64,000 nucleotides of DNA from Williamsia herbipolensis (GTDB taxonomy: Bacteria > Actinomycetota > Actinomycetes > Mycobacteriales > Mycobacteriaceae): assembly GCF_000964005.1 (NCBI RefSeq), contig NZ_JXYP01000038.1, forward strand, positions 62,001-126,000, given 5' to 3'. Of the stretch, positions 1-64,000 are shown piece by piece. The stretch's first letter is position 1. Each line of letters begins with the position of its first letter. A program made the position numbers and the translations under genes. The notes beneath the pieces were generated by a model that saw nothing but the letters and a program-made list of their open reading frames with translations, was not told the origin of the DNA and searched no databases.

Positions 1-376
1 CGATCTTGCCCTGGACGTACGGCTGGATCGATCCGGGGGTGTAGTACGTGACGTTTCCACCGGTGATCGGGAACACCAGCGAGCCGTTCTCGAGCTTCGC
101 GCCACCGACGACACCCGGGGTGAGCTTGAGTGCGGTGAGCGCGTCGGTGAACCCGGTGTCCAGAGCGACGGCCGTGTCGCGACCGGTGAGGGTTGGGATG
201 GTGGCGACGGGGGCCGGAGCGCTCGACTCGGCCGCCGAGGGGGCCGCCGAGGAGGTGGCCGCGGTCGACGACGACGCCGAATCCGACGAGTCGTCACTCG
301 AGCAGGCAGCCGCCGGAAGAACAGCGATGGCAGCGATCGCCGCGGCGACCACGATCTTGCGGGACTTGAGCATCAT
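1..376 (-). CDS. Secreted lipoprotein, 3' end beyond the window
   Basis: This is the N-terminal part of an exported lipoprotein. The start region reads MMLKSRKIVV followed by an Ala-rich hydrophobic stretch and the lipobox PAAAC, with the lipidated Cys at residue 25. A Ser/Asp/Ala-rich linker follows, then the start of a folded domain (residues about 70-125) containing FPITGGNVTYYTPGS. That segment recalls HtaA-like or related actinobacterial surface domains, but I do not recognise the family firmly. An in-frame ATG 18 bases further upstream (at 394) would add six residues; neither start has a clear ribosome site. The protein should sit on the outer face of the cell membrane. The gene runs off the left edge, so the C-terminus and any partner genes are unseen. 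Confidence 0.75.
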   Translation of the reverse strand, partial: MMLKSRKIVVAAAIAAIAVLPAAACSSDDSSDSASSSTAATSSAAPSAAESSAPAPVATIPTLTGRDTAVALDTGFTDALTALKLTPGVVGGAKLENGSLVFPITGGNVTYYTPGSIQPYVQGKI

Positions 377-795
377 GGGTGTATATCCGTTCATGAAAGT
401 GTTCGTTCGCAACGTATTTCGTGGCGACGCTGGCGACACACTGTTTCGGCGACGACCGCTTGGCCATCAGAGTGTGTACACAGGGCATTCGGCACGCCTG
501 GCGGTTCGGCTTGGTCTCGATGGCAAGAAGTTTGAATTTTTCCGCAGACACGGTGGTGTGACCAATTTATCCCCGCACCTGCGGACCGCGACCCATCCAT
601 CCCGGTTCCGGCAACGAACGACCTCATGACGATCGGTGACGTGCCGATCAGATGACGATCAGAAATTTGTTGCTTTTCAACGAGATATGAGTGGCGCTCG
701 CCGGACCGGTCGGACTGATCACATGGGTGCCCGGGCGGACACGGTGTTGTCGTGGTTCGCCCGGACACCCTTGCGGGCAGTCCGGCGCGGTGCGG
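377..795. other. Intergenic region, no supported gene
   Basis: No convincing gene lies here. Open frames on both strands are short, overlap one another and have the composition of antisense shadows. The stretch probably holds the promoter of the leftward lipoprotein gene and the 3' flank of the membrane protein gene. The only structure I see is a 6-bp inverted repeat GATCGG-N7-CCGATC at 631-649, flanked by two copies of ATGACGATC. It is too weak to name. Confidence 0.5.
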
Positions 796-1260
796 TCAGG
801 CGCCGTGGACACCAGCGACGTCGTCGTGTGGATGTGACCGGGCGTGCCGGTTGCGCACCACCATCACGACGACGAGGGCCCAGATGACCAGCACGGCAAG
901 GGTCAGACCGAGACCGTAGGGCCGATCCAGGATGGTGAGGCTCTCATTTCCTCCCGGTGCAGCCTTTCCCTCAGGGCGTGGCAGGATGACCGGCAGTGCC
1001 AGCAGGACGAGCAGGACGGTCGCCGACCCTCCGGCCAGCACAGGTGCCCACCATCGTTGCGGCAAAATATTTTTCGCTGTGTGACCGGTGGCGATACACA
1101 GGGGCGCGAACACCGCGTCGTGCACGATGAGGCCGGCGATCAGCCACACGACGATCGACATGATGTCGGCAGGCGACATCTCCCAGATCAACGACAACCC
1201 GTACCAGGCGACCGGTACCGCCCCGACGATCAGCAAGGCCCTGATCAACCGTGTGGTCAC
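796..1260 (-). CDS. Small polytopic membrane protein coupled to oxidoreductase
   Basis: A 154-residue integral membrane protein of unknown function. Four hydrophobic segments are visible at about residues 5-27, 33-55, 72-94 and 115-137, followed by a basic, His-rich tail. A longer open frame exists upstream, but the GTG used here is chosen because GGAGGTGCT lies directly before it. It also overlaps the stop of the upstream oxidoreductase gene as GTGA, a sign of translational coupling. The coupling suggests it acts with the cytochrome b/molybdopterin protein, perhaps as a membrane or quinone-side subunit, but nothing in the sequence proves this. Confidence 0.75.
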   Translation of the reverse strand: MTTRLIRALLIVGAVPVAWYGLSLIWEMSPADIMSIVVWLIAGLIVHDAVFAPLCIATGHTAKNILPQRWWAPVLAGGSATVLLVLLALPVILPRPEGKAAPGGNESLTILDRPYGLGLTLAVLVIWALVVVMVVRNRHARSHPHDDVAGVHGA

Positions 1261-2636
1261 AGCACCTCCATTCGTGCCAGCCACTTCGTCTGCAGAACCC
1301 CGGGCCGGTTGGGTGTGATGAGTCGGCACGGATACCCGTGATCGACGGTCAAGGTCTCACCGTGCAATTCGAGCGCGACCAGCGACGACGGGTTCCGGAC
1401 GAAGTTCGCGGGCAGAACGCTGACGGCATAGAGCCCGCGTTCCAGCGACACGAACCTCACGTCGCGATCGAGATCACCGCCGACGAGTTCCACGAGATCA
1501 CGCACTCGTACCCCACGCCACGTCGCCTGAGCGCTCCAGCCCTCGACGCACGCGATCGGGAGATCGCTGTCGTGCTGGGGCATCTCGCGCAACTGGTCGA
1601 GGGTCAGAACCTTCATTCGTCCTCCCGCGGTCACGGTGAAGGTGTACTCGCGCGACTGTGCGGCCATGGTGACTCCCGCTGCCGCCGCGGTGCGGTTGAT
1701 CGGTACGCCCTGGGGTCCGTCGCCGGAACGGGGTGCGAGGAACGAGATCCATTTGAGGAACGGCACCGTCTGCCCGGCGAACGCGAGTACGGCGAGCCCG
1801 GCTGCGGCGACGGCGCCGCGCAGGATCGCGCGCCGGGTCACTGCACCGGGGGCTCCTTGTGTCGACGGGTCGACGAATCGCGCGTAGACCGACGGCGGCG
1901 GGTCCCTGGGGACCGCGGGCGGATCGTCGGTTCCGTGGTCGTCGACGACGGCATCGCGTTCGGGATCGATCGGTGGCGGTGTCGTCATCGCGCAGTCCGA
2001 TCGAGGGGCTCGTTGTCGATGGCCTCGGTCGCTTTCGAGGGGCGATCGAAATGCCGCCTGGATGATCGGGAGCTTGACGGCGATGTGGACCATGAGCGCG
2101 GCGACGACGACGAACGACATCGCGTAATGGGTTGTGGTGAAAAAGAATCTCCACGGATAGAACTGCGCGGTGTTCATCAGCCCGGTGAACAACTGGAAGA
2201 TCATCGAACTCACCAGCACCGCGATCGACAGCCGCTCCACCGCGCGCAGCGGCGACCCGATGACCGGCCGAGCGAACAGGCGTGGGTACACCAGCTGGAG
2301 CTTGACGAGCAGCAGCGGGATTGCTGCGGTGCCGGTGATGACGTGGAGTCCCTGGCTGAACCGGTACAGCCACGGTGGATCGGAAGGGAACCAGAACCAG
2401 CTCGGCGGATGCTGGATCCAATGGCTGATCATTCCCGTGGCCAGACATATGGCCACGCACAGGCCGAGCAACGCGCCCACGCGGGCCGTGATCCGCGGAC
2501 TCCGCAACGAGGTGTCGTCGTCGGCCGGATCGCCGGAGGTGAACCCGATCGCGTAGAGCACCGCGAACATCTCTCGAATGCGCTCGCGCACAGCGCCTCT
2601 GCGCGGGACCGGCACCTCCGATGTCGTCACGCCCAT
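1257..2636 (-). CDS. Membrane cytochrome b fused to molybdopterin oxidoreductase
   Basis: A two-part protein. The first 215 or so residues hold about four membrane helices with His residues (HWIQHPP, GLHVITG, THYAMS, VHIAVK) typical of a b-type cytochrome anchor. After a Pro/Asp-rich linker comes a twin-arginine segment, VTRRAILRG, then a hydrophobic stretch. The C-terminal domain has the YedY/sulfite-oxidase-type motif ACVEGWS, whose Cys is expected to bind the molybdenum cofactor, and an HGYPCRL segment. It probably passes electrons between a periplasmic-side substrate and the membrane; the substrate is unknown. The start is uncertain: the frame stays open to a GTG at 2822 and no candidate has a good ribosome site. 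I chose the ATG just before the conserved PRRGAVRERIREMFAVLYAIG region. Confidence 0.8.
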   Translation of the reverse strand: MGVTTSEVPVPRRGAVRERIREMFAVLYAIGFTSGDPADDDTSLRSPRITARVGALLGLCVAICLATGMISHWIQHPPSWFWFPSDPPWLYRFSQGLHVITGTAAIPLLLVKLQLVYPRLFARPVIGSPLRAVERLSIAVLVSSMIFQLFTGLMNTAQFYPWRFFFTTTHYAMSFVVVAALMVHIAVKLPIIQAAFRSPLESDRGHRQRAPRSDCAMTTPPPIDPERDAVVDDHGTDDPPAVPRDPPPSVYARFVDPSTQGAPGAVTRRAILRGAVAAAGLAVLAFAGQTVPFLKWISFLAPRSGDGPQGVPINRTAAAAGVTMAAQSREYTFTVTAGGRMKVLTLDQLREMPQHDSDLPIACVEGWSAQATWRGVRVRDLVELVGGDLDRDVRFVSLERGLYAVSVLPANFVRNPSSLVALELHGETLTVDHGYPCRLITPNRPGVLQTKWLARMEVL

Positions 2637-2884
2637 GATGCGACGCACCAGAGCCGTGGAGGCGGCCAACCGGCGGCCCGCATGGCCGGTGGGCCTCGGC
2701 GTGGCGGCACGGTCGTCGAGCGCGCGGCCACCGACGTCGGCGCTGTCGGTGTCGTCGGTGTCGCTCACCCAGGGCATTCGTACCCGCGGCCCAGTCGGCT
2801 TGGTCGAGCGACGGATCGGCACGCGGTCACGGCCGGCTTCTCTGTCGACCGATCGCTCGACACGCTCCGCGTACCGTTGAGGGC

Positions 2885-3091
2885 ATGACGACTGACGGTG
2901 CAGAAGAACGCCAACAGATCGACATGGTCATCGACCGCATCGCCGCGAGCCGAGAACTACCTCGCGAACGTGTGGCCGATGTTGTCGACAAGGCCTATCG
3001 AGAACTCGAACAGAACCGGATCCGGGACTTCGTTCCCCTGCTCGTGGAGCGCCGTGCACTGCGGGACCTCGACCGTGAATCCGTCGACTGA
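2885..3091 (+). CDS. Three-helix bundle dimerisation-domain protein
   Basis: A 68-residue, charged, helical protein. Its core (IDMVIDRIAASRELPRERV then VVDKAYRELEQNRIRDFVPLLVER) matches small actinobacterial proteins annotated with a three-helix bundle dimerisation domain. These occur alone or fused to other proteins; their role is not established. It has no signal peptide or membrane segment and should be cytosolic. It is divergent from the oxidoreductase, and its stop is 33 bases from the converging arr gene. The recognition is by pattern and moderately certain. Confidence 0.7.
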   Translation: MTTDGAEERQQIDMVIDRIAASRELPRERVADVVDKAYRELEQNRIRDFVPLLVERRALRDLDRESVD

Positions 3092-3124
3092 ACTGACGAA
3101 CACTCTGTCCTCGAGCGGCCGGCG

Positions 3125-3550
3125 TCAGTCGATGATCACCGCGCGGTTCTCGCGCTGCAGGGTGGCCAGGCCGTCGCGCATGGCCTGGATTCGTTCGGGT
3201 GGGTGGCCGACCCAGTCGGTGAGCTCACCGACGACCGTGACGGGTTCGAGGGTGCGGAACGAGTGTGTCGGGTTGCCCGGGAACTTCTTGTCGGTCACGT
3301 TCGGGTCGTCCTCCACCGCGCCGGTCGGCTCCACGAGGTAGATCCGGCCCGGTCCGTCGCCGACGGCCATCTCCGCTCCCCACACCGCGGCGTCGAGCGT
3401 TCTCGTCATGTAGACGTGCCGGAGCGGCCGTTCGCGGAAGTTCGACCGGTGGCCTGGCACCAGCCGGTCCCCCACCGCCAGATCGGCCTTGGTCCCGTGC
3501 AGCCACCCACCGGATTCGTGCACCTCGAACGGTGTCGGTACCTGCACCAT
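3125..3550 (-). CDS. arr: Rifampin ADP-ribosyltransferase
   Basis: Arr transfers ADP-ribose from NAD+ to a hydroxyl of rifamycins and inactivates the drug in the cytosol. The 141-residue product has the usual length and closely follows my recollection of the M. smegmatis enzyme: FEVHESG near the start, LHGTKADL, VGDRLVPG, LDAAVWGAE, EDDPNVTDKKFPGNPT and VGELTDWVGHPPE. The catalytic trio appears as His18, Tyr47 and Asp82, matching His19, Tyr49 and Asp84 of that enzyme. The frame is open further upstream, but the chosen ATG begins the conserved MVQVPTPFEVH and has GAGGGGAG upstream. The gene is alone, divergent from fadB2, so it looks like an intrinsic chromosomal resistance gene and not a cassette. 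Confidence 0.95.
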   Translation of the reverse strand: MVQVPTPFEVHESGGWLHGTKADLAVGDRLVPGHRSNFRERPLRHVYMTRTLDAAVWGAEMAVGDGPGRIYLVEPTGAVEDDPNVTDKKFPGNPTHSFRTLEPVTVVGELTDWVGHPPERIQAMRDGLATLQRENRAVIID

Positions 3551-3763
3551 GCGCGAACTCCCCTCGTCCCGCCGCGCCGGGTCCGGACGCGAGCACGACG
3601 ATGGTGCACCGCCACTGGGGTCTTGCCGCAAGACCCCCTCCCCGACCTATCCTGGAAGCAACGGTCGTGTGCGTCGCGGTGATGCGGCGCCCGATAGGTT
3701 GTCATCATCAGTTGCCGGCGTTCGCGCCGGGCGTTGCACGATTCGATGAGACGAAGGACAGCC

Positions 3764-4615
3764 ATGACATTGCTGGGAGTGGTCGGCGGCGGAACGATGG
3801 GCGCTGGTATAGCCGAGGTCGCCGTACGCGCAGGTGACGAGGTCATCGTCCTCGAGCGCGACCAGGCCGCCGCCGACGCCGCGACGGCACGTATCGAGAA
3901 GTCACTGGCCCGCGCGGTCAAGTCGGGCAAGCTCAGCGACGACGACTCCGGCGCCGCACTCGGCCGGTTGCGCACCACCACCTCGATCACCGATCTCGGC
4001 GATCGCGAACTGGTCATCGAGGCACTTCCCGAGATCGAATCGCTGAAGATCGGATTCTTCGCCGATCTCGACAAGGCGACGTCACCCGAGGCGATCCTGG
4101 CCACCAACACCTCGTCCATCCCCATCATCCGGGTCGCCAAGGACGTCGCCGACCCGAGTCGCGTGGTCGGCGTGCACTTCTTCAACCCCGTCCCCGTGAT
4201 GCCCCTCGTGGAGATCATCTCCAGTCTCGTGAGCTCCGAGCACGCCGTCGAGACCGTCACCACTTATGCGCGAGACCATCTCGGCAAGCGCACCATCGCC
4301 GCCGGCGACCGCGGTGGATTCGTGGTCAACGCACTGCTGGTGCCCTACCTCCTGTCGGCGATCCGCATGTGCGAGAGCGGATACGCCACGAAGGAGGACA
4401 TCGACACCGGCATGGTGAACGGGTGCGCGCATCCGATGGGTCCGTTGACCCTCTGCGACACCGTGGGTCTCGACGTGATCCTCGACGTCTCCGAGTCTCT
4501 GTACGCGGAGTTCGCCGAACCCCACCTGGCCGCGCCGCCGTTGTTGCGCCGCATGGTCGACGCCGGTTTCCTCGGCAAGAAGTCGGGCCGGGGTTTCTAC
4601 GACTACTCGCGCTGA
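3764..4615 (+). CDS. fadB2: 3-hydroxyacyl-CoA dehydrogenase, FadB2 type
   Basis: The enzyme interconverts 3-hydroxybutyryl- and acetoacetyl-CoA using a nicotinamide cofactor in fatty acid or short-chain acid metabolism. The 283 residues match the family length. The N-terminus has the dinucleotide-binding motif GVVGGGTMGAGIA; then come NTSSIPI, GVHFFNPVPVMPLVE and GFVVNALLVPYL around the active site. The C-terminus closes with MGPLTLCDTVGLD and GRGFYDY. The ATG after GAAGGA is chosen over an upstream in-frame ATG because it begins the Rossmann strand. Its 3' end overlaps the converging SDR gene by 13 bases. It is a single-domain enzyme, not the fused FadB/FadJ form. Confidence 0.92.
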   Translation: MTLLGVVGGGTMGAGIAEVAVRAGDEVIVLERDQAAADAATARIEKSLARAVKSGKLSDDDSGAALGRLRTTTSITDLGDRELVIEALPEIESLKIGFFADLDKATSPEAILATNTSSIPIIRVAKDVADPSRVVGVHFFNPVPVMPLVEIISSLVSSEHAVETVTTYARDHLGKRTIAAGDRGGFVVNALLVPYLLSAIRMCESGYATKEDIDTGMVNGCAHPMGPLTLCDTVGLDVILDVSESLYAEFAEPHLAAPPLLRRMVDAGFLGKKSGRGFYDYSR

Positions 4616-5424
4616 ACGCGGGCGGATCGGAAGATCTGCAACAGGATTCGGTCGACGAGTGGTGTCGGCAGGTGATGCAGGACGCTGCGCCGGAGATCGG
4701 CGCGGACGGAATAGTGCGTGCGTGGGCGCTTCGCGGTGGCCGCGCGCCACACCACCTCGGCCAGCAACCGGGGGTCGTGGGCGCGTCCCTGCTCGCGTGC
4801 CGCGAGGTGGCCGACCCGGTCGATGAGCTCACCGAAGTGCGTCGAGGTGTCGCGGGCATGGTCGAAGGCTCGGCCGATGCCGTCGACCATGTCGGTGCGG
4901 AACGGTCCGGGGCGGATCGTGCTCACCGGGATGCCGAGGAACATGAGCTCGCGCCGTAGTGCGTCGGAGTACGCCTCCACGGCGTGCTTGGTGATCGCAT
5001 ACGGCCCGTTGAGCATCAATGCGCTCTGCCAGCCGGTCTCGGAACTGATGGTGATGACACGTCCACCCGCGTCGATCACCTGCGGCAGAGCCGCTTTCAC
5101 CACACGGTAGGTGCCGAGCAGGTTCACCTCGAGCAGCCCGGTCAGTTCACCCTCGTCGATCTCGGCGACGGATCCGACGCGCATCACACCCGCAAAGGTG
5201 ACCACGGCATCGAGGCCGTCGGCCGCTTCGTGCCGGGCGATCTGCAGTGCAGTCTCGACGGAATCGGTTCGGGTGACGTCGATCTCGATCGGTACGATGC
5301 GCTCCGCCGGGGGCGGTGGTCGCAGATCGGCGGCGAGCACGCGCCACCCTCGATGCGCGAACAGTGTGGCCGCGGCGCCTCCCAGTCCGCCGCCGGCTCC
5401 GGTGATGAGAACCGTCGGGGTCAC
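4603..5424 (-). CDS. Short-chain dehydrogenase/reductase
   Basis: A classical SDR of 273 residues. It starts with the cofactor motif TGAGGGLGGAAATLF, has DAVVTFAGV in place of the usual NNAG, a Ser in ITISSETGW and the YAITK active-site motif (Tyr-x-x-x-Lys). The C-terminal third (residues 190-273) is rich in Arg and looks like a lipid- or aromatic-substrate variant; the substrate cannot be read from sequence. It uses GTG as start and lies 7 bases downstream of the OYE-family gene on the same strand, so the TetR, OYE and SDR genes form one operon. That suggests successive reductions of one compound. Confidence 0.88.
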   Translation of the reverse strand: MTPTVLITGAGGGLGGAAATLFAHRGWRVLAADLRPPPPAERIVPIEIDVTRTDSVETALQIARHEAADGLDAVVTFAGVMRVGSVAEIDEGELTGLLEVNLLGTYRVVKAALPQVIDAGGRVITISSETGWQSALMLNGPYAITKHAVEAYSDALRRELMFLGIPVSTIRPGPFRTDMVDGIGRAFDHARDTSTHFGELIDRVGHLAAREQGRAHDPRLLAEVVWRAATAKRPRTHYSVRADLRRSVLHHLPTPLVDRILLQIFRSARVQRE

Positions 5425-5431
5425 CGATCAC

Positions 5432-6604
5432 TCATCCGGCGACCCGGTCGCGGGTCAACACGCAGTGGGTCCGGCTGTAGATGGTCGGCATGCACTCGTT
5501 GCAGTGTGTGCAGAGTGACCGCGGCCGGTCGTTCGCCTGGATCCGGTTGATGAGATCTGGCTGGCGGAGCAGAGCCCGAGCCATCGCGACGAACTCGAAA
5601 CCCTCGCTGCGCGCGAGATCCATCGTCTCGCGCGACGTGATGCCGCCGAGCAGGATCAGGGGCATGGTGAGTTCCTGCCGGAACTGCCGCGCCATGTCGA
5701 GCAGGAACGCCTCCTGATAGGGGTAGGCCCGGAGGAACGGGCCGGCCAACCGCATCCCCCACCCCAGCGGTGGCGGGAAGGCCCGGGCGAAGCTGCGCCG
5801 CGGGGCGTCGCCGCGGAACAGGTACATCGGGTTGAGAAGCGAACTACCGGAGGTCAATTCGAGTGCGTCGAGGGCGCCGTCGTCCTGCAGCCAGCGACCG
5901 ATCTGCAGACTCTCCTCGATGTGCAGGCCCGGCGCGACACCGTCGTCCATGTTGAGTTTGGCGGTCACCGCGAGGCGGTCGCCGACCCGGTCACGCACAG
6001 CCATCGCGATGTCGCGGGCCAGCCGGGCGCGGTTGCGCAGCGAGCCGCCGTACTCGTCGCGACGTCGGTTGAGGAGCGGACTGAAGAACGCGCTCACGAG
6101 ATAGTTGTGGCCGAAATGGATCTCGACGGCGTCGAAGCCCGCCTGCTCGGCGTGGCCGGCGGCGTCGGCGTGCGCCTGCACCACCTCGTGGAGTGCCGCG
6201 GCGTCGGGGCGGTGCATCATCTTCATGCTCAGGGGGCTGAACAACCGCGTGGGGGCCAGCGCCGGAGACCGGTTCGACGCCGCGTTCGCGACGGGACCGG
6301 CGTGGCCGATCTGGGCGCTGACCGCGGCACCTTCGGCATGGACTGCGTCGGCGAGTCGTCGCAACCCGGGCACGGCGTCGGGGCGCATCCAGATCTGGTG
6401 TCGATCGGTGCGACCGCCCGGCGCGACGGCGCAGTAGGCGACCGTGGTCATCCCCACCCCACCGGCGGCGGGGGCACGGTGGTACTCGATGAGGTCGTCG
6501 GTGACCAACGCATCCGGTGTGCGCCCCTCGAATGTGGCCGACTTGATGACCCTGTTGCGCAGCGTGATCGGCCCCAGCCTTGCCGGTTCGAAGATGTCAC
6601 TCAT
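5432..6604 (-). CDS. NADH:flavin oxidoreductase (Old Yellow Enzyme family) with Cys cluster
   Basis: A 390-residue TIM-barrel flavoenzyme that should reduce activated C=C bonds with FMN. It begins IFEPARLGPITLRNRVIKSAT, as expected for the family, and has QIGHAGP, HFGHNYLVSAFFSPLLNRR, DEYGGSLRNRARL and a late LLGGITS/GFEFVAMARALL phosphate-binding region. The C-terminal CTHCNECMPTIYSRTHC spaces four Cys (C-x2-C-x2-C-x10-C) where 2,4-dienoyl-CoA reductases carry a [4Fe-4S] cluster. The protein stops right after it and lacks their second flavin/NAD domain. The frame is open well upstream; the ATG at the conserved start is preceded by GAGGGCGAG. It lies 2 bases after the TetR gene. Confidence 0.9.
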   Translation of the reverse strand: MSDIFEPARLGPITLRNRVIKSATFEGRTPDALVTDDLIEYHRAPAAGGVGMTTVAYCAVAPGGRTDRHQIWMRPDAVPGLRRLADAVHAEGAAVSAQIGHAGPVANAASNRSPALAPTRLFSPLSMKMMHRPDAAALHEVVQAHADAAGHAEQAGFDAVEIHFGHNYLVSAFFSPLLNRRRDEYGGSLRNRARLARDIAMAVRDRVGDRLAVTAKLNMDDGVAPGLHIEESLQIGRWLQDDGALDALELTSGSSLLNPMYLFRGDAPRRSFARAFPPPLGWGMRLAGPFLRAYPYQEAFLLDMARQFRQELTMPLILLGGITSRETMDLARSEGFEFVAMARALLRQPDLINRIQANDRPRSLCTHCNECMPTIYSRTHCVLTRDRVAG

Positions 6605-6606
6605 CG

Positions 6607-7185
6607 TCACTCGCCCTCCTCGGACAGACCTGCGGACACGAAACGGCACAGGGACTCGACCTGTCGCGCCGACAGGACACGGTCGCCGGCGAGCGGATCG
6701 CCGAACTGCCCCAGGATCAGCTCGAACGCCAGGGCCCACCGTTGCCTCGCCTCGGACACCGACAGCCCGGAGACGTTGCGGCGCAGCATCTCCACGAAGG
6801 GGTCGAGGGTGAACCACCGTCCGGTCCAGGCCATCTCGCGGCGCCCGAGCACGACGCGGGCCAGGAGGTGGAGGTACAGCCGACCCGCGGGGTCGTCGGC
6901 CATGGTGACCAACGGCGCGACGACGCCGTCGACGATCTCGCGCACCCCGAGCGACTCGGCGTCCATCCGCGACACCGGCTCCAACCACGCCGGTCCGAGC
7001 CGCGCCTCGAGGAGGGCGGCGACGAGTCGCTCCTTCGATCCGAAGTGATAGTGCACCGCCGCGGCGTTCATCCCGGCCTCGGTGCACACCGCGCGCACCG
7101 ACACCGCGTCGTACCCCGACCGCAGCAGGAGCGACTCGGCGGCCACCAACAGTCGTTCCCGGGTGTCGACCTCGATCTGTTCCAC
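6607..7185 (-). CDS. TetR-family repressor of the OYE-SDR operon
   Basis: A 192-residue TetR regulator. The N-terminal DNA-binding domain reads TRERLLVAAESLLLRSGYDAVSVRAVCTEAGMNAAAVHYHFGSKERL, a full helix-turn-helix with the usual YHFGSK end. The rest is helical ligand-binding and dimer region with DPAGRLYLHLLARV and a C-terminal WALAFELILG segment. The GTG start before EQIEVDTRE is chosen over upstream in-frame codons because the helix-turn-helix then sits at the normal distance. It heads the TetR-OYE-SDR operon; a perfect palindrome 30 bases upstream is its probable operator, so it likely represses its own operon until a ligand binds. Confidence 0.88.
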   Translation of the reverse strand: MEQIEVDTRERLLVAAESLLLRSGYDAVSVRAVCTEAGMNAAAVHYHFGSKERLVAALLEARLGPAWLEPVSRMDAESLGVREIVDGVVAPLVTMADDPAGRLYLHLLARVVLGRREMAWTGRWFTLDPFVEMLRRNVSGLSVSEARQRWALAFELILGQFGDPLAGDRVLSARQVESLCRFVSAGLSEEGE

Positions 7186-7214
7186 ATCCCGAGTAGAACA
7201 CGTTCCAATCAGTA

Positions 7215-7233
7215 GTTCAATCACTGATTGAAC
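7215..7233. promoter_or_regulatory. Perfect 19-bp palindrome, probable TetR operator
   Basis: The sequence GTTCAATCACTGATTGAAC is a perfect 9-1-9 inverted repeat 30 bases before the start of the TetR-OYE-SDR operon. A further half-like element, CCAATCAGT, sits just beside it. The place and form are typical of a TetR self-repression operator, so I assign it to the adjacent regulator; binding itself is inferred. Confidence 0.75.
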
Positions 7234-7251
7234 GGGCTGCGGTAGGTGGTC

Positions 7252-7326
7252 TGCTGAAAACTGCCCCCTGAGCGACCTCCGAGGGCACATTCCCCTCGAG
7301 CAGCGGTCTCGGGGACGTTTTCAGCA
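7252..7326. terminator. Long nested hairpin between ABC and TetR operons
   Basis: Two 16-base arms (TGCTGAAAACTGCCCC and GGGGACGTTTTCAGCA) pair at 14 of 16 positions around a 43-base loop. The loop holds an inner stem CGAGGG/CCCTCG at 7280-7298. The element follows the stop of the ABC permease gene on the minus strand and could end that transcript. Its arm ends also resemble the terminal inverted repeats of a small non-coding element, which is the alternative. Confidence 0.45.
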
Positions 7327-7348
7327 GCGAGCGGCACCGGCCACTGGG

Positions 7349-8302
7349 TCAGCTGACGATGTCCTTGCGGTGGAACCACCACCAGGCGGCGCCGAACAAC
7401 ACCGACGAGTAGATCAGCGAGATGCCGACCCCACGGGCCATGTCCTCCCAGATCACGTTCGGGCCCAACGCATCCAGCCAGGCGAACTGGTAGTGAGTGG
7501 GCAGGAACTGGCGGTACGGATCGAGGGCGGAGATCGAATCGAGGATGTTCGACAGGATCACCAGCATCGTCGCGCCACCGACCGCGCCCAGCGGCGCGTC
7601 GGTGAGAACGCTCAGCAGGAACGCGAAACCCGCGACCACCATCGACTGGATCAGCGTGTAGCCGACCACGATCGCGAGCCGTTGGAGCGTCTCCGAACTC
7701 GTGAAGTCTCCTCCGAGCGGCGACTGCGCCGGGCCCCAGCCGAAGAATAGACCACCGATCACATAGGCCCACACCGGCAGCAGGATGAGCACGATCGCGC
7801 TCGACGCGAGACCGATGAACAGCTTCTGGCGCAACAGATGTGAGCGGCGGACCGGGATCACCAGCAGGTAGCGCAACGACGCCCAGCCCGCCTCACCGGC
7901 GACGGTGTCACCGCAGAACAGCGCGACCAGCACCGTCAGCAGGAACGACCCCGCCGCGAACTCGGTGAACAGGGCGAAGTTGGCGCCGCCCGCGGTGGCC
8001 AGTCCGTAGAGCGCCGAGGTCTGACGGCCACCCTGGTCGCCACCGGCGGTCGAGGGATCGTCGGAGCTGAGGGAGAACGCGATCGCGATGATGGGCGGCA
8101 GGATCAGCACGAGCAGAGCGGCCACCTGGGTGCGGCGACGCCGCAACTGCCGCACCGCCTCCACGCGCAGGCCCAGGGTGCGGCGCGAGCGGAACTCGAC
8201 CGGAGCGACGGGTCCGATGGAGTCGAGACGGTCATGCACCCCCTTGCGGGTGGCGGCCACCCGCGTCGCGGCGGTGGAGTCGTCAGCTGAGGGTGCGGTC
8301 AC
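7349..8302 (-). CDS. ABC-2 type transporter permease
   Basis: A 317-residue permease with about six membrane helices. After a cytosolic N-terminus of about 55 residues comes the first helix (VAALLVLILPPIIAIAFSL). A large outside loop follows, then GDTVAGEAGWASLRYLLVIPVRRSHLLRQKL, the cytosolic segment characteristic of ABC-2 exporters that contacts the ATPase. The last helix ends near AWWWFHRKDI. Its GTG start overlaps the stop of the hydrolase/ATPase gene as GTGA, so the two are translated together and form one exporter. The substrate is unknown; the fused hydrolase suggests an acylated or peptide-like cargo, but that is a guess. Confidence 0.9.
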   Translation of the reverse strand: MTAPSADDSTAATRVAATRKGVHDRLDSIGPVAPVEFRSRRTLGLRVEAVRQLRRRRTQVAALLVLILPPIIAIAFSLSSDDPSTAGGDQGGRQTSALYGLATAGGANFALFTEFAAGSFLLTVLVALFCGDTVAGEAGWASLRYLLVIPVRRSHLLRQKLFIGLASSAIVLILLPVWAYVIGGLFFGWGPAQSPLGGDFTSSETLQRLAIVVGYTLIQSMVVAGFAFLLSVLTDAPLGAVGGATMLVILSNILDSISALDPYRQFLPTHYQFAWLDALGPNVIWEDMARGVGISLIYSSVLFGAAWWWFHRKDIVS

Positions 8303-10902
8303 GAGGACTCCTCTCCGATCAGGTCGAGGAACGCCTCTTCGAGGTGTCTCCGCGATTCGACGACGTCGGCGTCGATGCCGGCATCGGCCAGGACCCGTTG
8401 CGCTGCGGCCACATCGGCGACCGCGAGGGTCGAGGTCGCGGCACCGGCGAGTTCCTCCACCGACCCTGCGGTGATGAGTCGACCCTTGTGCATGACCACG
8501 ACGTGGCTGCAGGTCTGCTCGACCTCCGACAACAGGTGGCTCGACACCACCACCGTGCGTCCGGTGGCGGCGTACCGCCGCATCACCTCACGCATCTCGG
8601 CGATCTGCGGCGGGTCGAGACCGTTGGTGGGTTCGTCGAGGATGAGCAGCTCCGGCAGGCCGAGCATCGCCTGCGCGATGGCCAGACGTTGGCGCATGCC
8701 CTGGCTGTACTTGCGGACCTTCCGGTCGACCGACGCTCCGAGACCGGCGATCTCGAGTGCGGTCTCGACATCGGCGTCGGCGCGGGGACGTCCGGTCGCC
8801 GCCCAGTACAGATCGAGGTTCTCGCGACCCGAGAGGTGCGGGAGGAGTCCCGGTCCCTCGATGAACGCGCCGACGCGAGCCAGTACGGCCGACCCGGGGC
8901 CGACGTGCTGACCGAACAGGCGGATCGATCCGGCCGTGGGCGAGATGAGTCCGACCATCATGCGCAGGACCGTCGTCTTGCCGGCGCCGTTGGGGCCGAG
9001 CAGCCCGACCACCTGGCCCTTCTCGACGCTGAACGACACCCCGTCGACGGCGCGATAGGAATCGCCGTACTCCTTCACGAGGCCTTCGACGACGATCGGT
9101 GACACATCGTCGGACGGGACGTCGGCGTTCTCCGCGCGACCACGACGCCAGCCCGCGAAGGAGATCCCCGCGATGAGCGCCAGCAGCACGACGATGCCGG
9201 CGATCGGCCAGGCCCACGGGAACGGCGCCGAGCGTGCCTCACCGCTGAGCGTGGTGAGCGACAGCATCGGTGAATCCAGTGCGATGGAGTAGGTCCGGGC
9301 GTCGGTGGGCAGGGCGAACCCGAGGTCGGTGGTCGAGACCTGCACCGCGACACGATGTCCCGCGGCGATCGTGCGCACCACCGTCGGCAGGTTCACCGTC
9401 ACCGACGCAGGTTGTCCCGGGGTGAGTCCGGTCAGTCGGACCGGCGTCACGAGGCCTGACGGCTGAGTACGTCTCCCGTCGGTGTCGACATCGACGAGCG
9501 AGACGAACAGCGTTGCGTCGGTGGTGGTTCGCGGTGTGACACGCAACCGTACGGTCGACGATCCGCCGACGAGGGTGTCCGACGCCAGCGGCGCCGAGAC
9601 GAAACCGCCGGCCTGGCCGGGGAGCGCCGAGAGTGACACCCCGCCGGTGACCGAGGTGGCCGTCGCCAGGAGGCTGCCGATACCGGGCACGGCGGTGATG
9701 GCGGTCGGGGTGCCGCCGGCGGGGGCGTTGACGAGCTGGGTGCCGCCGAGCAGCGGCATCTGTCGTGTCTTCTGTGCGGCGGCCAACGATGCCGCGCTCA
9801 GCGGTCGTGCCGTGGACCGTCCGGTATCCGAGGAGAGGGCACCGTCGGCCACGTCGGCGGAGAAGCCGCTCTGCGGGGTCCGCTTGTCCTGCAACACCTT
9901 TGCGAACCACGACTGGACCGCCGAGGAGATGTCGCCACCGGGTTGGTCATGACCGCCGGTACGCCACTGCATCCGCACGGGAGTGCCGTTCGCCGCGATC
10001 CCGGTGGCGTTGCGCACGGCCTGGTCGATCGGGAACAGCGAGTCCTGCTGACCCTGGGTGAGCAGGGTCGGCGCCGTGATCCGGTCCAGCACCGACGCCG
10101 GGCTCGACGCGCGCATCAGTGTCTGCAGGGCGGCGGTGGGGGCCCCGGCGGTCGCCGAGGCCTGGTAGGCCGCGCACACGTCGGGCGCGAACTTGCCGCA
10201 TCCGTCGACGCTGGCGGTGCTCGCGGCCTGGCTGAACAGTTGGCCTGCCCAGGCCCGTTTGAACACACCGTTCGGAAAGAGGGCCTGCGACAGGTCGTTC
10301 CAGGTGATGTCGGCCGCGATGGCGTCGACCCGACGGTCGTAGGCCGCGGTCAACAGCGCGACACCACCACCGTAGGAGCCGCCCGCGATGCCGACGCGGG
10401 GGTCGTTCGGTCCGTCGCGCTCGACCTCGGGCATGGTCGCCAACCGGTCGATGATGCGCCGGGCGTCGGCGATCTCGTAATCGGGGCTGTCGAGGTGGAC
10501 GAGGCCGCCCGACGCCCCGAACCCCCGTGCGGAGTACGCGACCACCACGTACCCGCGACCGGCGAGGGTGCGTGCCTGCGACGTCAGGTCGTCCTTCGAA
10601 CCACCGAAACCGTGGGCGAGGATGACCGCCGGGGCGGGGAGCGTGGCGGGGAGGAACAGCGAGGCGTCGAGCGAGACCGGAGTGCTGCCCTCGGGGACAC
10701 CGGCGACCGTCATCGACCGTTCCGACACCGCACGATCGTCGCCACCGGAGGTCGCGATCACCGCGATCACCACCGCCAGCACGACGACCACGACCGCGGC
10801 CACGATCAGCCAGAGTCGACGACCCCCGCGCACCGTCCGACTGTTACCGATGCTGCTCTCCCTCGATGCCCGCGACCCGCGTAGGTCGTCCGCATCGATC
10901 AT
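8299..10902 (-). CDS. Membrane-anchored serine hydrolase fused to ABC ATPase
   Basis: An 867-residue fusion. Residues 30-50 are a membrane helix. Residues 60-300 are an alpha/beta hydrolase of the CocE/X-prolyl peptidase type, with VILAHGFGGSK, the nucleophile in GIAGGSYGGG (Ser176), Asp in LLTQGQQDSLFP and His in WRTGGHDQPGG. A beta-rich domain like the C-terminal domain of such peptidases follows to about residue 555. A second membrane helix lies at about 563-585. Residues 590-867 are an ABC ATPase with GLLGPNGAGKTT, YSQGMRQRL, LLILDEPTNGLDP and the His of VVVSSHLLSE. Two helices would put the hydrolase outside and the ATPase inside. It pairs with the downstream permease. The frame is open upstream; the ATG at MIDADD is my choice because it just precedes the anchor and the divergent promoter region. 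Confidence 0.88.
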   Translation of the reverse strand: MIDADDLRGSRASRESSIGNSRTVRGGRRLWLIVAAVVVVVLAVVIAVIATSGGDDRAVSERSMTVAGVPEGSTPVSLDASLFLPATLPAPAVILAHGFGGSKDDLTSQARTLAGRGYVVVAYSARGFGASGGLVHLDSPDYEIADARRIIDRLATMPEVERDGPNDPRVGIAGGSYGGGVALLTAAYDRRVDAIAADITWNDLSQALFPNGVFKRAWAGQLFSQAASTASVDGCGKFAPDVCAAYQASATAGAPTAALQTLMRASSPASVLDRITAPTLLTQGQQDSLFPIDQAVRNATGIAANGTPVRMQWRTGGHDQPGGDISSAVQSWFAKVLQDKRTPQSGFSADVADGALSSDTGRSTARPLSAASLAAAQKTRQMPLLGGTQLVNAPAGGTPTAITAVPGIGSLLATATSVTGGVSLSALPGQAGGFVSAPLASDTLVGGSSTVRLRVTPRTTTDATLFVSLVDVDTDGRRTQPSGLVTPVRLTGLTPGQPASVTVNLPTVVRTIAAGHRVAVQVSTTDLGFALPTDARTYSIALDSPMLSLTTLSGEARSAPFPWAWPIAGIVVLLALIAGISFAGWRRGRAENADVPSDDVSPIVVEGLVKEYGDSYRAVDGVSFSVEKGQVVGLLGPNGAGKTTVLRMMVGLISPTAGSIRLFGQHVGPGSAVLARVGAFIEGPGLLPHLSGRENLDLYWAATGRPRADADVETALEIAGLGASVDRKVRKYSQGMRQRLAIAQAMLGLPELLILDEPTNGLDPPQIAEMREVMRRYAATGRTVVVSSHLLSEVEQTCSHVVVMHKGRLITAGSVEELAGAATSTLAVADVAAAQRVLADAGIDADVVESRRHLEEAFLDLIGEESS

Positions 10903-10963
10903 GCCCGCAATCGGGCGACGATGCCGTCGGGCAGGAGGACGCCGCTCCACTACGCTCCGGGAC

Positions 10964-11593
10964 GTGGACCCCGACACCATCGGCGACGACGAGTCACCGG
11001 GCGACGTCATCGCCCGTGTCGTCCGCGAGGACATCCTGGCCGGCCGCCTGGCGGCCGGGGAGCGTCTGGTGGAGGAGGCACTGGCCAAACAGTTCGGCGT
11101 GTCACGCGTACCGGTCCGTGAGGCGCTCGGCCAGCTCGAGGGCGAAGGGTTCGTCACCATCGTCCGATACCGCGGCGCAACCGTGTCGACATCGTTGCGC
11201 AAGGACAACAGGGAACTGCTGGAGGTGCGGCGCGGTCTCGAAGTGCTCGCCGCGCGGTTGGCGGCCGGCAGACGCGGAGGCGAGGTCGCCGACGAACTCG
11301 CCGCCTACGCGCGCCCCGCGCGGTTGCCGGACCGGGACGGCGCACCGACCTCTCGTCCGTTCCACGACCTGGTGGCGATCGCCGCCGGCAACGACCAGCT
11401 GCGGGAGATGCTCGCGACGGTGAGCAGGCGTGTCGCCTGGGGACTCGGCGACGACCCGGAGGCCTCCGAGTACGACCACGCCGCGCTGGCTCAGGCGATC
11501 CTCGGCGGTTCCGAGGTCCAGGCGGGTTTCCTGATGGACGAGCACCTGCGCCGAGATGAGCGCGCGGCCGACGTCGAGCGAACCGGACCGTAG
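10964..11593 (+). CDS. GntR-family regulator (FadR/FCD type)
   Basis: A 209-residue regulator. The N-terminal winged helix reads VREDILAGRLAAGERLVEEALAKQFGVSRVPVREALGQLEGEGFV, the standard GntR pattern. The C-terminal FCD-like helical domain is short but keeps FHDLVAIAAGNDQL, YDHAALAQAI and LMDEHLRR, whose Asp and His residues are placed to bind a metal and an organic acid ligand. The start is a GTG; upstream in-frame sequence is antisense to the hydrolase gene. It is divergent from the hydrolase/ABC operon (61 bases apart) and 176 bases upstream of the MFS gene. The GTATAC palindromes just after it point to control of the MFS-NMT1-OCD cluster. Confidence 0.88.
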   Translation: MDPDTIGDDESPGDVIARVVREDILAGRLAAGERLVEEALAKQFGVSRVPVREALGQLEGEGFVTIVRYRGATVSTSLRKDNRELLEVRRGLEVLAARLAAGRRGGEVADELAAYARPARLPDRDGAPTSRPFHDLVAIAAGNDQLREMLATVSRRVAWGLGDDPEASEYDHAALAQAILGGSEVQAGFLMDEHLRRDERAADVERTGP

Positions 11594-11595
11594 AA

Positions 11596-11607
11596 GTCGT
11601 ATACGAC
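11596..11607. promoter_or_regulatory. GTATAC-centred palindrome, probable GntR operator 1
   Basis: GTCGTATACGAC is a perfect 12-bp palindrome three bases after the GntR stop codon. FadR/FCD-subfamily regulators often bind palindromes with a central GTAC or GTATAC step, so I assign it to the adjacent GntR protein. A second copy with the same core lies 73 bases on. Confidence 0.65.
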
Positions 11608-11668
11608 CTGACCGATAAATCCGCGCTTTAACACGTCTGTAGCGTAGGGTAACCAGAGTGACACGCCT

Positions 11669-11680
11669 TTTGTATACAAA
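11669..11680. promoter_or_regulatory. GTATAC-centred palindrome, probable GntR operator 2
   Basis: TTTGTATACAAA is a perfect 12-bp palindrome about 90 bases before the MFS start codon. It shares the GTATAC core with the upstream copy; the centre-to-centre distance of 73 bases is close to seven helical turns, suited to looping or cooperative binding by one GntR regulator. Confidence 0.7.
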
Positions 11681-11769
11681 TTGGGGCAGTCGCCCCCGAT
11701 CAGCGAGGCGATTCGCCGCCGATCACCAGATCTCCGGTGCCAGATACTCCCGTTCCCGGAGAAGTCGCC

Positions 11770-13254
11770 ATGTCCATTCCCGCACCGCTCACCGAGCCGG
11801 CCACGCTCGTGCCCCCCACATCGACCGGCACCACCCCACCCGCCGACCACACCCCGCCGGCCCAGGGGCTGACCGCAACACTCGACCGCATCGGCTTCAC
11901 CCGGGTGCAGGCCGCGGTCATCTTCCTCTTGATGGCCGGATTGTTCTTCGACAGCCTCGAGCAGAACTCGACCGGCGCCATGGGACCGCTCATCAAGGAC
12001 TCGCTGGGTATCGGGAACGCGCAGTTGACGTTGATCAACACCGCAACGGTCATCGGCGGCCTGGTCGGCCGCCTCATCGGCGGTTACATCGCCGACCGCT
12101 GGGGCCGGCGCATGGCGCTCAGCCTCAACCTCCTCGTCTACACCCTCGGCGGCCTGATCAGTGCCGCAGCTGTCAACTACGAGATGCTGCTGGCCAGCCG
12201 CTTCATCGTCGGCATCGGCCTCGGCGGCGAGTTCACCGTCGGCCTGGCGATCCTCGCCGAGGTGGTGGCCACTCGTCACCGTGGTTCGCTGCTCGCGACG
12301 CTCAACATTTCCTCGGGCGGCATCGGCAACATCGCCTCGTTCGGATTCTTCCTGCTCGTTCTCGGCCCGCTCGGCAGCGTCCTCGGTGGAGCCGACCACT
12401 CGTGGCGCTGGACCTACGTGATACTCGCTCTGCCTGCGCTTCTCGTGGTCGCCTTCCGCCGCTATCTGCCCGAGTCGCCGCGGTTCCTGCTGTCGAAGGG
12501 CCGCGTGGACGAGGCCAACCAGTCGTTGACCCGCCTCGCGTCGGGCTCGATCTCCGGTCTGCGCAAGCCGGGCCCGACGAAGCATTTCGTCACCGCCGCA
12601 GATGCACTGCCGCACGTGAAGACCTCGTACGCCGAGGTGTTCAAGGGCCGCAACCTGCGACGCACCGCCGCGATCGGTTCGGCGTCGTGGATGTCGTTCG
12701 GCGCGCAGGTGACCCTGCTGTTCCTGATGCCGATCCTGCTGGTCTCGCGCGGCTACTCGCTGTCGGACTCGCTGTTGTTCACGATGATCATGAACATCGG
12801 CAGCCTGTTCGGTGCCTGCACTGCCTGCTACCTCGCGAGTCGGGTACCCCGCCGCATCACCGTGATGTCGGCCGCTGTCCTGGGCTGCATCGCCGCCATC
12901 GCCTTCGCGGTCTTCGCACAGAACGTGCTGTTGATCCTGGTGCTGGGCGCCATCTTCCAGTTCTTCACGATGCTGCTCAACACGATGCTGTCGGTCTGGA
13001 CACCGGAGCTGTTCCCCACCTCCATCCGTGCCATGGGCGCCTCGGTGGTCAACGGGATCGGCAACGTGGCCGGCGCGGTCATGCCGTTCGCCGCACTGTT
13101 CTTCTTCAACATCGCCGGGGTCGCCGGGGTGTTCTTCATGATCGCCGCGATGTACGGCCTGCTGGTCGTCGCGGCCAAGTTCGGACCGGAGACGTTCGGC
13201 AAGTCCCTGGAGGCCGCCACTGAGGCCCCCTCCGACATACCGATCGCCGCCTGA
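11770..13254 (+). CDS. MFS transporter, sugar/aromatic-acid porter type
   Basis: A 494-residue secondary transporter with 12 predicted helices. The signature after helix 2 is visible as GGYIADRWGRRMAL, and the repeat-like signature SPRFLLSKGR follows helix 6, as in sugar porters and aromatic acid:H+ symporters. Late in the protein, TPELFPTSIRAMGASV is also typical of that group. The first 40 residues are Pro/Thr-rich and cytosolic. The ATG is preceded by GGAGAAG. It is the first gene of a three-gene unit with the NMT1-like and cyclodeaminase-like genes, so it probably imports the compound those two handle; its identity is unknown. Confidence 0.9.
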   Translation: MSIPAPLTEPATLVPPTSTGTTPPADHTPPAQGLTATLDRIGFTRVQAAVIFLLMAGLFFDSLEQNSTGAMGPLIKDSLGIGNAQLTLINTATVIGGLVGRLIGGYIADRWGRRMALSLNLLVYTLGGLISAAAVNYEMLLASRFIVGIGLGGEFTVGLAILAEVVATRHRGSLLATLNISSGGIGNIASFGFFLLVLGPLGSVLGGADHSWRWTYVILALPALLVVAFRRYLPESPRFLLSKGRVDEANQSLTRLASGSISGLRKPGPTKHFVTAADALPHVKTSYAEVFKGRNLRRTAAIGSASWMSFGAQVTLLFLMPILLVSRGYSLSDSLLFTMIMNIGSLFGACTACYLASRVPRRITVMSAAVLGCIAAIAFAVFAQNVLLILVLGAIFQFFTMLLNTMLSVWTPELFPTSIRAMGASVVNGIGNVAGAVMPFAALFFFNIAGVAGVFFMIAAMYGLLVVAAKFGPETFGKSLEAATEAPSDIPIAA

Positions 13255-13307
13255 GATCCGCACTTCCTGAACTCGATTCCCTCATCACCACAGAAAGCAG
13301 TCATGCA

Positions 13308-14225
13308 ATGTCACATCTGGCCATCTCCGCCACCGCACACGGGCTCAACTACCTGCCCGAGTACTACGCGGACCACGCCGGCCTCTTCGCCGATCGCGAC
13401 CTCACGGTCCATGCGAAGGCTTGCGACCCCTGGACCGGTGTCCTCGACGATCTGGCCACCGGCGCAGCCGATGTCGCCCTCGGCGGCATCTGGGTCCCGG
13501 GCATGTATCACGGCACCCCCCGCGAACTGACCGTGTTCGCCCAGCTCAATCATCAGTTCCCCAAGGCCCTCGTGACCCGCGAGGAACAGGCCACGGTGTT
13601 CGAGTGGTCGCAGCTGACCGGGAAGACCGTGCTCGCTCCCGGCATCGGCGGCAGCGCGCCGTACGCCATCACCGCCGGGATGATGCGCGAGTCGGGCACC
13701 GACTCAGCGGCCACCACCTTCCTGCGCGACCTGTCCACCCCGATGTTCGTGGAACTGTTCGAGGCCGGACTCGGTGACGCCATCATCCTTGACATCACCA
13801 CCGCCCAGTCCATGCACGACCGAGGCACCGGCCACATCGCCGTCGAGTATGCCGAGGTCGGAGGTCTCGGACCCAACAGCGTGTACTACTGCCGCACAGA
13901 TCGTTTCGAGGAGCTCGAAGAGCGCCTCGTCGCGTTCACGGCAGCGCTGAGCGACGGCATGGCGGCGGTACGCCAGGCGCCGGTCACCGAGCTCGAGCCA
14001 CTGCTGGCCGAGCACTGGCCGTCCATGCCCCGGGCGACGCTGTCGGCGTCCTGCGCGCGGATCCAGCGCTCGCAGACCTGGGACACCGTCCGCATCGACG
14101 CCGACGCCACCGACCGGTGGATGCGCATCCTGGCCGAGGAGGGCATGGTGCGCACCGCGCCTGTCTTTGCCGACCTGGTGAACACCCGGGTCGTCGACGC
14201 TGCCGAGCTGGTAGCGGTCGGCTGA
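13308..14225 (+). CDS. NMT1/THI5-like protein without signal peptide
   Basis: A 305-residue protein of the periplasmic-binding-protein type II fold, in the NMT1/THI5/SsuA group. It opens directly with SHLAISATAHGLNYLPEYYADHAGLFADRDL, the family's first lobe, followed by DVALGGIWVPGM, GKTVLAPGIGGSAPYAITAGMM and GDAIILDITTAQSM. There is no signal peptide or lipobox, so it is probably cytosolic, and no ABC permease or ATPase lies nearby. Cytosolic members of this fold can be enzymes, so a catalytic role is plausible. The next gene starts 3 bases after its stop. The family call is fairly firm; the function is open. Confidence 0.8.
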   Translation: MSHLAISATAHGLNYLPEYYADHAGLFADRDLTVHAKACDPWTGVLDDLATGAADVALGGIWVPGMYHGTPRELTVFAQLNHQFPKALVTREEQATVFEWSQLTGKTVLAPGIGGSAPYAITAGMMRESGTDSAATTFLRDLSTPMFVELFEAGLGDAIILDITTAQSMHDRGTGHIAVEYAEVGGLGPNSVYYCRTDRFEELEERLVAFTAALSDGMAAVRQAPVTELEPLLAEHWPSMPRATLSASCARIQRSQTWDTVRIDADATDRWMRILAEEGMVRTAPVFADLVNTRVVDAAELVAVG

Positions 14226-14228
14226 CGA

Positions 14229-15212
14229 ATGACCCTGGTGTTGCGGCACTCCCACGTGGCCGCCCTGCTCGATCGCGTCGCAATTCTGGGCGCGGTCGAG
14301 CAGGCCCATTCCGACCTCAGTACCCGCACCGCACAGAACCCCCGCCCGATCTCCATGCACGCACCTGACGACGGCGCGGTGATCGGCATGGCCGCCGAGC
14401 TCCGATCCGCGGGACTCGTTGCGGTGAAGGTCCTCTCGGATCTCCCCGGTAACCCTGCCCACGGCCGTCCGCGACAACGATCGACCATCGTCGTCACCTC
14501 CGCAGCCACCGGTCAGTGCGTCGCGCTGATCGACGGCCGTGCGATCACGGCGATGCGGACCGCGGCGACCAGTGCCATCGCGACCAAGCACCTCGCCCGC
14601 CCAGACGCCTCCACGCTCGGACTGGTCGGCGCGGGCAATCTCGCGGTCGAGCACACCCGCGCCATCGCGCTCGTGCGTCCCATCGAGCGCATCGTGGTGT
14701 GGTCCCGTTCGGTCTCGACGGCCGACGCGCTCAGTGAGAAGGTCGCCGATCTGAACATCCCCGTGGTATCCGCTGGATCGGTCGATGATGTTGTTGCACA
14801 GTCGGACATCGTCTGCACGCTGACCCCCTCGGTGACCCCGATCCTTCTCGGGGAGTCACTCCGACCGGGCATGCACGTCAACGCCGTCGGCGCGGCGCCC
14901 CGGCCCGACGAGCGGGAGGTGGACGGCACCGCGATGGCGCGCTCCCGCGTCGTCGTCGACAGCCGCGCCACCGCACTCGCCAAGTCGGGCGACGCGCTGC
15001 TCGCGATATCCGAGGGCGCGATCACCGAGTCCGACATCGACATCGAACTCGGTGACGTGATCAGCGGCCGTACGCCCGGCCGTCGCGACGCGGACGAGAT
15101 CACCCTGTTCGACTCCACCGGGATCGGCCTGCAGGACCTCGCCACCGCGGCCCGGGTGATCGAGTGGGCGCGCGCCGCCGGCGTCGGCACCGACATCGAC
15201 ATGTCGGCCTGA
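14229..15212 (+). CDS. Ornithine cyclodeaminase/mu-crystallin family protein
   Basis: A 327-residue member of the OCD/mu-crystallin family, which includes amino acid cyclodeaminases, alanine dehydrogenases and imine reductases. The substrate-binding Lys lies in VAVKVLSD, the conserved RTAATSAIATKHLAR helix precedes the Rossmann motif GLVGAGNLAVEH, and the Asp of TLFDSTGIGLQD is at the expected C-terminal place. It probably uses NAD(H) on an amino or imino acid. It follows the NMT1-like gene by 3 bases, so the MFS importer, binding-fold protein and this enzyme likely serve one pathway. The exact reaction cannot be told from sequence. Confidence 0.85.
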   Translation: MTLVLRHSHVAALLDRVAILGAVEQAHSDLSTRTAQNPRPISMHAPDDGAVIGMAAELRSAGLVAVKVLSDLPGNPAHGRPRQRSTIVVTSAATGQCVALIDGRAITAMRTAATSAIATKHLARPDASTLGLVGAGNLAVEHTRAIALVRPIERIVVWSRSVSTADALSEKVADLNIPVVSAGSVDDVVAQSDIVCTLTPSVTPILLGESLRPGMHVNAVGAAPRPDEREVDGTAMARSRVVVDSRATALAKSGDALLAISEGAITESDIDIELGDVISGRTPGRRDADEITLFDSTGIGLQDLATAARVIEWARAAGVGTDIDMSA

Positions 15213-15225
15213 CGCCGGCGCACCG

Positions 15226-16674
15226 CTACACCGGTGCGAGCACGTCCTCGCGGTCGTGGGTCGCGAGCTTCGGCGACGACACGACGAGACCTGCGAGCGC
15301 GGCGAGGGTGGCCGCGACCGCACAGATGGTGAAGAGGACCTGGTAGCCGCCCAGCGACGGCAGCGCCGCACCGCCGACGGTGACGGTGATCGCCGCGAGC
15401 AGGCTGCCACCGACGGCACTGGCCAGGGTGCTGCCGAGTGACCGTGCGAGGGTGTTGATCCCGTTGGCGGCCGCGAGGTCCGCGGCAGGGGTGTGCACGT
15501 TGATCAGCGACGGCAGCGACGCGTAGGCGATACCCGTGCCGGCGCCGACGATGGTGCTGCCCAGGATGATCTGCCAGAGCGAATCGGTGAGCACGATGCG
15601 CACCACGAGCCCCGCGGCGATGATCAGACCACCGGCGAAGAGAACCTTTCCCGGTCCCCACGCCGCCATCAGCCGGGCCGCGACCGGTGCGAGCAGGAGC
15701 ATGAGGATGCCGCTGGGCATGAGGCACAGTCCGGCGACGAGCACCGACGACCCGAACCCGTAGCCGGTCGCCTCGGGCGCCTGCACGTAGTTCGCGGTAC
15801 CCACGAAGCTGGCGAACAGCGCGAAGCCCACGAAGATCGAGGCGACGTTCGTGATGGCGACGGGCGGATTCGACAGGGCGCGCATGTCGACGAGCGGATC
15901 GGGCGATCGCTTCTCGACGACGACGAGCAGCGCGAGAAGCACCACCGAGGCGACGAGCAGGCCGATGGTGGCGAACGAGCCCCAGCCCCACGACGATCCC
16001 TGCGACAGCGGCAGCACCAGGCAGACGAGACCGCCGACGAGGAGCACGATGCCGGGCACGTCGATCGCCCCGGGCCGTTCACCGCGCGGGTTGCCGACCA
16101 CGGCGAGCACCAGCACGATGCTGGCGAGTGCACCGACCGCACCGATCCAGTACAGCGCGTGGTAGTCGAAGTGCTCGGCGACGATGCCGGCGAGCGGGAG
16201 ACCCAGTGCGCCACCGACACCCAGCATCGCGCTGACGAGCGCGACCGCGGAGCCCTTGCGGGCCTCGGGCAGCACCGCCGAGAGCAGGCTGATGCCCAGG
16301 GGGATGGCCGCGCTGGACAGTCCGGTGATCGCGCGGCCCAGGATCATCACGCGGATGTCGTCGGTGAGCGCGTCGATCACCGAGCCGACGAGCAACGCCC
16401 CGAGTGCGACGATCAGCATCAGACGGCGTCCGTACATGTCGGCGAGTCGGCCGATCACCGGCACCGCCGCCGCACCGACGAGCAGTGTCGAGGTGAGCAG
16501 CCACTGCGCCTCGGTGGTCGAGGCTCCGATGTCCCGCGAGATCGTCGGCAGCACCGGGAGCACGAGGGTCTGCGCGAGCGCAGCCATCAGCGCACCGAGT
16601 CCGATCGCGATGATCTCGAGGTTGGCTCGCCATCCCGATCCGGCGTGCACCCCGTCTTGCGTCTCCGTCGTCAT
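15226..16674 (-). CDS. MFS efflux transporter, DHA2 (14-helix) type
   Basis: A 482-residue drug:H+ antiporter homologue with about 14 helices. Helix 1 includes the family pattern LMAALAQTLVLPVLPTI; the loop after helix 2 reads GRLADMYGRRLML, and a conserved antiporter-type motif region GLSSAAIPLGISLL follows. LINVHTPAADLAAANGIN in the second half is also usual for EmrB-like pumps. The ATG at MTTETQD is chosen over an upstream one because it is closer to the first helix and follows a GGAGTG stretch. It is divergent from a TetR gene with an inverted repeat between them, the normal layout of a repressor-controlled efflux pump. Confidence 0.9.
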   Translation of the reverse strand: MTTETQDGVHAGSGWRANLEIIAIGLGALMAALAQTLVLPVLPTISRDIGASTTEAQWLLTSTLLVGAAAVPVIGRLADMYGRRLMLIVALGALLVGSVIDALTDDIRVMILGRAITGLSSAAIPLGISLLSAVLPEARKGSAVALVSAMLGVGGALGLPLAGIVAEHFDYHALYWIGAVGALASIVLVLAVVGNPRGERPGAIDVPGIVLLVGGLVCLVLPLSQGSSWGWGSFATIGLLVASVVLLALLVVVEKRSPDPLVDMRALSNPPVAITNVASIFVGFALFASFVGTANYVQAPEATGYGFGSSVLVAGLCLMPSGILMLLLAPVAARLMAAWGPGKVLFAGGLIIAAGLVVRIVLTDSLWQIILGSTIVGAGTGIAYASLPSLINVHTPAADLAAANGINTLARSLGSTLASAVGGSLLAAITVTVGGAALPSLGGYQVLFTICAVAATLAALAGLVVSSPKLATHDREDVLAPV

Positions 16675-16693
16675 GTCACTCCACTCCCTCACT

Positions 16694-16713
16694 GTGCAAA
16701 CGCTTGTTTACAC
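16694..16713. promoter_or_regulatory. Inverted repeat between efflux pump and TetR, probable operator
   Basis: GTGCAAACGCTTGTTTACAC is an 8-4-8 inverted repeat with one mismatch, placed 20 bases before the pump gene and 35 bases before the TetR gene. A GCGTTTACATG element overlapping the TetR start resembles one arm again. The position fits repression of both divergent genes by the adjacent TetR protein. Confidence 0.65.
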
Positions 16714-16747
16714 AGAGACGGTAGACCGCTGTGGCATTCTGGTCAAC

Positions 16748-17407
16748 ATGCGTTTACATGAGTCGTCGCAGCACTCGGATCCCACCGGCGAGGCCGTGGG
16801 GCGCGAACGCAACGCCGACGCCACACGCGCCGACCTGCTCAAAGCCGCCAAGCGCCGGTTCACGGTCTACGGCTTCGAGCGGACCACCGTGCGCGAGATC
16901 GCCGCCGACGCGGGCGCCAACGTGTCGCTGATCAACCGATACTTCGGGTCGAAGGACGGCCTGCTCGCCGCGGTACTGGCCGAGACCGCGCTCGTGTTCG
17001 ACGGCCGACCGACCGTCGGTGCGGCGCGACCCGAGACGGTCGTCGACGAGCTTCTCGCCGGCATGGCCCCCGACGCGTGGCCGGAGTTCGGACACGAGAA
17101 CCCTCTGGTGCTGCTTCTCCGCGACGCCGCGGGCGACGAGGCGACGGCGAACCTGCGCCGACGGACGCTCGACGCGGTGATCGAGCGTTTCGCCGGGGAC
17201 ATCGCGAGCGGCGACACGGGCGGTGGCAGCGTGCCCGGAGATGAGGCCCGCCTGCGCGGCGCACTGCTCTTCGCCATGATGATCGGAGTCGTGTCGCTGC
17301 ATTCGGCGTTGCCCGACAACGCCTTCGACGTCACCGACTCACCCCGCTTGCGCTCGATGCTCACCGAGATCGCAGCGTCGATCACCCGGACCGACGTCAC
17401 GGGATGA
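16748..17407 (+). CDS. TetR-family regulator of the divergent DHA2 pump
   Basis: A 219-residue TetR regulator. The DNA-binding domain is RADLLKAAKRRFTVYGFERTTVREIAADAGANVSLINRYFGSKDGLLAAV, ending with the usual YFGSK helix. The C-terminal part (residues 75-219) is helical and variable, for ligand binding and dimerisation. The frame is open far upstream inside the divergent pump gene; the ATG at MRLHESS is taken because it lies past the pump promoter region. The last 11 bases overlap the converging reductase gene. It most likely represses the pump and itself through the inverted repeat between them. Confidence 0.87.
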   Translation: MRLHESSQHSDPTGEAVGRERNADATRADLLKAAKRRFTVYGFERTTVREIAADAGANVSLINRYFGSKDGLLAAVLAETALVFDGRPTVGAARPETVVDELLAGMAPDAWPEFGHENPLVLLLRDAAGDEATANLRRRTLDAVIERFAGDIASGDTGGGSVPGDEARLRGALLFAMMIGVVSLHSALPDNAFDVTDSPRLRSMLTEIAASITRTDVTG

Positions 17408-18470
17408 TGCGGGCCTCCCGGTAGCGGGCGACGGCGTCGGCGAAACTCTGCGGGGTGGAGCGGAATCCGAGGAATCCGGCCTGACGGCTCTTGGTCATGT
17501 CGGTGAGGCACTCGATGTCGCGGCCGAGGTCGCTGTCGGTGTGCCACCACGAGGCGAGACGGTCGACGTCGGGCTCGACGAGGTCGTGGGCCTTCGCGAT
17601 CTCGGCCCACTCGGAGGCAGCGGAGCCCATGCGGTCGTCGAGCGGCTGCGGCTCGGAGTCGAAACCGACGGGCTCCACGTCGAACAGTTCCGCGATCTGG
17701 GGCCACAGCCACCGCCACCGGAACACGTCACCGTTGGCGACATTGAAGGGTTCATTCGCCCCCGCGTCATGAGTTGCGGCCCAGATCATCTGCTCGGCCA
17801 GCAGGCCGACGTCGGTCACGTCGGTGAGGCCGTCCCACTGGGTCTTCGACCCGGGGAACACGAACGGTCGGTTGTTCTGCTTGCACAGGGTGGCGTACAC
17901 CGACAATGTCAGCGCCATGTTCATCGCGTTGCCGACCGCGAACCCGAAGATGGTGTGGGCCCGGTGCACGCTCCACGTGAACCCCATGCGCTCGGCGGCG
18001 GCGAAGAGCTCGTCTTCCTGTGCGTAGTAGAAGTTCTCGTTGTCGAGTCGGGGCTCGGACTCGTGGAACGGAGTCTCGGCCATCACCGCTGTTCCGTAGT
18101 CCTCGAAAGGGCCGAGGTAGTGCTTGAGTCCGGTCATCAATGACACGTGCCGCACCGACGACCCCTCCAACGCCGCGAACACGTTGCGCAGCAACAGCGA
18201 GTTGACCTCGATGTTCTCGGCCTCGGTGTCCTTCTTCATCCACGCGACCAGGAACACCACCTCGGGTTCGATGTCGCGCAGCTTCGCGGTGAGGTCATCG
18301 ACGTCGAGGAGGTCGGCCGCGATGGGGGTCACGCCCTCGACCGGCAACGTCTCGTGGCGGGACAAGCCGTAGGTCGTCCAGCCCTCGTCGACGAGTTGGC
18401 GACTGATGGCCTGACCGGAGATGCCGGTCGCGCCCACCACGAGCGCGACTCCTGGGGTGTGTTCACTCAT
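17397..18470 (-). CDS. PRISE-type SDR (progesterone 5-beta-reductase/iridoid synthase-like)
   Basis: A 357-residue extended SDR. It starts with VALVVGATGISGQAISRQL, a TGxxGxxG-type NADP(H) motif, and carries NFYYAQEDEL, the NFYYxxED motif whose second Tyr replaces the usual SDR active-site Tyr in the PRISE group. LMTGLKHYLGPFEDYG and WSVHRAHTIFGFAVGNAMN are also typical. Such enzymes reduce activated double bonds of enones. Bacterial members are common but poorly characterised, so the substrate is unknown; enones from steroid or terpenoid breakdown are possible in this organism. The gene stands alone on its strand and converges with the TetR gene. Confidence 0.85.
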   Translation of the reverse strand: MSEHTPGVALVVGATGISGQAISRQLVDEGWTTYGLSRHETLPVEGVTPIAADLLDVDDLTAKLRDIEPEVVFLVAWMKKDTEAENIEVNSLLLRNVFAALEGSSVRHVSLMTGLKHYLGPFEDYGTAVMAETPFHESEPRLDNENFYYAQEDELFAAAERMGFTWSVHRAHTIFGFAVGNAMNMALTLSVYATLCKQNNRPFVFPGSKTQWDGLTDVTDVGLLAEQMIWAATHDAGANEPFNVANGDVFRWRWLWPQIAELFDVEPVGFDSEPQPLDDRMGSAASEWAEIAKAHDLVEPDVDRLASWWHTDSDLGRDIECLTDMTKSRQAGFLGFRSTPQSFADAVARYREARIIP

Positions 18471-18539
18471 GACCAGTGCAGCACACCCGGCCGGTCACTT
18501 TGTTCCATCACGGCTGTGACCAGCGCGGAGCCGCCGCAG

Positions 18540-19397
18540 TCAGGCGACGGTGGGCTTGTCGGTCCGGAGCCACTCCACGCCCGATGCGACCGCATCCTTC
18601 AGCGCCGACCGTTCCCCGACGTAATCGGCGGCGGCACCCACCACGGGGACCGCGCTCAACGTCCGCCACAGACGCGACGGGCGTGGACGCCGCTTCGCCT
18701 CGCCGGCGACCTTGCGCAGGAGCTGCGCGGTCGACCAGATCCGCTTCACGACCGCGCGTGCCGACCGTGCGACCGAATGGTCGTCCTCGGCGGCCGGGAG
18801 CGGCTCGATGTCGTCGGCGGTGGAGGGTTCGAGCAGTGTGGCCGAGGTGATCGTCCGGCCACAGAGCACGGCGGCGAGCAGGTCGGTCTGCCGCGTGCGG
18901 TCGATGACACCGTGCACGCGGGCGACGGCGCACAGGACGAACGCCTGCTGGGTGAACCCGAGCACGTCCTGGATCGGCAGACGGTCGGCCGCCGCACCGA
19001 ACACGCCCGGGTAGGCGACCAGTACCGCGGTCAGCGACCCGACCCGGTCGACCCACCAGTCGGTGCGTTCGTCGGTGTCGAGCGCCTCCCACTTCGGCGA
19101 CCCCGGAGCAGAGGCCGCGTTGGTCACCCATGCCAGGGAGTCGGCGACTTTCGCCACCGCCCTGTCGGAGAACGAGTCCTCGTCACCGTCGGCCACGCCG
19201 TCGCCGTCGGTCGAGGCGTCGCCGTGGGTCGCGGCGTCGTCGTCGGTCGCGGCGCCGTCGGTGTCGTGTGCCGCCGCGGCCTCGGCACGGTCCTCGCCGA
19301 ACGGATGGCTGTTCTCGAGGACGTCGAGGACTGGCGCGATCATGCCGGTGGCCCGGTGCAGGATCGCGGCGACCTCGGCGTCGGTCAGGTCTTTCAC
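18540..19397 (-). CDS. Conserved hypothetical protein, possibly EcsC-like
   Basis: A 285-residue protein without signal peptide or clear membrane helices. Residues 30-65 are an Asp/Ala/Thr-rich low-complexity acidic linker. The C-terminal two thirds, with VGSLTAVLVAYPGVFGAAADRLPIQDVLGFTQQAFVLCAVARVHGV followed by a basic helix and VPVVGAAADYVGERSAL, loosely resemble EcsC proteins, but I cannot confirm that by eye. The GTG start lies 4 bases after the LapA-domain gene; the frame extends further upstream only in sequence overlapping that gene. The tight spacing makes it part of the aquaporin-LapA unit, so a membrane or osmotic stress role is possible. Confidence 0.65.
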   Translation of the reverse strand: MKDLTDAEVAAILHRATGMIAPVLDVLENSHPFGEDRAEAAAAHDTDGAATDDDAATHGDASTDGDGVADGDEDSFSDRAVAKVADSLAWVTNAASAPGSPKWEALDTDERTDWWVDRVGSLTAVLVAYPGVFGAAADRLPIQDVLGFTQQAFVLCAVARVHGVIDRTRQTDLLAAVLCGRTITSATLLEPSTADDIEPLPAAEDDHSVARSARAVVKRIWSTAQLLRKVAGEAKRRPRPSRLWRTLSAVPVVGAAADYVGERSALKDAVASGVEWLRTDKPTVA

Positions 19398-19401
19398 GAG
19401 A

Positions 19402-19653
19402 TCACTTGACCGCGCGACGAACCCGCACCGCTGCACTGACGATGAGGGCGATGACCGCACCGACGACGGCGGCGCCGAGCATGGCGACACCCACGCCGAG
19501 ATCGAAGTCGAAGCTGATGAACTTGATGGTCGTGTGCACCGTGTTCTGCAGGACGAACACCACGAGGGCGATGACGAGGACCAACGCGACGACGAGCGAG
19601 ATCTTCGTGACAACGCTGGTGCCGGAACGCTTCGCGGGAGTGGAGGTGGTCAT
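19402..19653 (-). CDS. LapA-domain (DUF1049) membrane protein
   Basis: An 83-residue membrane protein. A short Ser/Thr/Lys-rich N-terminus leads to helix 1 (VVTKISLVVALVLVIALVVFVLQNT), then the conserved VFVLQNTVHTTIKFISFDFDLGVGVAML segment and helix 2 (MLGAAVVGAVIALIVSAAVRVRR). This is the pattern of LapA/DUF1049 proteins, which in Proteobacteria act in lipopolysaccharide assembly; actinobacteria lack that polymer, so the role here is unknown. AAAGGA lies before the ATG. It sits 43 bases after the aquaporin gene on the same strand and probably shares its transcript. Confidence 0.85.
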   Translation of the reverse strand: MTTSTPAKRSGTSVVTKISLVVALVLVIALVVFVLQNTVHTTIKFISFDFDLGVGVAMLGAAVVGAVIALIVSAAVRVRRAVK

Positions 19654-19696
19654 GGACGGTTCCTTTCGGGAGGGTGGAGCAGGTGGTGTGGAGTGA

Positions 19697-20404
19697 TCAG
19701 GCCGCGCGGGCCGGTGTGACGAGCAGCCGGTGCACCGACGCCGCGATCACGGCACCGACGAGCGGGAAGACGATGAACACCCAGAGCTGGGACAGCGCGA
19801 GGTGTCCGGTGAGGACAGCGGGACCGATGGACCGCGCCGGGTTGACCGACGTGGAGTCGATGCCGATGGCGACGAGATGGAGCACGGTGAGCGTGAGGCC
19901 GATGGGCACTCCCGCGGCGTGCGGGGCGGATGCGGTGCGCGACGTCGCCGACAGCACCACGAACACCAGGATCGCGGTCGCGACGACCTCGATGATCGCG
20001 ACGGGCACGAGCCCGTATCCGCCGGTCGATGCCGAGCCGAAGCCGTTGGTGCCCAGGCCATCCGCAGCGCGGCTGTAACCGGGACGACCCGATGCCACGG
20101 CCAGCACGACCGCTGCGCCCGCGATGGCACCGATGACCTGCGCGACGACGTAGACGGCCGCTCGCGCCGGTTCGATGCCCCGGCTGAGCAAGACGCCCAG
20201 CGTCACCGCGGGGTTCACGTGGCAGCCCGAGATGGGACCGATCGCGAATACCAGGGCGAGCAGCGTGAGGCCGAAGGCGAGCGCGATGCCGATCGTCCCG
20301 ACGCTGTCACCGGCGAGTACCGCGGTACCCACGCCACCGACGACGAGCAGCCCGGTTCCGATACCCTCGGCGGTCGCGGCGCGCGCGGTCGAGACCTCGC
20401 TCAT
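19697..20404 (-). CDS. aqpZ: Aquaporin (MIP family)
   Basis: A 235-residue six-helix channel. Both pore motifs are present: HVNPAVTLG in the first half and SVNPARSIGPA in the second. Residues at the selectivity filter region, such as Arg after the second NPA and the Phe-rich helix 2, suit a water-selective AqpZ-type channel more than a glycerol facilitator, but that is a judgement by eye. The start is the ATG that overlaps the stop of the 38-residue gene upstream as ATGA, implying coupled translation. Together with CsbD and the sigma factor upstream it suggests an osmotic stress cluster. Confidence 0.9.
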   Translation of the reverse strand: MSEVSTARAATAEGIGTGLLVVGGVGTAVLAGDSVGTIGIALAFGLTLLALVFAIGPISGCHVNPAVTLGVLLSRGIEPARAAVYVVAQVIGAIAGAAVVLAVASGRPGYSRAADGLGTNGFGSASTGGYGLVPVAIIEVVATAILVFVVLSATSRTASAPHAAGVPIGLTLTVLHLVAIGIDSTSVNPARSIGPAVLTGHLALSQLWVFIVFPLVGAVIAASVHRLLVTPARAA

Positions 20405-20517
20405 CGCTGCTTCGAGCGGTTCTCGCGGCGCTCGTGCCACTTCTTCTTGGCGAATCCCCATGTGACGCGGCCGAGTCCGGCGTACAGACGGCTCGCGACG
20501 CTCCTGTGTTCACTCAT
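20401..20517 (-). CDS. 38-residue basic protein translated with aquaporin
   Basis: A very small gene. The product begins MSEHRSVASRLYAGLGRV and ends in a Lys/Arg-rich tail (AKKKWHERRENRSKQR). It could form one amphipathic basic helix; no family is recognised. Support comes from GGAGA seven bases before the ATG and from the stop overlapping the aquaporin start as ATGA, which is the same coupling used by nearby genes. It may be a leader that sets aquaporin translation, or a small membrane-associated partner. Confidence 0.6.
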   Translation of the reverse strand: MSEHRSVASRLYAGLGRVTWGFAKKKWHERRENRSKQR

Positions 20518-20681
20518 CGTGTCTCCGAACGTGTTCTGCGCACACGTCATCCGGCCGAAAGCCATGGGGACAGCGGCCGATGATGTGCAGCGAAATGGTG
20601 AGCGACGGGACCGAGTGGCCCGTCGGTGTGACGGGGCGGCGTCGTGCGCACGCCCGCGGGGCGGCCTGCGCGGCCGCAGTG

Positions 20682-20716
20682 GTCACCCGGTTCGCGTCGA
20701 TGGCGAACCGGGTGAC
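20682..20716 (-). terminator. Perfect 14-bp stem-loop after csbD
   Basis: GTCACCCGGTTCGC and GCGAACCGGGTGAC pair perfectly around a 7-base loop, 11 bases after the csbD stop codon. There is no T run, as usual for high-GC actinobacterial terminators. It separates csbD from the aquaporin unit. Confidence 0.75.
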
Positions 20717-20726
20717 ACGGAAGCGG

Positions 20727-20897
20727 TTACTTGAAGGTGTCCTTGATGTTCTCGCCGACCTTCTTCACGCCGGCCGAACCCTGGTCCTTCTTGCCCTCGG
20801 CCTCGAGGTCCTTGTTGTCGGTGACGTCCCCGATGACCTCTTTGGCCTTGCCGACGGCGTCTTCGGCAGCGTTCTTTGCCTTGTCAACGATTCCCAT
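20727..20897 (-). CDS. CsbD-like stress protein
   Basis: A 56-residue, highly charged, soluble protein with no Cys, Trp or Pro. The sequence MGIVDKAKNAAEDAVGKAKE, then IGDVTDNKDLEAEGKKDQ and a Lys-rich end IKDTFK, is the CsbD pattern: a short four-helix protein induced by general stress sigma factors in many bacteria. Its biochemical role is unknown. AGTGGGA precedes the ATG, and a strong stem-loop follows the stop, so it is probably a separate short transcript in the cluster controlled by the nearby ECF sigma factor or another stress signal. Confidence 0.85.
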   Translation of the reverse strand: MGIVDKAKNAAEDAVGKAKEVIGDVTDNKDLEAEGKKDQGSAGVKKVGENIKDTFK

Positions 20898-20992
20898 AGC
20901 AATCCCACTTTCATCCGGGGCCCCTGATTGGGGTCACAGGCATGTAGTCGGGGCGCGCCCGTGTTGTGCACGCGCAAGATCTGTGAAGTGGA

Positions 20993-21853
20993 TCACACGG
21001 CGGTGTCAGCGGGCGGATCGGCGGCGGGGACCGCGGTGTGCCCGGCGATCATCTCGGTGGCGATGTCGCGCACCCTGCGGTTGGTGTTCTGCGACTGCGC
21101 GCGCAGCATCGCGAACGCCTGCTCGGCGCCCACCCCGTGGCGACCCATGATCATGCCCTTGGCCTGCTCGATGGGCGCGCGCGAACTGAGCGCGGCCCGC
21201 AAGGCGTCGGCGACCTCGACCGCGGACTTGAAGCGCGCGAAGTCACCGATGGCGCGGGACACCGTGGTGGCCAGCAGTTCGATGATGTCGGCGTCGACGG
21301 TGTCGAATGCCGCGGCCGCCGCACCGTAGAGATTCAGGGCGCCGAGGGGTTGGTCCTGCGCCGCGAGGGCCGCGGCGAGGAAGGAATGGATGTTCTCCTG
21401 CGCCGCCGACGCGGCGAACTCCGGCCACCGCTGGGTGCCTGCGTCGACATCGACCAGGACGGTCTCCCCGGTGCGCGCCGCGTGCAGACACGGTCCGTCA
21501 CCGGCGTCGTACTGCTCCTGGTCGACCCGCAGGGTCCGTGAATCGGTGTGCACCGCGGTGTAGGTGCGGCCGCCGAGGGCGATGGTGATGCTGGTGCACG
21601 TGGCACCGTCGATGGCCTCGTGCGCCACATCGACGACGCGCTGCAGCAACACGATCAGGTCGTCCTCGTCGGTGATGCTGCCGCCGAGGGCGACGAGCAT
21701 GGTGGCGAGCGTCGCCGGGGTGGCGTCCGAGGTCGCGACCGCGGTCGCGACCTCCACGGCCTCGTCGGTGGCGCCGTCGGGGGTCGCGGCGAGCAACGAC
21801 GTGCTCGTCCGTGGGTCCGACGCCGGGTCGTCGCCGGAAATCGGGGTGATCAT
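20993..21853 (-). CDS. GAF-ANTAR regulator (RNA-binding antiterminator)
   Basis: A 286-residue two-domain regulator. After an N-terminal Thr/Asp-rich stretch, residues about 60-200 form a GAF domain (LQRVVDVAHEAIDGATCTSITIAL, YDAGDGPCLHAARTGETVLVDVD, PLGALNLYG). Residues about 205-265 form an ANTAR domain with ALSSRAPIEQAKGMIMGRHGVGAEQAFAMLRAQSQNTNRRVRDIATEMI, the pattern that binds paired hairpins in RNA. Such proteins sense small ligands or redox state and prevent transcription termination. Its ATG overlaps the stop of the preceding gene as ATGA, making it the last member of the ECF sigma operon. Confidence 0.9.
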   Translation of the reverse strand: MITPISGDDPASDPRTSTSLLAATPDGATDEAVEVATAVATSDATPATLATMLVALGGSITDEDDLIVLLQRVVDVAHEAIDGATCTSITIALGGRTYTAVHTDSRTLRVDQEQYDAGDGPCLHAARTGETVLVDVDAGTQRWPEFAASAAQENIHSFLAAALAAQDQPLGALNLYGAAAAAFDTVDADIIELLATTVSRAIGDFARFKSAVEVADALRAALSSRAPIEQAKGMIMGRHGVGAEQAFAMLRAQSQNTNRRVRDIATEMIAGHTAVPAADPPADTAV

Positions 21854-22335
21854 CGCGAGTCCTCCTCGTCGGGTGGGGTGTCGGTCCGACGCACCGAGAC
21901 GTCGACCGACTGGGTCAACACGGCGTGGCGGGCCTCGCCCAGCACATCCCGCACGACGTCGAGAACGAGCCGGCGCACCCGCGCCACGAGGGCGTCGAGG
22001 TCGGTGGGTTCCGAGCCGTGCAGGCCCACCCGGACGCCGGTGAGCTGACCGCCGTCGATGTCGAGATCGACCGCCGACGGCCGGTGCGCGTCACCCCGCA
22101 GAGCGCGTGCGAGCACGGCGCGCAACGCGTGCTCGCGCACGGTGAGGTCCCCGAGCCGGTGCTCGGCGGGCGTGCCGAGCGACAGCAGACGCCCGCTGCG
22201 CGCGGTCGCCCGCACGCGGTCGAGGACGCCGTCGGCGATGCCGTCCCATCCCGCCTGGGCGCGATCGCGGAGATCGGCGACGAGCTGTCGGGAGATCAGG
22301 TCGTCGTCGGGGGGTGGGGTGGGTGCGGCGCTCAC
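21850..22335 (-). CDS. Hypothetical protein, possibly Asp23/Gls24-related
   Basis: A 161-residue soluble protein of alternating charged and hydrophobic segments. The middle part (LGDLTVREHALRAVLARALRG and SAVDLDIDGGQLTGVRVGLHG, then LDALVARVRRLVLDVVRDVLG) has the strand-strand-helix feel of Asp23/Gls24 envelope stress proteins and their companions, but the match is weak. The GTG start is chosen over a TTG two codons upstream because it overlaps the sigma stop as GTGA and follows GAGGAG. The gene is sandwiched and coupled on both sides, so it works with the sigma factor and the ANTAR protein. Confidence 0.65.
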   Translation of the reverse strand: MSAAPTPPPDDDLISRQLVADLRDRAQAGWDGIADGVLDRVRATARSGRLLSLGTPAEHRLGDLTVREHALRAVLARALRGDAHRPSAVDLDIDGGQLTGVRVGLHGSEPTDLDALVARVRRLVLDVVRDVLGEARHAVLTQSVDVSVRRTDTPPDEEDSR

Positions 22336-22898
22336 TGCCAACTCCTCATCGATCCGCGCAAGGCTGTTCGGGCGCGGACGTAGTGACCGCGGGCGGCCGC
22401 CGACGCCACGCCCAGCACCTCGCCGATGTCGCCGAAGGGCATCTGTTCGACCTCGCGGAGGATCCAGGCGGCACGTTGGCGTGGGGGCAACACCGACAGC
22501 TCCTTCTCGAGTGCGTCGACGAACGCGTCGGAGGTGGTCGCTGAGAGCGGCAGCCCCAGCGTCGAGGGTCCACCGAGGTCGAGGATGTCATCGCCGATGG
22601 GAACCGGCGACCGTTTGCGGTAGGCGTCGACGATCTTGCGGGAGCAGATGGCGAACAGCCATGTCTGAACCGAGCTGTCATGACGGAAGTGGTCGAGTCC
22701 GCGCCATGCGGCGACGAAGGAGTCCTGCACCACCTCCTGCACGGTGCATTCGTCGGCGAGCATGCGGCGCGCGAAGCCGTGCAGACGTGGACCGAACCGG
22801 TCGACGAGGGTGTCGAAGGCGCCGCGATCGCCGAGGCGCGCGTGCTCGACGAGCTCGCGATCGGTCAGGACAACAGCGTCCTGGTCGTCTCCCCACAC
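22332..22898 (-). CDS. ECF-type RNA polymerase sigma factor
   Basis: A 188-residue sigma factor with the two conserved regions only. Region 2 is FDTLVDRFGPRLHGFARRMLADECTVQEVVQDSFVAAWRGLDHF followed by SVQTWLFAICSRKIVDAYRKR; region 4 is LPPRQRAAWILREVEQMPFGDIGEVLGVASAAARGHYVRARTALR. No anti-sigma factor gene with a membrane or zinc motif is adjacent, so how it is held inactive is unclear. It uses a GTG start after AAGGGG. It is first in a unit with two overlapping genes, ending in the GAF-ANTAR protein, and is close to csbD and aquaporin, consistent with envelope or osmotic stress control. Confidence 0.9.
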   Translation of the reverse strand: MWGDDQDAVVLTDRELVEHARLGDRGAFDTLVDRFGPRLHGFARRMLADECTVQEVVQDSFVAAWRGLDHFRHDSSVQTWLFAICSRKIVDAYRKRSPVPIGDDILDLGGPSTLGLPLSATTSDAFVDALEKELSVLPPRQRAAWILREVEQMPFGDIGEVLGVASAAARGHYVRARTALRGSMRSWQ

Positions 22899-23106
22899 AG
22901 AAATACCCCTTCACAGCCACGGCTCCGCTCGGCAAGCCATCACGTGGAAGAGGCAGACCAACTTTATGTCGTTCGGCGCCGCAGCTCCCACAGGGGTCGA
23001 GATCAGACGTGGTGTTTGTCACACCACCTCGGCATTCGACGGGGAGGAGAGTGGACGACTACGCCCATGTCGGGCGATCCCGACATCCCTGCGAGGAGGC
23101 CCGACC

Positions 23107-23346
23107 ATGTACTCCGAAGGTGCCCACACCGACGCCGCGGTGGTCGATGCGGTCCTCGCCGTCGAGGATGTCGTCGCGATAGTTGACAACCCCGACGACC
23201 CCGAACACACCGACGACACACACATCCACGTGACCGTCACCGATGCCCACGATCCGACGGTCACCGCGCACAACGTCCGAAACGCCGCGCACCGGGTGAC
23301 CGGCGGGCGAGTCGACGTGACGATCGAGGAGATCCTCGAACGCTGA
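23107..23346 (+). CDS. Small acidic conserved protein, unknown function
   Basis: A 79-residue acidic protein, divergent from the sigma operon. It has an N-terminal helix (DAAVVDAVLAVEDVVAIVDN), a His/Asp/Thr-rich middle (DDTHIHVTVTDAHDP) and a C-terminal HNVRNAAHRVTGGRVDVTIEEIL. The pattern of strand, helix, strand with a final VDVTIEEI resembles short Asp23-like or ring-forming domains, but I do not recognise the family. A perfect AGGAGG lies seven bases before the ATG, so expression is probably strong. Its place opposite the stress sigma factor suggests it may be a target or partner of that system. Confidence 0.7.
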   Translation: MYSEGAHTDAAVVDAVLAVEDVVAIVDNPDDPEHTDDTHIHVTVTDAHDPTVTAHNVRNAAHRVTGGRVDVTIEEILER

Positions 23347-23356
23347 TCGCCCGCGG

Positions 23357-24520
23357 TCAGCGCCCGCGGGCGGCGGCGTTGAGACGCGCGGCCTGACGTG
23401 TCAGGTGGTCGCGTTCGAGCAGGTTCGACGCCGCCGATGCGGCGCGGGCGTACAGCTCTGCGGCAGTGAGCGCGTCACCGGCGCGCTCGTGCAGGTGGGC
23501 GGCAACGGCGGTGGGACGCGGGAGTGCCGGATCGAGATCGACGAACGCCGCGAGCCCGGCGGCGCCACCGTCTGCCTCACCGACGGCGACGGCTCGGTTG
23601 AGCCGTGCCACGGGGCTGTCGGTGAGGGCGATCAGCTCGTCGTACCACTCGACGATCTGCACCCAGTCGGTCTCGGCGGCCGAGGGCGCGTCGGCGTGCA
23701 ATGCCGCGATCGCGGCCTGGGCCTGATACTCGCCCAGCCGATCCCGGGCCAAGGCGCCCTGCAGCACGGACACACCCTCGGCGATGAGCGTTGTGTCTTA
23801 ACGACTCCGGTCCTGCTCGGCCAGCGCCACCAAGGATCCGTCGGACGCATGTCGCGCTTCCCGCCGTGCGTGGTGGAGCAGCATCAGGGCCAGCAGACCG
23901 GCGACCTCCTCGTGGTCGATCACCGCGAGCAGTGCACGGACCAACCGGATCGCCTCCGCCGCGAGGTCGATGTCGCCCGAATACCCATCGTTGAAGACGA
24001 GATAGAGCACCCACAGCGCGGTCGCCACATCGCCTGGCGCATCGAATCGGACCCCGGCGATGGTCCGCTTGGCGCGGCTGATGCGTTGGGCCATCGTCGC
24101 TTCCGGGACGAGATAGGCCTCTGCGATCTGCCGCGTCGTGAGGCCCCCGACAGCCCGCAACGTCAGCGCGACCGCCGATGCCGGCGTGAGAGACGGATGC
24201 GCACACAGCAGATACAGCGCAAGGGTGTCGTCGGTGGACGGAACGGGCCCCGGCGACGGCTCGTCCTCCATCCGCTCCTCACGCAGCCTCCGCGACGAGT
24301 CCGCGCGTGTGGCGTCGACGAACTTGCGCCACGCGACCGTGATCAGCCAACCCCGCGGCTCGCGCGGCGGATCGTCCGGCCAGATCCGCAAGGCCTCGAC
24401 GAGCGCGTCCTGCACCGCGTCCTCGGCACGGGCGAAGTCGGCGCCGCGGGCGACGACGACCTCGATCACCCCCGGAACGAGGGATCGGATGAGGTCGGCG
24501 CCGACCGCGTCAGGCGGCAT
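23357..24520 (-). pseudogene. ECF42-type sigma factor gene broken by an in-frame TAA
   Basis: Read through, this is one 388-codon gene for a sigma factor with the long C-terminal extension (DUF6596/TPR-like) typical of the ECF42 group. The first 240 codons hold region 2 (EDAVQDALVEALRIW, PRGWLITVAWRKFVDATR), region 4 (VGGLTTRQIAEAYLVPEATMAQRISRAKR) and the start of the extension (LWVLYLVFNDGYSG). A TAA at 23798-23800 follows EQDRSR, and the same frame then continues with LIAEGVSVLQGALARDRLGEYQAQAAIAALHA to the normal end. Homologues that I recall carry Trp at this place. The second part could restart at GTG codons near 23773. The start has GGAG upstream. This may be a real nonsense change, two working fragments, or a sequence error. 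Confidence 0.8.
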
Positions 24521-24522
24521 GT

Positions 24523-24585
24523 GTCACTCCGTGACCGTCATCCACTCGTCACTCCGTGACCGTCATCCACTTGTCACTCCGTGAC
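24523..24585. repeat. 25-bp tandem repeat, 2.5 copies
   Basis: The unit GTCACTCCGTGACCGTCATC plus five bases repeats with a 25-bp period from 24523, with two full copies differing at one base and a 13-base third copy. It covers the last codons and stop of the YCII gene and the spacer before the sigma gene. On the minus strand each full copy carries GGAG, a stop and the five-codon mini-frame ATG ACG GTC ACG GAG TGA. Confidence 0.9.
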
Positions 24586-24981
24586 GGCAGGCGACTCGGT
24601 GAGGAACGGCCGTACCTCGAGCCACTCGTGGATCGGCTCCCCGCCACGGCCCGGTGCCGCCGAGAGCTCACCGGCGAGTGCGACCGCGCGATCCCAGTTC
24701 TCGACGTCGATGATCATCCACCCCGCGATGAGGTCCTTGGTCTCCGCGAACGGCCCAACGGTCACCGGCGGCCGCCCCTCGCCGTCGTACCGGACCCACG
24801 CACCCTCGGGGGCCAGGGCCTGACCGTCGACGAACTCGCCGCTGTCCTCGAGTCGGCCCGCGAAATCGTTCATGTACTGCATGTGTGCCGAGATCTCGTC
24901 CTCGGTCCACTGGTCCATCGGCACGTCGTTGCGCGGGGCGGGGGCTCCGCGGTAGTGCTTCAGCAGCAGGTACTTCGCCAT
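24574..24981 (-). CDS. YCII/DGPF-domain protein, partner of ECF42 sigma
   Basis: A 135-residue dimeric alpha-beta-barrel-fold protein. It begins MAKYLLLKHYRG and has MQYMNDFAGRLEDSGEFVDGQAL, VTVGPFAETKDLIAGWMIIDVENWDRAVALA, where VGPFAETK is the variant of the DGPF motif and ENWDRAVA the conserved helix. Genes of this kind are the standard neighbours and probable targets of ECF42 sigma factors. GAGGAG precedes the ATG. Its 3' end runs into the tandem repeat just before the sigma gene, so both lie in one unit with the sigma gene downstream. The molecular function of the family is unknown. Confidence 0.88.
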   Translation of the reverse strand: MAKYLLLKHYRGAPAPRNDVPMDQWTEDEISAHMQYMNDFAGRLEDSGEFVDGQALAPEGAWVRYDGEGRPPVTVGPFAETKDLIAGWMIIDVENWDRAVALAGELSAAPGRGGEPIHEWLEVRPFLTESPAVTE

Positions 24982-25101
24982 GGTGTTCTCCTCGGTGCGG
25001 TGCGGCCCATTCTGGCCGCGCTCGACACAGGGACGGAACCGATCGACGGTTCTCGACATCGCCGGACAGGAAAAATGTCGCCGGATGTCGAACCCGGTAC
25101 C

Positions 25102-25380
25102 TCAGTAGTCGTTCGTGGTGTCGACCGCGGTGCCCGTCGGACTCAGTCGTTGCAGGTGGACGCGGCGCGCGAGCCGGATGACGGGACGGATCAGCAACTC
25201 GACACTGCCCGCGAGGAACAGCCAGGTCCCGGCGTAGGTGGTGGATTCGCCGAAGAAGAGGATGCTGCCGACGATGAACCAGATCGCCACGAGGATGTCG
25301 TTGACGATGCTGACCACCTCCCACCGCTGACGGATCACGAGTTCCTCGCGGCCGATGGTGAACGTCAGTTCGTTGCTCAT
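25102..25380 (-). CDS. YrhK-domain membrane protein
   Basis: A 92-residue membrane protein with two hydrophobic segments: VSIVNDILVAIWFIVGSILFFG (about residues 23-44) and TWLFLAGSVELLIRPVIRLARR (about 50-71). The order RWEVVSIVNDILVAIWFIVGSILFF, ESTTYAGTWLFLAGSVEL fits the YrhK domain, a small two-helix family found in many actinobacteria without known function. The start ATG follows GGAGGATGG; an upstream in-frame ATG would lose this site. It is divergent from the MFS gene with 123 bases between them. Confidence 0.8.
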   Translation of the reverse strand: MSNELTFTIGREELVIRQRWEVVSIVNDILVAIWFIVGSILFFGESTTYAGTWLFLAGSVELLIRPVIRLARRVHLQRLSPTGTAVDTTNDY

Positions 25381-25503
25381 GAGCCCATCCTCCATCGGCC
25401 TGTCGGTGCGTGGCTCGCATTCCAGACGTCGGCACCACCCGACTCAACGGGCGTTGAGATTCGGGTGGTACACATGTCGAGACCGACCCGGCAGGAGGCA
25501 CCC

Positions 25504-26736
25504 ATGACGACCACGTCCCGTTCCGCGGACCGCCACGGCGGAACCCGAGGCGAGCGCACACCCATCGGCACCCTGCTGCTCATCGTGCTCGCGTCGCTCT
25601 CGGCGATCGCGCCGATCGCCACCGACCTCTACCTGCCCGCGTTCCCCACGATGACCGGCGATCTGGCGACCGGCGCCACTGCCGTACAGCTCACCTTCAC
25701 CGCGTTCCTCGTGGGTGTCGCGGTGGGGCAACTCGTCTTCGGACCGTTGTCGGATCGGGTCGGACGTCTGCGTCCCCTGATCGGCGGCGCCGCGATCTGC
25801 GTGATCGCCAGCGCGCTGGCCGCACTGGCCCCGACGATCGAACTGCTGGTCGCCGCGCGTTTCGTCCAGGGTCTGGCCGGCGCGGCCGGCATGGTGATCG
25901 GGCGCGCGGTCATCAGCGACCTCGCCGCCGGGCCCGCAGCGGCCCGGGCGTTCAGCATCATGACGCTCGTGACCGGCGTGGCACCGATCCTCGCCCCGTT
26001 CGTCGGCAGCCTCCTCATCGGCGGCGTCGGGTGGCGCGGGGTCCTCTGGGTGGTCTTCGCACTCGCCGCGGTCATGCTCGTCGCGGTCGTCGCCGTGGTG
26101 CGCGAGACGCACACACCCGAGCGCCGACGCCGGGCTCGCATGGAAAGCGCCGAGAACGGTTCGGCAGCAACGGATCTGATCTCGCGTGCATTCCTCGGCA
26201 ACACCGGGGCCTACGGATTCGGCTTCGCCGTGATGATGGCCTACATCGCCGCGTCACCCTTCATCTACCAGGTGCTGCTCGGCATGAACGAGATCGCGTA
26301 CGGGGTGTCGTTCGGCACGAACGCCGCCGGTCTCGTCGTCGTCGGCAGCGTGGCGGCACGACTGTCCGCGAGCCGGTCGATCAGGGGGATGCTCGGCCTT
26401 GGGCTCTCGGTCGTCGGCGCGGCGACCGTCGCCCTGCTCATCGTCGTGGTGGCGGGTGCACCGCACTGGCTCATCCCGATCCCCATCTTCGTCGCCGTGT
26501 CCGGCCTCGGACTGGTACTCGGCAACGCCACGGCCGCGGCCCTGCAGGCGGTCCCGCGCGCATCGGGCTCGGGGTCAGCATTGTTGGGTGCCTTGCAGTT
26601 CGGGCTCGGCGCCGCGGTGTCGCCCCTGGTCAGTCTCGGTGGCGAGAGCGATCCCCTCCCGCTGGCGATCGTGATGGTCACCTGCGCTCTCATCGCCCTC
26701 GCCGCCTTCGTTGTCGCCGGCCGGCCATCCGACTGA
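25504..26736 (+). CDS. MFS efflux transporter, Bcr/CflA type
   Basis: A 410-residue 12-helix drug transporter of the DHA1 Bcr/CflA group. The first helix carries LSAIAPIATDLYLPAFPTM, the hallmark of this group; then come GQLVFGPLSDRVGRLRPLIGG in loop 2-3 and VARFVQG-like AARFVQGLAGAAGMVIGRAVISDL in helix 4-5. An internal Arg-rich loop (TPERRRRARM) joins the halves. AGGAGG precedes the ATG; the long open frame upstream of it is antisense to other genes. Such pumps export drugs or small metabolites by proton antiport; the substrate is unknown. No dedicated regulator is next to it. Confidence 0.9.
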   Translation: MTTTSRSADRHGGTRGERTPIGTLLLIVLASLSAIAPIATDLYLPAFPTMTGDLATGATAVQLTFTAFLVGVAVGQLVFGPLSDRVGRLRPLIGGAAICVIASALAALAPTIELLVAARFVQGLAGAAGMVIGRAVISDLAAGPAAARAFSIMTLVTGVAPILAPFVGSLLIGGVGWRGVLWVVFALAAVMLVAVVAVVRETHTPERRRRARMESAENGSAATDLISRAFLGNTGAYGFGFAVMMAYIAASPFIYQVLLGMNEIAYGVSFGTNAAGLVVVGSVAARLSASRSIRGMLGLGLSVVGAATVALLIVVVAGAPHWLIPIPIFVAVSGLGLVLGNATAAALQAVPRASGSGSALLGALQFGLGAAVSPLVSLGGESDPLPLAIVMVTCALIALAAFVVAGRPSD

Positions 26737-26947
26737 CCTCCCGCACCGAAGCCATAGCTGCTCCGCAGACGGCGAGCTCAGACATGTCCGCTGCGGCTTG
26801 GCGATCGGCGGGGTCGCACTTCTCGAAGCATTCAAAACTGCAACGCGCACAGCATCGTCCTGGCATCGGGCATCCACAGGAACGGTCTGTTCACAGCCAC
26901 GAGTTTCACCACGGGGCATTGTCGTACCCCTGTTCTAGGCTTCTTGT

Positions 26948-28564
26948 ATGGCTGACGCGGGGGTGCGGCGAGTGAGAATCGAGCGCAGCGAGGCTCGGAG
27001 CGAAGGCGCGTCCACCCCCGTTGTCACAGCTTGGGCTGGGGTGGATGCGGGGTCGGTGGGATTGCTCACCGATCATGTTGCTGCACCGGTGAACGCGTTG
27101 TTGGGCAACATGGTTCACGCCGCCGCCGGGCAGGCGTTCCTGGAGTGGACCCGGTACAGGGATGCCGGTGAACTGCACCGGCAGTTGGTGGTGCCAGAAG
27201 AAGCGTCGGATCGTCGGACGTTCGACGCGACCATGCAATGCGCGGCCCGGATCGCGATCACCCACTCCATCTCCCAGGGCGCGGCCGAGCGGATCGTCGA
27301 CACCGCCGTCGCTTTACGCGACCGGTTACCGAAGGTGGCCGAGTGTCTGCGCGACGGGAAACTGGCACCGCGGTATGTGCGAGTGATCGTCGAACGCACC
27401 GACCTCGTTCTCGACCGCGAAGATCAGCAGGTCGTCGACACCGAGATCGCAGCAGCATTGCGGCGGCGGGGGTCCTGGTCGCCGTCGCGGATCCGGGACA
27501 TGGTCGACCGCAGCGTCTACCGCGTCGACCCCGACGCCGTCCGAGCCCGCCGCAAGGCTGCAGTCGACGCTCGCGGATTCTGGACCGAACCCCTCGCCGA
27601 CGGCATGGCACGCGTCGAGGCCACCTCCACCGCCGAGAAAGCCATCCAGATATCGCGACGGGTCGACGCTTTGGCCCGTGCGGTCTGCGACAAGGACGGC
27701 CGCACCCTTGCCGCGCGGAAGTCCGATGCCCATTTTTGTCTCGTCATGGGGGTGGCGTGGGAATGCCAGTGCGGCAGCGACGACTGCGACGCACCCACCA
27801 TCGACGATGCCGCCCCCGCACCGCGCACGATGCCCGGCACCGGCAGCAGCATGACGCTGCATGTCATCTGTGATCTGGAGACTGTCGCCGGGGACGGGGA
27901 GACGCCGTGTTTCCTCGACGGCTACGGCGTGATCTCCCCAGCGCATCTCGACGAGCTGCTCACCGAACCCGGTGTGACGATCGCCCCGATCGGGCATTCC
28001 GATGACCCGCTCGCACCCCACACGCCAGGCAATCCGTATCGGCCGTCGACCGCACTGGACACCGTGGTGCGGGCCCGGTCGTTGTACTGCGACGTCGCAG
28101 GATGCGAAAGACCCGCGTGGGTGTGCGACATCGACCACGTCCGCGAGTACGACCACGACAATCCCTGCGCGGGTGGGCAGACATGCCCCGGGAACACCGG
28201 ATCCAAGTGCCGGCTGCACCACAACCTCAAAACCCACACCGACTTCCTCGACGACCAGACCATCGGCCGCGACGGCCGCATCACATCAGTGATCATCACC
28301 CCCGAAGGCTTGACGGTGGCCGGGCCCGCATTCGACGGCACCGACCTGTTCCCGGCCTTGAAGGACATCCGATTCACCGCACCCCAGAACGCGCCAACCG
28401 CTCCTGGACCCGCCGAAGAGCCAGCACCCACCAGACGCCGACCACGCCTGGCGGACAAACACGCCCGCCGCCAGACAGAACGCGAACACAACTGCCGCAC
28501 CCGCGAAACCGAGGAACAGGCCCGGGCCTCTGACCCCGCCAACGACGAGCTGCCGCCCTTCTGA
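26948..28564 (+). CDS. DUF222/13E12-repeat protein with HNH nuclease domain
   Basis: A 538-residue protein of the 13E12 family that is present in many copies in Mycobacteriales. The N-terminal two thirds is the DUF222 helical region (AAARIAITHSISQGAAERIVDTAVALRDRLPKV, LPRYVRVIVERTDLV-like segment). The HNH domain lies at about residues 390-440: CDVAGCERPAWVCDIDHVREY, CPGNTGSKCRLHHNLKTH, with paired Cys for zinc and the His-Asp-His set for catalysis. The tail is Arg/Pro/Glu-rich. It is probably a DNA endonuclease, but no role is proved for the family. A TAGGCT element 7 bases before the ATG suggests a leaderless transcript; a start inside the first 30 codons is possible. Confidence 0.88.
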   Translation: MADAGVRRVRIERSEARSEGASTPVVTAWAGVDAGSVGLLTDHVAAPVNALLGNMVHAAAGQAFLEWTRYRDAGELHRQLVVPEEASDRRTFDATMQCAARIAITHSISQGAAERIVDTAVALRDRLPKVAECLRDGKLAPRYVRVIVERTDLVLDREDQQVVDTEIAAALRRRGSWSPSRIRDMVDRSVYRVDPDAVRARRKAAVDARGFWTEPLADGMARVEATSTAEKAIQISRRVDALARAVCDKDGRTLAARKSDAHFCLVMGVAWECQCGSDDCDAPTIDDAAPAPRTMPGTGSSMTLHVICDLETVAGDGETPCFLDGYGVISPAHLDELLTEPGVTIAPIGHSDDPLAPHTPGNPYRPSTALDTVVRARSLYCDVAGCERPAWVCDIDHVREYDHDNPCAGGQTCPGNTGSKCRLHHNLKTHTDFLDDQTIGRDGRITSVIITPEGLTVAGPAFDGTDLFPALKDIRFTAPQNAPTAPGPAEEPAPTRRRPRLADKHARRQTEREHNCRTRETEEQARASDPANDELPPF

Positions 28565-28637
28565 GACGACCCGCCACGGTCGGCGACGCAGGATACGGTC
28601 GGGCGATGACACCGGTCCACCGTCGCCCACTGCGCAG

Positions 28638-29432
28638 ATGGTGAACGTCGTCGCCCTCGCCAGGGCCGGGCACCTGCCGCCCGCGCTGGCGGTCACCGCT
28701 CTGTCGACGGTTCTCGCGGCCACCGGCGACGTCGCACCTGCGATCGTCGTCGCCCTCGCGATCGCGGTGTTCAGCGGCCAACTCGTGGTGGGGTGGACCA
28801 ATGATCTGATCGACCACGACACCGACGTCGCCGTGCACCGCACCGACAAGCCGCTCGTCGTCGGCAGCGTCACCCGCGAGGCGGTCGTGACCGCGACGGT
28901 CCTCACCACCGCGGTCTGTGTCGTCGCCTCACTGCTGTGCGGTGTCGCTGCGGGGACGGTGCACCTCGTCGCCGGTGTCGGGGCGGCCCTGGCCTACAAC
29001 CTCGGGGTGAAGCGGACGATCTTCTCGTGGGTGCCCTACCTGCTCGCCTTCGGATCGGTGCCCGTCGCAGTCGGTCTCGCGTCCCGATCCGGCGACCTGC
29101 CGCCGGCGTGGGTGGTGGCGATGGCCGCACTGCTCGGTGTCGGCGCCCACCTGCTCAACGTGTTCCCCGATCTCGAAGATGACGCCGTCACCGGGATGAG
29201 TGGACTGCCGCATCGACTGGGCCGCACCAGGATCCCGCCGGTCGCGGCGGCACTCCTCGTGGGCGCCACCGCGATCGGCGTCGTGGCCACACACCGCGGG
29301 GCGTGGCAATGGGCGGTGCTCGGAGTCGTCACGGTGGTGGCCGCGGTGTGCACGCGCGCACCGGGCCGGGCGCCGTTCTACGCCACGATGCTGATCGCCG
29401 GGATCGATCTCGCGATCATCGTCATCCGCTGA
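28638..29432 (+). CDS. UbiA-family prenyltransferase
   Basis: A 264-residue integral membrane protein with about eight or nine helices. The first Asp-rich motif is GWTNDLIDHDTDVAVHRTDKPLV, which fits the NDxxDxxxD motif that binds the prenyl diphosphate through magnesium; the second is FPDLEDDAVTGMSGLPHRLG, matching the DxxxD motif of helix 6. The enzyme should join an isoprenoid chain to an aromatic or other acceptor in the membrane. Neighbours give no hint to the acceptor, so a link with quinone, decaprenyl sugar or specialised lipid synthesis is open. The start has no clear ribosome site; its end overlaps the converging TetR gene by 11 bases. Confidence 0.85.
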   Translation: MVNVVALARAGHLPPALAVTALSTVLAATGDVAPAIVVALAIAVFSGQLVVGWTNDLIDHDTDVAVHRTDKPLVVGSVTREAVVTATVLTTAVCVVASLLCGVAAGTVHLVAGVGAALAYNLGVKRTIFSWVPYLLAFGSVPVAVGLASRSGDLPPAWVVAMAALLGVGAHLLNVFPDLEDDAVTGMSGLPHRLGRTRIPPVAAALLVGATAIGVVATHRGAWQWAVLGVVTVVAAVCTRAPGRAPFYATMLIAGIDLAIIVIR

Positions 29433-29967
29433 CCAGACGCGACACCAACAGTTCGACGATCGCGCGTCGCCCTGCCTCGTCGCCGGGATGCGTGAGCAGT
29501 CCCTCCACCACGAACGCGACGATCGCGCTCGCCGCCTCGGCGCTCGCCGCCTCGGCGTTCTCCGCCGGCAGATCAGCCCGCGTCAACGCATCGGCGAGTT
29601 CGTGGAATCCCGTGTGCCACTCGTCGATCACCGGCGACGACGCACGCCGCGAGTGCACGGTGTCGACCAACGCGTGCATCGACGACAACTCCTCGACGGC
29701 GAACATGATCTTCTCCGGCAGCGGCGCTTGCGCCACCGACCCGTACCGGCTGAGCGCCTCGACCAACAACTCCTCGAGCACGGCGACAAGGAGGTGGTCC
29801 TTGTCGGCGAAGTACCAGTAGACGGTGTTGGTGGTGACACCCGCCTCGGCCGCGATCCGGCTGACCGGGGTGACCTCGTAGCCGTCGGCGACGAACAGCG
29901 CGCGCGCCGCCGCGACGATCTCGTCACGCTTCTCCGCACGGGCGCGGGGACGACGGTTGGCGGGCAC
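29422..29967 (-). CDS. TetR-family regulator
   Basis: A 181-residue TetR protein, GTG start. The DNA-binding domain is KRDEIVAAARALFVADGYEVTPVSRIAAEAGVTTNTVYWYFADKDHLLVAVL. The remaining helical domain contains two copies of the short string EAASA, an Ala/Glu-rich helix. It is divergent from the alpha/beta hydrolase gene; the 82-base gap holds two near-identical 17-bp palindromes, so it most probably controls the hydrolase and itself. The ligand is likely the hydrolase substrate or product, but nothing more can be said. Confidence 0.87.
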   Translation of the reverse strand: MPANRRPRARAEKRDEIVAAARALFVADGYEVTPVSRIAAEAGVTTNTVYWYFADKDHLLVAVLEELLVEALSRYGSVAQAPLPEKIMFAVEELSSMHALVDTVHSRRASSPVIDEWHTGFHELADALTRADLPAENAEAASAEAASAIVAFVVEGLLTHPGDEAGRRAIVELLVSRLVSG

Positions 29968-29979
29968 CGGTCGACTCTA

Positions 29980-29996
29980 CTTGATCGTCGTTCAAG
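29980..29996. promoter_or_regulatory. TetR operator, proximal copy (CTTGA-N7-TCAAG)
   Basis: CTTGATCGTCGTTCAAG is a 17-bp inverted repeat 13 bases before the TetR start. A second copy with the same arms lies 32 bases away (centre to centre), about three helical turns, close to the divergent hydrolase gene. Confidence 0.75.
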
Positions 29997-30011
29997 AAAC
30001 CGGTAGCTTTC

Positions 30012-30028
30012 CTTGAACTGCATTCAAG
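30012..30028. promoter_or_regulatory. TetR operator, distal copy (CTTGAA-N5-TTCAAG)
   Basis: CTTGAACTGCATTCAAG is a perfect 6-5-6 inverted repeat, 22 bases before the hydrolase start. Together with the other copy it gives the consensus CTTGAWCNNCRTTCAAG. The pair on one face of the helix suggests two TetR dimers blocking both promoters. Confidence 0.78.
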
Positions 30029-30049
30029 AACAGAGCGAGAGGCAACGCC

Positions 30050-30976
30050 GTGCCCACCGAGATCGAGTACACCCGAGTCGAGGAGACCTTCGCCTCCGAG
30101 GGCGTGGGCTGCGCGGCCACCGTCTACCGACCCAGCACCGCCTCGCCGGGCACGCGGACGCCGGTCATCGTGATGGCCCACGGGTTCGGCGGGGTCCGTG
30201 CGCTGCGTCTGCCCGCCTACGCCGAGGTGTTCGCCGCCGCCGGCTACGTCGTGATGGTGTTCGACTACCGCTACTTCGGTGACAGCGAAGGGGAGCCACG
30301 CCAGCTCCTCGACGTCTCGTCGCAGCTCGCCGACTGGCGCTGCGCCATCGCCCATGCGCGCACCATCGACGTCGCCGACCCCGACACCGTCATCGCGTGG
30401 GGCACCTCGTTCGCCGGCGGCCACGTGATCAGCACCGCCGGCTCCGGCGAACGACTCGCGGCGATCATCGCCCAGGTGCCGCACGTGAGCGGACCCGCGG
30501 CGGTGCGCGCCACGGGGATCCGGCGCGCCCTGCGGATCGCGCCCGTCGCGCTCGCCGACACCGTCGCCGCACTACTGCACCGGACGCCGCGCTACGTCGC
30601 GTCGATCGGTCCCGACGGATCGGCCTCGGTGATGTCGGCACCGGGCGCGGAGGAAGCCTTCGAGCGTCTCGTCACCGCGTCGGGGATCCGCCGCGGCGAG
30701 TACGCGGAGACCGTCGCCGCCCGGATAGCCCTGCGCATCGGCCTCTACTCCCCAGCCCGGTCGGCTGCGCGTGTCCGGTGCCCGGCCCTGATCCAGGTGG
30801 CCACGGGCGACACCATCGCCCCCTCGGCGGCCGCGACGAAAGCCGCACGCTCGATGCCCGACGCCACCGTGCTCACCTACGAGGGCGGCCATTTCGACCC
30901 CTACGTCTCGCCCTTGTTCCCCTCCGTCGTCGCCGATCAGCTCGCGTTCCTGCGTACCGTCGCGCCTGTCGATTGA
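30050..30976 (+). CDS. Alpha/beta hydrolase
   Basis: A 308-residue cytosolic hydrolase, GTG start. The oxyanion loop is VIVMAHGFGGVRALRLPAYAE, the nucleophile elbow GTSFAGGH (Ser at about residue 125), the acid Asp lies in ALIQVATGDTIAPSAA and the His in YEGGHFDPYVSP. FDYRYFGDSEGEPRQ is typical of acetylxylan-esterase- and dienelactone-hydrolase-like members. It should cleave an ester or related bond in a small substrate. It is divergent from a TetR gene with paired operators between, so it is presumably induced by its substrate. Confidence 0.87.
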   Translation: MPTEIEYTRVEETFASEGVGCAATVYRPSTASPGTRTPVIVMAHGFGGVRALRLPAYAEVFAAAGYVVMVFDYRYFGDSEGEPRQLLDVSSQLADWRCAIAHARTIDVADPDTVIAWGTSFAGGHVISTAGSGERLAAIIAQVPHVSGPAAVRATGIRRALRIAPVALADTVAALLHRTPRYVASIGPDGSASVMSAPGAEEAFERLVTASGIRRGEYAETVAARIALRIGLYSPARSAARVRCPALIQVATGDTIAPSAAATKAARSMPDATVLTYEGGHFDPYVSPLFPSVVADQLAFLRTVAPVD

Positions 30977-31277
30977 CCGTCCCCCGCGCGGGAGCGCTGC
31001 TATATTCGGTTCTGCTGTAGACCTCGGCACCCGCGCACAACGGATTTCGACTCTGCGTGATCGAAATTCTTGACCTGCGGTGACGTACCGCCGATCACCG
31101 CTGGTGACGACACCGGTTCCCGCACAACACACCGCCCGCGCCGCGTACGGATGCCGCGCAAGCAGCCCCGTGGGCCGGGTGGTGTCGGTTACCGTTGCGC
31201 AACTCGCCCACGCTCCCCACCGCCGTCCGTCGACCCCTGTCGGATGCGGAGCGCGCTGCGGTCGCACGAACGATGGG
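30977..31277. other. Intergenic region upstream of osmoprotectant operon
   Basis: No gene is supported in these 301 bases. They should contain the promoter of the osmoprotectant transport operon. A TATATT at 31001 could serve as a -10 element, but the nearest TTGACC (30973) is 22 bases away, too far for a standard pair. I see no riboswitch-like structure. Confidence 0.45.
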
Positions 31278-31928
31278 ATGCCAGTGGACCTTTGGGGTTA
31301 CCTACGAGGCCGGGGTGAGCTCCTCACCTTCCTCACCTATCAACACGCGTCGCTCGCGTTGCAGGCGCTGGTCGTCGGTTCCGTCGTCGCGGTCGTCATC
31401 GCGGTGCTCGTCTATCGCCTGCCGTTCGTCTCCGCCCTCACCCTCACCACGAGTCGTGTCGCGCTCACCATCCCGTCGCTGGCTCTGCTCGCGCTGCTGA
31501 TCGTGCCGCTGGGACTCGGTGTGCTGCCGTCGTTCTTCATGCTGGCGTTCTTCGCCGTGTTGCCCGTGATCGGCAACGCCATCGTCGGTCTGCGGTCGGT
31601 GCCGGAGACGGTGATCGAGTCGGCGCAGGGAATCGGGTTGTCGCGCTGGCGGATCCTGTTCACCGTCGAACTCCCCATCGCGTGGCCGATCATCCTCATC
31701 GGCATCCGCGTGTCCACGCAGATGATCGTCGGTGTCGCCGCGATCGTCGCCTATGTTCTCGGCCCCGGGCTCGGGTCGTTGATCTTCAACGGTCTGGCCC
31801 GGCTCGGCGGCGCCAACGCCCTCGAGATGGCCCTCACCGGAACGGTTCTCATCGTCGTCATCGCCCTGGTGTTCGACGCCCTGCTGGTGCTGCTCGGGCG
31901 CCTCACGATCGCAAAGGGACTCTCATGA
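31278..31928 (+). CDS. Osmoprotectant ABC transporter permease 1 (OpuBB-like)
   Basis: A 216-residue inner-membrane permease with about six helices. It carries the binding-protein-dependent transport signature ESAQGIGLSRWRILFTVELPIAWPIILIGIRV (the EAA loop that meets the ATPase) and ends VFDALLVLLGRLTIAKGL, as in OpuBB/ProW proteins. The ATG at MPVDLWGYLRG is chosen because the preceding frame lacks membrane character; it has no strong ribosome site, and a GTG two codons on is possible. Its stop overlaps the ATPase start as ATGA. With the three following genes it builds a betaine/choline-type importer. Confidence 0.87.
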   Translation: MPVDLWGYLRGRGELLTFLTYQHASLALQALVVGSVVAVVIAVLVYRLPFVSALTLTTSRVALTIPSLALLALLIVPLGLGVLPSFFMLAFFAVLPVIGNAIVGLRSVPETVIESAQGIGLSRWRILFTVELPIAWPIILIGIRVSTQMIVGVAAIVAYVLGPGLGSLIFNGLARLGGANALEMALTGTVLIVVIALVFDALLVLLGRLTIAKGLS

Positions 31929-33142
31929 CAGCAACCTCTGCCGGCAGCGACCCGTCGCGCACGGTCACCGGGGTGCCGATCCGCCTCGACGGAGTGGTCA
32001 AGCAGTACCGCGGCACGTCGGCGCCGGCGGTGAAGAAGCTCGACCTCGAGATCGCCGCAGGTGACATCGTCGCGTTCGTCGGCCCCTCGGGTTGCGGCAA
32101 GACCACGACGCTGAAGATGATCAACCGACTCATCGAGCCGACCGCCGGCCGCATCCTCCTCGACGAGCGCGACGTCACCGGCGAGAACCCCGACAAGCTG
32201 CGCCAGTCCATCGGATACGTCATCCAGTCCGGCGGCCTCTTCCCGCACTGGTCGGTGAAGAAGAACATCGGCGCGCTGCCGCGCGTACTCGGGTGGGACA
32301 AGAAGCGCATCGCCGAGCGCACCGACTACCTGCTCGACCTCGTCGGCCTCGACGCCGACGTCTTCGCCGACCGTCTCCCCAAGGACATGTCCGGCGGCCA
32401 GCAGCAGCGTGTGGGCGTGGCCCGTGCGCTGGCCGCCGACCCGCCGGTCCTGCTGATGGACGAGCCGTTCGGCGCCGTCGACCCCATCACCCGGGTTCGC
32501 CTGCAGGACAGCCTCATCGCGATCCAGCACGAGCTGGGCAAGACCATCGCCATCGTCACCCACGATTTCGAGGAGGCGACCAAGCTCGGCGACAAGGTCT
32601 GCATCTTCTCCGAGGGCGGTCACATCGAGCAGTACGCGACGCCCGAGGAGATTCTCGCCAGTCCGGCGACGCCGTTCGTCGAGGAGTTCGTCGGGTCCGG
32701 CGCCACCCTCGCCCACCTCACCCTGTCTCGCGTGCGCGACGTGCCGCACAACCCGGTGCTGCGGGCGCGGGTCGGGCAGTCGACACAGGAGGTCGTGAAC
32801 CAGGCCCGCGCCGAGGGTCACACCTGGGTGGTCGTGGTCAACGACGACGGCACCCCGCGCTCGTGGCCCTCGATCGACGAACTGCTCACCAAGGACGTCG
32901 TCTCCGACTACGTCGACAACCGTCTGCCGGTCGTCGCCCGGTCGGCGACCCTCAACGACGCGCTCGACTCGATGCTCGCCGCGAGCCAGGGCGGCGTCCT
33001 CGTCACCGACGGCCGCGGAGCGGTGCAGGGGACGCTCACCATCGCGGTGGTGATGGACGTGATCCGCAACCAGCTCGCCGACGCCCGCGCGGACACCGAC
33101 ACCGACACCTACGCCGATCACGAGGACGGCGCGGCGTCGTGA
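31925..33142 (+). CDS. Osmoprotectant ABC transporter ATP-binding protein (OpuBA/ProV-like)
   Basis: A 405-residue ATPase driving uptake of glycine betaine, choline or similar solutes. Walker A is FVGPSGCGKTTTLKMI, the Q-loop GYVIQSGGLFPHW, the signature MSGGQQQRVGVARALAADP, Walker B VLLMDEPFGAVDP and the switch His in VTHDFEEA. Residues about 290-390 form paired CBS-like segments (VVVVNDDGTPRSWPSIDELL, GVLVTDGRGAVQGTLTIAVV), which in OpuA-type ATPases gate transport by ionic strength. It overlaps both neighbours by four bases, so the four subunits are made together. Confidence 0.93.
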   Translation: MTATSAGSDPSRTVTGVPIRLDGVVKQYRGTSAPAVKKLDLEIAAGDIVAFVGPSGCGKTTTLKMINRLIEPTAGRILLDERDVTGENPDKLRQSIGYVIQSGGLFPHWSVKKNIGALPRVLGWDKKRIAERTDYLLDLVGLDADVFADRLPKDMSGGQQQRVGVARALAADPPVLLMDEPFGAVDPITRVRLQDSLIAIQHELGKTIAIVTHDFEEATKLGDKVCIFSEGGHIEQYATPEEILASPATPFVEEFVGSGATLAHLTLSRVRDVPHNPVLRARVGQSTQEVVNQARAEGHTWVVVVNDDGTPRSWPSIDELLTKDVVSDYVDNRLPVVARSATLNDALDSMLAASQGGVLVTDGRGAVQGTLTIAVVMDVIRNQLADARADTDTDTYADHEDGAAS

Positions 33143-33876
33143 AGCGCCTGCGCCGCATCCCGACCGACGTCTGGTTCGAGCCGCTCATCATCATCGTGGT
33201 GCTGGTCGGCTACATCATCTGGTACCGGTCGACGACCTTCAGCACCACCGAGCAGGCGTCGCTCGCGTGGTCGACGCTGAAGTCGACGATCCTCGACCAC
33301 ATCGAGCTCACCCTCATCTCCACGGCCTGGGTGGTGGTCATCGCGATCCCGCTGGGCATCCTGCTGACCCGCGAGAAGGCCAGGCGTGTCAGCCCGTTCG
33401 TGGTCAACATCGCCAACATCGGTCAGGCCGCACCCGCCGTCGGTCTCATCGTGCTGTTCACCTTCTGGCTCGGGACGGGGTTCCGGACCGCGGTTCTCGG
33501 CCTCGTGGTCTACGCGATCCTGCCGATCCTGCAGAACACGATCATCGGTCTGCGGCAGGTCGATCAGCGCACCATCGAGGCGTCACGCGGCATCGGCTAC
33601 TCGGGCCTGCGCACCCTCGTGCAGGTCGAACTGCCGCTGGCCGTGCCGGTCATCCTCAACGGCGTCCGCACCGCGCTCGTCATCCTGGTCGGTACGGCCA
33701 CGCTCAGCACGTTCATCGGCGCGCCGAGTCTCGGCACCCTGATCACCACCGGCGTCACCCTGTTCCTGCCGAAACTGCTCGTCTCCGGGGCCATCCTGGT
33801 GGGCCTGCTCGCCATGACGATCGATTGGCTCGGCCGGCTCGTCGAGCTGGTCGCGACACCACGAGGACTCGCATGA
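33139..33876 (+). CDS. Osmoprotectant ABC transporter permease 2 (OpuBD-like)
   Basis: A 245-residue permease with about six helices, GTG start overlapping the ATPase stop. The coupling loop is EASRGIGYSGLRTLVQVELPLAVPVILNGVRTAL, and the pore half contains NIGQAAPAVGLIVLFTFWLGTGF, characteristic of the second Opu permease. The two permeases are different in sequence and probably form a heterodimer. It overlaps the binding-protein gene as ATGA. Confidence 0.9.
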   Translation: MKRLRRIPTDVWFEPLIIIVVLVGYIIWYRSTTFSTTEQASLAWSTLKSTILDHIELTLISTAWVVVIAIPLGILLTREKARRVSPFVVNIANIGQAAPAVGLIVLFTFWLGTGFRTAVLGLVVYAILPILQNTIIGLRQVDQRTIEASRGIGYSGLRTLVQVELPLAVPVILNGVRTALVILVGTATLSTFIGAPSLGTLITTGVTLFLPKLLVSGAILVGLLAMTIDWLGRLVELVATPRGLA

Positions 33877-34880
33877 CTCAGCGCACATCCCGAGCTGCCG
33901 GCCCGCGCCGACGGTTTCGCGCCGCACTCGTCGTTCTCGCGGCGACGGCCCTGACCGTCGCCGGCTGCGGCCTGGTCAGTTCGTCGGGCACGTTCACCAC
34001 CGGCAGCCTCGCCGACGGAGCGAAGCCGCTCGAGGGTGCCAAACTCACCGTGACGTCGAAGAGCTTCACCGAGGGCGTCCTCCTCGGCAAGATCACCGCG
34101 TCGTACCTGTCGTCGGCCGGCGCGAAGGTCACCGACCTCACCGGCGCCCCCGGTTCGGCGTCCTCGCGGCAGGCGCAGCTCAACGGCGACGCCGACATCC
34201 TGTGGGAGTACACCGGAACCGGGTGGGTCACCTACCACAACCAGACCGAGACCATCGCCGACCCGACCCTGCTGTGGGAGAAGGTCCGCGACATCGAGAA
34301 GTCGACCAACAACCTGGTGTGGTTGCCGCCGTCGAACTTCAACGACACCTACGCGTTCGCCGCCTCGGGCCCCACCGCGCAGCGCCTGAAGGTGACGTCG
34401 CTGTCGGAGGTCGCGAAACTCCCCGTGGCCGACCGCACTTTCTGCGTCGACGACGAGTTCTTCTCGCGCTCCGACGGATTCCTGCCGATGCTGAAGAAGT
34501 ACGGGATCCCCTACGGCACACCGGACGGTGTCCCGGCAGCCAACGTCACGCGCATGGACGCCGGTGTCATCTACACCTCCACCGCGAAGAGCGCTCCGTG
34601 CAACTTCGGCGAGGTCTACACCACCGACGGCCGCGTGAAGAACCTGGATCTCACCGTGCTCACCGATGACCGGAAGTTCTTCCTGCCCTACAGCGGGACC
34701 GCCGTGGTGCGTTCGTCGATCATCAAGGAGTACCCGCAGCTGGCCCCGCTGATCGCGAACATCTCGAAGCGGCTCACCGACGATCTCATGCAGGATCTCA
34801 ACGGCCGCGTCGACATCGACGGCCAGGATCCCGCCGACGTCGCCTGGGACTGGCTCACGAGCACCGGACTCGTGAAGTGA
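33873..34880 (+). CDS. Osmoprotectant substrate-binding lipoprotein (OpuBC/ProX-like)
   Basis: A 335-residue lipoprotein. The signal peptide has a basic Arg-rich start and ends with the lipobox LTVAGC (Cys at about residue 32). The mature part has the two-lobe fold of OpuAC proteins: KLTVTSKSFTEGVLLGKITASYL, then NGDADILWEYTGTGWVTY, which is the choline/betaine-binding segment, and FCVDDEFFSRSDGFLPMLKKYGI, MDAGVIYTSTAK. It captures the solute outside and hands it to the two permeases. It is the last gene of the operon and is followed by a terminator. Confidence 0.92.
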   Translation: MTQRTSRAAGPRRRFRAALVVLAATALTVAGCGLVSSSGTFTTGSLADGAKPLEGAKLTVTSKSFTEGVLLGKITASYLSSAGAKVTDLTGAPGSASSRQAQLNGDADILWEYTGTGWVTYHNQTETIADPTLLWEKVRDIEKSTNNLVWLPPSNFNDTYAFAASGPTAQRLKVTSLSEVAKLPVADRTFCVDDEFFSRSDGFLPMLKKYGIPYGTPDGVPAANVTRMDAGVIYTSTAKSAPCNFGEVYTTDGRVKNLDLTVLTDDRKFFLPYSGTAVVRSSIIKEYPQLAPLIANISKRLTDDLMQDLNGRVDIDGQDPADVAWDWLTSTGLVK

Positions 34881-34900
34881 CCTCGCCGGTCACATGACGA

Positions 34901-34937
34901 ACCGGGCGCCGGACACAGTACGCGTCCGACGCCCGGT
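34901..34937. terminator. Bidirectional terminator between Opu operon and lipase
   Basis: ACCGGGCGCCGGAC and GTCCGACGCCCGGT pair at 13 of 14 positions around a 9-base loop. The stem-loop lies between the 3' ends of two converging genes and could serve both. Confidence 0.75.
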
Positions 34938-34955
34938 CGTCTCAGGGGTGCTGCG

Positions 34956-36110
34956 TCAGTTGACCAGCGGTCCGCTCGGGGCGCAGACCACGGGGCTCGC
35001 GGGGTTGAGTGCGTTCTTGATGATCGACACCATGCGCGTCGAGTAGCTCATCGAGATGTGGTCGGACAGGTCGATCGGGCACCCGTCCTGCAGCGTAATG
35101 TTCTTGACCGTCGCGCCGGGGCCGGCGGTGAGGAACGTCGACTCCGACGGGGTGGTCACCTCGTCGTACTTGGTGCGGACGACCGTGTAGTCGATCCCGG
35201 GCAACGTGTCGCCACCGGCATTGAGCTTGTTGATGAAGTCCGATCCCACGACCTGCTGGATGCCCGAGACACCGACGGGGAGCTGGGCGAACCCGAGCAC
35301 GTCGATGCCGAGGTTGTTGATGCTGCGGCCGAGCGACCCGATCCCCAGAAGCGTGGTGCCGTGGTTGGTCCCGCCCATGGTGATCAGCTTCTGCACCTTC
35401 GCGGCGCCGCCGTTGAACTTCAGGTACTGACGCGCCAGCGGCCCGCCCTGCGAGTGCCCGACGATGTCGACCTTCGACGCACCGGTCGCTGCGAGAACGC
35501 GGTTGACGAACGTCGCGACCTGGCCGGCCGAGGTCGGGATGTCACCGGTGCCGTTGGTGCCGGGGATCAGGGAGATCACGCCGCCGCCGTTGGTGATGTT
35601 GAGCTTGCCGTAGTTGAACGTGAAGGTGCAGTAGCCCGCCGCCTTCAGATCCGGGGAGATCCGCGCGAAGTTGTCGTATGCGTTCTCCCAGGTGCCGTGG
35701 AGCAGGACGACAGGGCGCTGACCCGACTTGGGCTTGCAACCGAAATCGTTGGCGCCAGGGGGAGCGGCGTTGGGGTTGAGAATGGCGTAGCCGAAGGCGT
35801 TGCCGAAGTTGGTCTGCTGCGGCCCCACACCGGAGGTGTCCGAGGCGGTGCTGGCGGTGCCGTCGGGCACGGTGAACGGACCCGACACCGCCTGGGGCGC
35901 GATGGACCGGTTGTTGGTGTTGGTGTTGGGCTGCGCGGTCCGGGGCGCGGCCTTGGTGGGGGCCTTGACCCCCTGCTTGATGGTGTCGGTCAGTTGCTGC
36001 ACCGACGGCGCCGCGGTGGCCGGTCCGGCAAAGCCGGCACCGAGTCCCGCGACAGCGGCGATCGACACGCAGCCGATCGCGAGACGCTGGAGTCCACGAG
36101 TGGTCTTCAT
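34956..36110 (-). CDS. Secreted triacylglycerol lipase/esterase (lipase class 2 type)
   Basis: A 384-residue secreted hydrolase. A Sec signal peptide (MKTTRGLQRLAIGCVSIAAV then AGPATAAPS) is followed by a Thr/Pro/Asn-rich linker to about residue 85. The catalytic domain has PVVLLHGTWENAYDNF (oxyanion region), the nucleophile elbow VDIVGHSQGGPLARQYL, an Asp in VVRTKYDEVTTP and the His in DLSDHISMSYS. Four Cys (FGCKPK, GYCTF, DGCPID, VVCAPS) probably form disulfides. It should hydrolyse acylglycerols or similar esters outside the cell. AAAGGG lies before the ATG; the longer upstream frame is not used since it would bury the signal peptide. Confidence 0.92.
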   Translation of the reverse strand: MKTTRGLQRLAIGCVSIAAVAGLGAGFAGPATAAPSVQQLTDTIKQGVKAPTKAAPRTAQPNTNTNNRSIAPQAVSGPFTVPDGTASTASDTSGVGPQQTNFGNAFGYAILNPNAAPPGANDFGCKPKSGQRPVVLLHGTWENAYDNFARISPDLKAAGYCTFTFNYGKLNITNGGGVISLIPGTNGTGDIPTSAGQVATFVNRVLAATGASKVDIVGHSQGGPLARQYLKFNGGAAKVQKLITMGGTNHGTTLLGIGSLGRSINNLGIDVLGFAQLPVGVSGIQQVVGSDFINKLNAGGDTLPGIDYTVVRTKYDEVTTPSESTFLTAGPGATVKNITLQDGCPIDLSDHISMSYSTRMVSIIKNALNPASPVVCAPSGPLVN

Positions 36111-36351
36111 GTGTGCCCTTTCAGGGATCTCTTCCGGCGCCGCGGAAGCCGAATGCCCCCAGTTCGTACGCCGCGCGAAAGATATCCATGGCGACGAGAC
36201 CCCTCGGACGCAATCGCCGAGGTACGTTCGATTTTGGCAGCGGGTGACCTGGGTCACTGTGAACAGTCACGACGCAAAGGTCCCGTTCGGGCGTATTTCT
36301 CAACGCCCGTTGGAGAACGTCACCACGGGGCCCGTCATCGGGGTCACGCCC
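36111..36351. other. Intergenic region between lipase and ketosynthase genes
   Basis: No gene is supported. It holds the lipase promoter and the 3' flank of the ketosynthase gene. An imperfect hairpin (TTCTC and GAGAA ends with CAACG/CGTTG, one bulge) at 36297-36317 lies 35 bases after the ketosynthase stop and may end that transcript. Confidence 0.4.
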
Positions 36352-37530
36352 TCACCCGACCGGCGCGAGCACCGTGACGGAGTTGTGTCCGCCCATACCC
36401 AGCGAGGGCTTCACCGTGATCCCGTCGACCATGGGTGTCGCGCCGTCGAGGAGCTGCGGATGCGCCGCGGCGACCTGCGGGGGCGCCGGGACCACGCCGT
36501 GTTCGGCCCCCAGTGCGGCCGCGGCGATCTCGACCGCGGCCGCCGCACCCTGGCAGTGCCCGGTCAGCGGCTTCATCGAGTAGACCGCGGGGCGCGACTC
36601 GGCGAACATCTCCGCGAGGATCGCGGTCTCGGCCGCGTCGCACTGCGCGGTGCCCGGGCCGTGCGCGTTGAGGTACCGCACGTCTCGCGCGGCGACGCCG
36701 GCATCGTCGAGGGCGTCGGTGACACACCGCATGATCTCCCGATGGTCGGGCGCCACCGACGCCACGTGGAACCCGTCGTGCGACATCGCGCCCCCCAGGA
36801 TGCCGAGGTAGCCCCGAGCCGAGCCGCGCCTGCTCAGGACGAACCCGACTGACGCCTCCCCCATGGCGAATCCGCGGCTGCCCTCCTGGAACGGTCGGCA
36901 CGCGTCGAGCGGTTCGGTGTCGACGACACCCGCACCGAGCCGCACGAAGTGATCGACGTTCTCGGGGGTGAGCGACAGATCGGTGGCGACGCACACGACG
37001 TCGTCGACGATGCCGGCGTCGAGCCACATCTTCGCGGTGATGAGTGCGACATTCCCGGAGCTGCATGTGGCCGACACATTCATCGCTGGACCGTGGAAGC
37101 CGAATTCCTGCATGAGGGTCGAGATGGGCGTCGAGGGCAGCAGACCCATGTAATCGCGAATGCGGCGGTAACCGTGATCGTCGAGATGGAACGACCGCCA
37201 GTCCTCGGTGTCGCCGAGCACCACGCCGTGCAACAACCCCACCCGGCGGCCGGGATCCCACCCCCGGGCGTGCGCATCGTCGATCGCCTCCCTCGCCGCA
37301 AAGCGCATGGCCTGCGAGAAGCGACTGCGACCGTCGGCCGGGTCGCCACCGTCGGGCACCTTCGCGAGCCAGATGCCGTCGCCGTCGGCGTACGCCGCCC
37401 CCTGGTGGAGGACGGCGGCAGGTTTCCCGCCCGACACACCGCCCCACAGCGCATCGGTGCCCCACCCGTAACCGGTGACGGCTCCGACGCCGACGATGTC
37501 CACATTGTCCGCGCCATTGTTCGAGATCAT
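36352..37530 (-). CDS. Orphan beta-ketoacyl synthase
   Basis: A 392-residue thiolase-fold condensing enzyme. The catalytic Cys lies in SATCSSGNVAL (about residue 165), the two His in LNAHGPGTAQCD and PLTGHCQGAAAA, giving the Cys-His-His set of KAS I/II enzymes; the C-terminal LGMGGHNSVTVL is the usual glycine-rich end. It should join acyl chains by decarboxylative condensation. No acyl carrier protein, chain length factor or other synthase gene is nearby, so it is an orphan whose partner must lie elsewhere. The ATG with AAAGGTG upstream is chosen over an earlier one 81 bases further up. Confidence 0.85.
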   Translation of the reverse strand: MISNNGADNVDIVGVGAVTGYGWGTDALWGGVSGGKPAAVLHQGAAYADGDGIWLAKVPDGGDPADGRSRFSQAMRFAAREAIDDAHARGWDPGRRVGLLHGVVLGDTEDWRSFHLDDHGYRRIRDYMGLLPSTPISTLMQEFGFHGPAMNVSATCSSGNVALITAKMWLDAGIVDDVVCVATDLSLTPENVDHFVRLGAGVVDTEPLDACRPFQEGSRGFAMGEASVGFVLSRRGSARGYLGILGGAMSHDGFHVASVAPDHREIMRCVTDALDDAGVAARDVRYLNAHGPGTAQCDAAETAILAEMFAESRPAVYSMKPLTGHCQGAAAAVEIAAAALGAEHGVVPAPPQVAAAHPQLLDGATPMVDGITVKPSLGMGGHNSVTVLAPVG

Positions 37531-37768
37531 TTCGGTGACACCTTTCGTCGTCGCGAGATCGGGGAAGACATCCCCGAGAACCATTGAGATACACATGGGG
37601 CGACAACACAAAAGAAGGCGTCAACAATGCGACATCACCAATGCGCAGTGACCCCTTCTGCACATTTTTCGAGTCCTCTCATCGCCTGTTCATGGTCCGA
37701 TAGACTTCGCCGGTCGGGTGGACGAGACCCCGACGTCAGGTGAGCGTGGCGCGACGGGGAGGCACGGG

Positions 37769-39049
37769 GTGACCGATCCGGACCGTCACTACAAGATCCT
37801 GATCGATCACAGTCCCGACGCGATCGTCGTGCACGAGGGACGCCGACTGGTGTTCGTGAATCCCGCGGCACTGCGCCTCGTCGGTGCACATTCCCCCGAT
37901 CAGGTTGTCGGCCACCTGTTCTCGGAGTTCGTCGACCAGGGCTCACTGGTGGCGCTCCGGGAACGTATCCGCAGTCTCGAGGTCGAGGGCGTGCCGTCCA
38001 CACCGACCGAGATGACCCTGCGCTGTATCGGGGGCCGCCAGACACCGGTGGAATCCCGCTCGGTGCTCACCCTCTGGGAGGGTCGCCCCGCCTACCTCGC
38101 AGTTCTCCGCGACCTCTCCGCGCAACGCGCCGCCGAACGTGCCGCGGCGGTGGCCGAGCACCAGTTCGCCAGCGTGGTCTCCACCCTCGCCGAAGGTGTC
38201 ATCGTGCAGGATCCCGACGGCATCGTGCAGTCGATCAACGCCGCCGCGGCGAGTGCGCTCGGCGTCGATGCGGCGGCCGTGGTCGGTCGGGATCTGCCGC
38301 GAGAGTTGTTGCGCGCCAGGGTCGTCGACATCGACGGTCGACCCGTGGCCCACGCAGACCTCCCCCACGTCACCACGTCGCGTACCGGCCGCCCCACCCG
38401 TTTCCTGCTCGGCGTCACCCGCCCCGACGGCACCCAGGTGTGGTTGCGCGGGACCTCGGCGCTGATCGACGACCACCCGCTGTCGCACCTCGTCGCGTCG
38501 TTCACCGACATCACCGCCGAGCGCAACGCCGCCGCCCAACTCGCCTACCAGGCCACCCATGACTCTCTGACCGATCTCCCCAACCGCCTGCACCTGGTGT
38601 CGGTGTTGACCGAGACCGTGGCGTCGACCGAACGCGGGCCGATCGCGGTGCTCTACGTCGATCTCGACAATCTCAAGACGATCAACGACTCCTTCGGCCA
38701 CAGCGTCGGCGACGCCGTGCTGCGCGAGGTGGCGCGACGACTCCGCGCGGTCGTGCCGGACGGATGCCAGGTCGGTCGGGTCGGCGGAGACGAGTTCGTC
38801 GTACTGCTCGCCGGGCCGAGCGCCGACACCGACGAGGTCTCCGACGCCGTCCACCACACACTGTCGCGCCCCCTCGAACTCGACGGTTGGACGATGGGAG
38901 TCGGTGCGAGCATCGGCCACGTGGTGGTGCCGCAGGGCGACACCCGCACCATCGACGACCTCCTCCGCGACGCGGACATGGCCATGTACGCCGCGAAGGA
39001 GGCGGGCGGGAACCGCACGGTCCGTTTCTCCTCCGAGCGCACTCGCTGA
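37769..39049 (+). CDS. PAS-PAS-GGDEF diguanylate cyclase
   Basis: A 426-residue cytosolic signalling protein without membrane helices. Two PAS domains (about residues 8-120 and 130-255; YKILIDHSPDAIVVHEGRRLVFVNPAAL and FASVVSTLAEGVIVQDPDGIVQSINAAAA) are followed by a GGDEF domain from about 265. The catalytic loop RVGGDEFVVLLAG is intact, and HDSLTDLPNRLHL, YVDLDNLKTINDSFGHSVGD and DMAMYAAKEAGGNR are in place, so it should make cyclic di-GMP. I see no RxxD inhibitory site directly before the loop (RRLRAVVPDGCQVGRVGGDEF). The GTG after GGGGAGG is preferred to an upstream ATG at 37718. Confidence 0.88.
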   Translation: MTDPDRHYKILIDHSPDAIVVHEGRRLVFVNPAALRLVGAHSPDQVVGHLFSEFVDQGSLVALRERIRSLEVEGVPSTPTEMTLRCIGGRQTPVESRSVLTLWEGRPAYLAVLRDLSAQRAAERAAAVAEHQFASVVSTLAEGVIVQDPDGIVQSINAAAASALGVDAAAVVGRDLPRELLRARVVDIDGRPVAHADLPHVTTSRTGRPTRFLLGVTRPDGTQVWLRGTSALIDDHPLSHLVASFTDITAERNAAAQLAYQATHDSLTDLPNRLHLVSVLTETVASTERGPIAVLYVDLDNLKTINDSFGHSVGDAVLREVARRLRAVVPDGCQVGRVGGDEFVVLLAGPSADTDEVSDAVHHTLSRPLELDGWTMGVGASIGHVVVPQGDTRTIDDLLRDADMAMYAAKEAGGNRTVRFSSERTR

Positions 39050-39077
39050 GACCGTCGGCGGGTCGTAGGCTCGTCGG

Positions 39078-39614
39078 GTGCCCCCCACCGAGTCCTCGAC
39101 CCCATCGGTCGACGCCACCGATCCGTCCGCGACACGCATCGAGGTGTCTCGCGTGATCGCCGCATCACCCGCTGCGGTGTTCGCCGTGCTCAGCGACCCG
39201 CAGGGACACGTCGCGATCGACGGTTCGGGCATGCTGATGGGAGCCGACGGTGACCGGGTGCGGGCGGTGGGCGACACGTTCGTCGTGCACATGGACCGCG
39301 AGGCCCTCGGCGACATCCCGATGGGTGAGTACGACGTGACCGTGACGATCGCGTCGTTCGAGCGTGATCGCGAGATCTCCTGGACGATCCTCGGCCGCAT
39401 GCGCCCGCCCATCGGCCACGTGTACGGCTACCGGCTGCGACCTGAGGGCGACGGCACACGGGTCACATCGTTCTACGACTGGTCCGACATCCACCCGGAG
39501 TGGCGTGCGAAGGGCATCTTCCCGGTGATCCGGCCCGAATCACTCACCGCGACACTGGGCATCCTCGCGCGCACGGTGCTCCGCGGCTATCCCTGCGCGA
39601 CCCCGAAGGGCTGA
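39078..39614 (+). CDS. SRPBCC-fold protein (polyketide cyclase/dehydrase-like)
   Basis: A 178-residue START/SRPBCC protein, GTG start. Residues about 22-170 show the family pattern: RIEVSRVIAASPAAVFAVLSDPQGHVAIDGSG, an MGEYDVTVTIASFERDREISWTILG strand pair, and GHVYGYRLRPEGDGTRVTSFYDWSD. Such proteins form a hydrophobic cavity and bind or convert lipids and aromatic compounds. There are no catalytic residues I can name. The gene follows the GGDEF gene by 28 bases and may share its transcript. Confidence 0.8.
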   Translation: MPPTESSTPSVDATDPSATRIEVSRVIAASPAAVFAVLSDPQGHVAIDGSGMLMGADGDRVRAVGDTFVVHMDREALGDIPMGEYDVTVTIASFERDREISWTILGRMRPPIGHVYGYRLRPEGDGTRVTSFYDWSDIHPEWRAKGIFPVIRPESLTATLGILARTVLRGYPCATPKG

Positions 39615-39616
39615 GG

Positions 39617-40063
39617 TCAGCGCTCGAGGCGTTCGGGAGCGGTCGGATCGATCGCGCGTCGGGTGACCGTCGTCGTCCGACCGTAGATCGCCTCGTAGGC
39701 GGCACGGTCGGCCACCGCCTGCCGGCGGCGGCTCTCCGGCAGCAGATCGGGGTCGAGCCCGTGCTTGCCGAGACGGTGCCTGCGGTTCTGGTCCATGTAC
39801 GCCGCGCAGTAGATCAGCCCGAGAACCGCTGCGAGAGCGACCATCTGCGCGCGCAGCCACCACGGTCCGGGGAACATCATGAACACCGCGAAGATGGGCA
39901 GGAACGGCACCATTCCCCGCACGAGGTGTCGCACATAGAAGTTGCGTCCCAACAGATCTCGGCGCACCCAGTCGCGGAGATCGGCGTCGAGGGTGCGTCC
40001 GAACGCGTATCCGATCCACTGCCACACCGTCGGTCGTGTGCGCGCCCGTGTCGATCCGCTCAT
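39617..40063 (-). CDS. DUF5313-type membrane protein
   Basis: A 148-residue protein with two adjacent membrane helices (LVRGMVPFLPIFAVFMMFPGP and WWLRAQMVALAAVLGLIYCAAYM, about residues 48-95), flanked by basic, Arg-rich soluble ends. RPTVWQWIGYAFGRTLDADLRDWVRRDLLG at the start and YMDQNRRHRLGKHGLDP after the helices match DUF5313, a family restricted to Mycobacteriales with no known function. The ATG overlaps the stop of the MarR gene as ATGA and follows GGAGAG, so the pair is translated together, which makes it a probable target of that regulator. Confidence 0.8.
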   Translation of the reverse strand: MSGSTRARTRPTVWQWIGYAFGRTLDADLRDWVRRDLLGRNFYVRHLVRGMVPFLPIFAVFMMFPGPWWLRAQMVALAAVLGLIYCAAYMDQNRRHRLGKHGLDPDLLPESRRRQAVADRAAYEAIYGRTTTVTRRAIDPTAPERLER

Positions 40064-40530
40064 CGCCGGCTCTCCTTCTCGGCGGCCGCCCGGGCCGCCG
40101 CGTTGATCCTCCACAGCACCTCTCGCAGGTCCTCGAGATCGGCCAGGGACACCCCAAGGGTGTCGACCACGGCCGGTGGGATGTCGAGGGCCCTGGTGCG
40201 CAGGGCCACGCCGGCGTCGGTGAGGGCGACGTCGAGCTGACGCTCATCGGCATTCGACCGCTCGCGGGTGACGAGTCCGGCCGTCTCGAGTCGTTTGAGC
40301 AGCGGGGACAATGTCGCGGAATCGAGCATGAGCACCTCCCCGATGGCGCGCACGCTGCGCGGCGAGGACTCCCACAGCGCCAGCATCACCAGGTACTGCG
40401 GATGGGTCAGCCCCAGCGGTTCGAGCAGGGGCCGGTAGATGGTCAACACGGTGCGGTTGGTGACGGCCAGGGCGAAACACACCTGCCGGTCGAGCCGGAG
40501 CAGGTCGTCGGTGGCGGGCGCATCGGTCAT
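40060..40530 (-). CDS. MarR-family regulator, OhrR-like
   Basis: A 156-residue winged-helix repressor. The N-terminal LRLDRQVCFALAVTNRTVLTIYRPLLEPLGLTHPQYLVMLALWE follows the OhrR pattern closely, including the reactive Cys (Cys18) and the two Tyr that position it in the peroxide sensors. The recognition helix lies in VLMLDSATLSPLLKRLETAGLV with the wing NADERQLDV. It probably senses organic hydroperoxides through Cys18 oxidation. A perfect palindrome lies just upstream. The usual ohr partner is not adjacent, but an ohr gene is present at 61277-61708. It overlaps the DUF5313 gene. Confidence 0.85.
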   Translation of the reverse strand: MTDAPATDDLLRLDRQVCFALAVTNRTVLTIYRPLLEPLGLTHPQYLVMLALWESSPRSVRAIGEVLMLDSATLSPLLKRLETAGLVTRERSNADERQLDVALTDAGVALRTRALDIPPAVVDTLGVSLADLEDLREVLWRINAAARAAAEKESRR

Positions 40531-40543
40531 GGATTCGATCGTA

Positions 40544-40558
40544 CACGATTGAATCGTG
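40544..40558. promoter_or_regulatory. Palindrome before marR, probable OhrR-type operator
   Basis: CACGATTGAATCGTG is a perfect 7-1-7 inverted repeat 13 bases before the regulator start. Its AATT-like centre and outer CAC/GTG arms resemble MarR/OhrR boxes. Self-repression by the adjacent protein is the simplest reading. Confidence 0.72.
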
Positions 40559-40587
40559 CACTATCTATCCACGTGGTCGCCCAACGA

Positions 40588-40621
40588 CGGATCCCGCCGT
40601 CGGCGTCGACGGCGGGATCCG
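40588..40621 (-). terminator. Perfect 14-bp stem-loop after 32-aa gene
   Basis: CGGATCCCGCCGTC and GACGGCGGGATCCG pair perfectly around a six-base loop, 35 bases after the stop of the small minus-strand gene. It lacks a T run but is the obvious end of that short transcript and insulates the marR promoter. Confidence 0.7.
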
Positions 40622-40656
40622 GTGAGCGATCGGAGATCGCGGGCGATCTGCAGGTT

Positions 40657-40755
40657 CTACGAGCGGGTACGGGCGCTGAAATCGAGGTCGTTTCCGCCCC
40701 ACAGCAGGATTCCCGAGACCGCGACGGTGCCGAGCACGAACATGGTGATGAGCAT
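40657..40755 (-). CDS. 32-residue single-pass membrane peptide
   Basis: A very small gene. The product has a hydrophobic N-terminal half (MLITMFVLGTVAVSGILLW) able to cross the membrane and a polar end (GGNDLDFSARTRS). Support comes from an excellent ribosome site, AAAGGAGAGG six bases before the ATG, and a perfect stem-loop after the stop. The frame is open upstream but only in low-quality sequence. No family is recognised; small peptides of this form often modulate a larger membrane protein. Confidence 0.6.
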   Translation of the reverse strand: MLITMFVLGTVAVSGILLWGGNDLDFSARTRS

Positions 40756-40942
40756 GGCCTCTCCTTTCTCGTCGGCGAACGCCTCGACTGGCACGTTCGT
40801 TCTGTTTCCCAGAATAGAACCGAAAAGAGCCAGCGCACAGGGAAAGTCGGCGACACCTCGTCGACCGGTGCGAAGTGACGTGCGTCGCTGTGCGTCGCGG
40901 GCCGAGTCGCGGGTCACCGCCGACCGCGGCACGTGACCGCCG

Positions 40943-42523
40943 TCAGTCGCCGGAGCGGAAGATCCGGCGACGCCGAGGCCGCGCGGTCTGTCGCAGTTCG
41001 GTCTCACTGGTGAGCTTCACGCGGGGACGGCCCACGCTGGTCCCTCGACGCCGTTCGACGCGATCGATGGTCGCGATCCCGCGGGCCCGCACCGGCGCCA
41101 CGCCGCGTCGACGGAGGAACGTGTCGAAGTCGCCCATGGCGTGCGGGCGGGTCGCCAGTCGCCCCGCCGCCGCGTCGGCGATGAAGGCCTGCACCGTCTC
41201 CTCGGCGTCGGCGCGGTTGGCGCCGATCCCGCCGGTGGGGCCACGTTTGGCCCAGCCGACCACGTACGAGCCGGCCACCTCCACCGAGGCGTCGGAGATC
41301 CGACCGGCCTCGTTGGGGATCCGGCCCGCTGCGTCGTCGAACGGGAGCCCGGGGATCGGCCGGGTGCGGTAACCGATGGAGGAGATGAGGTTGTCGGCGG
41401 GGATGTCGCGCACCACGTCGCCGGTGCGCACACGGACGGCGCGGACGCGGTCGTCACCCAGCACCTCCAGCGGCGTGGAGTCGTACAGGAAGACGATCCG
41501 CTTGTGCGCGCCGTCCACCTCGGCGGTGACGGTGATCGCATCCTGATCCGACGCGTCGACGGTGATGATCTCGACCCCGGGAGTGTTCACCAGGGCGGTG
41601 TACTCGGCGGGCGTGTGGGCGCCGGTGTCGCGACCACGGCGGCCCAGCAGGACCACCTCGCGGGTGCGGTGGGCCTCGAAGAAATCCAGGGCCCGATCGG
41701 CGATGTCGGTGCGGCCGAGATCGGCGAGATCGGTGTGGAACAGGCGCACGATGTCGAGGGCCACGTTGCCGGTACCGACGATGACGGTGCGCCCGATATG
41801 GGCCGGCTGCAACGGGTTCGGCGCGTCGGGGATGCCGTTGTACCAGGCGACCGCCGCACTCGCCGAGGTGCTGCCGGGCAGGTCCTCACCGGGGATGCCG
41901 AGACGACGGGGCTCCGACGCCCCGATGGCATAGAAGACCGCGTCGAAGTGGTCGGCGAGATCCTGCGGCGAGACGTCGCGACCGACCTCGACACCGCCGA
42001 GCACCGTCACGCGGGGATCGCGCAGGTGCAGATCGAACCCGCGGGTGATGTTCTTCGTCGCCGGGTGATCGGGCGCCACACCCGAGCGCACGAGTCCGCC
42101 CGGCGTGGGCAGCTTGTCGATCACCGTGACCTCCACGGCGGTGCGCATCAGCAGCGTGCGCAGCGCGTACCCGGCCGAGGGACCGGTGCCGACCAGAGCC
42201 ACCTTCATGCCCTCGGGCAGACGCAGCAGCGGCACGTATTCGGTGGGCTTCTGCTCCTGGGAGACCTCGCGGTCGCGGTAGTAGGCCGCGTTCACCTCAG
42301 CGAAGTGCAGATCACGCGGTCCGAGGCGGTCCACGGGGAAGATCGCGTCGACCGGGCACGCGTCCGAACACGCACCACAGTCGATGCAGGTGTCGGGATC
42401 GATGTGCAGGATGTCCGCGGTCCCGAAACCCGGCTCGCCCGGCGCGGGGTGGATGCAGTTGACCGGGCAGACCGACACGCACCCGGCGTCGCTGCAACAC
42501 GACTGGGTGATCGCGAACGCCAT
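40943..42523 (-). CDS. fprB: FAD ferredoxin-NADP reductase with N-terminal ferredoxin domain (FprB type)
   Basis: A 526-residue electron transfer protein. Residues 1-75 are a 7Fe/8Fe-type ferredoxin (CCSDAGCVSVCPVNCIHP and CIDCGACSDACPVDAIFP). Residues from about 98 form an adrenodoxin-reductase-like flavoprotein: VALVGTGPSAGYALRTLL for FAD, GLVRSGVAPDHPATKNITRGF, TVIVGTGNVALDIVRLF for NADP and VVGWAKRGPTGGIGANRADAEETV. The order and length match mycobacterial FprB. It should supply electrons from NADPH to oxygenases or desaturases. Its ATG overlaps the stop of the diiron oxygenase gene (TGATG), so that enzyme is the probable acceptor. Confidence 0.92.
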   Translation of the reverse strand: MAFAITQSCCSDAGCVSVCPVNCIHPAPGEPGFGTADILHIDPDTCIDCGACSDACPVDAIFPVDRLGPRDLHFAEVNAAYYRDREVSQEQKPTEYVPLLRLPEGMKVALVGTGPSAGYALRTLLMRTAVEVTVIDKLPTPGGLVRSGVAPDHPATKNITRGFDLHLRDPRVTVLGGVEVGRDVSPQDLADHFDAVFYAIGASEPRRLGIPGEDLPGSTSASAAVAWYNGIPDAPNPLQPAHIGRTVIVGTGNVALDIVRLFHTDLADLGRTDIADRALDFFEAHRTREVVLLGRRGRDTGAHTPAEYTALVNTPGVEIITVDASDQDAITVTAEVDGAHKRIVFLYDSTPLEVLGDDRVRAVRVRTGDVVRDIPADNLISSIGYRTRPIPGLPFDDAAGRIPNEAGRISDASVEVAGSYVVGWAKRGPTGGIGANRADAEETVQAFIADAAAGRLATRPHAMGDFDTFLRRRGVAPVRARGIATIDRVERRRGTSVGRPRVKLTSETELRQTARPRRRRIFRSGD

Positions 42524-43446
42524 CAGAGAAGATTCGCCCTGCGGTACCACCGTGCGGCCGGACGCGTGAGCAGGCCGACGCTGTCGAGGAACTCCATCAG
42601 GTGCACGCAGCTCTCGCGCATCATCGACTGGAAGTGGCGGTTGTTCTTCTTGACCGCCATCGCACGCTTGCTGTCCAGTCCGGCGTTCGTGTACAGGTGC
42701 GGCGAGTGCAGGCTGGTCACGATGAGGAAGCCGGCGATCGCGATGATGAGCGCGCTGAGCTGGCGACGGAACCAGCCGACACCCTCCATCGACTCGCGCA
42801 CCTCTTCACGCGCGAACTTCATGTGGCGCGACTCCTCGAGCACATGGATCTCGTTGACCGTGCGCACCAGCGGCAGCACGCGGTCGTCGTTCATGCAGCC
42901 GCGCTGGAAGACGTCGAGGACCTCCTCGGCGACGAGGATGGCGCTGTAGGCCACCTCGTTCTTCGCCAGCGCCATGAACGCCTTGCCGGCCCAACCGACG
43001 AACTTCGACGGCCGGTAGGAGGTACCCACCATGACGTCGGCGCCCTTGGCGAACATCAGCGAGTGACGGCACTCGTCGGCGATCTCGACGAGCGACCACT
43101 GGAACTCGGGCGAGTGGTACTCGCCGAGGTACTGATCGCGGATGACCATCTCCTGCAGGATCATCTCGAACCAGATGCCGTTGGTGGAGATCGAGGCGAA
43201 CTCGTGGCGGGTGAGCTCGATGCGCTGTTCTTCGGTCAGCTCGTCCCACATGTCGGTGCCGTACAGCGACGACCATTCCGGGCTGCAGCCGTACTTGGTC
43301 GGATCGAGGGGCTCGTTCCAGTCGATCTCGGTCATCGCGTTGCGCGACATCCTTGCGGCGGACGCGATCAGCCGGTCGGAGACCTCGTTCGACCCCTGAT
43401 CGCGACGGGTCTCGTCCGTACCGGTGCTCTCGACGGTGATCGTCAT
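42523..43446 (-). CDS. AurF-like diiron oxygenase
   Basis: A 307-residue ferritin-like diiron protein of the AurF/DUF3066 group, whose members oxidise arylamines or act on other small or lipid substrates. Iron-binding motifs are visible: HEFASISTNGIWFEMILQEMVI, WSLVEIADECRHSLMFA and VHVLE-type NEIHVLEESRHMKFAREEV, with Glu and His at the right spacing. A hydrophobic segment SALIIAIAGFLIVTSL at about residue 225 may lie on the membrane. The ATG follows GGAGGG. An array of inverted repeats lies 20-60 bases before it, so the gene and the coupled fprB are tightly regulated. The substrate is unknown. Confidence 0.87.
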   Translation of the reverse strand: MTITVESTGTDETRRDQGSNEVSDRLIASAARMSRNAMTEIDWNEPLDPTKYGCSPEWSSLYGTDMWDELTEEQRIELTRHEFASISTNGIWFEMILQEMVIRDQYLGEYHSPEFQWSLVEIADECRHSLMFAKGADVMVGTSYRPSKFVGWAGKAFMALAKNEVAYSAILVAEEVLDVFQRGCMNDDRVLPLVRTVNEIHVLEESRHMKFAREEVRESMEGVGWFRRQLSALIIAIAGFLIVTSLHSPHLYTNAGLDSKRAMAVKKNNRHFQSMMRESCVHLMEFLDSVGLLTRPAARWYRRANLL

Positions 43447-43466
43447 CTCGCGTCCCTCCATCGTGA

Positions 43467-43506
43467 CAACTGGTGTTGTAGTCAATGAGCGTTGTAGTCA
43501 ACGCTC
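43467..43506. promoter_or_regulatory. Composite operator before the diiron oxygenase operon
   Basis: GAGCGTTG-N4-CAACGCTC (43487-43506) is a perfect 8-4-8 inverted repeat; beside it CAAC-N4-GTTG (43467-43478) repeats the same inner arms and spacer. GTTGTAGTCAA occurs twice, 16 bases apart. This looks like a double site for a dimeric repressor; no regulator gene is adjacent. Confidence 0.65.
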
Positions 43507-43569
43507 GTTGTCACGATACGTGTTCGGAGTACACCTGTAAACCCTCTGCGGCGGGCCCCGAACGCAGAA

Positions 43570-43624
43570 CGTCCCCGTGGGGTGACGCGATGGACGCGAT
43601 GTCCACCGCCCCTCCACGGGGACG
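43570..43624 (-). terminator. Stem-loop after the desaturase gene
   Basis: CGTCCCCGTGG and CCACGGGGACG pair perfectly over 11 bp, with a 33-base loop that holds a further GGAC/GTCC stem. It follows the desaturase stop by 70 bases and lies before the promoter of the diiron oxygenase operon. Confidence 0.6.
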
Positions 43625-43693
43625 ATCTACGCAGTTCAGGCCGGTCGACGAGGACCGTGCGACGTCAGTCGCGCGCTGTCATGCCCTCGGGTG

Positions 43694-45097
43694 TCACTCC
43701 CTCGGGGGCATCGAGACGCGCACGCCGTTGTCGCCGCCGTGCTCCGGGCCCGCGTCGGGGTGATCGGAGGGCAGGCGGCCGCGGAAGCGAGCGGCCTCGC
43801 TGTCACGGACGTCGGAACCCGAGTGCGCCGGGCGGTGGTATGGACCGGGCTTCGGTCGCACCTTGCCGCCGGGGAACGCCAGCCGCAGTATGGTGCGCTG
43901 CACCTGTCCCCACTGGGAGAAGAACGGACCGGTGTTGTACGGCAGGTCGTAGCGCTCGCAGATGTCCTTCACCTTGGGGGCGATCTGCGAGTACCGCGAG
44001 CTCGGCATGTCGGGGTAGAGGTGGTGCTCCACCTGGTAGCTCAGGTTGCCGCTGGCGATGTGGAACAGCGGGCTGCCGTCGATGTTGGCCGCGCCCACGA
44101 GCTGACGGGCGTACCAGGCGCCACGGCTCTCGTCGGCCGCCTCCTCCTTGCTGAAGGTGTACGCCTGGTCCGGGAAGTGTCCGCAGAAGATGATCGCGTT
44201 CGACCACACGTTGCGGATGATGTTGGCGGTGAAATTCGCCCAGAAGGTCGCGACGAATGTGTCCTCGACACCGGGCAGCACCCGGTCGGCGACCGATGCG
44301 ATGGACTTCGTCCGCTTGCCGTTGAGTTTGCGGATCTGCTTGCCCAACCGCGAGCCCTTCGACTGGTGGACCCGACCGCCGGTCGCGATGGCGGTCAGCG
44401 CGAACGCGCCGGCGCTGATCGCGGGCCAGCCGATGTAGTCCTTCACGATCTGAGCGCGCATCTTGCCGCCGATGCCGCGCAGGTCCTTGAGGACCTCGGT
44501 CGGCGACTTTTCGCCCCGTCGCAGCGCCTCGAGGTCGAGATCGTGCAACGCCACGCCCCACTCGAAGAACGCGATGAGCAGCAGGTTGTAGAACGGCTGC
44601 GCGAGGTACACGGGATTCCACGGCTGATGCGGGTCGATGCGCATGATCTCGTAGCCGAGATCCTTGTCCTTGCCGCGGATGTTGGTGAAGGTGTGGTGCA
44701 CGTAGTTGTGCGAGTGCTTCCACGATTCAGCGGTCGACGCGGTGTCCCAGTCCCACACCGACGAGTGGATGTTGGGGTCGTTCATCCAATCCCACTGGCC
44801 GTGCATGACGTTGTGGCCGATCTCCATGTTCTCGAGGATCTTCGCCGCGCCGAGGGCCGCCGTTCCGGCGAACCAGGCGGGCTTGGACCGCGAGTTGAGG
44901 AGGATCACGCGGCCGAGCGCGACGAGCTGACGCTGCGCGGCGATCACGGACTTGATGTAGTTGCGGTCCTTGTCGCCGAGGTCGCTGTAGACCTCGTCGT
45001 GGATCGCGTCGAACTCCTTGCCCAGTCGCTCGATGGTCTCGGCATCGAGATGGGCGATCGGGTTGCCGGTGGGGTTGCGTCGTTCGGTGGTGGTCAT
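43694..45097 (-). CDS. desA3: Acyl-CoA fatty acid desaturase, DesA3-type
   Basis: A 467-residue membrane desaturase that should introduce a double bond (delta-9 in the mycobacterial homologue) into stearoyl- or palmitoyl-CoA. The three His boxes are present: GHNVMHGQWDW, HSHNYVHHTFTN and YQVEHHLYPDMPSSRY. Hydrophobic segments lie at about residues 80-100, 165-180, 215-240 and 270-300. The last 45 residues are a Pro/Gly/Ser-rich extension. It lies 88 bases after the flavoprotein reductase gene on the same strand, the same pairing and order as Rv3230c-Rv3229c, and takes electrons from that partner. Confidence 0.93.
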   Translation of the reverse strand: MTTTERRNPTGNPIAHLDAETIERLGKEFDAIHDEVYSDLGDKDRNYIKSVIAAQRQLVALGRVILLNSRSKPAWFAGTAALGAAKILENMEIGHNVMHGQWDWMNDPNIHSSVWDWDTASTAESWKHSHNYVHHTFTNIRGKDKDLGYEIMRIDPHQPWNPVYLAQPFYNLLLIAFFEWGVALHDLDLEALRRGEKSPTEVLKDLRGIGGKMRAQIVKDYIGWPAISAGAFALTAIATGGRVHQSKGSRLGKQIRKLNGKRTKSIASVADRVLPGVEDTFVATFWANFTANIIRNVWSNAIIFCGHFPDQAYTFSKEEAADESRGAWYARQLVGAANIDGSPLFHIASGNLSYQVEHHLYPDMPSSRYSQIAPKVKDICERYDLPYNTGPFFSQWGQVQRTILRLAFPGGKVRPKPGPYHRPAHSGSDVRDSEAARFRGRLPSDHPDAGPEHGGDNGVRVSMPPRE

Positions 45098-45185
45098 GCT
45101 GGTCCTCCCTGATGGATCGCTGTGGTGCGCTGCGATTCGCTGGTGTTGCCCGCCGCGCGGGCTGTGGTGGAACGGGATCCCTGGG

Positions 45186-46283
45186 TCACAGGTCCACCTC
45201 CACGTCGCCCTCGGCGCTGTTCACGCAGATGCGGATCGACTGCCCCTCGGGTGAGGAGACGTCTCCGGTGCGCAGATCACGGATCTGTCCCTTCTTCAAC
45301 ACACCCGTACAGGTGTGACAGATGCCGATGCGGCACCCGTACTTGAGCTCCAGCCCCGCCTTCTCGCCTGCCTGCAAGATGGGAACGCCTGGCTCACACT
45401 CGAAGTCACTGTCGCTCTTGAGCATCGTGACGTGGCCACCCTCACCTTCACCGGGGTCTGCACCGAAGGTGGGTTGGAATCGTTCGAGCAAGATCTGGTC
45501 GCCGATGTCGTTGGCCTTGTAGTGCTCGACGAGATCGTCGAGCAACTCCGCCGGCCCCGACGCCATCGTGGTGCGCTCCCGCCAGTCGGGGCACAACTGG
45601 TCGAGATCCTCGGGCTTCATGCGGCCCTCGTCGCCGGTCACCCGCAGGTTCAGCGTGAAGCCCTCGTGCGCCTTGTCGAACCGCTCGAGTTCGCGCAGGA
45701 ACATCGTCTGCTCGCGACGATGGATCGAGTGGATGGCCACGACATCGTTCATCTCGCCGCGATGGTCGAGCGCGCGCATCATGCTCATGATCGGCGTGAT
45801 GCCGCTGCCGGCACTGATGAACAGCATCTTCTTCGGCAGGGGCTCGGGCAGCAGGAACGTGCCCTCGACGTCGCTGAGGCGGACGATCTCGCCGGGGCGG
45901 ATCGCGCGCACCAGGTACGGCGAGACGGTTCCCTCCTCGACGAGCTTCGGCGAGACACTGATGAGTCCGTCGCGGGGCTCGGGATCCGAGGTCAGCGAGT
46001 AGGCACGCCAGTGGAACTTGCCGTCGATGACCAGTCCGAGCCGGACGTACTGACCGGGCTCGTGGCCGGGCCACTCGTAACCGGGTCGGATCCACACCGT
46101 GGAGGCGTCGGTGCCCTCGGGGCTGACCTCCTCGACGCGACCACGCAACTCCTTGGTGGTCCACAGGGGATTGATCAGCTCGATGTAGTCATCGGGTTCG
46201 AGCGGACTGAACAGCGCCCGGATTCCCTTGAGGAACCCCCTGCGCAGGGGCGATACCTGGGGTGTGGCGCCGCGTTCAGCCAT
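45186..46283 (-). CDS. Flavoprotein-ferredoxin reductase, partner of the desaturase
   Basis: A 365-residue NADPH oxidoreductase of the Rv3230c type. Residues about 45-150 bind flavin (HEPGQYVRLGL, FHWRAYSLTS), about 155-265 bind NADPH (MLFISAGSGITPIMSMMRAL, MASGPAELLDDLVEHY) and the C-terminal 80 residues are a plant-type [2Fe-2S] ferredoxin with the four Cys in KYGCRIGICHTCTGVLKKG and RICVNSAEG. It moves electrons from NADPH to the desaturase encoded next. The ATG begins the natural N-terminus. The two genes probably form one operon. Confidence 0.92.
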   Translation of the reverse strand: MAERGATPQVSPLRRGFLKGIRALFSPLEPDDYIELINPLWTTKELRGRVEEVSPEGTDASTVWIRPGYEWPGHEPGQYVRLGLVIDGKFHWRAYSLTSDPEPRDGLISVSPKLVEEGTVSPYLVRAIRPGEIVRLSDVEGTFLLPEPLPKKMLFISAGSGITPIMSMMRALDHRGEMNDVVAIHSIHRREQTMFLRELERFDKAHEGFTLNLRVTGDEGRMKPEDLDQLCPDWRERTTMASGPAELLDDLVEHYKANDIGDQILLERFQPTFGADPGEGEGGHVTMLKSDSDFECEPGVPILQAGEKAGLELKYGCRIGICHTCTGVLKKGQIRDLRTGDVSSPEGQSIRICVNSAEGDVEVDL

Positions 46284-46651
46284 CGAGACGCCCGCTGGGA
46301 TTCATAGGTGACACGTGACCTCACAAGGTTCTCGATCGAGATGGCTGCTGTCCGCACCCCCGGTTACCCCCACGCCTGGCGTTCAGCGAGTGTGATCCGG
46401 GTCTCTCCGGCCAACAGTACGTTGCCTCAGGGCGTGGCGCGCACGCTTGCGATCACAGAACAGACAATGCAGTCGGGTGCAAGGTCACCGTCAGGTCACG
46501 GCCTCCCGGATGCGTGGTGACGCGCTCCAGATCAACGATCCGCGATGTGTGGTGCGGGACAAGCGACCGAACACTCGCTCCGTCCCGCGCCTGGTCAGTC
46601 GAGTGCGCCCATCGGCCTGAGGCAGACTGAGCGGATGAGAACCGGGGCGAC
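46284..46651. other. Intergenic region between divergent genes
   Basis: No gene is supported in these 368 bases; open frames are short and lack ribosome sites. The region must contain the promoters for the leftward desaturase-reductase operon and the rightward PAP2-kinase operon. I see no strong palindrome or structured RNA. Confidence 0.45.
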
Positions 46652-48145
46652 ATGACAACCGGACACCGCCGCCGGCGCATCGGGGTCGCCCTCGGTGCCG
46701 TCGATCGCGCCGTCTACGACGCGGTCGCACGATCGGACAGTCCTCTGCTCGACGCGACGATGCCGCGACTCACCAACGCGGCGAACTATTCGCGGCTGTG
46801 GTTCGCCATCGCGGCGGGACTCGTCGCCTCGCGGTCGGCGTCGGCCCAGCGGGGAGCGGCACGCGGCGTCACCAGCCTCGCCGTCAGCAGCATCGTCACC
46901 AACCAGGTCGCGAAACGGGTCTGGTCGCGACGGCGACCGATCCCCGACGCGGTCCCCCTGGCCCGGGTGGTCCGCACGCCGTCGTCGACGTCGATGCCCT
47001 CGGGACACTCGGCGAGTGCAGCAGCCTTCGCGGTGGGGGTCGGGCTGGAGAACCGGAAGTTCGGCGCCGCGTTGGCACCGTTGGCCGCGCTCGTCGGCGT
47101 CTCCCGCGTCGCCACGGGCGCTCACTACCCCGCCGACGTCGTCGTCGGGTTCGGGATGGGCGCCTCCATCGCGCTGGTCATCGGGCGGGTGTTCCCGCCG
47201 ATGTCGGTGTACCGCCCGGTCGATCACGCCCCCCGGTGGGTGCCCACCCGTGAGCGCAGCGACGGCGACGGGGTGGTGCTGGTCATCAACCCGAACTCCG
47301 GAAGCGGCAGCGGGGAACGGATCATCGACGAGATCCGCGCCCATCTGCCCGCCGCGGAGATCGTGACCTGCGGCGAGGGTGACGACACCACCGAGTTGTT
47401 GCGCGCCGCCGCCGAGCGCGCCGAGGTCCTCGCCGTGGGTGGCGGTGACGGGACCGTCGCCGCCGCGGCCGACATCGCCCGCCTCGCCGGGCTGCCGCTG
47501 GCGGTGTTCCCCGCGGGTACCTTCAACCACTTCGCCAAGGACATCGGGTGCGCCACGGTCGCCGACACCGTCGACGCGATCCGCAAGGGCCGCGCGGCGC
47601 GGGTCGACCTCGCGCTGCTCAACGGTGAGACGGCGTTCATCAACAACGCGAACATCGGCGCCTATCCGCAGTTCGTGCGGTTTCGCGAGCGATACGAGAA
47701 GACGCTGGGCAAGCCGATCGCCAGCGTGTACGCGATGCTGCACACGCTGCGCCGCGAGCGGCCGGTGCGGTTGCGGTACCGGGACACCGACAACGGGGAC
47801 ACCACCGTCACCACGTCGCTGTTCTTCCTGGGGACGTCGGTCTACGAGACCCCGGGGTTCGCGCCGGCGCATCGACCACGTATGGACGACGGGCTCCTCG
47901 ACGTCCGCATCCTCGAGGTCGACCGGCGGTTCGCGAAGAGCCGCATCATGTTCTCGGTCCTCACCGGTCAGCTCGCGCGGTCCAGTCTGTACCGCGAGCT
48001 GCGGGTCACCGATTTCACGGTGACCTCGCTCGACGGGCCCACCACCATCGCACTCGACGGCGAGATCCGAACCCGGTGCACGACGGCGTCGTTCACCGTC
48101 GACCACGAGGGTCTGGTGGTGTTCGGGAGTTTCGAACGTGAGTGA
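46652..48145 (+). CDS. PAP2 phosphatase fused to diacylglycerol/lipid kinase
   Basis: A 497-residue fusion. Residues 1-195 are a PAP2 membrane phosphatase with its three signatures, KRVWSRRRP, SMPSGHSAS and SRVATGAHYPADV, on several helices. Residues about 210-497 are a DagK/lipid kinase domain: VLVINPNSGSGSGERII, AVGGGDGTVAAAADIA, PAGTFNHFAKDIG and MDDGLLDVRI. The two halves have opposite activities (removing and adding a phosphate on lipid), so it may cycle lipid phosphates, for instance in phospholipid or decaprenyl phosphate turnover. Such fusions occur in other actinobacteria. Its end overlaps the hydrolase gene by 8 bases. Confidence 0.9.
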   Translation: MTTGHRRRRIGVALGAVDRAVYDAVARSDSPLLDATMPRLTNAANYSRLWFAIAAGLVASRSASAQRGAARGVTSLAVSSIVTNQVAKRVWSRRRPIPDAVPLARVVRTPSSTSMPSGHSASAAAFAVGVGLENRKFGAALAPLAALVGVSRVATGAHYPADVVVGFGMGASIALVIGRVFPPMSVYRPVDHAPRWVPTRERSDGDGVVLVINPNSGSGSGERIIDEIRAHLPAAEIVTCGEGDDTTELLRAAAERAEVLAVGGGDGTVAAAADIARLAGLPLAVFPAGTFNHFAKDIGCATVADTVDAIRKGRAARVDLALLNGETAFINNANIGAYPQFVRFRERYEKTLGKPIASVYAMLHTLRRERPVRLRYRDTDNGDTTVTTSLFFLGTSVYETPGFAPAHRPRMDDGLLDVRILEVDRRFAKSRIMFSVLTGQLARSSLYRELRVTDFTVTSLDGPTTIALDGEIRTRCTTASFTVDHEGLVVFGSFERE

Positions 48146-48914
48146 GAACCACTCAGTCGTCGCCACCGACGGGACGCGGCTGGCCGTCTCGATCCGTGGC
48201 CGCGGACCCGCACTCCTCTTGCTGGCCGGACAGTCCAACGACCACACCTGGTGGGACGGTGTGCGCGAGGACCTCGGCGTCGGCCGCACCACCGTCGCCG
48301 TCGACTACCGCGGGACCGGCGGCAGCGACTCTCCCGAGATGCCCTACTCGACAACGATGTTCGCCGACGATGCCGTCGCGGTGCTCGACGACCTCGGGAT
48401 CGCGGACGCGGCCGTGTACGGGACGTCGATGGGCGGTCGCGTCGCACAGTGGGTCGCCGCGAACCACCCGCAGCGGGTCACCCATCTGATCCTGGGATGC
48501 ACCACACCGGGTGACGCCCACGGCGTCCCCCGCAGCGCCGAGGTCCGCCGCGCGTTGGCGCACGACCGCTCGCAACAGGTGCTCACCGACCTGATGTACA
48601 CACCGCGGTGGCGCACCGCGCACCCCGGCCCCTACCGCACCCTCGGCGACCCGACGATGACGAACCACGCACGACACCGACACCTGCAGGCGAGCAACAA
48701 CCACGACGCGTGGGATGCCCTGGGCGACATCACAGCACCGACCCTGGTCCTGCACGGCAGCGACGACCGGATGGCCCCGGTCGGCAACGCCGCACTCCTC
48801 GCCGACCGCATCGCCGACGCAACCGTGCGGGTGTTCACCGGAGCGCGTCACGCCTACTTCGAGGAATGCCACCACGAGGCCGGCCCTGCAGTCACCGAGT
48901 TCCTCGGGCGCTGA
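48138..48914 (+). CDS. Alpha/beta hydrolase
   Basis: A 258-residue cytosolic hydrolase of the haloperoxidase/esterase type, GTG start. The oxyanion strand reads ALLLLAGQSNDHTWWDGV, followed by VAVDYRGTGGSD, the nucleophile elbow VYGTSMGGRVAQW (Ser at about residue 96), the acid in LVLHGSDDRMAPVG and the His in GARHAYFEE. The HG usual in the oxyanion loop is replaced by AG, so the lid-side chemistry may vary. It overlaps the phosphatase/kinase gene and might act on a lipid made or released by that fusion, but this rests on position only. Confidence 0.85.
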   Translation: MSENHSVVATDGTRLAVSIRGRGPALLLLAGQSNDHTWWDGVREDLGVGRTTVAVDYRGTGGSDSPEMPYSTTMFADDAVAVLDDLGIADAAVYGTSMGGRVAQWVAANHPQRVTHLILGCTTPGDAHGVPRSAEVRRALAHDRSQQVLTDLMYTPRWRTAHPGPYRTLGDPTMTNHARHRHLQASNNHDAWDALGDITAPTLVLHGSDDRMAPVGNAALLADRIADATVRVFTGARHAYFEECHHEAGPAVTEFLGR

Positions 48915-48938
48915 GCGATCCGAACAGGAGCCGATCGG

Positions 48939-49868
48939 TCAAGGAAAGTCGATGCGATCCAGGGCGAATCGTCGGACGCTGCCGGGGATCGTCGCGTCGC
49001 ACGTGGACAGCAGCGGCGGCGACGCCGAGACCCGCAGGGTCACCTCTGCACGCCGACCATCGCCGGCGTCGAGGACGACACGCGCGCTCTCCCCGTCGTC
49101 GAGCACGTCGATCGGCGCGAACGCCTCGATGCGATCGTCTCCGGTGTGTTCGCGAGCGAAGTGCTGCGCGGCCTGCACCACATGCGGCACACACGTCCGC
49201 CCGCGCAGCAGGTCGGCGGCAACGCGCCCCTGGGCGTGTCGGCCCATCAGGTCGACCACGTCCCCGGAGTCGACGCGCCCGTAGCTCAACCCGTCGGGCA
49301 GCACGATCATCGTCGCGGCGAACCGGTCGCCTCCCAGATGCGAGCACTCCCAGGTGATGTCGGGGTTCGCGGCGGCCAGATCGGCCGTCGCGGCCCGACC
49401 GCGCACCGCGCAACACCGGTCGTGTTTGCCGTGGGCGCACACCGCCGCGAGCGGGCCGTCCACGATCGATCCGGCCGAGCCGTCGAGGGGCAGATCCAGA
49501 TAGTCCTCCGGCCCGGAGACCTCGCCGCCGTACATCACCGATCCGACCGGCCTCGTCTGCGCGATGAACCACCGCCAGCGCGGCGTCTCGGCGCGGCGCC
49601 CCGGGCGGCGGATCGCGACGATGCGCATCGAGGCCGCCTCGGCGCGACGGACGATCGCCCGCCCGAGTGCGGGGTCGAGGATGCGCGGCGACTGCAGGAA
49701 CGCCGAGTGTCCCCACGGCCCGGCCACCTCCAGCAGCAGCCAGTCGTGTCCGAGAGACGCCGTCGCGAAAAGCGGTTCGTCGGCCGCTAGCGACCTGTCG
49801 CTACAGGGGGGCAGCGGCATGCCCCGCTCGCCGGCGATCACGCTCGGGCGGGCGCTCGGCGAGGTCAC
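48939..49868 (-). CDS. Sucrase-ferredoxin-like [2Fe-2S] protein
   Basis: A 309-residue protein of the sucrase/ferredoxin-like family, which has a thioredoxin-type [2Fe-2S] fold and no proven sucrase activity. The cluster region is VCAHGKHDRCCAVRGRAATADLA with further Cys in WECSHLGGDRFAAT, which together give the family ligands; TMIVLPDGLSYGRV is also conserved. The C-terminal part (about 225-309) is a small beta domain ending GSVRRFALDRIDFP. The frame is open upstream, but the GTG that overlaps the cupin stop as GTGA is the likely start. It probably supplies electrons to the cupin oxygenase encoded directly before it. Confidence 0.85.
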   Translation of the reverse strand: MTSPSARPSVIAGERGMPLPPCSDRSLAADEPLFATASLGHDWLLLEVAGPWGHSAFLQSPRILDPALGRAIVRRAEAASMRIVAIRRPGRRAETPRWRWFIAQTRPVGSVMYGGEVSGPEDYLDLPLDGSAGSIVDGPLAAVCAHGKHDRCCAVRGRAATADLAAANPDITWECSHLGGDRFAATMIVLPDGLSYGRVDSGDVVDLMGRHAQGRVAADLLRGRTCVPHVVQAAQHFAREHTGDDRIEAFAPIDVLDDGESARVVLDAGDGRRAEVTLRVSASPPLLSTCDATIPGSVRRFALDRIDFP

Positions 49869-51082
49869 ACCCCCGCCGGGACCACGACGGCCTCCCGCAG
49901 AAGGCGTCGGATCACCACGGTCGCGTCGGCGGTGTCGAGGCCAGGAAGGGTTGCCGCGTCCGCACTCTCGGCCGAACGGAGATGACGGAGAGCCGGCGCG
50001 CAGAAGTCGGGGAAGGAGATGGCACGGTCGGACAGCTGCACGTGGACGCGTCCGGCGACCGGGTCGTCGACGACGGACCCGATGAGTCCGTGGCGCCAGC
50101 GCACGCGCACCGATCCTGCGGCGGCGATCGCGTCGAGGGTGGCCAGGGGCCGCACCGCGGCGGGACGGGTGCGGCTCGCGAAGACCTCGGAGAGGTCGGT
50201 GGCGACCGCTGATCCCCACTCGTCGGCGCGGTCGCGGATCTCGTCGGCGAACGCCAGCAACGCCTTCGTCGCGTGGGCGGCGATCGCGTCGTGGTCGGTC
50301 GGGTCGATGCCGACGGGCAGCGAGGTCCGCAGGTCGGTCACCGCGCCGGCGACGCGGTCGACCGCAGCGCGCACGACGTCGACCCGTGTGAGTGCGGGGA
50401 CGCCGATGGTCAGGTGGATGGCGGTCTCGTCGGTGGTCCGCGCCGAGTGCAGCCACCCCCGCGGCAGGTACAGGGCGTCGCCGGGGGCGAGATCGGTGTC
50501 GATGACGGGGGTCTCGGTGACGCGCCGGGAGATGGCGTCGCGATGACCGGTCCACGCATCGGTGGGCAGCGGACTGGTCACGACCGGTTCGTGGACCGTC
50601 CAGTGCTTGTGGCCGGCGACCTGCAGCACGAAGACGTCGTGCACGTCGTGGTGGGAGTCGAAGCCCTGGCTGCCAGGAGGGGTGATGTAGGCGTTGGCCT
50701 GCACGGGATGCCCGAGATCGTCGACGAGGCGACGGACGAACTCGATGACCGGGGGCCACAGGCGGTGCAGACCCTGCAGCACGATGGACGCCCCATCGGC
50801 GAACTGCGCCGACGCCTTTGCCGAGTCGACCTGATCGCCGATCTCGGCCCCGACTCCGGCCGGCCCCAGGAACTCGTCCCGGGACAACAGGGAACCGTTG
50901 CGCGCCATCCGGATGAACGGCGCGCGTACCCCGCGCTCGGAGAGCAACTCGTCGACCGCGGAGGCCGAGAGGAGATCACCGAAGTCGCGGGGCAGCGTCG
51001 TCGAGGTGCTGAGCAGTGGCCTACGACCCCAGTACTCGCGCTGGAAGGTTCCCAGATCGACTGAGATGCAACGGCTCAGCAT
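49865..51082 (-). CDS. Cupin-4/JmjC-like Fe(II) oxygenase
   Basis: A 405-residue protein of the cupin-4 (ribosomal oxygenase-like) group of 2-oxoglutarate/Fe(II) enzymes. It starts in the family manner (FQREYWGRRPLLS). The iron site is in FDSHHDVHDVFVLQVAGHKHW (His-x-Asp) with the distal His in YLPRGWLHSART; the Thr/Lys side of the barrel lies between. The C-terminal 200 residues are helical plus a winged-helix-like end. Family members hydroxylate His or Arg side chains in proteins. The gene begins 12 bases after a short repeat protein rich in His, Asn and Asp and overlaps the ferredoxin gene, so the repeat protein is the natural candidate substrate. Confidence 0.87.
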   Translation of the reverse strand: MLSRCISVDLGTFQREYWGRRPLLSTSTTLPRDFGDLLSASAVDELLSERGVRAPFIRMARNGSLLSRDEFLGPAGVGAEIGDQVDSAKASAQFADGASIVLQGLHRLWPPVIEFVRRLVDDLGHPVQANAYITPPGSQGFDSHHDVHDVFVLQVAGHKHWTVHEPVVTSPLPTDAWTGHRDAISRRVTETPVIDTDLAPGDALYLPRGWLHSARTTDETAIHLTIGVPALTRVDVVRAAVDRVAGAVTDLRTSLPVGIDPTDHDAIAAHATKALLAFADEIRDRADEWGSAVATDLSEVFASRTRPAAVRPLATLDAIAAAGSVRVRWRHGLIGSVVDDPVAGRVHVQLSDRAISFPDFCAPALRHLRSAESADAATLPGLDTADATVVIRRLLREAVVVPAGV

Positions 51083-51094
51083 CTTCTGGTGTCG

Positions 51095-51349
51095 TCAGGC
51101 CGTGCCGTCGGCGCCACCGTCGTGGCCGCCGGGGTTCGAGCCACCGTCGGCCGGGCCCTCGCCCGCACCCGCGGTGCCGTCGGCACCACCGTCGTGACCG
51201 TCGGGGTTCGAGCCACCGTCGGCCGGGCCCTCGCCCGCACCCGCGGTGCCGTCGGCACCACCGTCGTGGCCGCCGGGGTTCGAACCGCCGTCGGCGGGGC
51301 CTTCTCCGCCACCGGTGGAGGTGGTGATGTCATCGTCGTCGAGCGCCAT
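51095..51349 (-). CDS. Short acidic repeat protein, candidate modified-peptide precursor
   Basis: An 84-residue Gly/Asp-rich protein. A 14-residue acidic start (MALDDDDITTSTGG) is followed by three near-identical units of 24, 24 and 22 residues, each beginning GEGPADGGSNP and ending GHDGGADGTA; unit 2 differs by one residue (Asp for Gly). It has no Cys, Lys, Arg, aromatic or signal sequence. GAAAGG lies before the ATG. It is first in a three-gene unit with the cupin oxygenase and sucrase-ferredoxin. The leader-plus-repeats form resembles multi-core peptide precursors, each unit offering one His, one Asn and several Asp for modification. The role is inferred; a structural or calcium-binding repeat is the alternative. 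Confidence 0.75.
   Translation of the reverse strand: MALDDDDITTSTGGGEGPADGGSNPGGHDGGADGTAGAGEGPADGGSNPDGHDGGADGTAGAGEGPADGGSNPGGHDGGADGTA
51102..51317. repeat. 72-bp tandem repeat, three copies, in frame
   Basis: Three direct copies with a 72-bp period start at 51102, 51174 and 51246. The first two differ at only a few bases and the third diverges near its end. The period is a multiple of three and the copies encode the 24-residue units of the short acidic protein. Such near-identity suggests recent duplication or gene conversion and allows easy change in copy number. Confidence 0.92.
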
Positions 51350-51532
51350 GATCTGCCTTTCGTCGCACGTGAGCTGGTGTGTGGTCCAACTCCTCCTGTC
51401 TACCACCAGAGCGACTCGGCTCGTGGGCCTCTCGGACACCTCCGATCCGACCGGTTCCGATGTGTGTGACGCGGGGCCGATGGTGGTACACGCATGCGCC
51501 GGATCCGTACATCCACCCGGGATACTGGGGTC

Positions 51533-52075
51533 ATGCGGTCCCGACAGAAGGTCATCGACGCGGCCCTCGAACTGGTAGGCGAGGGCGGGTTCGCCGCGGC
51601 CAGCATCGCGGCCGTGGCGTCGCGGGCCGGGGTGTCGCGGCAGACGATCTACTCGATCTTCGGCAGCCGTGAGGACATGGTGTCGCAGGCGATCATCAGC
51701 GTGACGATGGCGGCGACGGAGGAGATGCGGTCGGGTGTCGACACCGCCGAGGGGCCCACCGAGTACCTCGTGGAGTTCATCGTCGCCGGCCGGGCGGTGC
51801 TCTACCGACACCCGGTCCTGGCCACCCTGTTGCGCGGCGAATCCCTCAACCCTCTCTTCGATTCCGGCATGCTCGACCGCGCGCGCCCGGTGGCGCGGGA
51901 GATGCTGTCCCCCATGGCCGATCAATTCCCCCAGCTCGCCCCGCGCATCGACGACATCGTCGAGATGGCCGTGCTCCTCGGTCTCTCGGTCATCCTCTTC
52001 GACGACCCGACGGGCCGCTCCGACGAGGACCTCCGCACGTTTTTGACACGCTGGCTCGGTCCGTACCTCGGTTAG
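51533..52075 (+). CDS. TetR-family regulator
   Basis: A 180-residue TetR protein. The DNA-binding domain is RQKVIDAALELVGEGGFAAASIAAVASRAGVSRQTIYSIFGSREDMVSQAI; the rest is helical, with VEFIVAGRAVLYRHPVLATLLRGESLNPLF. The ATG at MRSRQK is preferred to one 13 codons upstream because the helix-turn-helix then has the usual distance. It is divergent from the repeat-protein/cupin operon (183 bases between) and 73 bases upstream of the cholesterol oxidase gene on the same strand, so either could be its target. Confidence 0.85.
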   Translation: MRSRQKVIDAALELVGEGGFAAASIAAVASRAGVSRQTIYSIFGSREDMVSQAIISVTMAATEEMRSGVDTAEGPTEYLVEFIVAGRAVLYRHPVLATLLRGESLNPLFDSGMLDRARPVAREMLSPMADQFPQLAPRIDDIVEMAVLLGLSVILFDDPTGRSDEDLRTFLTRWLGPYLG

Positions 52076-52148
52076 TTCTTGACACTTTCTGCGCCGACTG
52101 TCTAGTTTCAGGACGTCATCGCATCGCCGATCCATCGGGGGATCCCAC

Positions 52149-53756
52149 ATGGCCGACGTCAGTCGCCGCTCGTTTCTCGCAGGTACCGCCGCCGCAGGTG
52201 TCGCCGCGCTCGCCGCACCCGTTGTGGCGCAGGCTCAGACACCACAGGGCCACCGCGGGCCGGCACCCGCAAGCGTCCGCCTCACGCGCGAGAGCCACCG
52301 CGTCGTCGTCGTCGGCTCGGGATTCGGCGGTGGCGTCACCGCTCTGCGTCTGGCCGAGGCGGGGGTCCCCGTCCTGGTTCTCGAACGGGGCAACCGCTGG
52401 CCCACGGGTCCGAACGCGAAGACGTTCCCACTCGCCACGGCGCCCGACAAGCGGATCCTGTGGCACCGCGGCGCCCCTCAGTTGTTCGGGAAGCCGGTCG
52501 GCTTCGAGCCCTATACCGGTCTGCTCGACGCCGTCGTCGGCGAGAACATGACCGCGATCTGCGCGGCGGGGGTGGGCGGCGGTTCCCTCATCTACCAGGG
52601 GATGACCCTCCAACCCGCCGCGGACGTCTTCGCGACGCAGTTCCCGGAGCAACTCGACTACGCACGCATGGCCCGCGTCCACTACCCGCGGGTGGCGCGG
52701 ATGCTGCAGCTCGAGACCGCGCCCGACGCGCTCGTGGACAGTCCGCCATATCACGCGCCGCGCGTGTTCGCGAAACGTGCTCGGGCAGCGGGACTCCCGG
52801 TCTCGAAGATCCCCATGCCGATCGACTGGACCTACGCACTGCGCGAACTCCGCGGGGAGATGACGCCCTCGTACACCAACAGCGCCGGCACCCTCGGGGT
52901 GAACAACGGCGGCAAACACAGCGTCGACGTCACCTACATCAGGCAGGCCGAGGCCACCGGCCTCGTCACGGTCGCGGTACGCCACGAGGTCCGCGAGGTC
53001 TTCCGAACCCGCAACGGGCAGTGGGAGGTCCACGTCGACCGCACCGACACCTCGGGTCGCGTGCTGGAGAACAAGATCATCACGACACCGACGCTGGTGA
53101 TGGCGGCGGGGACCATGAACACGACGCGCCTGCTGATGCGCGCCGCCGCCAAGGGCCAGATCACCGACATGCCCGACGGCCTGGGACAAGGGTGGGGCAG
53201 CAACGCCGACCGGATCTACACCTGGACCAGCCTCGCCGACGACTTCGGCGCCGTGCAGGGGGGACCCGTCGTATTCGGAACGCTCGACTGGTCACGACCC
53301 ACCGAGGCCATCACGGTGATCCAGGCGTCCATTCCCTCACTGGCAGGCATCGACTCGCGCACGACGATGATGGTCGGCTACGGCGTCAGCGAGGGCCGCG
53401 GCCACTTCACCTACGACTCCCGCGCCGACGACGCGATCCTGCGATGGCCGGCCGACGGCGACGCCCACATCCAGAACACGCGCATCGGTCCCACCGTGCG
53501 GAAGATCGCCCGAGGAGACATCCTCGGCGACACCACGGGCGTCTTCCCGAACACGTGGCACCCGTTGGGCGGTGCATCGATGGGGTCGGTGTGCGACCTC
53601 GACGGCCGCGTCCGCGGACAGAAGGGCCTGTACGTCCTCGACGGTGCGTTGATGCCCGGCAACTGTGCGGCGTGCAACCCGTCGATGACGATCGCCGCGA
53701 TCGCCGAACGCGCACTGGACAACCTGGTGGCGAACGACGTCGGGACCATCATCTGA
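52149..53756 (+). CDS. choD: Cholesterol oxidase-like GMC flavoenzyme, Tat-exported
   Basis: A 535-residue secreted flavoprotein. The twin-arginine signal is VSRRSFLAGTAAAGVAALAAP, cleaved near AQAQT. FAD binding is in RVVVVGSGFGGGVTALRLAEAG; AGVGGGSLIYQGM is the second flavin contact, and TWHPLGGASMGSVCDLDGRV with MPGNCAACNPSMTIAAIAER forms the C-terminal active site with the conserved His and Asn of class I cholesterol oxidases. It should oxidise 3-beta-hydroxysterols with oxygen outside the cell. The region that carries the isomerising Glu in the Streptomyces enzyme reads VIQASIPSLAG here and appears to lack that Glu. The symbol is tentative. Confidence 0.88.
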   Translation: MADVSRRSFLAGTAAAGVAALAAPVVAQAQTPQGHRGPAPASVRLTRESHRVVVVGSGFGGGVTALRLAEAGVPVLVLERGNRWPTGPNAKTFPLATAPDKRILWHRGAPQLFGKPVGFEPYTGLLDAVVGENMTAICAAGVGGGSLIYQGMTLQPAADVFATQFPEQLDYARMARVHYPRVARMLQLETAPDALVDSPPYHAPRVFAKRARAAGLPVSKIPMPIDWTYALRELRGEMTPSYTNSAGTLGVNNGGKHSVDVTYIRQAEATGLVTVAVRHEVREVFRTRNGQWEVHVDRTDTSGRVLENKIITTPTLVMAAGTMNTTRLLMRAAAKGQITDMPDGLGQGWGSNADRIYTWTSLADDFGAVQGGPVVFGTLDWSRPTEAITVIQASIPSLAGIDSRTTMMVGYGVSEGRGHFTYDSRADDAILRWPADGDAHIQNTRIGPTVRKIARGDILGDTTGVFPNTWHPLGGASMGSVCDLDGRVRGQKGLYVLDGALMPGNCAACNPSMTIAAIAERALDNLVANDVGTII

Positions 53757-53765
53757 CGCGCGGAC

Positions 53766-54887
53766 CTACCGCGCCCGCTCGATGGTGCCGTAGTCGAGTC
53801 CGCCGTGCGAATACGTCGGCACCACCGGCCACTGTCGCTTCCACGACGCGCACTCCGACGACGCGATGATCTGCAACCACCGCGGGTCCCTCGGCGACGG
53901 CGACGCCATCGTCTTCTCCTTCACCATGGAGTCGTACTGGTCGAGCGAGTCCTCCATCGTGTTGGCGTTGAGAACGACCTCGCGGTTGTAGAACGCCGCC
54001 TGCTGCCGCACACCGGGGATCTTCGACAGCTCGGGTTGCCAACTGTCGGCGGCCATCCCGTTCTCCGACGACACCCAGACGCCGTCGGGGGTGTTGACCA
54101 CCAGCGAGTGGTTGCCGTCGGTGTGACCGGGCGTCCACAGCAGGCTCACCCCGACACCGAGTTCGACGTCACCGTCGAACACCCGCACACGGTCCATCGG
54201 CACACCGTCCATCCCGTCGGCGACGTACCACGACCACTGCAACGGATGCGGCGCCTCGAAGGTCCCGAGTTCCTTGCGATGGACGAGCAGTTCGGCGTTG
54301 GGGAACAACGGCTCCCGGGGCGCGGACTCACCGGGGATGACCGAGGTGCTGCCGAGGATCATTCGCACGTCCTGGACGTGCAGGTGGTCGAAACTGAGGA
54401 AGTCGACGTCGTCGTTGCTCAGTCCGCACTTGGGCAACACACTCTGCGGGTCGTTGTAGTACTTCGTGAACACCCTGTGCGACAGGAACTTCCCGGCCAT
54501 CGATTCCAGCTTGGCGTAGAACGGCGCCTCGGCGGAGCCCGCCGCGACCGTGGGCTCCCACACCAGCGTCTTGAGTTCTCCGTCGAAACCCTCGAACTGG
54601 ACGACGAACATCCGGTTGATGATCGAGATCATCGGGTTGGGGCCCACCGAGTACCCCTGGAAGGCGAACCGCTGCGGATAGGGCGCCGCGGCGATGTCGA
54701 AGCTCTTGATCGCGCGGACCTGTCCCTGGGCGATGAACCGCTCGCGGTAGGCCTGTGCCGCTGCGCGGACGGCATCGAGACGCTTGCCGCGCGGCCAGAT
54801 GTCGTGGACGCCCTCGAATTCCGGTATCGGTCGGATCACCCGATCGTCGATGGGTGCGGCGTGGGTCGGCGCCTCGAAGGTGGTCAT
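53766..54887 (-). CDS. MBL-fold metallohydrolase-like protein
   Basis: A 373-residue protein with a metallo-beta-lactamase fold. The first metal motif reads SFDHLHVQDVR, HxHxxD instead of the usual HxHxDH; the second His lies in TPGHTDGNHSLVVNT and a third region is SSENGMAADSWQPEL. The N-terminal 90 residues (VRAIKSFDIAAAPYPQRFAFQGYSVGPNPM) are additional to the common fold. The changed first motif means metal content and activity are uncertain. GAGGAG precedes the ATG. It converges with the cholesterol oxidase gene and is divergent from a TetR gene, its likely regulator. Confidence 0.8.
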   Translation of the reverse strand: MTTFEAPTHAAPIDDRVIRPIPEFEGVHDIWPRGKRLDAVRAAAQAYRERFIAQGQVRAIKSFDIAAAPYPQRFAFQGYSVGPNPMISIINRMFVVQFEGFDGELKTLVWEPTVAAGSAEAPFYAKLESMAGKFLSHRVFTKYYNDPQSVLPKCGLSNDDVDFLSFDHLHVQDVRMILGSTSVIPGESAPREPLFPNAELLVHRKELGTFEAPHPLQWSWYVADGMDGVPMDRVRVFDGDVELGVGVSLLWTPGHTDGNHSLVVNTPDGVWVSSENGMAADSWQPELSKIPGVRQQAAFYNREVVLNANTMEDSLDQYDSMVKEKTMASPSPRDPRWLQIIASSECASWKRQWPVVPTYSHGGLDYGTIERAR

Positions 54888-55014
54888 GCCGGCTGCTCCT
54901 CGTCATCGGGGTCGTCCGGCGAGAATACATCATCTGACACGCGCTCGTTCCCGAATGCCCGCAACGATCCTCCGGACACGATCGTCGACCCCGGGCCGAC
55001 TAGTCTGGTCTGCG

Positions 55015-55665
55015 ATGAGGCCGGGCGCGACGAGTGAGCAGACGACGGGCCGTCGCTACGGCGGCCAGGATCCGGCGGCCCGGCAGGCGGCACGGCGTGA
55101 GCAGCTGCTCGACGCCGGACTCGAGTGCTTCGGCACCGACGGCTACCAGCGGACCTCGGTGAAGCAGGTCTGTGAACGCGCCGGACTCACACAGCGCTAC
55201 TTCTACGAGTCCTTCGACGATCGCGAGAGCTTGCTGCTCGGGGTCTACGACTCCGTCGTCGAGGTGGTGCGCGGCCGGACAGAGGCCTCCATCGCCGATG
55301 GCGGCACCACCATCGCCGACCTGGCCCGCATCGCGCTCGGAGAGTTCGTCGACTGCCTCACCGAGGACGCGCGACGCGCTCGGATCATGTTGCTCGAGGT
55401 CGTCGGCGTCAGCCCCGCGCTGGAGGCGCGCCGCTACCGGGTCATCCACGACTTCGCCGACGTCATCGTCGCGGCGGGCGCCGCCCACGCCGGTCTCGGG
55501 GAGACCACTCACGAGTTCCACCTCGTCGCGGTCGGCCTGGTGGGTGCGGTCAACCAGCTGCTCGTCGACTGGGTGCTCGGCAACGGGTCGACCGACCCCG
55601 ATCACATCCTGGCGGTCTGCGTCCGCCTGTTCGCGGCGACGTTCGACGACTTCGTCCCCGACTGA
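55015..55665 (+). CDS. TetR-family regulator
   Basis: A 216-residue TetR protein. The DNA-binding part is RREQLLDAGLECFGTDGYQRTSVKQVCERAGLTQRYFYESFDDRESLLLGVYD; FYESFDDRESLL is the usual variant in mycobacterial regulators of lipid genes. The C-terminal domain is helical (RIMLLEVVGVSPALEARRYRVIHDFADVI, then VGLVGAVNQLLVDWVLG). It is divergent from the MBL-fold gene with 127 bases between; an ACGATC-N10-GATCGT inverted repeat at 54964-54985 is a weak operator candidate. Its end overlaps the small membrane protein gene on the other strand by 64 bases. Confidence 0.86.
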   Translation: MRPGATSEQTTGRRYGGQDPAARQAARREQLLDAGLECFGTDGYQRTSVKQVCERAGLTQRYFYESFDDRESLLLGVYDSVVEVVRGRTEASIADGGTTIADLARIALGEFVDCLTEDARRARIMLLEVVGVSPALEARRYRVIHDFADVIVAAGAAHAGLGETTHEFHLVAVGLVGAVNQLLVDWVLGNGSTDPDHILAVCVRLFAATFDDFVPD

Positions 55666-55835
55666 TCCACGACCGGATCGCGTTCGGTCAGCATGAGCAG
55701 TTCGGCATGGATGCGCGCGGCGTCGGGGCCGCTGGAGAACGGCACCCGGTTCAGGTGGGCGGTGTCGCGCTGGTTGCGATAGATCGCGACGAAAGCGACG
55801 ACGAGGACGGGCACGAGGATCACTGCGAGAGTCAT
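55602..55835 (-). CDS. Possible small membrane protein
   Basis: A possible 77-residue protein with one N-terminal membrane helix (MTLAVILVPVLVVAFVAIY) and a polar C-terminal part (NQRDTAHLNRVPFSSGPDAARIHAELLMLTERDP). Its last 64 bases overlap the TetR gene on the other strand, which is more than usual here. No clear ribosome site is visible. The hydrophobic start followed by a charged stop-transfer region looks real, yet it could be a chance frame; I keep it with low confidence. Confidence 0.4.
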   Translation of the reverse strand: MTLAVILVPVLVVAFVAIYRNQRDTAHLNRVPFSSGPDAARIHAELLMLTERDPVVDQSGTKSSNVAANRRTQTARM

Positions 55836-55918
55836 GTCAGAAAGTGTGTTCTCGCACATATCGTGCCACCAGCGGCAGAATTGCCGATGTTCACAAAATT
55901 TCTGCCACACTGGTCGTC

Positions 55919-56881
55919 ATGCTGCGAACAGTCGCCGTGATCGTGCAGGAACCCGTCGCACTCTTCGAGTACGGGGTGGTGCACGAGGTCTTCGGACTCG
56001 ACCGCACCGATGACGGTGTGCCCCCGTTCGAGCTGCTCATCTGCTCCCCGACGCCGAACGTCCCGCTCTCGAGCGGCAGCGGGGGGTCGATCATCGCGCC
56101 CCTGCCGCTGTCGGCCGCCCTCGACGCCGACCTCGTCGCGATCCCCGGTGGCCCGAGCGACGGCGACCCGCTCCCCGAGGTCCTCGACGTGCTGCGCACC
56201 GTCGCCGCCCGCGGTGGTCGTCTCCTGTCGGTGTGCACCGGCGCCTTCACGATCGCGGCCACCGGACTCCTCGACGGGAAACGCTGCACCACGCACTGGC
56301 GTCACGGCGAGAAGTTGACCGCGCGATACCCGAACACCGTCGTCGACACCGATGTCCTGTTCGTCGACGAGTTCCCGATCGTCACCAGCGCGGGCACCGC
56401 GGCCGGGATCGACGCCTGTCTGCACATCGTCCGGCAGGAACACGGCCCCGTGGTGGCCAACGCCATCGCGCGACGAATGGTGGTGCCGCCCCACCGCGAC
56501 GGCGGACAGCGACAGTTCGTGTCGGCGCCCGTCCCGGACTGTTCCGAGGACGGCTTCGGCGCGGTGCTCGCCTGGATGCTCGAGAACCTGGCCGACGACA
56601 TCTCGGTGCCCGCCCTCGCGGCGCGCTCGCACATGTCCGCGCGAACGTTCGCCCGTCGGTTCGTCGACGAGGTCGGCACCACCCCCCACCGATGGCTGAC
56701 CGAACAGCGGGTGCTGCACGCGCAGAACATGTTGGAGGCGACCGACATCGGGATCGAAGAGGTCGCCGAACGGGCCGGCTTCGGTTCGGCGACCCTGCTG
56801 CGACACCACTTCTCGGCCGTCGTCGGGGTGTCCCCCACCGCCTATCGCCGACGCTTCGGGTGCGCGGTCACGGCCGACTGA
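55919..56881 (+). CDS. GlxA/FtrA-type AraC-family regulator with DJ-1 domain
   Basis: A 320-residue transcription factor. Residues about 1-190 form a DJ-1/PfpI-like domain (VAVIVQEPVALFEYGVVHEVFG, DLVAIPGG, GGRLLSVCTGAFTIAATGLLDGKRCTTHW), with Cys in the place of the DJ-1 nucleophile. Residues about 215-315 form the AraC DNA-binding domain with two helix-turn-helix units (ISVPALAARSHMSARTFARRFVDEVGTTPHRWLTEQRV and IEEVAERAGFGSATLLRHHFSAVVGVSPTAYRRRF). Such proteins respond to small or reactive metabolites. An inverted element GGCAGAATTGCC lies about 36-47 bases before the ATG. The target gene is not evident. Confidence 0.88.
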   Translation: MLRTVAVIVQEPVALFEYGVVHEVFGLDRTDDGVPPFELLICSPTPNVPLSSGSGGSIIAPLPLSAALDADLVAIPGGPSDGDPLPEVLDVLRTVAARGGRLLSVCTGAFTIAATGLLDGKRCTTHWRHGEKLTARYPNTVVDTDVLFVDEFPIVTSAGTAAGIDACLHIVRQEHGPVVANAIARRMVVPPHRDGGQRQFVSAPVPDCSEDGFGAVLAWMLENLADDISVPALAARSHMSARTFARRFVDEVGTTPHRWLTEQRVLHAQNMLEATDIGIEEVAERAGFGSATLLRHHFSAVVGVSPTAYRRRFGCAVTAD

Positions 56882-56900
56882 AAGTCCGGCGCTGCCCGCC

Positions 56901-57440
56901 TCAGGGCTTCGTGGTGGTCGGGTCCCCTGTGTCGGCGGTCCCGGTGTCGCGGTCCGCGGTGTTCGCGGCGTCGGTGGTCACCGGGGCCGGCTCGACGATG
57001 TCATCGAATGCGATGCGAGGGACCACGGTGGCGGCGAGGACAGCCCGCACCGCGTGCACGATCGTCGCGACACCGAAGCCGACGGCCGCGGCGAGCGCGA
57101 GGTAGAACGCCACGTCGACGAGCGCACCCGACCCGGGTTCGGTCACGAGGGCCGCGGCGAGCGCCAGGACCAGCCCGCCCAGGGACCACGCGGTCGCCAC
57201 CAACCGGGGCGCGGTGGTCGACGCGGCGAACAATCGGCGGTAGATCGTCGTCTCGAACTCGTCGACGGCCGCCAACCGCACCGGGTCCCCGTCGGCGAGA
57301 GTGCGCAGTGATGCGGCCAGTTCCGCGTCGCGACCGAGGTGGTCACCTTCGCGCCGCCGGTGGTGGGTGTAGGCGATGACCGCCGCGATCGCCGCCACCA
57401 GTCCGAACGCCGCCACCACAGAGCTGTCCACGGCCGTCAC
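56901..57440 (-). CDS. Hypothetical membrane protein
   Basis: A 179-residue protein, GTG start. Helix 1 (SSVVAAFGLVAAIAAVIAYTHH) is followed by a charged cytosolic segment (HRRREGDHLGRDAELAASLRTLADGDPVRLAAVDEFETTIYRRLFAAS). Two further helices come next (LVATAWSLGGLVLALAAALVTE and LVDVAFYLALAAAVGFGVATIV), then an Asp/Thr-rich acidic tail. The open frame extends upstream only into the antisense of the AIM24 gene. No family is recognised. It converges with the GlxA gene and is divergent from the AIM24 operon, giving no clear hint of role. Confidence 0.68.
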   Translation of the reverse strand: MTAVDSSVVAAFGLVAAIAAVIAYTHHRRREGDHLGRDAELAASLRTLADGDPVRLAAVDEFETTIYRRLFAASTTAPRLVATAWSLGGLVLALAAALVTEPGSGALVDVAFYLALAAAVGFGVATIVHAVRAVLAATVVPRIAFDDIVEPAPVTTDAANTADRDTGTADTGDPTTTKP

Positions 57441-57587
57441 GCTACCGCCCGACCCCACCCTCGGCGGCCCACAGCGAATTGTCCGTTTGACCGCCCGCCG
57501 TCGAGTCCTGCGCCCTACGATGGCCCCGAACATGCGCCCGGTCGCACCGGCCGGACCGCATCGGGCGTCCGTCCTCGAGGAGCACCG

Positions 57588-58211
57588 ATGGCTGAACTGG
57601 TCGAACACTCCGCGCGCATCGTCGCCGCGCGGCTCGACAACACCTCGATCCGGGCGATATCGGGATCGATGGTGTCCTACCAGGGCACGGTGGCGTTCAA
57701 GTCCGCGGGCTTCGGCGGCGGATCGGGCGTGCTCGCCGGGCTCAAGCAGCGCGCGACCGGCGAGAGCCTGTCGTTGATGGAGGCCACCGGTTCCGGGGTC
57801 GTCCACCTGGCCGTGAACGGGCAGTACGTGAGCGTGTTGGCGCTGAACAACGAGACGCTGCAGGTCGAGTCGCAGCAACTCCTGGCGATGGCAGGCGCCC
57901 TGCAGACCAACGTCACCTTCGCCGGCCTCGGGGGTATGAGCAGCGGACAGGGGCTGTTCACCACCACGGTCACCGGCACCGGTCAGGTGGCCCTGCTGTC
58001 GTCGGGCGGTCCCCTGATCCACCTCGAGGTCAACCCGAACCTGCCCCTGGTGGTCGACCCCGACGCCTTCGTGTCGGCGAAAGGTCAACTGCAGCAGTCA
58101 TTCGTCACCGACGTGAGCTGGCGCGACATGGTCGGCGCCGGCGGCGGCGAGGCCTTCTCCCTGCGCTGGCAGGGCCAGGGCGTCGTCTCGATCCAACCCG
58201 CGGAACGGTGA
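57588..58211 (+). CDS. AIM24-family protein 1
   Basis: A 207-residue beta-rich protein of the AIM24 (TIGR00266-like) family. The repeated beta pattern is visible in SMVSYQGTVAFKSAGFGGGSGVLAGL, GSGVVHLAVNGQYVSVLALNNETLQVESQQLLAM, TTTVTGTGQVALLSSGGPLIHLEV and VDPDAFVSAKGQL. Family members are cytosolic or membrane-associated trimer-like beta barrels of unknown function; the eukaryotic relative is a mitochondrial inner-membrane organiser. GAGGAG lies before the ATG. It is first of three paralogues in a row; its stop overlaps the next start as GTGA. Confidence 0.85.
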   Translation: MAELVEHSARIVAARLDNTSIRAISGSMVSYQGTVAFKSAGFGGGSGVLAGLKQRATGESLSLMEATGSGVVHLAVNGQYVSVLALNNETLQVESQQLLAMAGALQTNVTFAGLGGMSSGQGLFTTTVTGTGQVALLSSGGPLIHLEVNPNLPLVVDPDAFVSAKGQLQQSFVTDVSWRDMVGAGGGEAFSLRWQGQGVVSIQPAER

Positions 58212-58909
58212 ACGCCATGGTCTTCGAGAAGGTCAACAGCAAGGTCGTCTCGGTCGACATCGCCCGCGCCGGAGGCGTGATCGCCCGCAAGGGAGCCATG
58301 CTCTTCTACACCGGCCAGGTGATGTTCTCGCCCCACATGATCCCCGGCGCCGGCGGCGCGGGCCTCGGCGCGATGGCCGGCGTGGCCGGTCGGATGATGG
58401 CCGGCGAGCACGAGAAGACGATGCTGGCGCAGGGAACAGGCGTGGTGCACTACGGGTTCGCCGGCCTCGCCGTCCATATCGTCGATCTGCCCCAGGGCGG
58501 CACGGTGACCGCCGACGCGTCCCGACTGCTCGGCCACACCGCGGGTATGCAGGCGTCGGTGGTGATGATGCAGTCCCAGTCCGGCAGTGGCGGTGGCGGC
58601 CTGCGCAACGCCCTGCGCGGCGCCGCGACCGGAGCCCTCACCGGCAACGGGTTGATGACCACGCAGTTGCAGGGACAGGGCGCGGTGGTGTTGCTCGCGC
58701 ACGGCGAGGTGATGGAGCTGCGTGTGGGTGGTGAACCCGTGGTCGTCGACCCGCAGGCGTTCGTGGGAACGCTGGGACACGTTCAGACACAGCTGAAGTC
58801 GGCGCTGAGCTGGCGAGATGCGGTCGGTCGCGGCGCAGGCGAGGCCATGCAGCTGCACTGCACCGGCGACGGCATCGTGTTCGTGCAGGCATCGGAGCAG
58901 AAACTGTGA
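58208..58909 (+). CDS. AIM24-family protein 2
   Basis: A 233-residue paralogue of the previous protein, GTG start. It has an additional Gly/Met/Ala-rich insert (MIPGAGGAGLGAMAGVAGRMMAG) at about residue 45 and a Ser/Gly-rich one (QSQSGSGGGGLRNALRGAATGALTG) at about 120-145. The last 60 residues repeat the family end: GEVMELRVGGEPVVVDPQAFVGTLGHV and LSWRDAVGRGAGEAMQLHCTGDGIVFVQASE. That end closely parallels protein 1 (VSWRDMVGAGGGEAFSLRWQGQGVVSIQPAE). The three probably form one hetero-oligomer. Confidence 0.85.
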   Translation: MNAMVFEKVNSKVVSVDIARAGGVIARKGAMLFYTGQVMFSPHMIPGAGGAGLGAMAGVAGRMMAGEHEKTMLAQGTGVVHYGFAGLAVHIVDLPQGGTVTADASRLLGHTAGMQASVVMMQSQSGSGGGGLRNALRGAATGALTGNGLMTTQLQGQGAVVLLAHGEVMELRVGGEPVVVDPQAFVGTLGHVQTQLKSALSWRDAVGRGAGEAMQLHCTGDGIVFVQASEQKL

Positions 58910-58919
58910 GGGACACGCT

Positions 58920-59669
58920 GTGAGCGACATCCTGAATCCCGCGGTCCTGGTGGGAAACGACAACGTGCCGCACAACTCCTACGCGTACTACATCACCCTC
59001 GACAAGCCCTGGATCATGTCGAAGGGCGCCATGATCGCCTACTACGGGCAGATGCAGTTCCGGACATTGATGCAGGGCCTGCAGTCGGGACTGCTCGCCT
59101 CGATCGCGGGAACGATCAGCGCACCGATGTACATGGGCAACTTCGTCGTCGCCGAGGGCCAGGGGACGTTGATCATCGGTGATCGTGGATTCGACATCAA
59201 CTCCTTCGACCTCGACGACGGGAATCTCACCGTGCGCGCGGCGAACCTGCTCGCCTTCGAGCCCGGTCTGCAGCTCAACCAGTCGATCGTGCCCGGCTAC
59301 CTCACCCTCATCGGGACAGGGAAGTTCCTCGCGTCCTCGAACGGGCCGGTGATGTTCGCCGAGCCACCGGTGCGCGTCGATCCGCAGTCCCTCGTCGGCT
59401 GGGCCGACTGCCCGTCACCGAGTCACCACTACGACCAGAACTGGGTGAACGGCTTCATGGCCGCCGGCGCCGCCATGATGGGGGCGGGCAGCGGCGAGGA
59501 GCAGCAGTTCGACTTCACCGGCGCGGGAACGGTTCTCATCCAGTCGAGCGAGAAGGTCCGCGACGACGCCGACGTGGTCCGCACCATCGAGACCCAGATC
59601 CCCGCGCTGTCGCAGGGCGGCATCCGCCGGATCATGGCCACGGCGCAGGCGCACATCAGCCAGCAGTGA
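58920..59669 (+). CDS. AIM24-family protein 3
   Basis: A 249-residue third paralogue, GTG start preceded by GAGGGA. It shares the beta pattern (KPWIMSKGAMIAYYGQMQF, NFVVAEGQGTLIIGDRGFDINSFDL, NLTVRAANLLAFEPGLQLNQS, LTLIGTGKFLASSNGPVMFAEPPVRVDPQSLVGW). It adds a C-terminal helical tail of about 45 residues after the usual TGAGTVLIQSSE end. It is the most divergent of the three, so the set results from old duplications. The close spacing of 10 bases makes it the third gene of the operon. Confidence 0.85.
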   Translation: MSDILNPAVLVGNDNVPHNSYAYYITLDKPWIMSKGAMIAYYGQMQFRTLMQGLQSGLLASIAGTISAPMYMGNFVVAEGQGTLIIGDRGFDINSFDLDDGNLTVRAANLLAFEPGLQLNQSIVPGYLTLIGTGKFLASSNGPVMFAEPPVRVDPQSLVGWADCPSPSHHYDQNWVNGFMAAGAAMMGAGSGEEQQFDFTGAGTVLIQSSEKVRDDADVVRTIETQIPALSQGGIRRIMATAQAHISQQ

Positions 59670-59704
59670 TGGTCACCCGCCCGATGGGCGGCGTCGTTAT
59701 CGAT

Positions 59705-59769
59705 CCGTTACCGATGTTCTCGAATGGATACCGATGCGTTCAGGGATTCTCTGTTCGGGCAGGTAACGG
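59705..59769. promoter_or_regulatory. Spaced inverted repeat upstream of small membrane gene pair
   Basis: CCGTTACC (59705-59712) and GGTAACGG (59762-59769) are perfect 8-bp inverted arms 49 bases apart. The right arm runs into TATAGC, which could be a -10 element for the following gene pair. The spacing is large, so these may be two half-sites for one regulator or a chance pair. Confidence 0.35.
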
Positions 59770-59851
59770 TATAGCGTCCTTTTCATAGCGATCAAAGAAA
59801 TGGGTCGTCGCGTCACCCGCGCCTGACCGCGCGTTGTTCGAAAGGCCCGCC

Positions 59852-60148
59852 ATGGACCAGAACATTCTCGAGCACCACATCCCCCAGCCCGCAGGCGTCG
59901 AGCCCGCGGTCACCAGCCCGGCCACCTTCGCGGCCCCTTCCCTCGCCGATGCGGACACCGCGTCGGATTCGGTTCTCGCCGATGTCGCCGACAAGGCGGA
60001 GAACCTGCTCGGCGACATCGCCGACGCGCTGCCCGGTCCGCCGGAGAGCCTGCTCCTCGGCGAGCACGGAGGCGTCATCATGCTCGCCGCCCTGGTCATC
60101 GCGACCATCGTGATCCTGGCCGCCTCCGCAGCCACCGGGGCACTGTGA
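59852..60148 (+). CDS. Small membrane protein
   Basis: A 98-residue protein with a single C-terminal membrane helix (GGVIMLAALVIATIVILAASAATGAL). The preceding part is polar, with a Pro/Ala/Thr-rich start (QNILEHHIPQPAGVEPAVTSPATF) and an acidic helix (ADTASDSVLADVADKAENLLGDIADALPGPPE). GAAAGG precedes the ATG. No family is recognised. It overlaps the next small membrane gene as GTGA, so the two are made together and may form a tail-anchored pair. Confidence 0.7.
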   Translation: MDQNILEHHIPQPAGVEPAVTSPATFAAPSLADADTASDSVLADVADKAENLLGDIADALPGPPESLLLGEHGGVIMLAALVIATIVILAASAATGAL

Positions 60149-60417
60149 GCACGGGCTCCGCACCCATGGGGGTCGGCCCCGACGAGCGCAGCCGCGACTG
60201 GCTGACCCTGGCCATCGAGGGCGTTCTCGTCGCCGTCATCCTGGGCACGCTCATCGGCGCGGTCGTGACCGCGCTGCCGCTCATGGGTCTGCTGTCGACG
60301 ATCGGTGTCGTCGCAGCTTTGGTCGTCATCGTGCTGCTCGTGGTCCTGGCCGCCTATCTGGGCCGCAGTGCCGACGACGAACCACTCGAGTCGCTGGGCG
60401 ACGTCGAGAACTTCTGA
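60145..60417 (+). CDS. Small membrane protein
   Basis: A 90-residue protein, GTG start overlapping the previous stop. Two hydrophobic segments, LAIEGVLVAVILGTLIGAVVTALPL (about 22-46) and LLSTIGVVAALVVIVLLVVLAAYLG (about 49-73), lie between a polar start and an acidic end (RSADDEPLESLGDVENF). Unknown family. It converges with the crcB pair. The coupled neighbour suggests a two-subunit small membrane complex, function unknown. Confidence 0.7.
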   Translation: MSTGSAPMGVGPDERSRDWLTLAIEGVLVAVILGTLIGAVVTALPLMGLLSTIGVVAALVVIVLLVVLAAYLGRSADDEPLESLGDVENF

Positions 60418-60432
60418 CACGTCTATCGTCGC

Positions 60433-60804
60433 TCAGCCGAGCGCGTAGACGATGCCGAGGCCGGCGGCGCACGACGCCAGCGACAGGATCAACGACAGTG
60501 CCGCATAACCGATCCCGGCGCCGACGCGACCGGATCGCAGCAGCGTCACGGTCTCCACGCTGGCGGTGCTGAAGGTGGTGTAACCACCGCAGAAGCCGGT
60601 GCCGATCACCGCCTGCCAGTCGGCATCGACCCCGGCGCCGGTCACCAGGCCGGCGATCACACCGAGCGCGAACGATCCCGTGACGTTGATGATGGTGGTC
60701 TGCCACGGCGTCGACCACCCGAAACGGTGGCGCAACTCGCCGTCGACGGCGAAGCGGGCCACCGCCCCGAGTGCGCCCGCGAGGGTGACGAGGACCGCGA
60801 TCAC
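60433..60804 (-). CDS. crcB: Fluoride channel subunit CrcB (Fluc) 2
   Basis: A 123-residue protein with four helices, a member of the Fluc/CrcB fluoride exporters. The family signature is present: GALGAVARFAVDGELRHR near the start, TTIINVTGSFALGVIAGL in helix 2, and GFCGGYTTFSTASVETVTLL in helix 3, where the FSTxSVE sequence lines the pore. The GTG start overlaps the stop of the other crcB gene. Two different crcB genes together normally mean a heterodimer of oppositely oriented subunits. It protects the cytosol from fluoride. Confidence 0.92.
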   Translation of the reverse strand: MIAVLVTLAGALGAVARFAVDGELRHRFGWSTPWQTTIINVTGSFALGVIAGLVTGAGVDADWQAVIGTGFCGGYTTFSTASVETVTLLRSGRVGAGIGYAALSLILSLASCAAGLGIVYALG

Positions 60805-61235
60805 CGCGTCATCACCGATCGCGAAGCTATGAATCCGAGTGCGGCGCAGACGATCCCGGCGATGACGGTCGCCGCGACATAGGCGATACCCACGACTCGG
60901 TCGGCACCGGCGAGTAGCCGGTCCGATTCCAGGGCGAAAGCGCTGTAGGTGGTCAGGGAGCCGCAGAACCCGACGCCGACGAGAAGCCGGATCCGCTGGC
61001 GCACACCGGTGTCGGGACCCGACACCGTCAGCCAGCCCACCAATGACCCGAGAATCGTTGCGCCGACGAGGTTCACGACGAACGTGGCCCACGGCCAGTG
61101 CCCTGACGTCGCCGGATCGAGCTGCTCGGCGGCGTAGCGGAGCGCGGTCCCGACCAGCCCGCCGCCGAACACCACGAGCATCGCGCGCACCTGGCGATGC
61201 AGTGGGATCGGGGCCGGCGTCTCGGGATCGGTCAC
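60801..61235 (-). CDS. crcB: Fluoride channel subunit CrcB (Fluc) 1
   Basis: A 144-residue CrcB homologue, GTG start. It has a longer polar N-terminus (TDPETPAPIPLHRQ), then GGGLVGTALRYAAEQL, WATFVVNLVGATILGSLVGWL and GFCGSLTTYSAFALESDRLL. The pore segment TTYSAFALE differs from TTFSTASVE in its partner, which fits two non-identical halves. No fluoride riboswitch motif is visible before it. It is the first gene of the pair. Confidence 0.9.
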   Translation of the reverse strand: MTDPETPAPIPLHRQVRAMLVVFGGGLVGTALRYAAEQLDPATSGHWPWATFVVNLVGATILGSLVGWLTVSGPDTGVRQRIRLLVGVGFCGSLTTYSAFALESDRLLAGADRVVGIAYVAATVIAGIVCAALGFIASRSVMTR

Positions 61236-61276
61236 GCGCTCACGCTACAACCGCCTCTCGGGCTCCGACAGGCGGA

Positions 61277-61708
61277 TCAGACGTGCGCGGTGACCGTCTG
61301 CTCGATGTTGCCCTTGGTCGCCTTGGAGTACGGGCAGAACGAATGTGCGGTCTCGGCGACCTTGTCGGCGGTCTCCTGGTCCAGGCCGGGCAGCGTGACG
61401 TCGATCGCGGCGGTGAGGCCGAATCCACCGTCGGAGGAATCCTTGCCGATACCGATCGTGACCTTGACCTCGGTGCCCTCCGGGGGCTTCACACCGGACT
61501 GCTCGGCTGTGGCGCGCAGGGCGCCGAGGAAGCATGCGGCGTAACCGGCCGAGAACAGCTCCTCGGGGTTGCTGCCCTCACCGCTACCGCCCATCTCCTT
61601 CGGCGGGCGCAGATCGAGATCGATCTGACCGGTGTCGGAGTAGACTTGTCCGTCGCGTCCGCCGCCGGTGGCCTTGGACGTGATCGTGTAGACGGTGTCG
61701 ATGCTCAT
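61277..61708 (-). CDS. ohr: Organic hydroperoxide resistance protein Ohr
   Basis: A 143-residue OsmC/Ohr peroxidase that reduces fatty acid and other organic hydroperoxides. It begins YTITSKATGGGRDGQVYSDTGQIDLDLRPPKEMGG and has the peroxidatic Cys in FSAGYAACFLGAL and the resolving Cys in HSFCPYSKATKGN, with the Arg of the active site in the early GRDG region or nearby. The final QTVTAHV is typical. GAGGAG precedes the ATG. The gene lies between catalase and crcB genes; a strong palindrome in its promoter region suggests control by a repressor, possibly the OhrR-like protein 21 kb away. Confidence 0.93.
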   Translation of the reverse strand: MSIDTVYTITSKATGGGRDGQVYSDTGQIDLDLRPPKEMGGSGEGSNPEELFSAGYAACFLGALRATAEQSGVKPPEGTEVKVTIGIGKDSSDGGFGLTAAIDVTLPGLDQETADKVAETAHSFCPYSKATKGNIEQTVTAHV

Positions 61709-61736
61709 GAGCTCCTCTTCCTGAAGGGACAGTGGG

Positions 61737-61760
61737 GTACGTGAACCACAGAACACGTAC
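61737..61760. promoter_or_regulatory. Palindrome in the ohr promoter region
   Basis: GTACGTG-N10-CACGTAC is a perfect 7-bp inverted repeat over 24 bp, 29 bases before the ohr start. It is a good operator candidate. Its sequence differs from the palindrome before the OhrR-like gene, though both contain CAC/GTG arms. Confidence 0.6.
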
Positions 61761-61765
61761 GCCGA

Positions 61766-61810
61766 ACACAACGGCCCCGCGGAACGGATTGTTCCGTGGG
61801 GCCGTTGTGT
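61766..61810 (-). terminator. Long stem-loop terminator of katA
   Basis: Two 20-base arms (starting ACACAACGGCC and ending GGCCGTTGTGT) pair at 19 of 20 positions around a five-base loop, 17 bases after the katA stop. It is among the most stable hairpins in the window and should end the catalase transcript before the ohr promoter. Confidence 0.85.
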
Positions 61811-61826
61811 GTGGTGTCGACGCAGA

Positions 61827-63302
61827 TCAGCCCTGGGCGCCCTCGCGGACCCCGGCCTCGACCTTCTTGCCCAGGTCGGGATCGACGTTGGTCCAGTACT
61901 CGAACACGCGGCTGAGCACGGGCTCCTTCACACCGTCGAGGACGTGGCCGACGATGTTGTCGACGAGCCGATCGCGGGCGTCGTCGTCCATCACCTCGCG
62001 GACGAGCTGACCCGCCTGCACGAAGTCACCGTCCTCGGGGTGCTCGACGTAGCCGGTACGCAGCGCGTCGCCGTCGAAGCTCCAGAGGCCCTCGTCGCCC
62101 GCGGCCTGTTCGGAGGCGTGCGGTCCCCCGAAGGAGTTCGGGGCGTACACCGGGACCTCGGGTCCGTTGGAGCGGTACGACATCGATCCCTCCTTGGAGT
62201 AGGTGTTGATCTCGGCGTTCTTCGCGTAGTTCACCGGCAGCTGCGAGTAGTTGGTGCCGATGCGGTAGCGGTGGGCGTCGGCGTAGCTGAACACCCGACC
62301 CAGCAGCATCTTGTCCGGCGAGAAGCCGATGCCCGGAACGACATTCGACGGCTCGAACGACGACTGCTCGATGTCGTTGAAGAAGTTGCGCGGATTGCGG
62401 TTCAGCGTGAGCTTGCCGACCTCGATCAGCGGGTAGTCCTTCTGCGACCAGACCTTGGTGAGGTCGAACGGGTTGAACTTGTATCCCTCCGCCTCGTCCA
62501 CCGGCATGACCTGGATCTTAAAGGTCCAGCTCGGGAAGTCACCGGAATCGATGGTCTCGTAGAGATCCTTGCGGTGATGATCGGGGCTGCTGCCGGCGAG
62601 GGTGTCCGCCTCGTCCTGGGTGAGGAAGTCGATGCCCTGGTCGGTCTTGAAGTGGAACTTCACCCAGAAGCGTTCTCCCGCTTCGTTGACCGTCTGGTAG
62701 GTGTGCGAACCGAAGCCGTCCATGTTGCGCCACGTCTTCGGGATGCCGCGGTCACCCATCAACCAGGTCACCTGGTGTGCGCTCTCCGGGCTCAGGGTCC
62801 AGAAATCCCACTGCATGTTGTGGTCACGCAGGGCCGAGCCGGGCAGACGCTTCTGCGACCGGATGAAGTCCTGGAACTTGATGGGATCCTTGACGAAGAA
62901 GACCGGGGTGTTGTTCCCGACCAGATCCCAGTTGCCCTCGGTGGTGTAGAACTTCAACGCGAAGCCGCGCGGGTCACGCCACGTGTCGGGGCTGCCCTGC
63001 TCGCCAGCGACGGTCGAGAAACGCGCCAGCGCTTCGGTTTTCGTGCCCTGCTGCAACACAGCAGCTTTCGTGTACTTCGAGATGTCGTGGGTGATCTCGA
63101 GTTCACCGAAGGCGCCGCCGCCCTTGGCGTGCACGACGCGCTCCGGCACGCGCTCGCGGTTGAACTGCGCCATCTTCTCGATGAGGTAGTGGTCGTGCAG
63201 CAGGATCGGTCCCTGCGGGCCGGCGGTCAGCGACTGATCGTCGCTCGCGACCGGGATGCCGGTGTTGGAGGTGGTGTGCGGGGTGGAGGCGTTCTGGGTC
63301 AT
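61827..63302 (-). CDS. katA: Monofunctional haem catalase
   Basis: A 491-residue clade 3 catalase that breaks hydrogen peroxide into water and oxygen in the cytosol. The active His is in [19 protein letters not shown], the Asn in [19 protein letters not shown], and the haem-binding Tyr in [47 protein letters not shown] and [20 protein letters not shown] are also family blocks. AGGAGA precedes the ATG; the longer upstream frame is not needed. It lies near ohr, forming a peroxide defence region. A palindrome about 110 bases upstream may bind its regulator. Confidence 0.95.
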
Positions 63303-63625
63303 CGATGGTCTCCTAGTGGTGCCGTGCGGCTCGCCAGGGCTCGAAGAGTCGCGCTTGTCGGTCGGGCTGCATTCGTTCACGGCCGGAGATGGGACCAACG
63401 CTACGGCATCATCTGGAACGGATCCAGACAGCTGGGGGATGAGAGTTCCGCCCGGAGGCCTCGCGGCCATGTTCGAGTGGCGCGGTCCCCGCCGGTGTTC
63501 TAGCGTCTGTGCGCAGAGGTCGTGTGTAGCACCGGGCAGTCCCGGTGTTCGCGTCCGCGGTGTTCTCACTCTTCACGCCGCGTCGAAAAGCGCATCCGCC
63601 CTCACGTCGAAGAGAGATCACACCC
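63303..63625. promoter_or_regulatory. Divergent promoter region of katA and the right-end oxygenase
   Basis: These 323 bases hold no supported gene. TCTGGAACGGATCCAGA at 63412-63428 is a perfect 6-5-6 palindrome lying 110 bases before katA, a candidate operator for a peroxide or iron regulator. A looser TCTG-N4-CAGA element lies about 80 bases further right. Confidence 0.5.
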
Positions 63626-64000
63626 GTGAACGACACCACCCAGGACGACACCACCCGGAACGCGAGCCCCCGGGCACCGATGACCGAACTCCTGCGCGAG
63701 AAGCGCATGGGCGGCGTCGGAACCGAGACCACCCGCCGAGAGATCCGACGCATCAGTCTGCGTGATCTCGACACGCGACACGACGCGATCGCCGCCGAGT
63801 TGTGGAGCGCGGCAACCGACATCGGGTTCTTCCAGATCGTCGACCACGGGATCGACGCCGACACCCTCGACCGCGTCTTCGCGGCATCGGAGCGATTCTT
63901 CGCCCTGCCCACCGCGGTGAAGGAGCGCTACCCGTTGCGCCCGGGCACCAACGCCGGGTGGGAGTACTCGTCGCAGGTTCGCCCGTCGGTCGGAACGCCC
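63626..64000 (+). CDS. 2-oxoglutarate/Fe(II) oxygenase (isopenicillin N synthase-like), partial
   Basis: The first 125 codons of an enzyme of the isopenicillin N synthase-like dioxygenase group. The N-terminal domain signature is visible: ISLRDLDTRHDAIAAELWSAATDIGFFQIVDHGID, followed by FAASERFFALPTAVKERYPLRPGTNAGWEYSSQ. The iron-binding His-x-Asp and distal His would lie beyond the window, so activity cannot be judged. The GTG after GAGAGAT is taken as start; an ATG 18 codons later (MTELLREKR) is a good alternative. It is divergent from katA. Confidence 0.85.
   Translation, partial: MNDTTQDDTTRNASPRAPMTELLREKRMGGVGTETTRREIRRISLRDLDTRHDAIAAELWSAATDIGFFQIVDHGIDADTLDRVFAASERFFALPTAVKERYPLRPGTNAGWEYSSQVRPSVGTP

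Follow-up and report, generated by a model that had tools for sequence, protein, structure and literature searches.

An actinobacterial three-gene unit of an acidic repeat peptide, a JmjC_2 cupin and a sucrase/ferredoxin-like protein that may make a hydroxylated metal-binding peptide

The stretch of Williamsia herbipolensis DNA that we analyzed (the window, 64,000 nucleotides) carries on its minus strand a compact unit of three genes, in which an 84-aa repeat peptide is followed after 12 bp by a JmjC_2 cupin and the cupin, through a GTGA overlap, by a sucrase/ferredoxin-like (Suc-Fer) protein. The unit has the following features:

51356..51361, minus strand: GAAAGG, a Shine-Dalgarno-like word 5' of the peptide start codon (sequence reading; homologues are alike)
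51095..51349, minus strand: repeat peptide, precursor-like, 84 aa (ORF reading, Tandem Repeats Finder)
51317..51349, minus strand: leader-like N-terminus MALDDDDITTS, with a motif of the acidic-acidic-D-I type (motif-alone test, 137 cupins vs 818 control ORFs)
49865..51082, minus strand: JmjC_2 cupin, predicted Fe(II)/2-oxoglutarate oxygenase with the ribosomal-oxygenase fold, 405 aa (Pfam, alignment, predicted structure)
48939..49868, minus strand: sucrase/ferredoxin-like protein with a thioredoxin-like ferredoxin part and the changed motif C-x4-HD-x-CC ... SHxGGD, 309 aa (Pfam, motif survey, structure match)

The spacer between the peptide stop and the cupin start occupies positions 51094-51083, and the cupin stop and the start of the third gene share the GTGA at 49868-49865. 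The three genes, the 12-bp spacer and the GTGA overlap had been described, with no strand given, in a sequence-only reading of the window, and all were confirmed.

The window peptide consists of MALDDDDITTS followed by three units of the form EGPADGGSNPxGHDGGADGTA. Tandem Repeats Finder reported a 72-bp period in its gene (2.8 copies, 93% matches), corresponding to units of 24, 24 and 22 aa, and a 26-base repeat pattern has three exact matches in the 4.74-Mb genome, every one inside the peptide gene. There are 14 Asp residues, 10 of them beyond residue 11, while Cys, Lys and Arg are absent from the 84 aa. NCBIfam naming gave no match for either the window peptide or the window cupin, and an NCBIfam search with A3 returned weak matches only (best E 0.36).

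The cupin matches Pfam JmjC_2 at E 1.6e-26 (92.7 bits against a curated cut-off of 22), and every one of 23 aligned members also matches, with E values of 10 or below (best 1.9e-30). H144, D146, K159 and H212 are invariant among these 23 cupins and make up the HxD...H triad and the basic 2-oxoglutarate residue; the H-x-D...K-x-W pattern is present in 63/63 sampled cupins. Profile comparison yielded a match to NO66 (E 1e-30) in which the H-x-D, the lysine of G-x-K-x-W and the distal His are paired, and we assume for the aligned metal and 2-oxoglutarate residues the roles that they have in NO66. The predicted structure (pLDDT 91.5) is best matched by NO66 (4ccn, E 4.2e-25), followed by MINA53, YcfD, YxbC and FIH, and the C-terminal part of the model comprises strands 335-340, 345-350 and 354-358, then helices 359-370 and 384-396. 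The cupin is thus a predicted hydroxylase related to the ribosomal oxygenases NO66, MINA53 and YcfD (JmjC_2, cupin 4), which it resembles in predicted fold, HxD...H triad, the lysine of the 2-oxoglutarate site (an arginine in YcfD) and a C-terminal winged-helix-like part. Those enzymes act on ribosomal proteins, whereas this cupin is tied to the repeat peptide encoded just 5' of it. Among the Pfam matches of the 23 cupins up to E 10 there was no RRE or PqqD family.

Linkage of the peptide to the cupin was assessed at 137 loci, a count that leaves out L047, which starts inside the cupin. An acidic, low-complexity small ORF lies 5' of the cupin at 126 of them, compared with 0/818 control ORFs. 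With composition ignored, the N-terminal D-D-D-I-type motif alone was found at 110/137 cupins and in 1/818 control ORFs; among the 126 acidic ORFs, 107 carry it, compared with a mean of 0.76 after whole-ORF shuffling. Our peptide detector (113/138 loci and 0/818 controls; 111/138 loci in an earlier version with a narrower motif) demands motif and composition jointly, so that its count alone shows neither, and each was tested singly afterwards. Adding 19 loci recognized by eye to the 113 of the detector, the peptide is present at 132 of the 137 loci. The five counted without it are L152, which is unclear, and L174-L177, the four most diverged cupins (28-30% identical). Six loci where the peptide was seen by eye (L059, L090, L134, L074, L116 and L165) were excluded from the 126 peptides used for composition, which comprise 113 from the detector and 13 by eye; L059, L090 and L134 have N within the repeat, and L074, L116 and L134 have no read-through in the draft assembly. 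Two loci, L151 and L153, have no leader motif, and that of L150 is altered. A Shine-Dalgarno-like word occurs within the last 20 bases 5' of 119/126 homologous peptide ORFs, compared with 16/126 in a control stretch, and in a set of 101 relatives the cupin is present in every one of the 22 genomes that match P0001. The finding proposed as decisive against the sequence-only reading, that cupin-ferredoxin pairs usually lack the repeat gene, is therefore not what the 137 loci display.

Three types of core (A, B and C) were distinguished, type A being defined by a pattern that one unit has to fit. Copy number, the constancy of which the sequence-only reading had proposed to check, is not fixed: of 91 type A peptides, 68 have three units, 20 have two and three have four. 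We gathered 256 type A units at 60% identity with no position fixed. Asp is present at unit positions 5, 14 and 18 in 256/256, position 11 being free; of the same units, 252 retain His and 254 retain Asn, and several Gly and Ala positions are invariant in all 256. Conservation within type A thus does not set Asp apart from His, Asn or these Gly and Ala. The other types behave differently: His is missing from 2/12 type B and 19/23 type C cores (21/35 together) and Asn from 11/12 and 17/23, respectively (28/35 together), Gln or Ser replaces the type A His in some type B units (L032, L151), and the Gly share drops to 15% in type C cores. Asp is found in 126/126 extracted peptides, a figure partly selected because 113 of them came from a detector requiring acidic residues (Asp or Glu) and the remaining 13 from inspection by eye. 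Among motif matches collected without a composition demand, 108/110 have at least 10% Asp; masking or a broken frame affects the remaining two.

These counts bear on which residue would be hydroxylated. That it is the His (perhaps the Asn) of each unit, with Asp serving for charge or recognition only, would accord with the nearest solved relatives, NO66 and MINA53, which are histidyl hydroxylases, and with the retention of both residues in type A. However, cupins of the same family accompany the type B and C cores from which these residues are so often missing or, for His, exchanged, and we regard this explanation as unlikely. The positions of His and Asn, the retention of which the sequence-only reading had proposed to check, are accordingly kept within type A but not across types B and C, and neither residue is supported as a general target.

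The repeat residues are constant while their codons vary, with a pN/pS of 0.116 between genomes when no positions are fixed (0.115 with patterns fixing most positions), a ratio which indicates that these residues are under purifying selection. Chance occurrence of the peptide ORF is ruled out by this ratio together with the Shine-Dalgarno-like words and the acidic ORF before 126/137 cupins but 0/818 controls. The three-gene unit is real and recurs across the actinobacterial phylum, including many Mycobacterium and Mycolicibacterium species as well as Gordonia, Dietzia and Williamsia. Its distribution is patchy: the cupin was detected in 40/101 relatives and in 42/296 genomes sampled across the phylum. 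Peptide type tracks the cupin tree of 63 sampled loci (where the branches leading to L174 and L177 are very long), with 7 changes compared with a shuffled mean of 31.1 and 0/200 shuffles as low.

The fold shared with ribosomal oxygenases could mean that the substrate hydroxylated by the cupin is some other protein, such as a ribosomal protein, and that the acidic peptide is a regulator, decoy or chaperone; such a peptide could be a mimic. We find this doubtful, as peptide and cupin types shift together on the tree, the cupin is patchily distributed, and the presence of two, three or four almost identical units in each type A peptide fits a substrate better than a regulator. The joint presence of the genes through the phylum and their joint change on the tree likewise make it highly improbable that the peptide is an unmodified structural or metal-storing protein sharing an operon with the oxygenase and the iron-sulphur protein by happenstance. 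In favor of that account, Asp/Gly-rich repeats can bind cations unmodified, and the enzyme activity is here a predicted one.

The third gene matches Pfam Suc_Fer-like (PF06999) at E 1.5e-14 (55 bits against a cut-off of 34.9) and lies directly 3' of the cupin in 125 of the 137 loci with enough flank. It is missing at the other 12, seven of which have a clear peptide, and in genomes G012 and G074 peptide and cupin are present but a search at E 0.001 gave no Suc_Fer match. The earlier proposal that the ferredoxin supplies electrons thus stays possible, but the gene is not obligatory. Our motif survey, which took in only motifs fitting the search pattern, found HD...SHxGGD in 117/121 distinct operon motifs and RD...SHxGGH in 13/17 stand-alone actinobacterial members. 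The second His, a cluster ligand in Apd1, gives way in the 121 operon motifs to Asp (118), Glu (2) or Cys (1), so that a 2Cys-2His cluster site with HxxxH does not occur among them; 4/17 stand-alone members are also without it. The structure match to thioredoxin-like ferredoxins is weak (best 1m2d, E 0.036). Apd1 and Suc_Fer-like proteins are [2Fe-2S] proteins (PMC11126956), and the operon proteins, although of the same family PF06999, differ in this motif from most stand-alone members; if the reading preferred below is right, the unit would also reveal a previously unseen form of Apd1-type iron-sulphur site.

Peptide, oxygenase and Fe-S protein thus form a single conserved system, and its peptide has a short N-terminal motif set apart from the repeats, which supports this part of the sequence-only reading. 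The organization is that of a ribosomally synthesized and post-translationally modified peptide (RiPP), in that a small precursor-like gene adjoins that of a predicted modifying enzyme and is conserved jointly with it, and a conserved leader stands apart from a more variable core. In a classical RiPP the core would undergo hydroxylation, proteolytic removal of its leader and export, and would act outside the cell as an antibiotic, signal or metallophore. Besides the leader-core layout and the repeated units, this has on its side the part played by cupin or JmjC hydroxylases in two RiPP pathways, pbs and bpm (PMC12257519), the PF08007 proteins with RRE-like folds that have been noted in RiPP-like contexts (PMC12710340), and a distant Streptomyces relative that is adjoined by a peptidase and an ABC transporter. 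We nevertheless consider it quite unlikely, since neighbor clustering (without single annotation) recovered no fourth gene family in more than 6/47 wide loci, and since the type A core is strongly conserved, unlike a diversifying weapon. In that all-against-all comparison of ORFs of at least 100 aa, the cupin was recovered from all 47 loci and Suc-Fer from 37. Three further clusters, of 41, 10 and 7 loci, consist of frames antisense to the unit, and a 14-locus cluster is the peptide frame or lies just upstream of it.

The reading that we prefer, and to which we assign about an even chance, is a ribosomally made peptide hydroxylated after translation by the cupin, which would use the N-terminal motif and beta-hydroxylate the core aspartates. 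Gene linkage, joint change on the tree, the NO66-like enzyme, the ubiquity of Asp, purifying selection and the precedent of beta-hydroxy-Asp formed in ribosomal peptides by other enzyme classes suggest it. Against it stand the closest solved relatives, which hydroxylate His or Arg, the His, Asn, Gly and Ala kept in type A, the loci with a missing or altered leader motif, the absence of an RRE or PqqD match, the 12 loci lacking Suc-Fer and the scarcity of IdeR and Zur-like sites. The cupin would bind the motif, perhaps through its C-terminal winged-helix-like part, and modify Asp with O2 and 2-oxoglutarate, and the Suc-Fer protein may donate electrons by which the iron is maintained in, or restored to, the Fe(II) state, or may carry out a second redox step. 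The product would be an acidic, beta-hydroxyaspartyl peptide, on chemical grounds a putative metal chelator, mainly intracellular and not a secreted antibiotic.

FIH, the asparaginyl hydroxylase of HIF and ankyrin repeats, whose substrate range includes Asp, is likewise a JmjC hydroxylase acting on repeat proteins; however, it is a human enzyme of a different JmjC subgroup acting on folded repeats, and its profile match is weak (E 0.0011). PbsQ and BpmG, cupin/JmjC hydroxylases of biphenomycin-type RiPP pathways, resemble the cupin in its proposed role, being cupin-fold hydroxylases of a ribosomal precursor peptide. Ornithine is the residue that they hydroxylate, following the action of an MNIO and an arginase (PMC12257519); going by this description, the three-gene unit is without these two partners and has Suc-Fer instead. 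Beta-hydroxyaspartate, the product proposed here, is also formed in ribosomal peptides by PesHI (PMC13060819) and SmaO (PMC13097080), but PesHI is of another enzyme class (MNIO) and modifies one Asp in the passages cited, compared with 9-10 core Asp in tandem units here. Our literature search for the three-gene unit found no description, and the hydroxylated metal-binding peptide that it may produce would be of a sort for which we found none either. If true, this would be a phylum-wide modified-peptide family from the protein-hydroxylase branch of the cupins, with many hydroxyaspartates per chain, and would connect enzymes that modify peptides with the bacterial relatives of ribosomal oxygenases; the unit is small enough for two or three of its genes to be co-expressed. 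A bolder form, which we think rather unlikely, is that actinobacteria genetically template a standing, non-secreted poly(beta-hydroxyaspartate) peptide, metal-binding or cofactor-like, by means of a re-purposed ribosomal oxygenase and a ligand-changed iron-sulphur partner, as a new phylum-wide class of modified proteins.

PADLOC gave no match to defence systems and a phage search with the cupin gave none; a plasmid search returned 135 records, all below 60% identity, the 15 listed being Streptomyces clavuligerus at 29.5%. Upstream of the 126 peptide genes there were no IdeR and no DosR boxes, and two Zur-like sites (0.6 in shuffled sequence). A SigF-like box seen 10 times (0.6 expected) was rejected, as the hits included near-identical relatives and both strands, and a stricter pattern left 2 sense and 2 antisense. 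A SigH-like pattern was observed upstream of the peptide genes 11 times in sense and once in antisense orientation.

The repeat peptide proposed in the sequence-only reading is real, and it is encoded by the first of three co-directional genes in the window:

51349-51095, minus strand: 84-aa peptide (P0001), from ORF reading
51082-49865, minus strand: 405-aa cupin (Pfam JmjC_2, E 1.6e-26)
49868-48939, minus strand: 309-aa sucrase/ferredoxin-like (Suc-Fer) protein (Pfam Suc_Fer-like, E 1.5e-14)

The repeat in the peptide gene has a period of 72 bp, 2.8 copies and 93% matches, and a pattern derived from it matched solely within this gene when the 4.74-Mb genome was searched. No family match to the peptide was found in Pfam and NCBIfam. 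The closest named relatives of the window cupin belong to Williamsia (75-78% identity). A gene for a TetR-like regulator (named by eye; 51494-52075, plus strand) is divergent from the operon, with about 145 bp separating it from the start of the peptide gene; it did not recur among the ORF clusters of 47 wide loci.

The cupin was identified in 40 of 101 related genomes and in 42 of 296 genomes sampled across the phylum. P0001 matched 22 of the 101 relatives, all of which hold the cupin. For the analysis of linkage, we used 137 cupin loci (175 fetched, 138 distinct, minus L047, which starts inside the cupin) and, as controls, 818 other ATG ORFs of at least 250 aa from 116 loci of at least 9 kb. 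We scored small ORFs on the same strand that end between 250 bp before and 60 bp after the cupin start, and whose last 40 residues are acidic with few bulky or basic residues. Such an ORF precedes the cupin in 126 of 137 loci and none of the 818 controls. The leader-like N-terminal motif of the D-D-D-I type (MALDDDDITTS in the window), scored regardless of composition, was found in 110 of 137 cupin loci versus one control; it occurs in 107 of the 126 acidic ORFs, versus a mean of 0.76 after shuffling each ORF. A detector combining motif and composition recovered 113 of the 138 loci and no control. Among its 25 misses, we recognized the peptide by eye in 19, L152 is ambiguous, L174-L177 are without such a peptide, and L047 was left out. 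Altogether, the peptide accompanies the cupin in 132 of 137 loci, so the repeat gene is not usually missing beside cupin-ferredoxin pairs, an outcome that would have spoken against the proposed system.

In 125 of the 137 loci whose flank is long enough (L053 was set aside here), the Suc-Fer gene lies directly downstream of the cupin; a clear peptide is present in seven of the 12 loci without it. The Suc-Fer gene can be lost, since two related genomes (G012 and G074) keep the peptide and cupin with no Suc_Fer match at E 0.001. No recurrent fourth gene was found: the largest cluster away from the unit covers six of the 47 wide loci, whose neighbouring ORFs were compared by clustering.

We extracted 126 peptides (113 by the detector and 13 by eye), leaving out six by-eye peptides that were masked, frame-broken or, in one case, from L165, and classified them into three types by core repeat. 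Type A (91 peptides) occurs in Mycobacteriaceae, Microbacteriaceae and some others, with the unit EG[PT]ADGG[SA]NPxGHDGGADG[TS]A. Gathering type A units at 60% identity with no fixed position gave 256, all of which have Asp at positions 5, 14 and 18 and retain several Gly and Ala; Asn is retained in 254 and His in 252, while position 11 is free; these counts agree with earlier pattern-based counts. Type B (12 peptides) keeps DGGADGG; Asn is absent from 11 of 12 cores and His from two. Type C (23 peptides), mostly from genomes outside the window's class, has short steps such as DGTDGDATD, and its cores are without His in 19 cases and without Asn in 17. The median net charges are -17, -21 and -22 for types A, B and C, respectively. 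Of the residues proposed as targets, Asp occurs in all three types, whereas His and Asn, though kept in type A, are absent from 21 and 28, respectively, of the 35 type B and C cores. Asp is present in 126 of 126 peptides and Cys in none, the universality of Asp being partly selected because the detector demands acidic residues; when composition was not demanded, 108 of 110 motif matches had at least 10% Asp. L151 and L153 truly lack the motif, and L150 has an altered form of it. Between genomes, type A units have pS 0.553 and pN 0.064 (ratio 0.116), with codons varying at kept residues. Units of the same gene differ less from one another (pS 0.369), and the repeats are therefore partly homogenised. 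Of the 126 peptide starts, 119 have a Shine-Dalgarno-like word upstream, whereas a control stretch holds one in 16 of 126 cases.

The AlphaFold model of the cupin (pLDDT 91.5) is nearest to the ribosomal oxygenase NO66 (E 4.2e-25), followed by MINA53, YcfD, Bacillus subtilis YxbC and FIH, and the sequence profile also matches NO66 (E 1e-30). In the alignment, the H-x-D and distal His of the iron triad of NO66 and the G-x-K-x-W lysine of its 2-oxoglutarate site are all paired with cupin residues. H-x-D...K-x-W is kept in all 63 cupins sampled for a tree (of 138), including five without a clear peptide. Peptide type changes seven times on this tree, whereas 200 shuffles gave a mean of 31.1 and none was as low; co-evolution of enzyme and peptide would produce such a pattern, although kinship alone would also cluster the labels.

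The Suc-Fer model (pLDDT 90.9) is weakly nearest to thioredoxin-like [2Fe-2S] ferredoxins (best match 1m2d at E 0.036, with none reaching 0.001). Among 121 distinct operon motifs, 117 are HD...SHxGGD, two HD...GGE, one HD...GGC and one RD...GGD; the 17 stand-alone motifs comprise 13 of RD...SHxGGH, three of KD...GGD and one of RD...GGD. The His changed in the operon motifs is, we assume, one of the cluster ligands of the Suc_Fer-like protein Apd1, so a different set of ligands is likely at the putative cluster site of the operon proteins. The cluster of Apd1 is coordinated by two Cys and two His (PMC11126956).

In the simplest account, the cupin would hydroxylate the peptide, with the Suc-Fer protein most likely supplying electrons. 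Asp is the most likely target, since its reactive side chain is shared by all peptide types; Gly and Ala are shared as well but, to our knowledge, are not substrates of such enzymes. In type A, His may be hydroxylated too. Strong conservation, together with the absence of a recurrent fourth gene, suggests a standing role inside the cell (e.g. metal binding or cofactor) rather than a diversifying weapon.

Among the open-licence full-text papers listed by our searches, we found no description of the three-gene unit, which may be described elsewhere, and nothing of use on YxbC. The nearest items among them are cupin/JmjC hydroxylases acting on ornithine (PMC12257519), Asp beta-hydroxylation (PMC13060819, PMC13097080), and a 2025 sentence on a subset of PF08007 proteins with RRE-like folds and bacterial homologues in RiPP-like contexts (PMC12710340). 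The last 90 residues of the cupin are modelled as strands followed by helices, and the cupins gave no match to Pfam RRE families.

Several loci are distant or unusual. On a Streptomyces clavuligerus plasmid (NZ_CP065235.1; L209:6772-8167), a distant cupin of the group (29.5% identical) follows a 48-aa hypothetical peptide with an LEPDEIEV stretch and a DP-rich tail, and adjoins an S9 peptidase and an ABC transporter; this locus looks like a RiPP-type sister system. The distant loci L175 and L176 have short ORFs ending in RSDGND upstream of the cupin and, downstream, an ORF resembling an aldo/keto reductase (named by eye). In L169, where the cupin lacks Suc-Fer, the peptide has an ITDNDI motif followed by two units that are different but nearly identical (PTEDDENLDAPGEHSQDTGDE). 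In the draft assemblies of L074, L116 and L134, the peptide repeat is not readable through in one frame, probably owing to assembly errors in the repeat, and automatic annotation may overlook peptide genes with such broken repeats.
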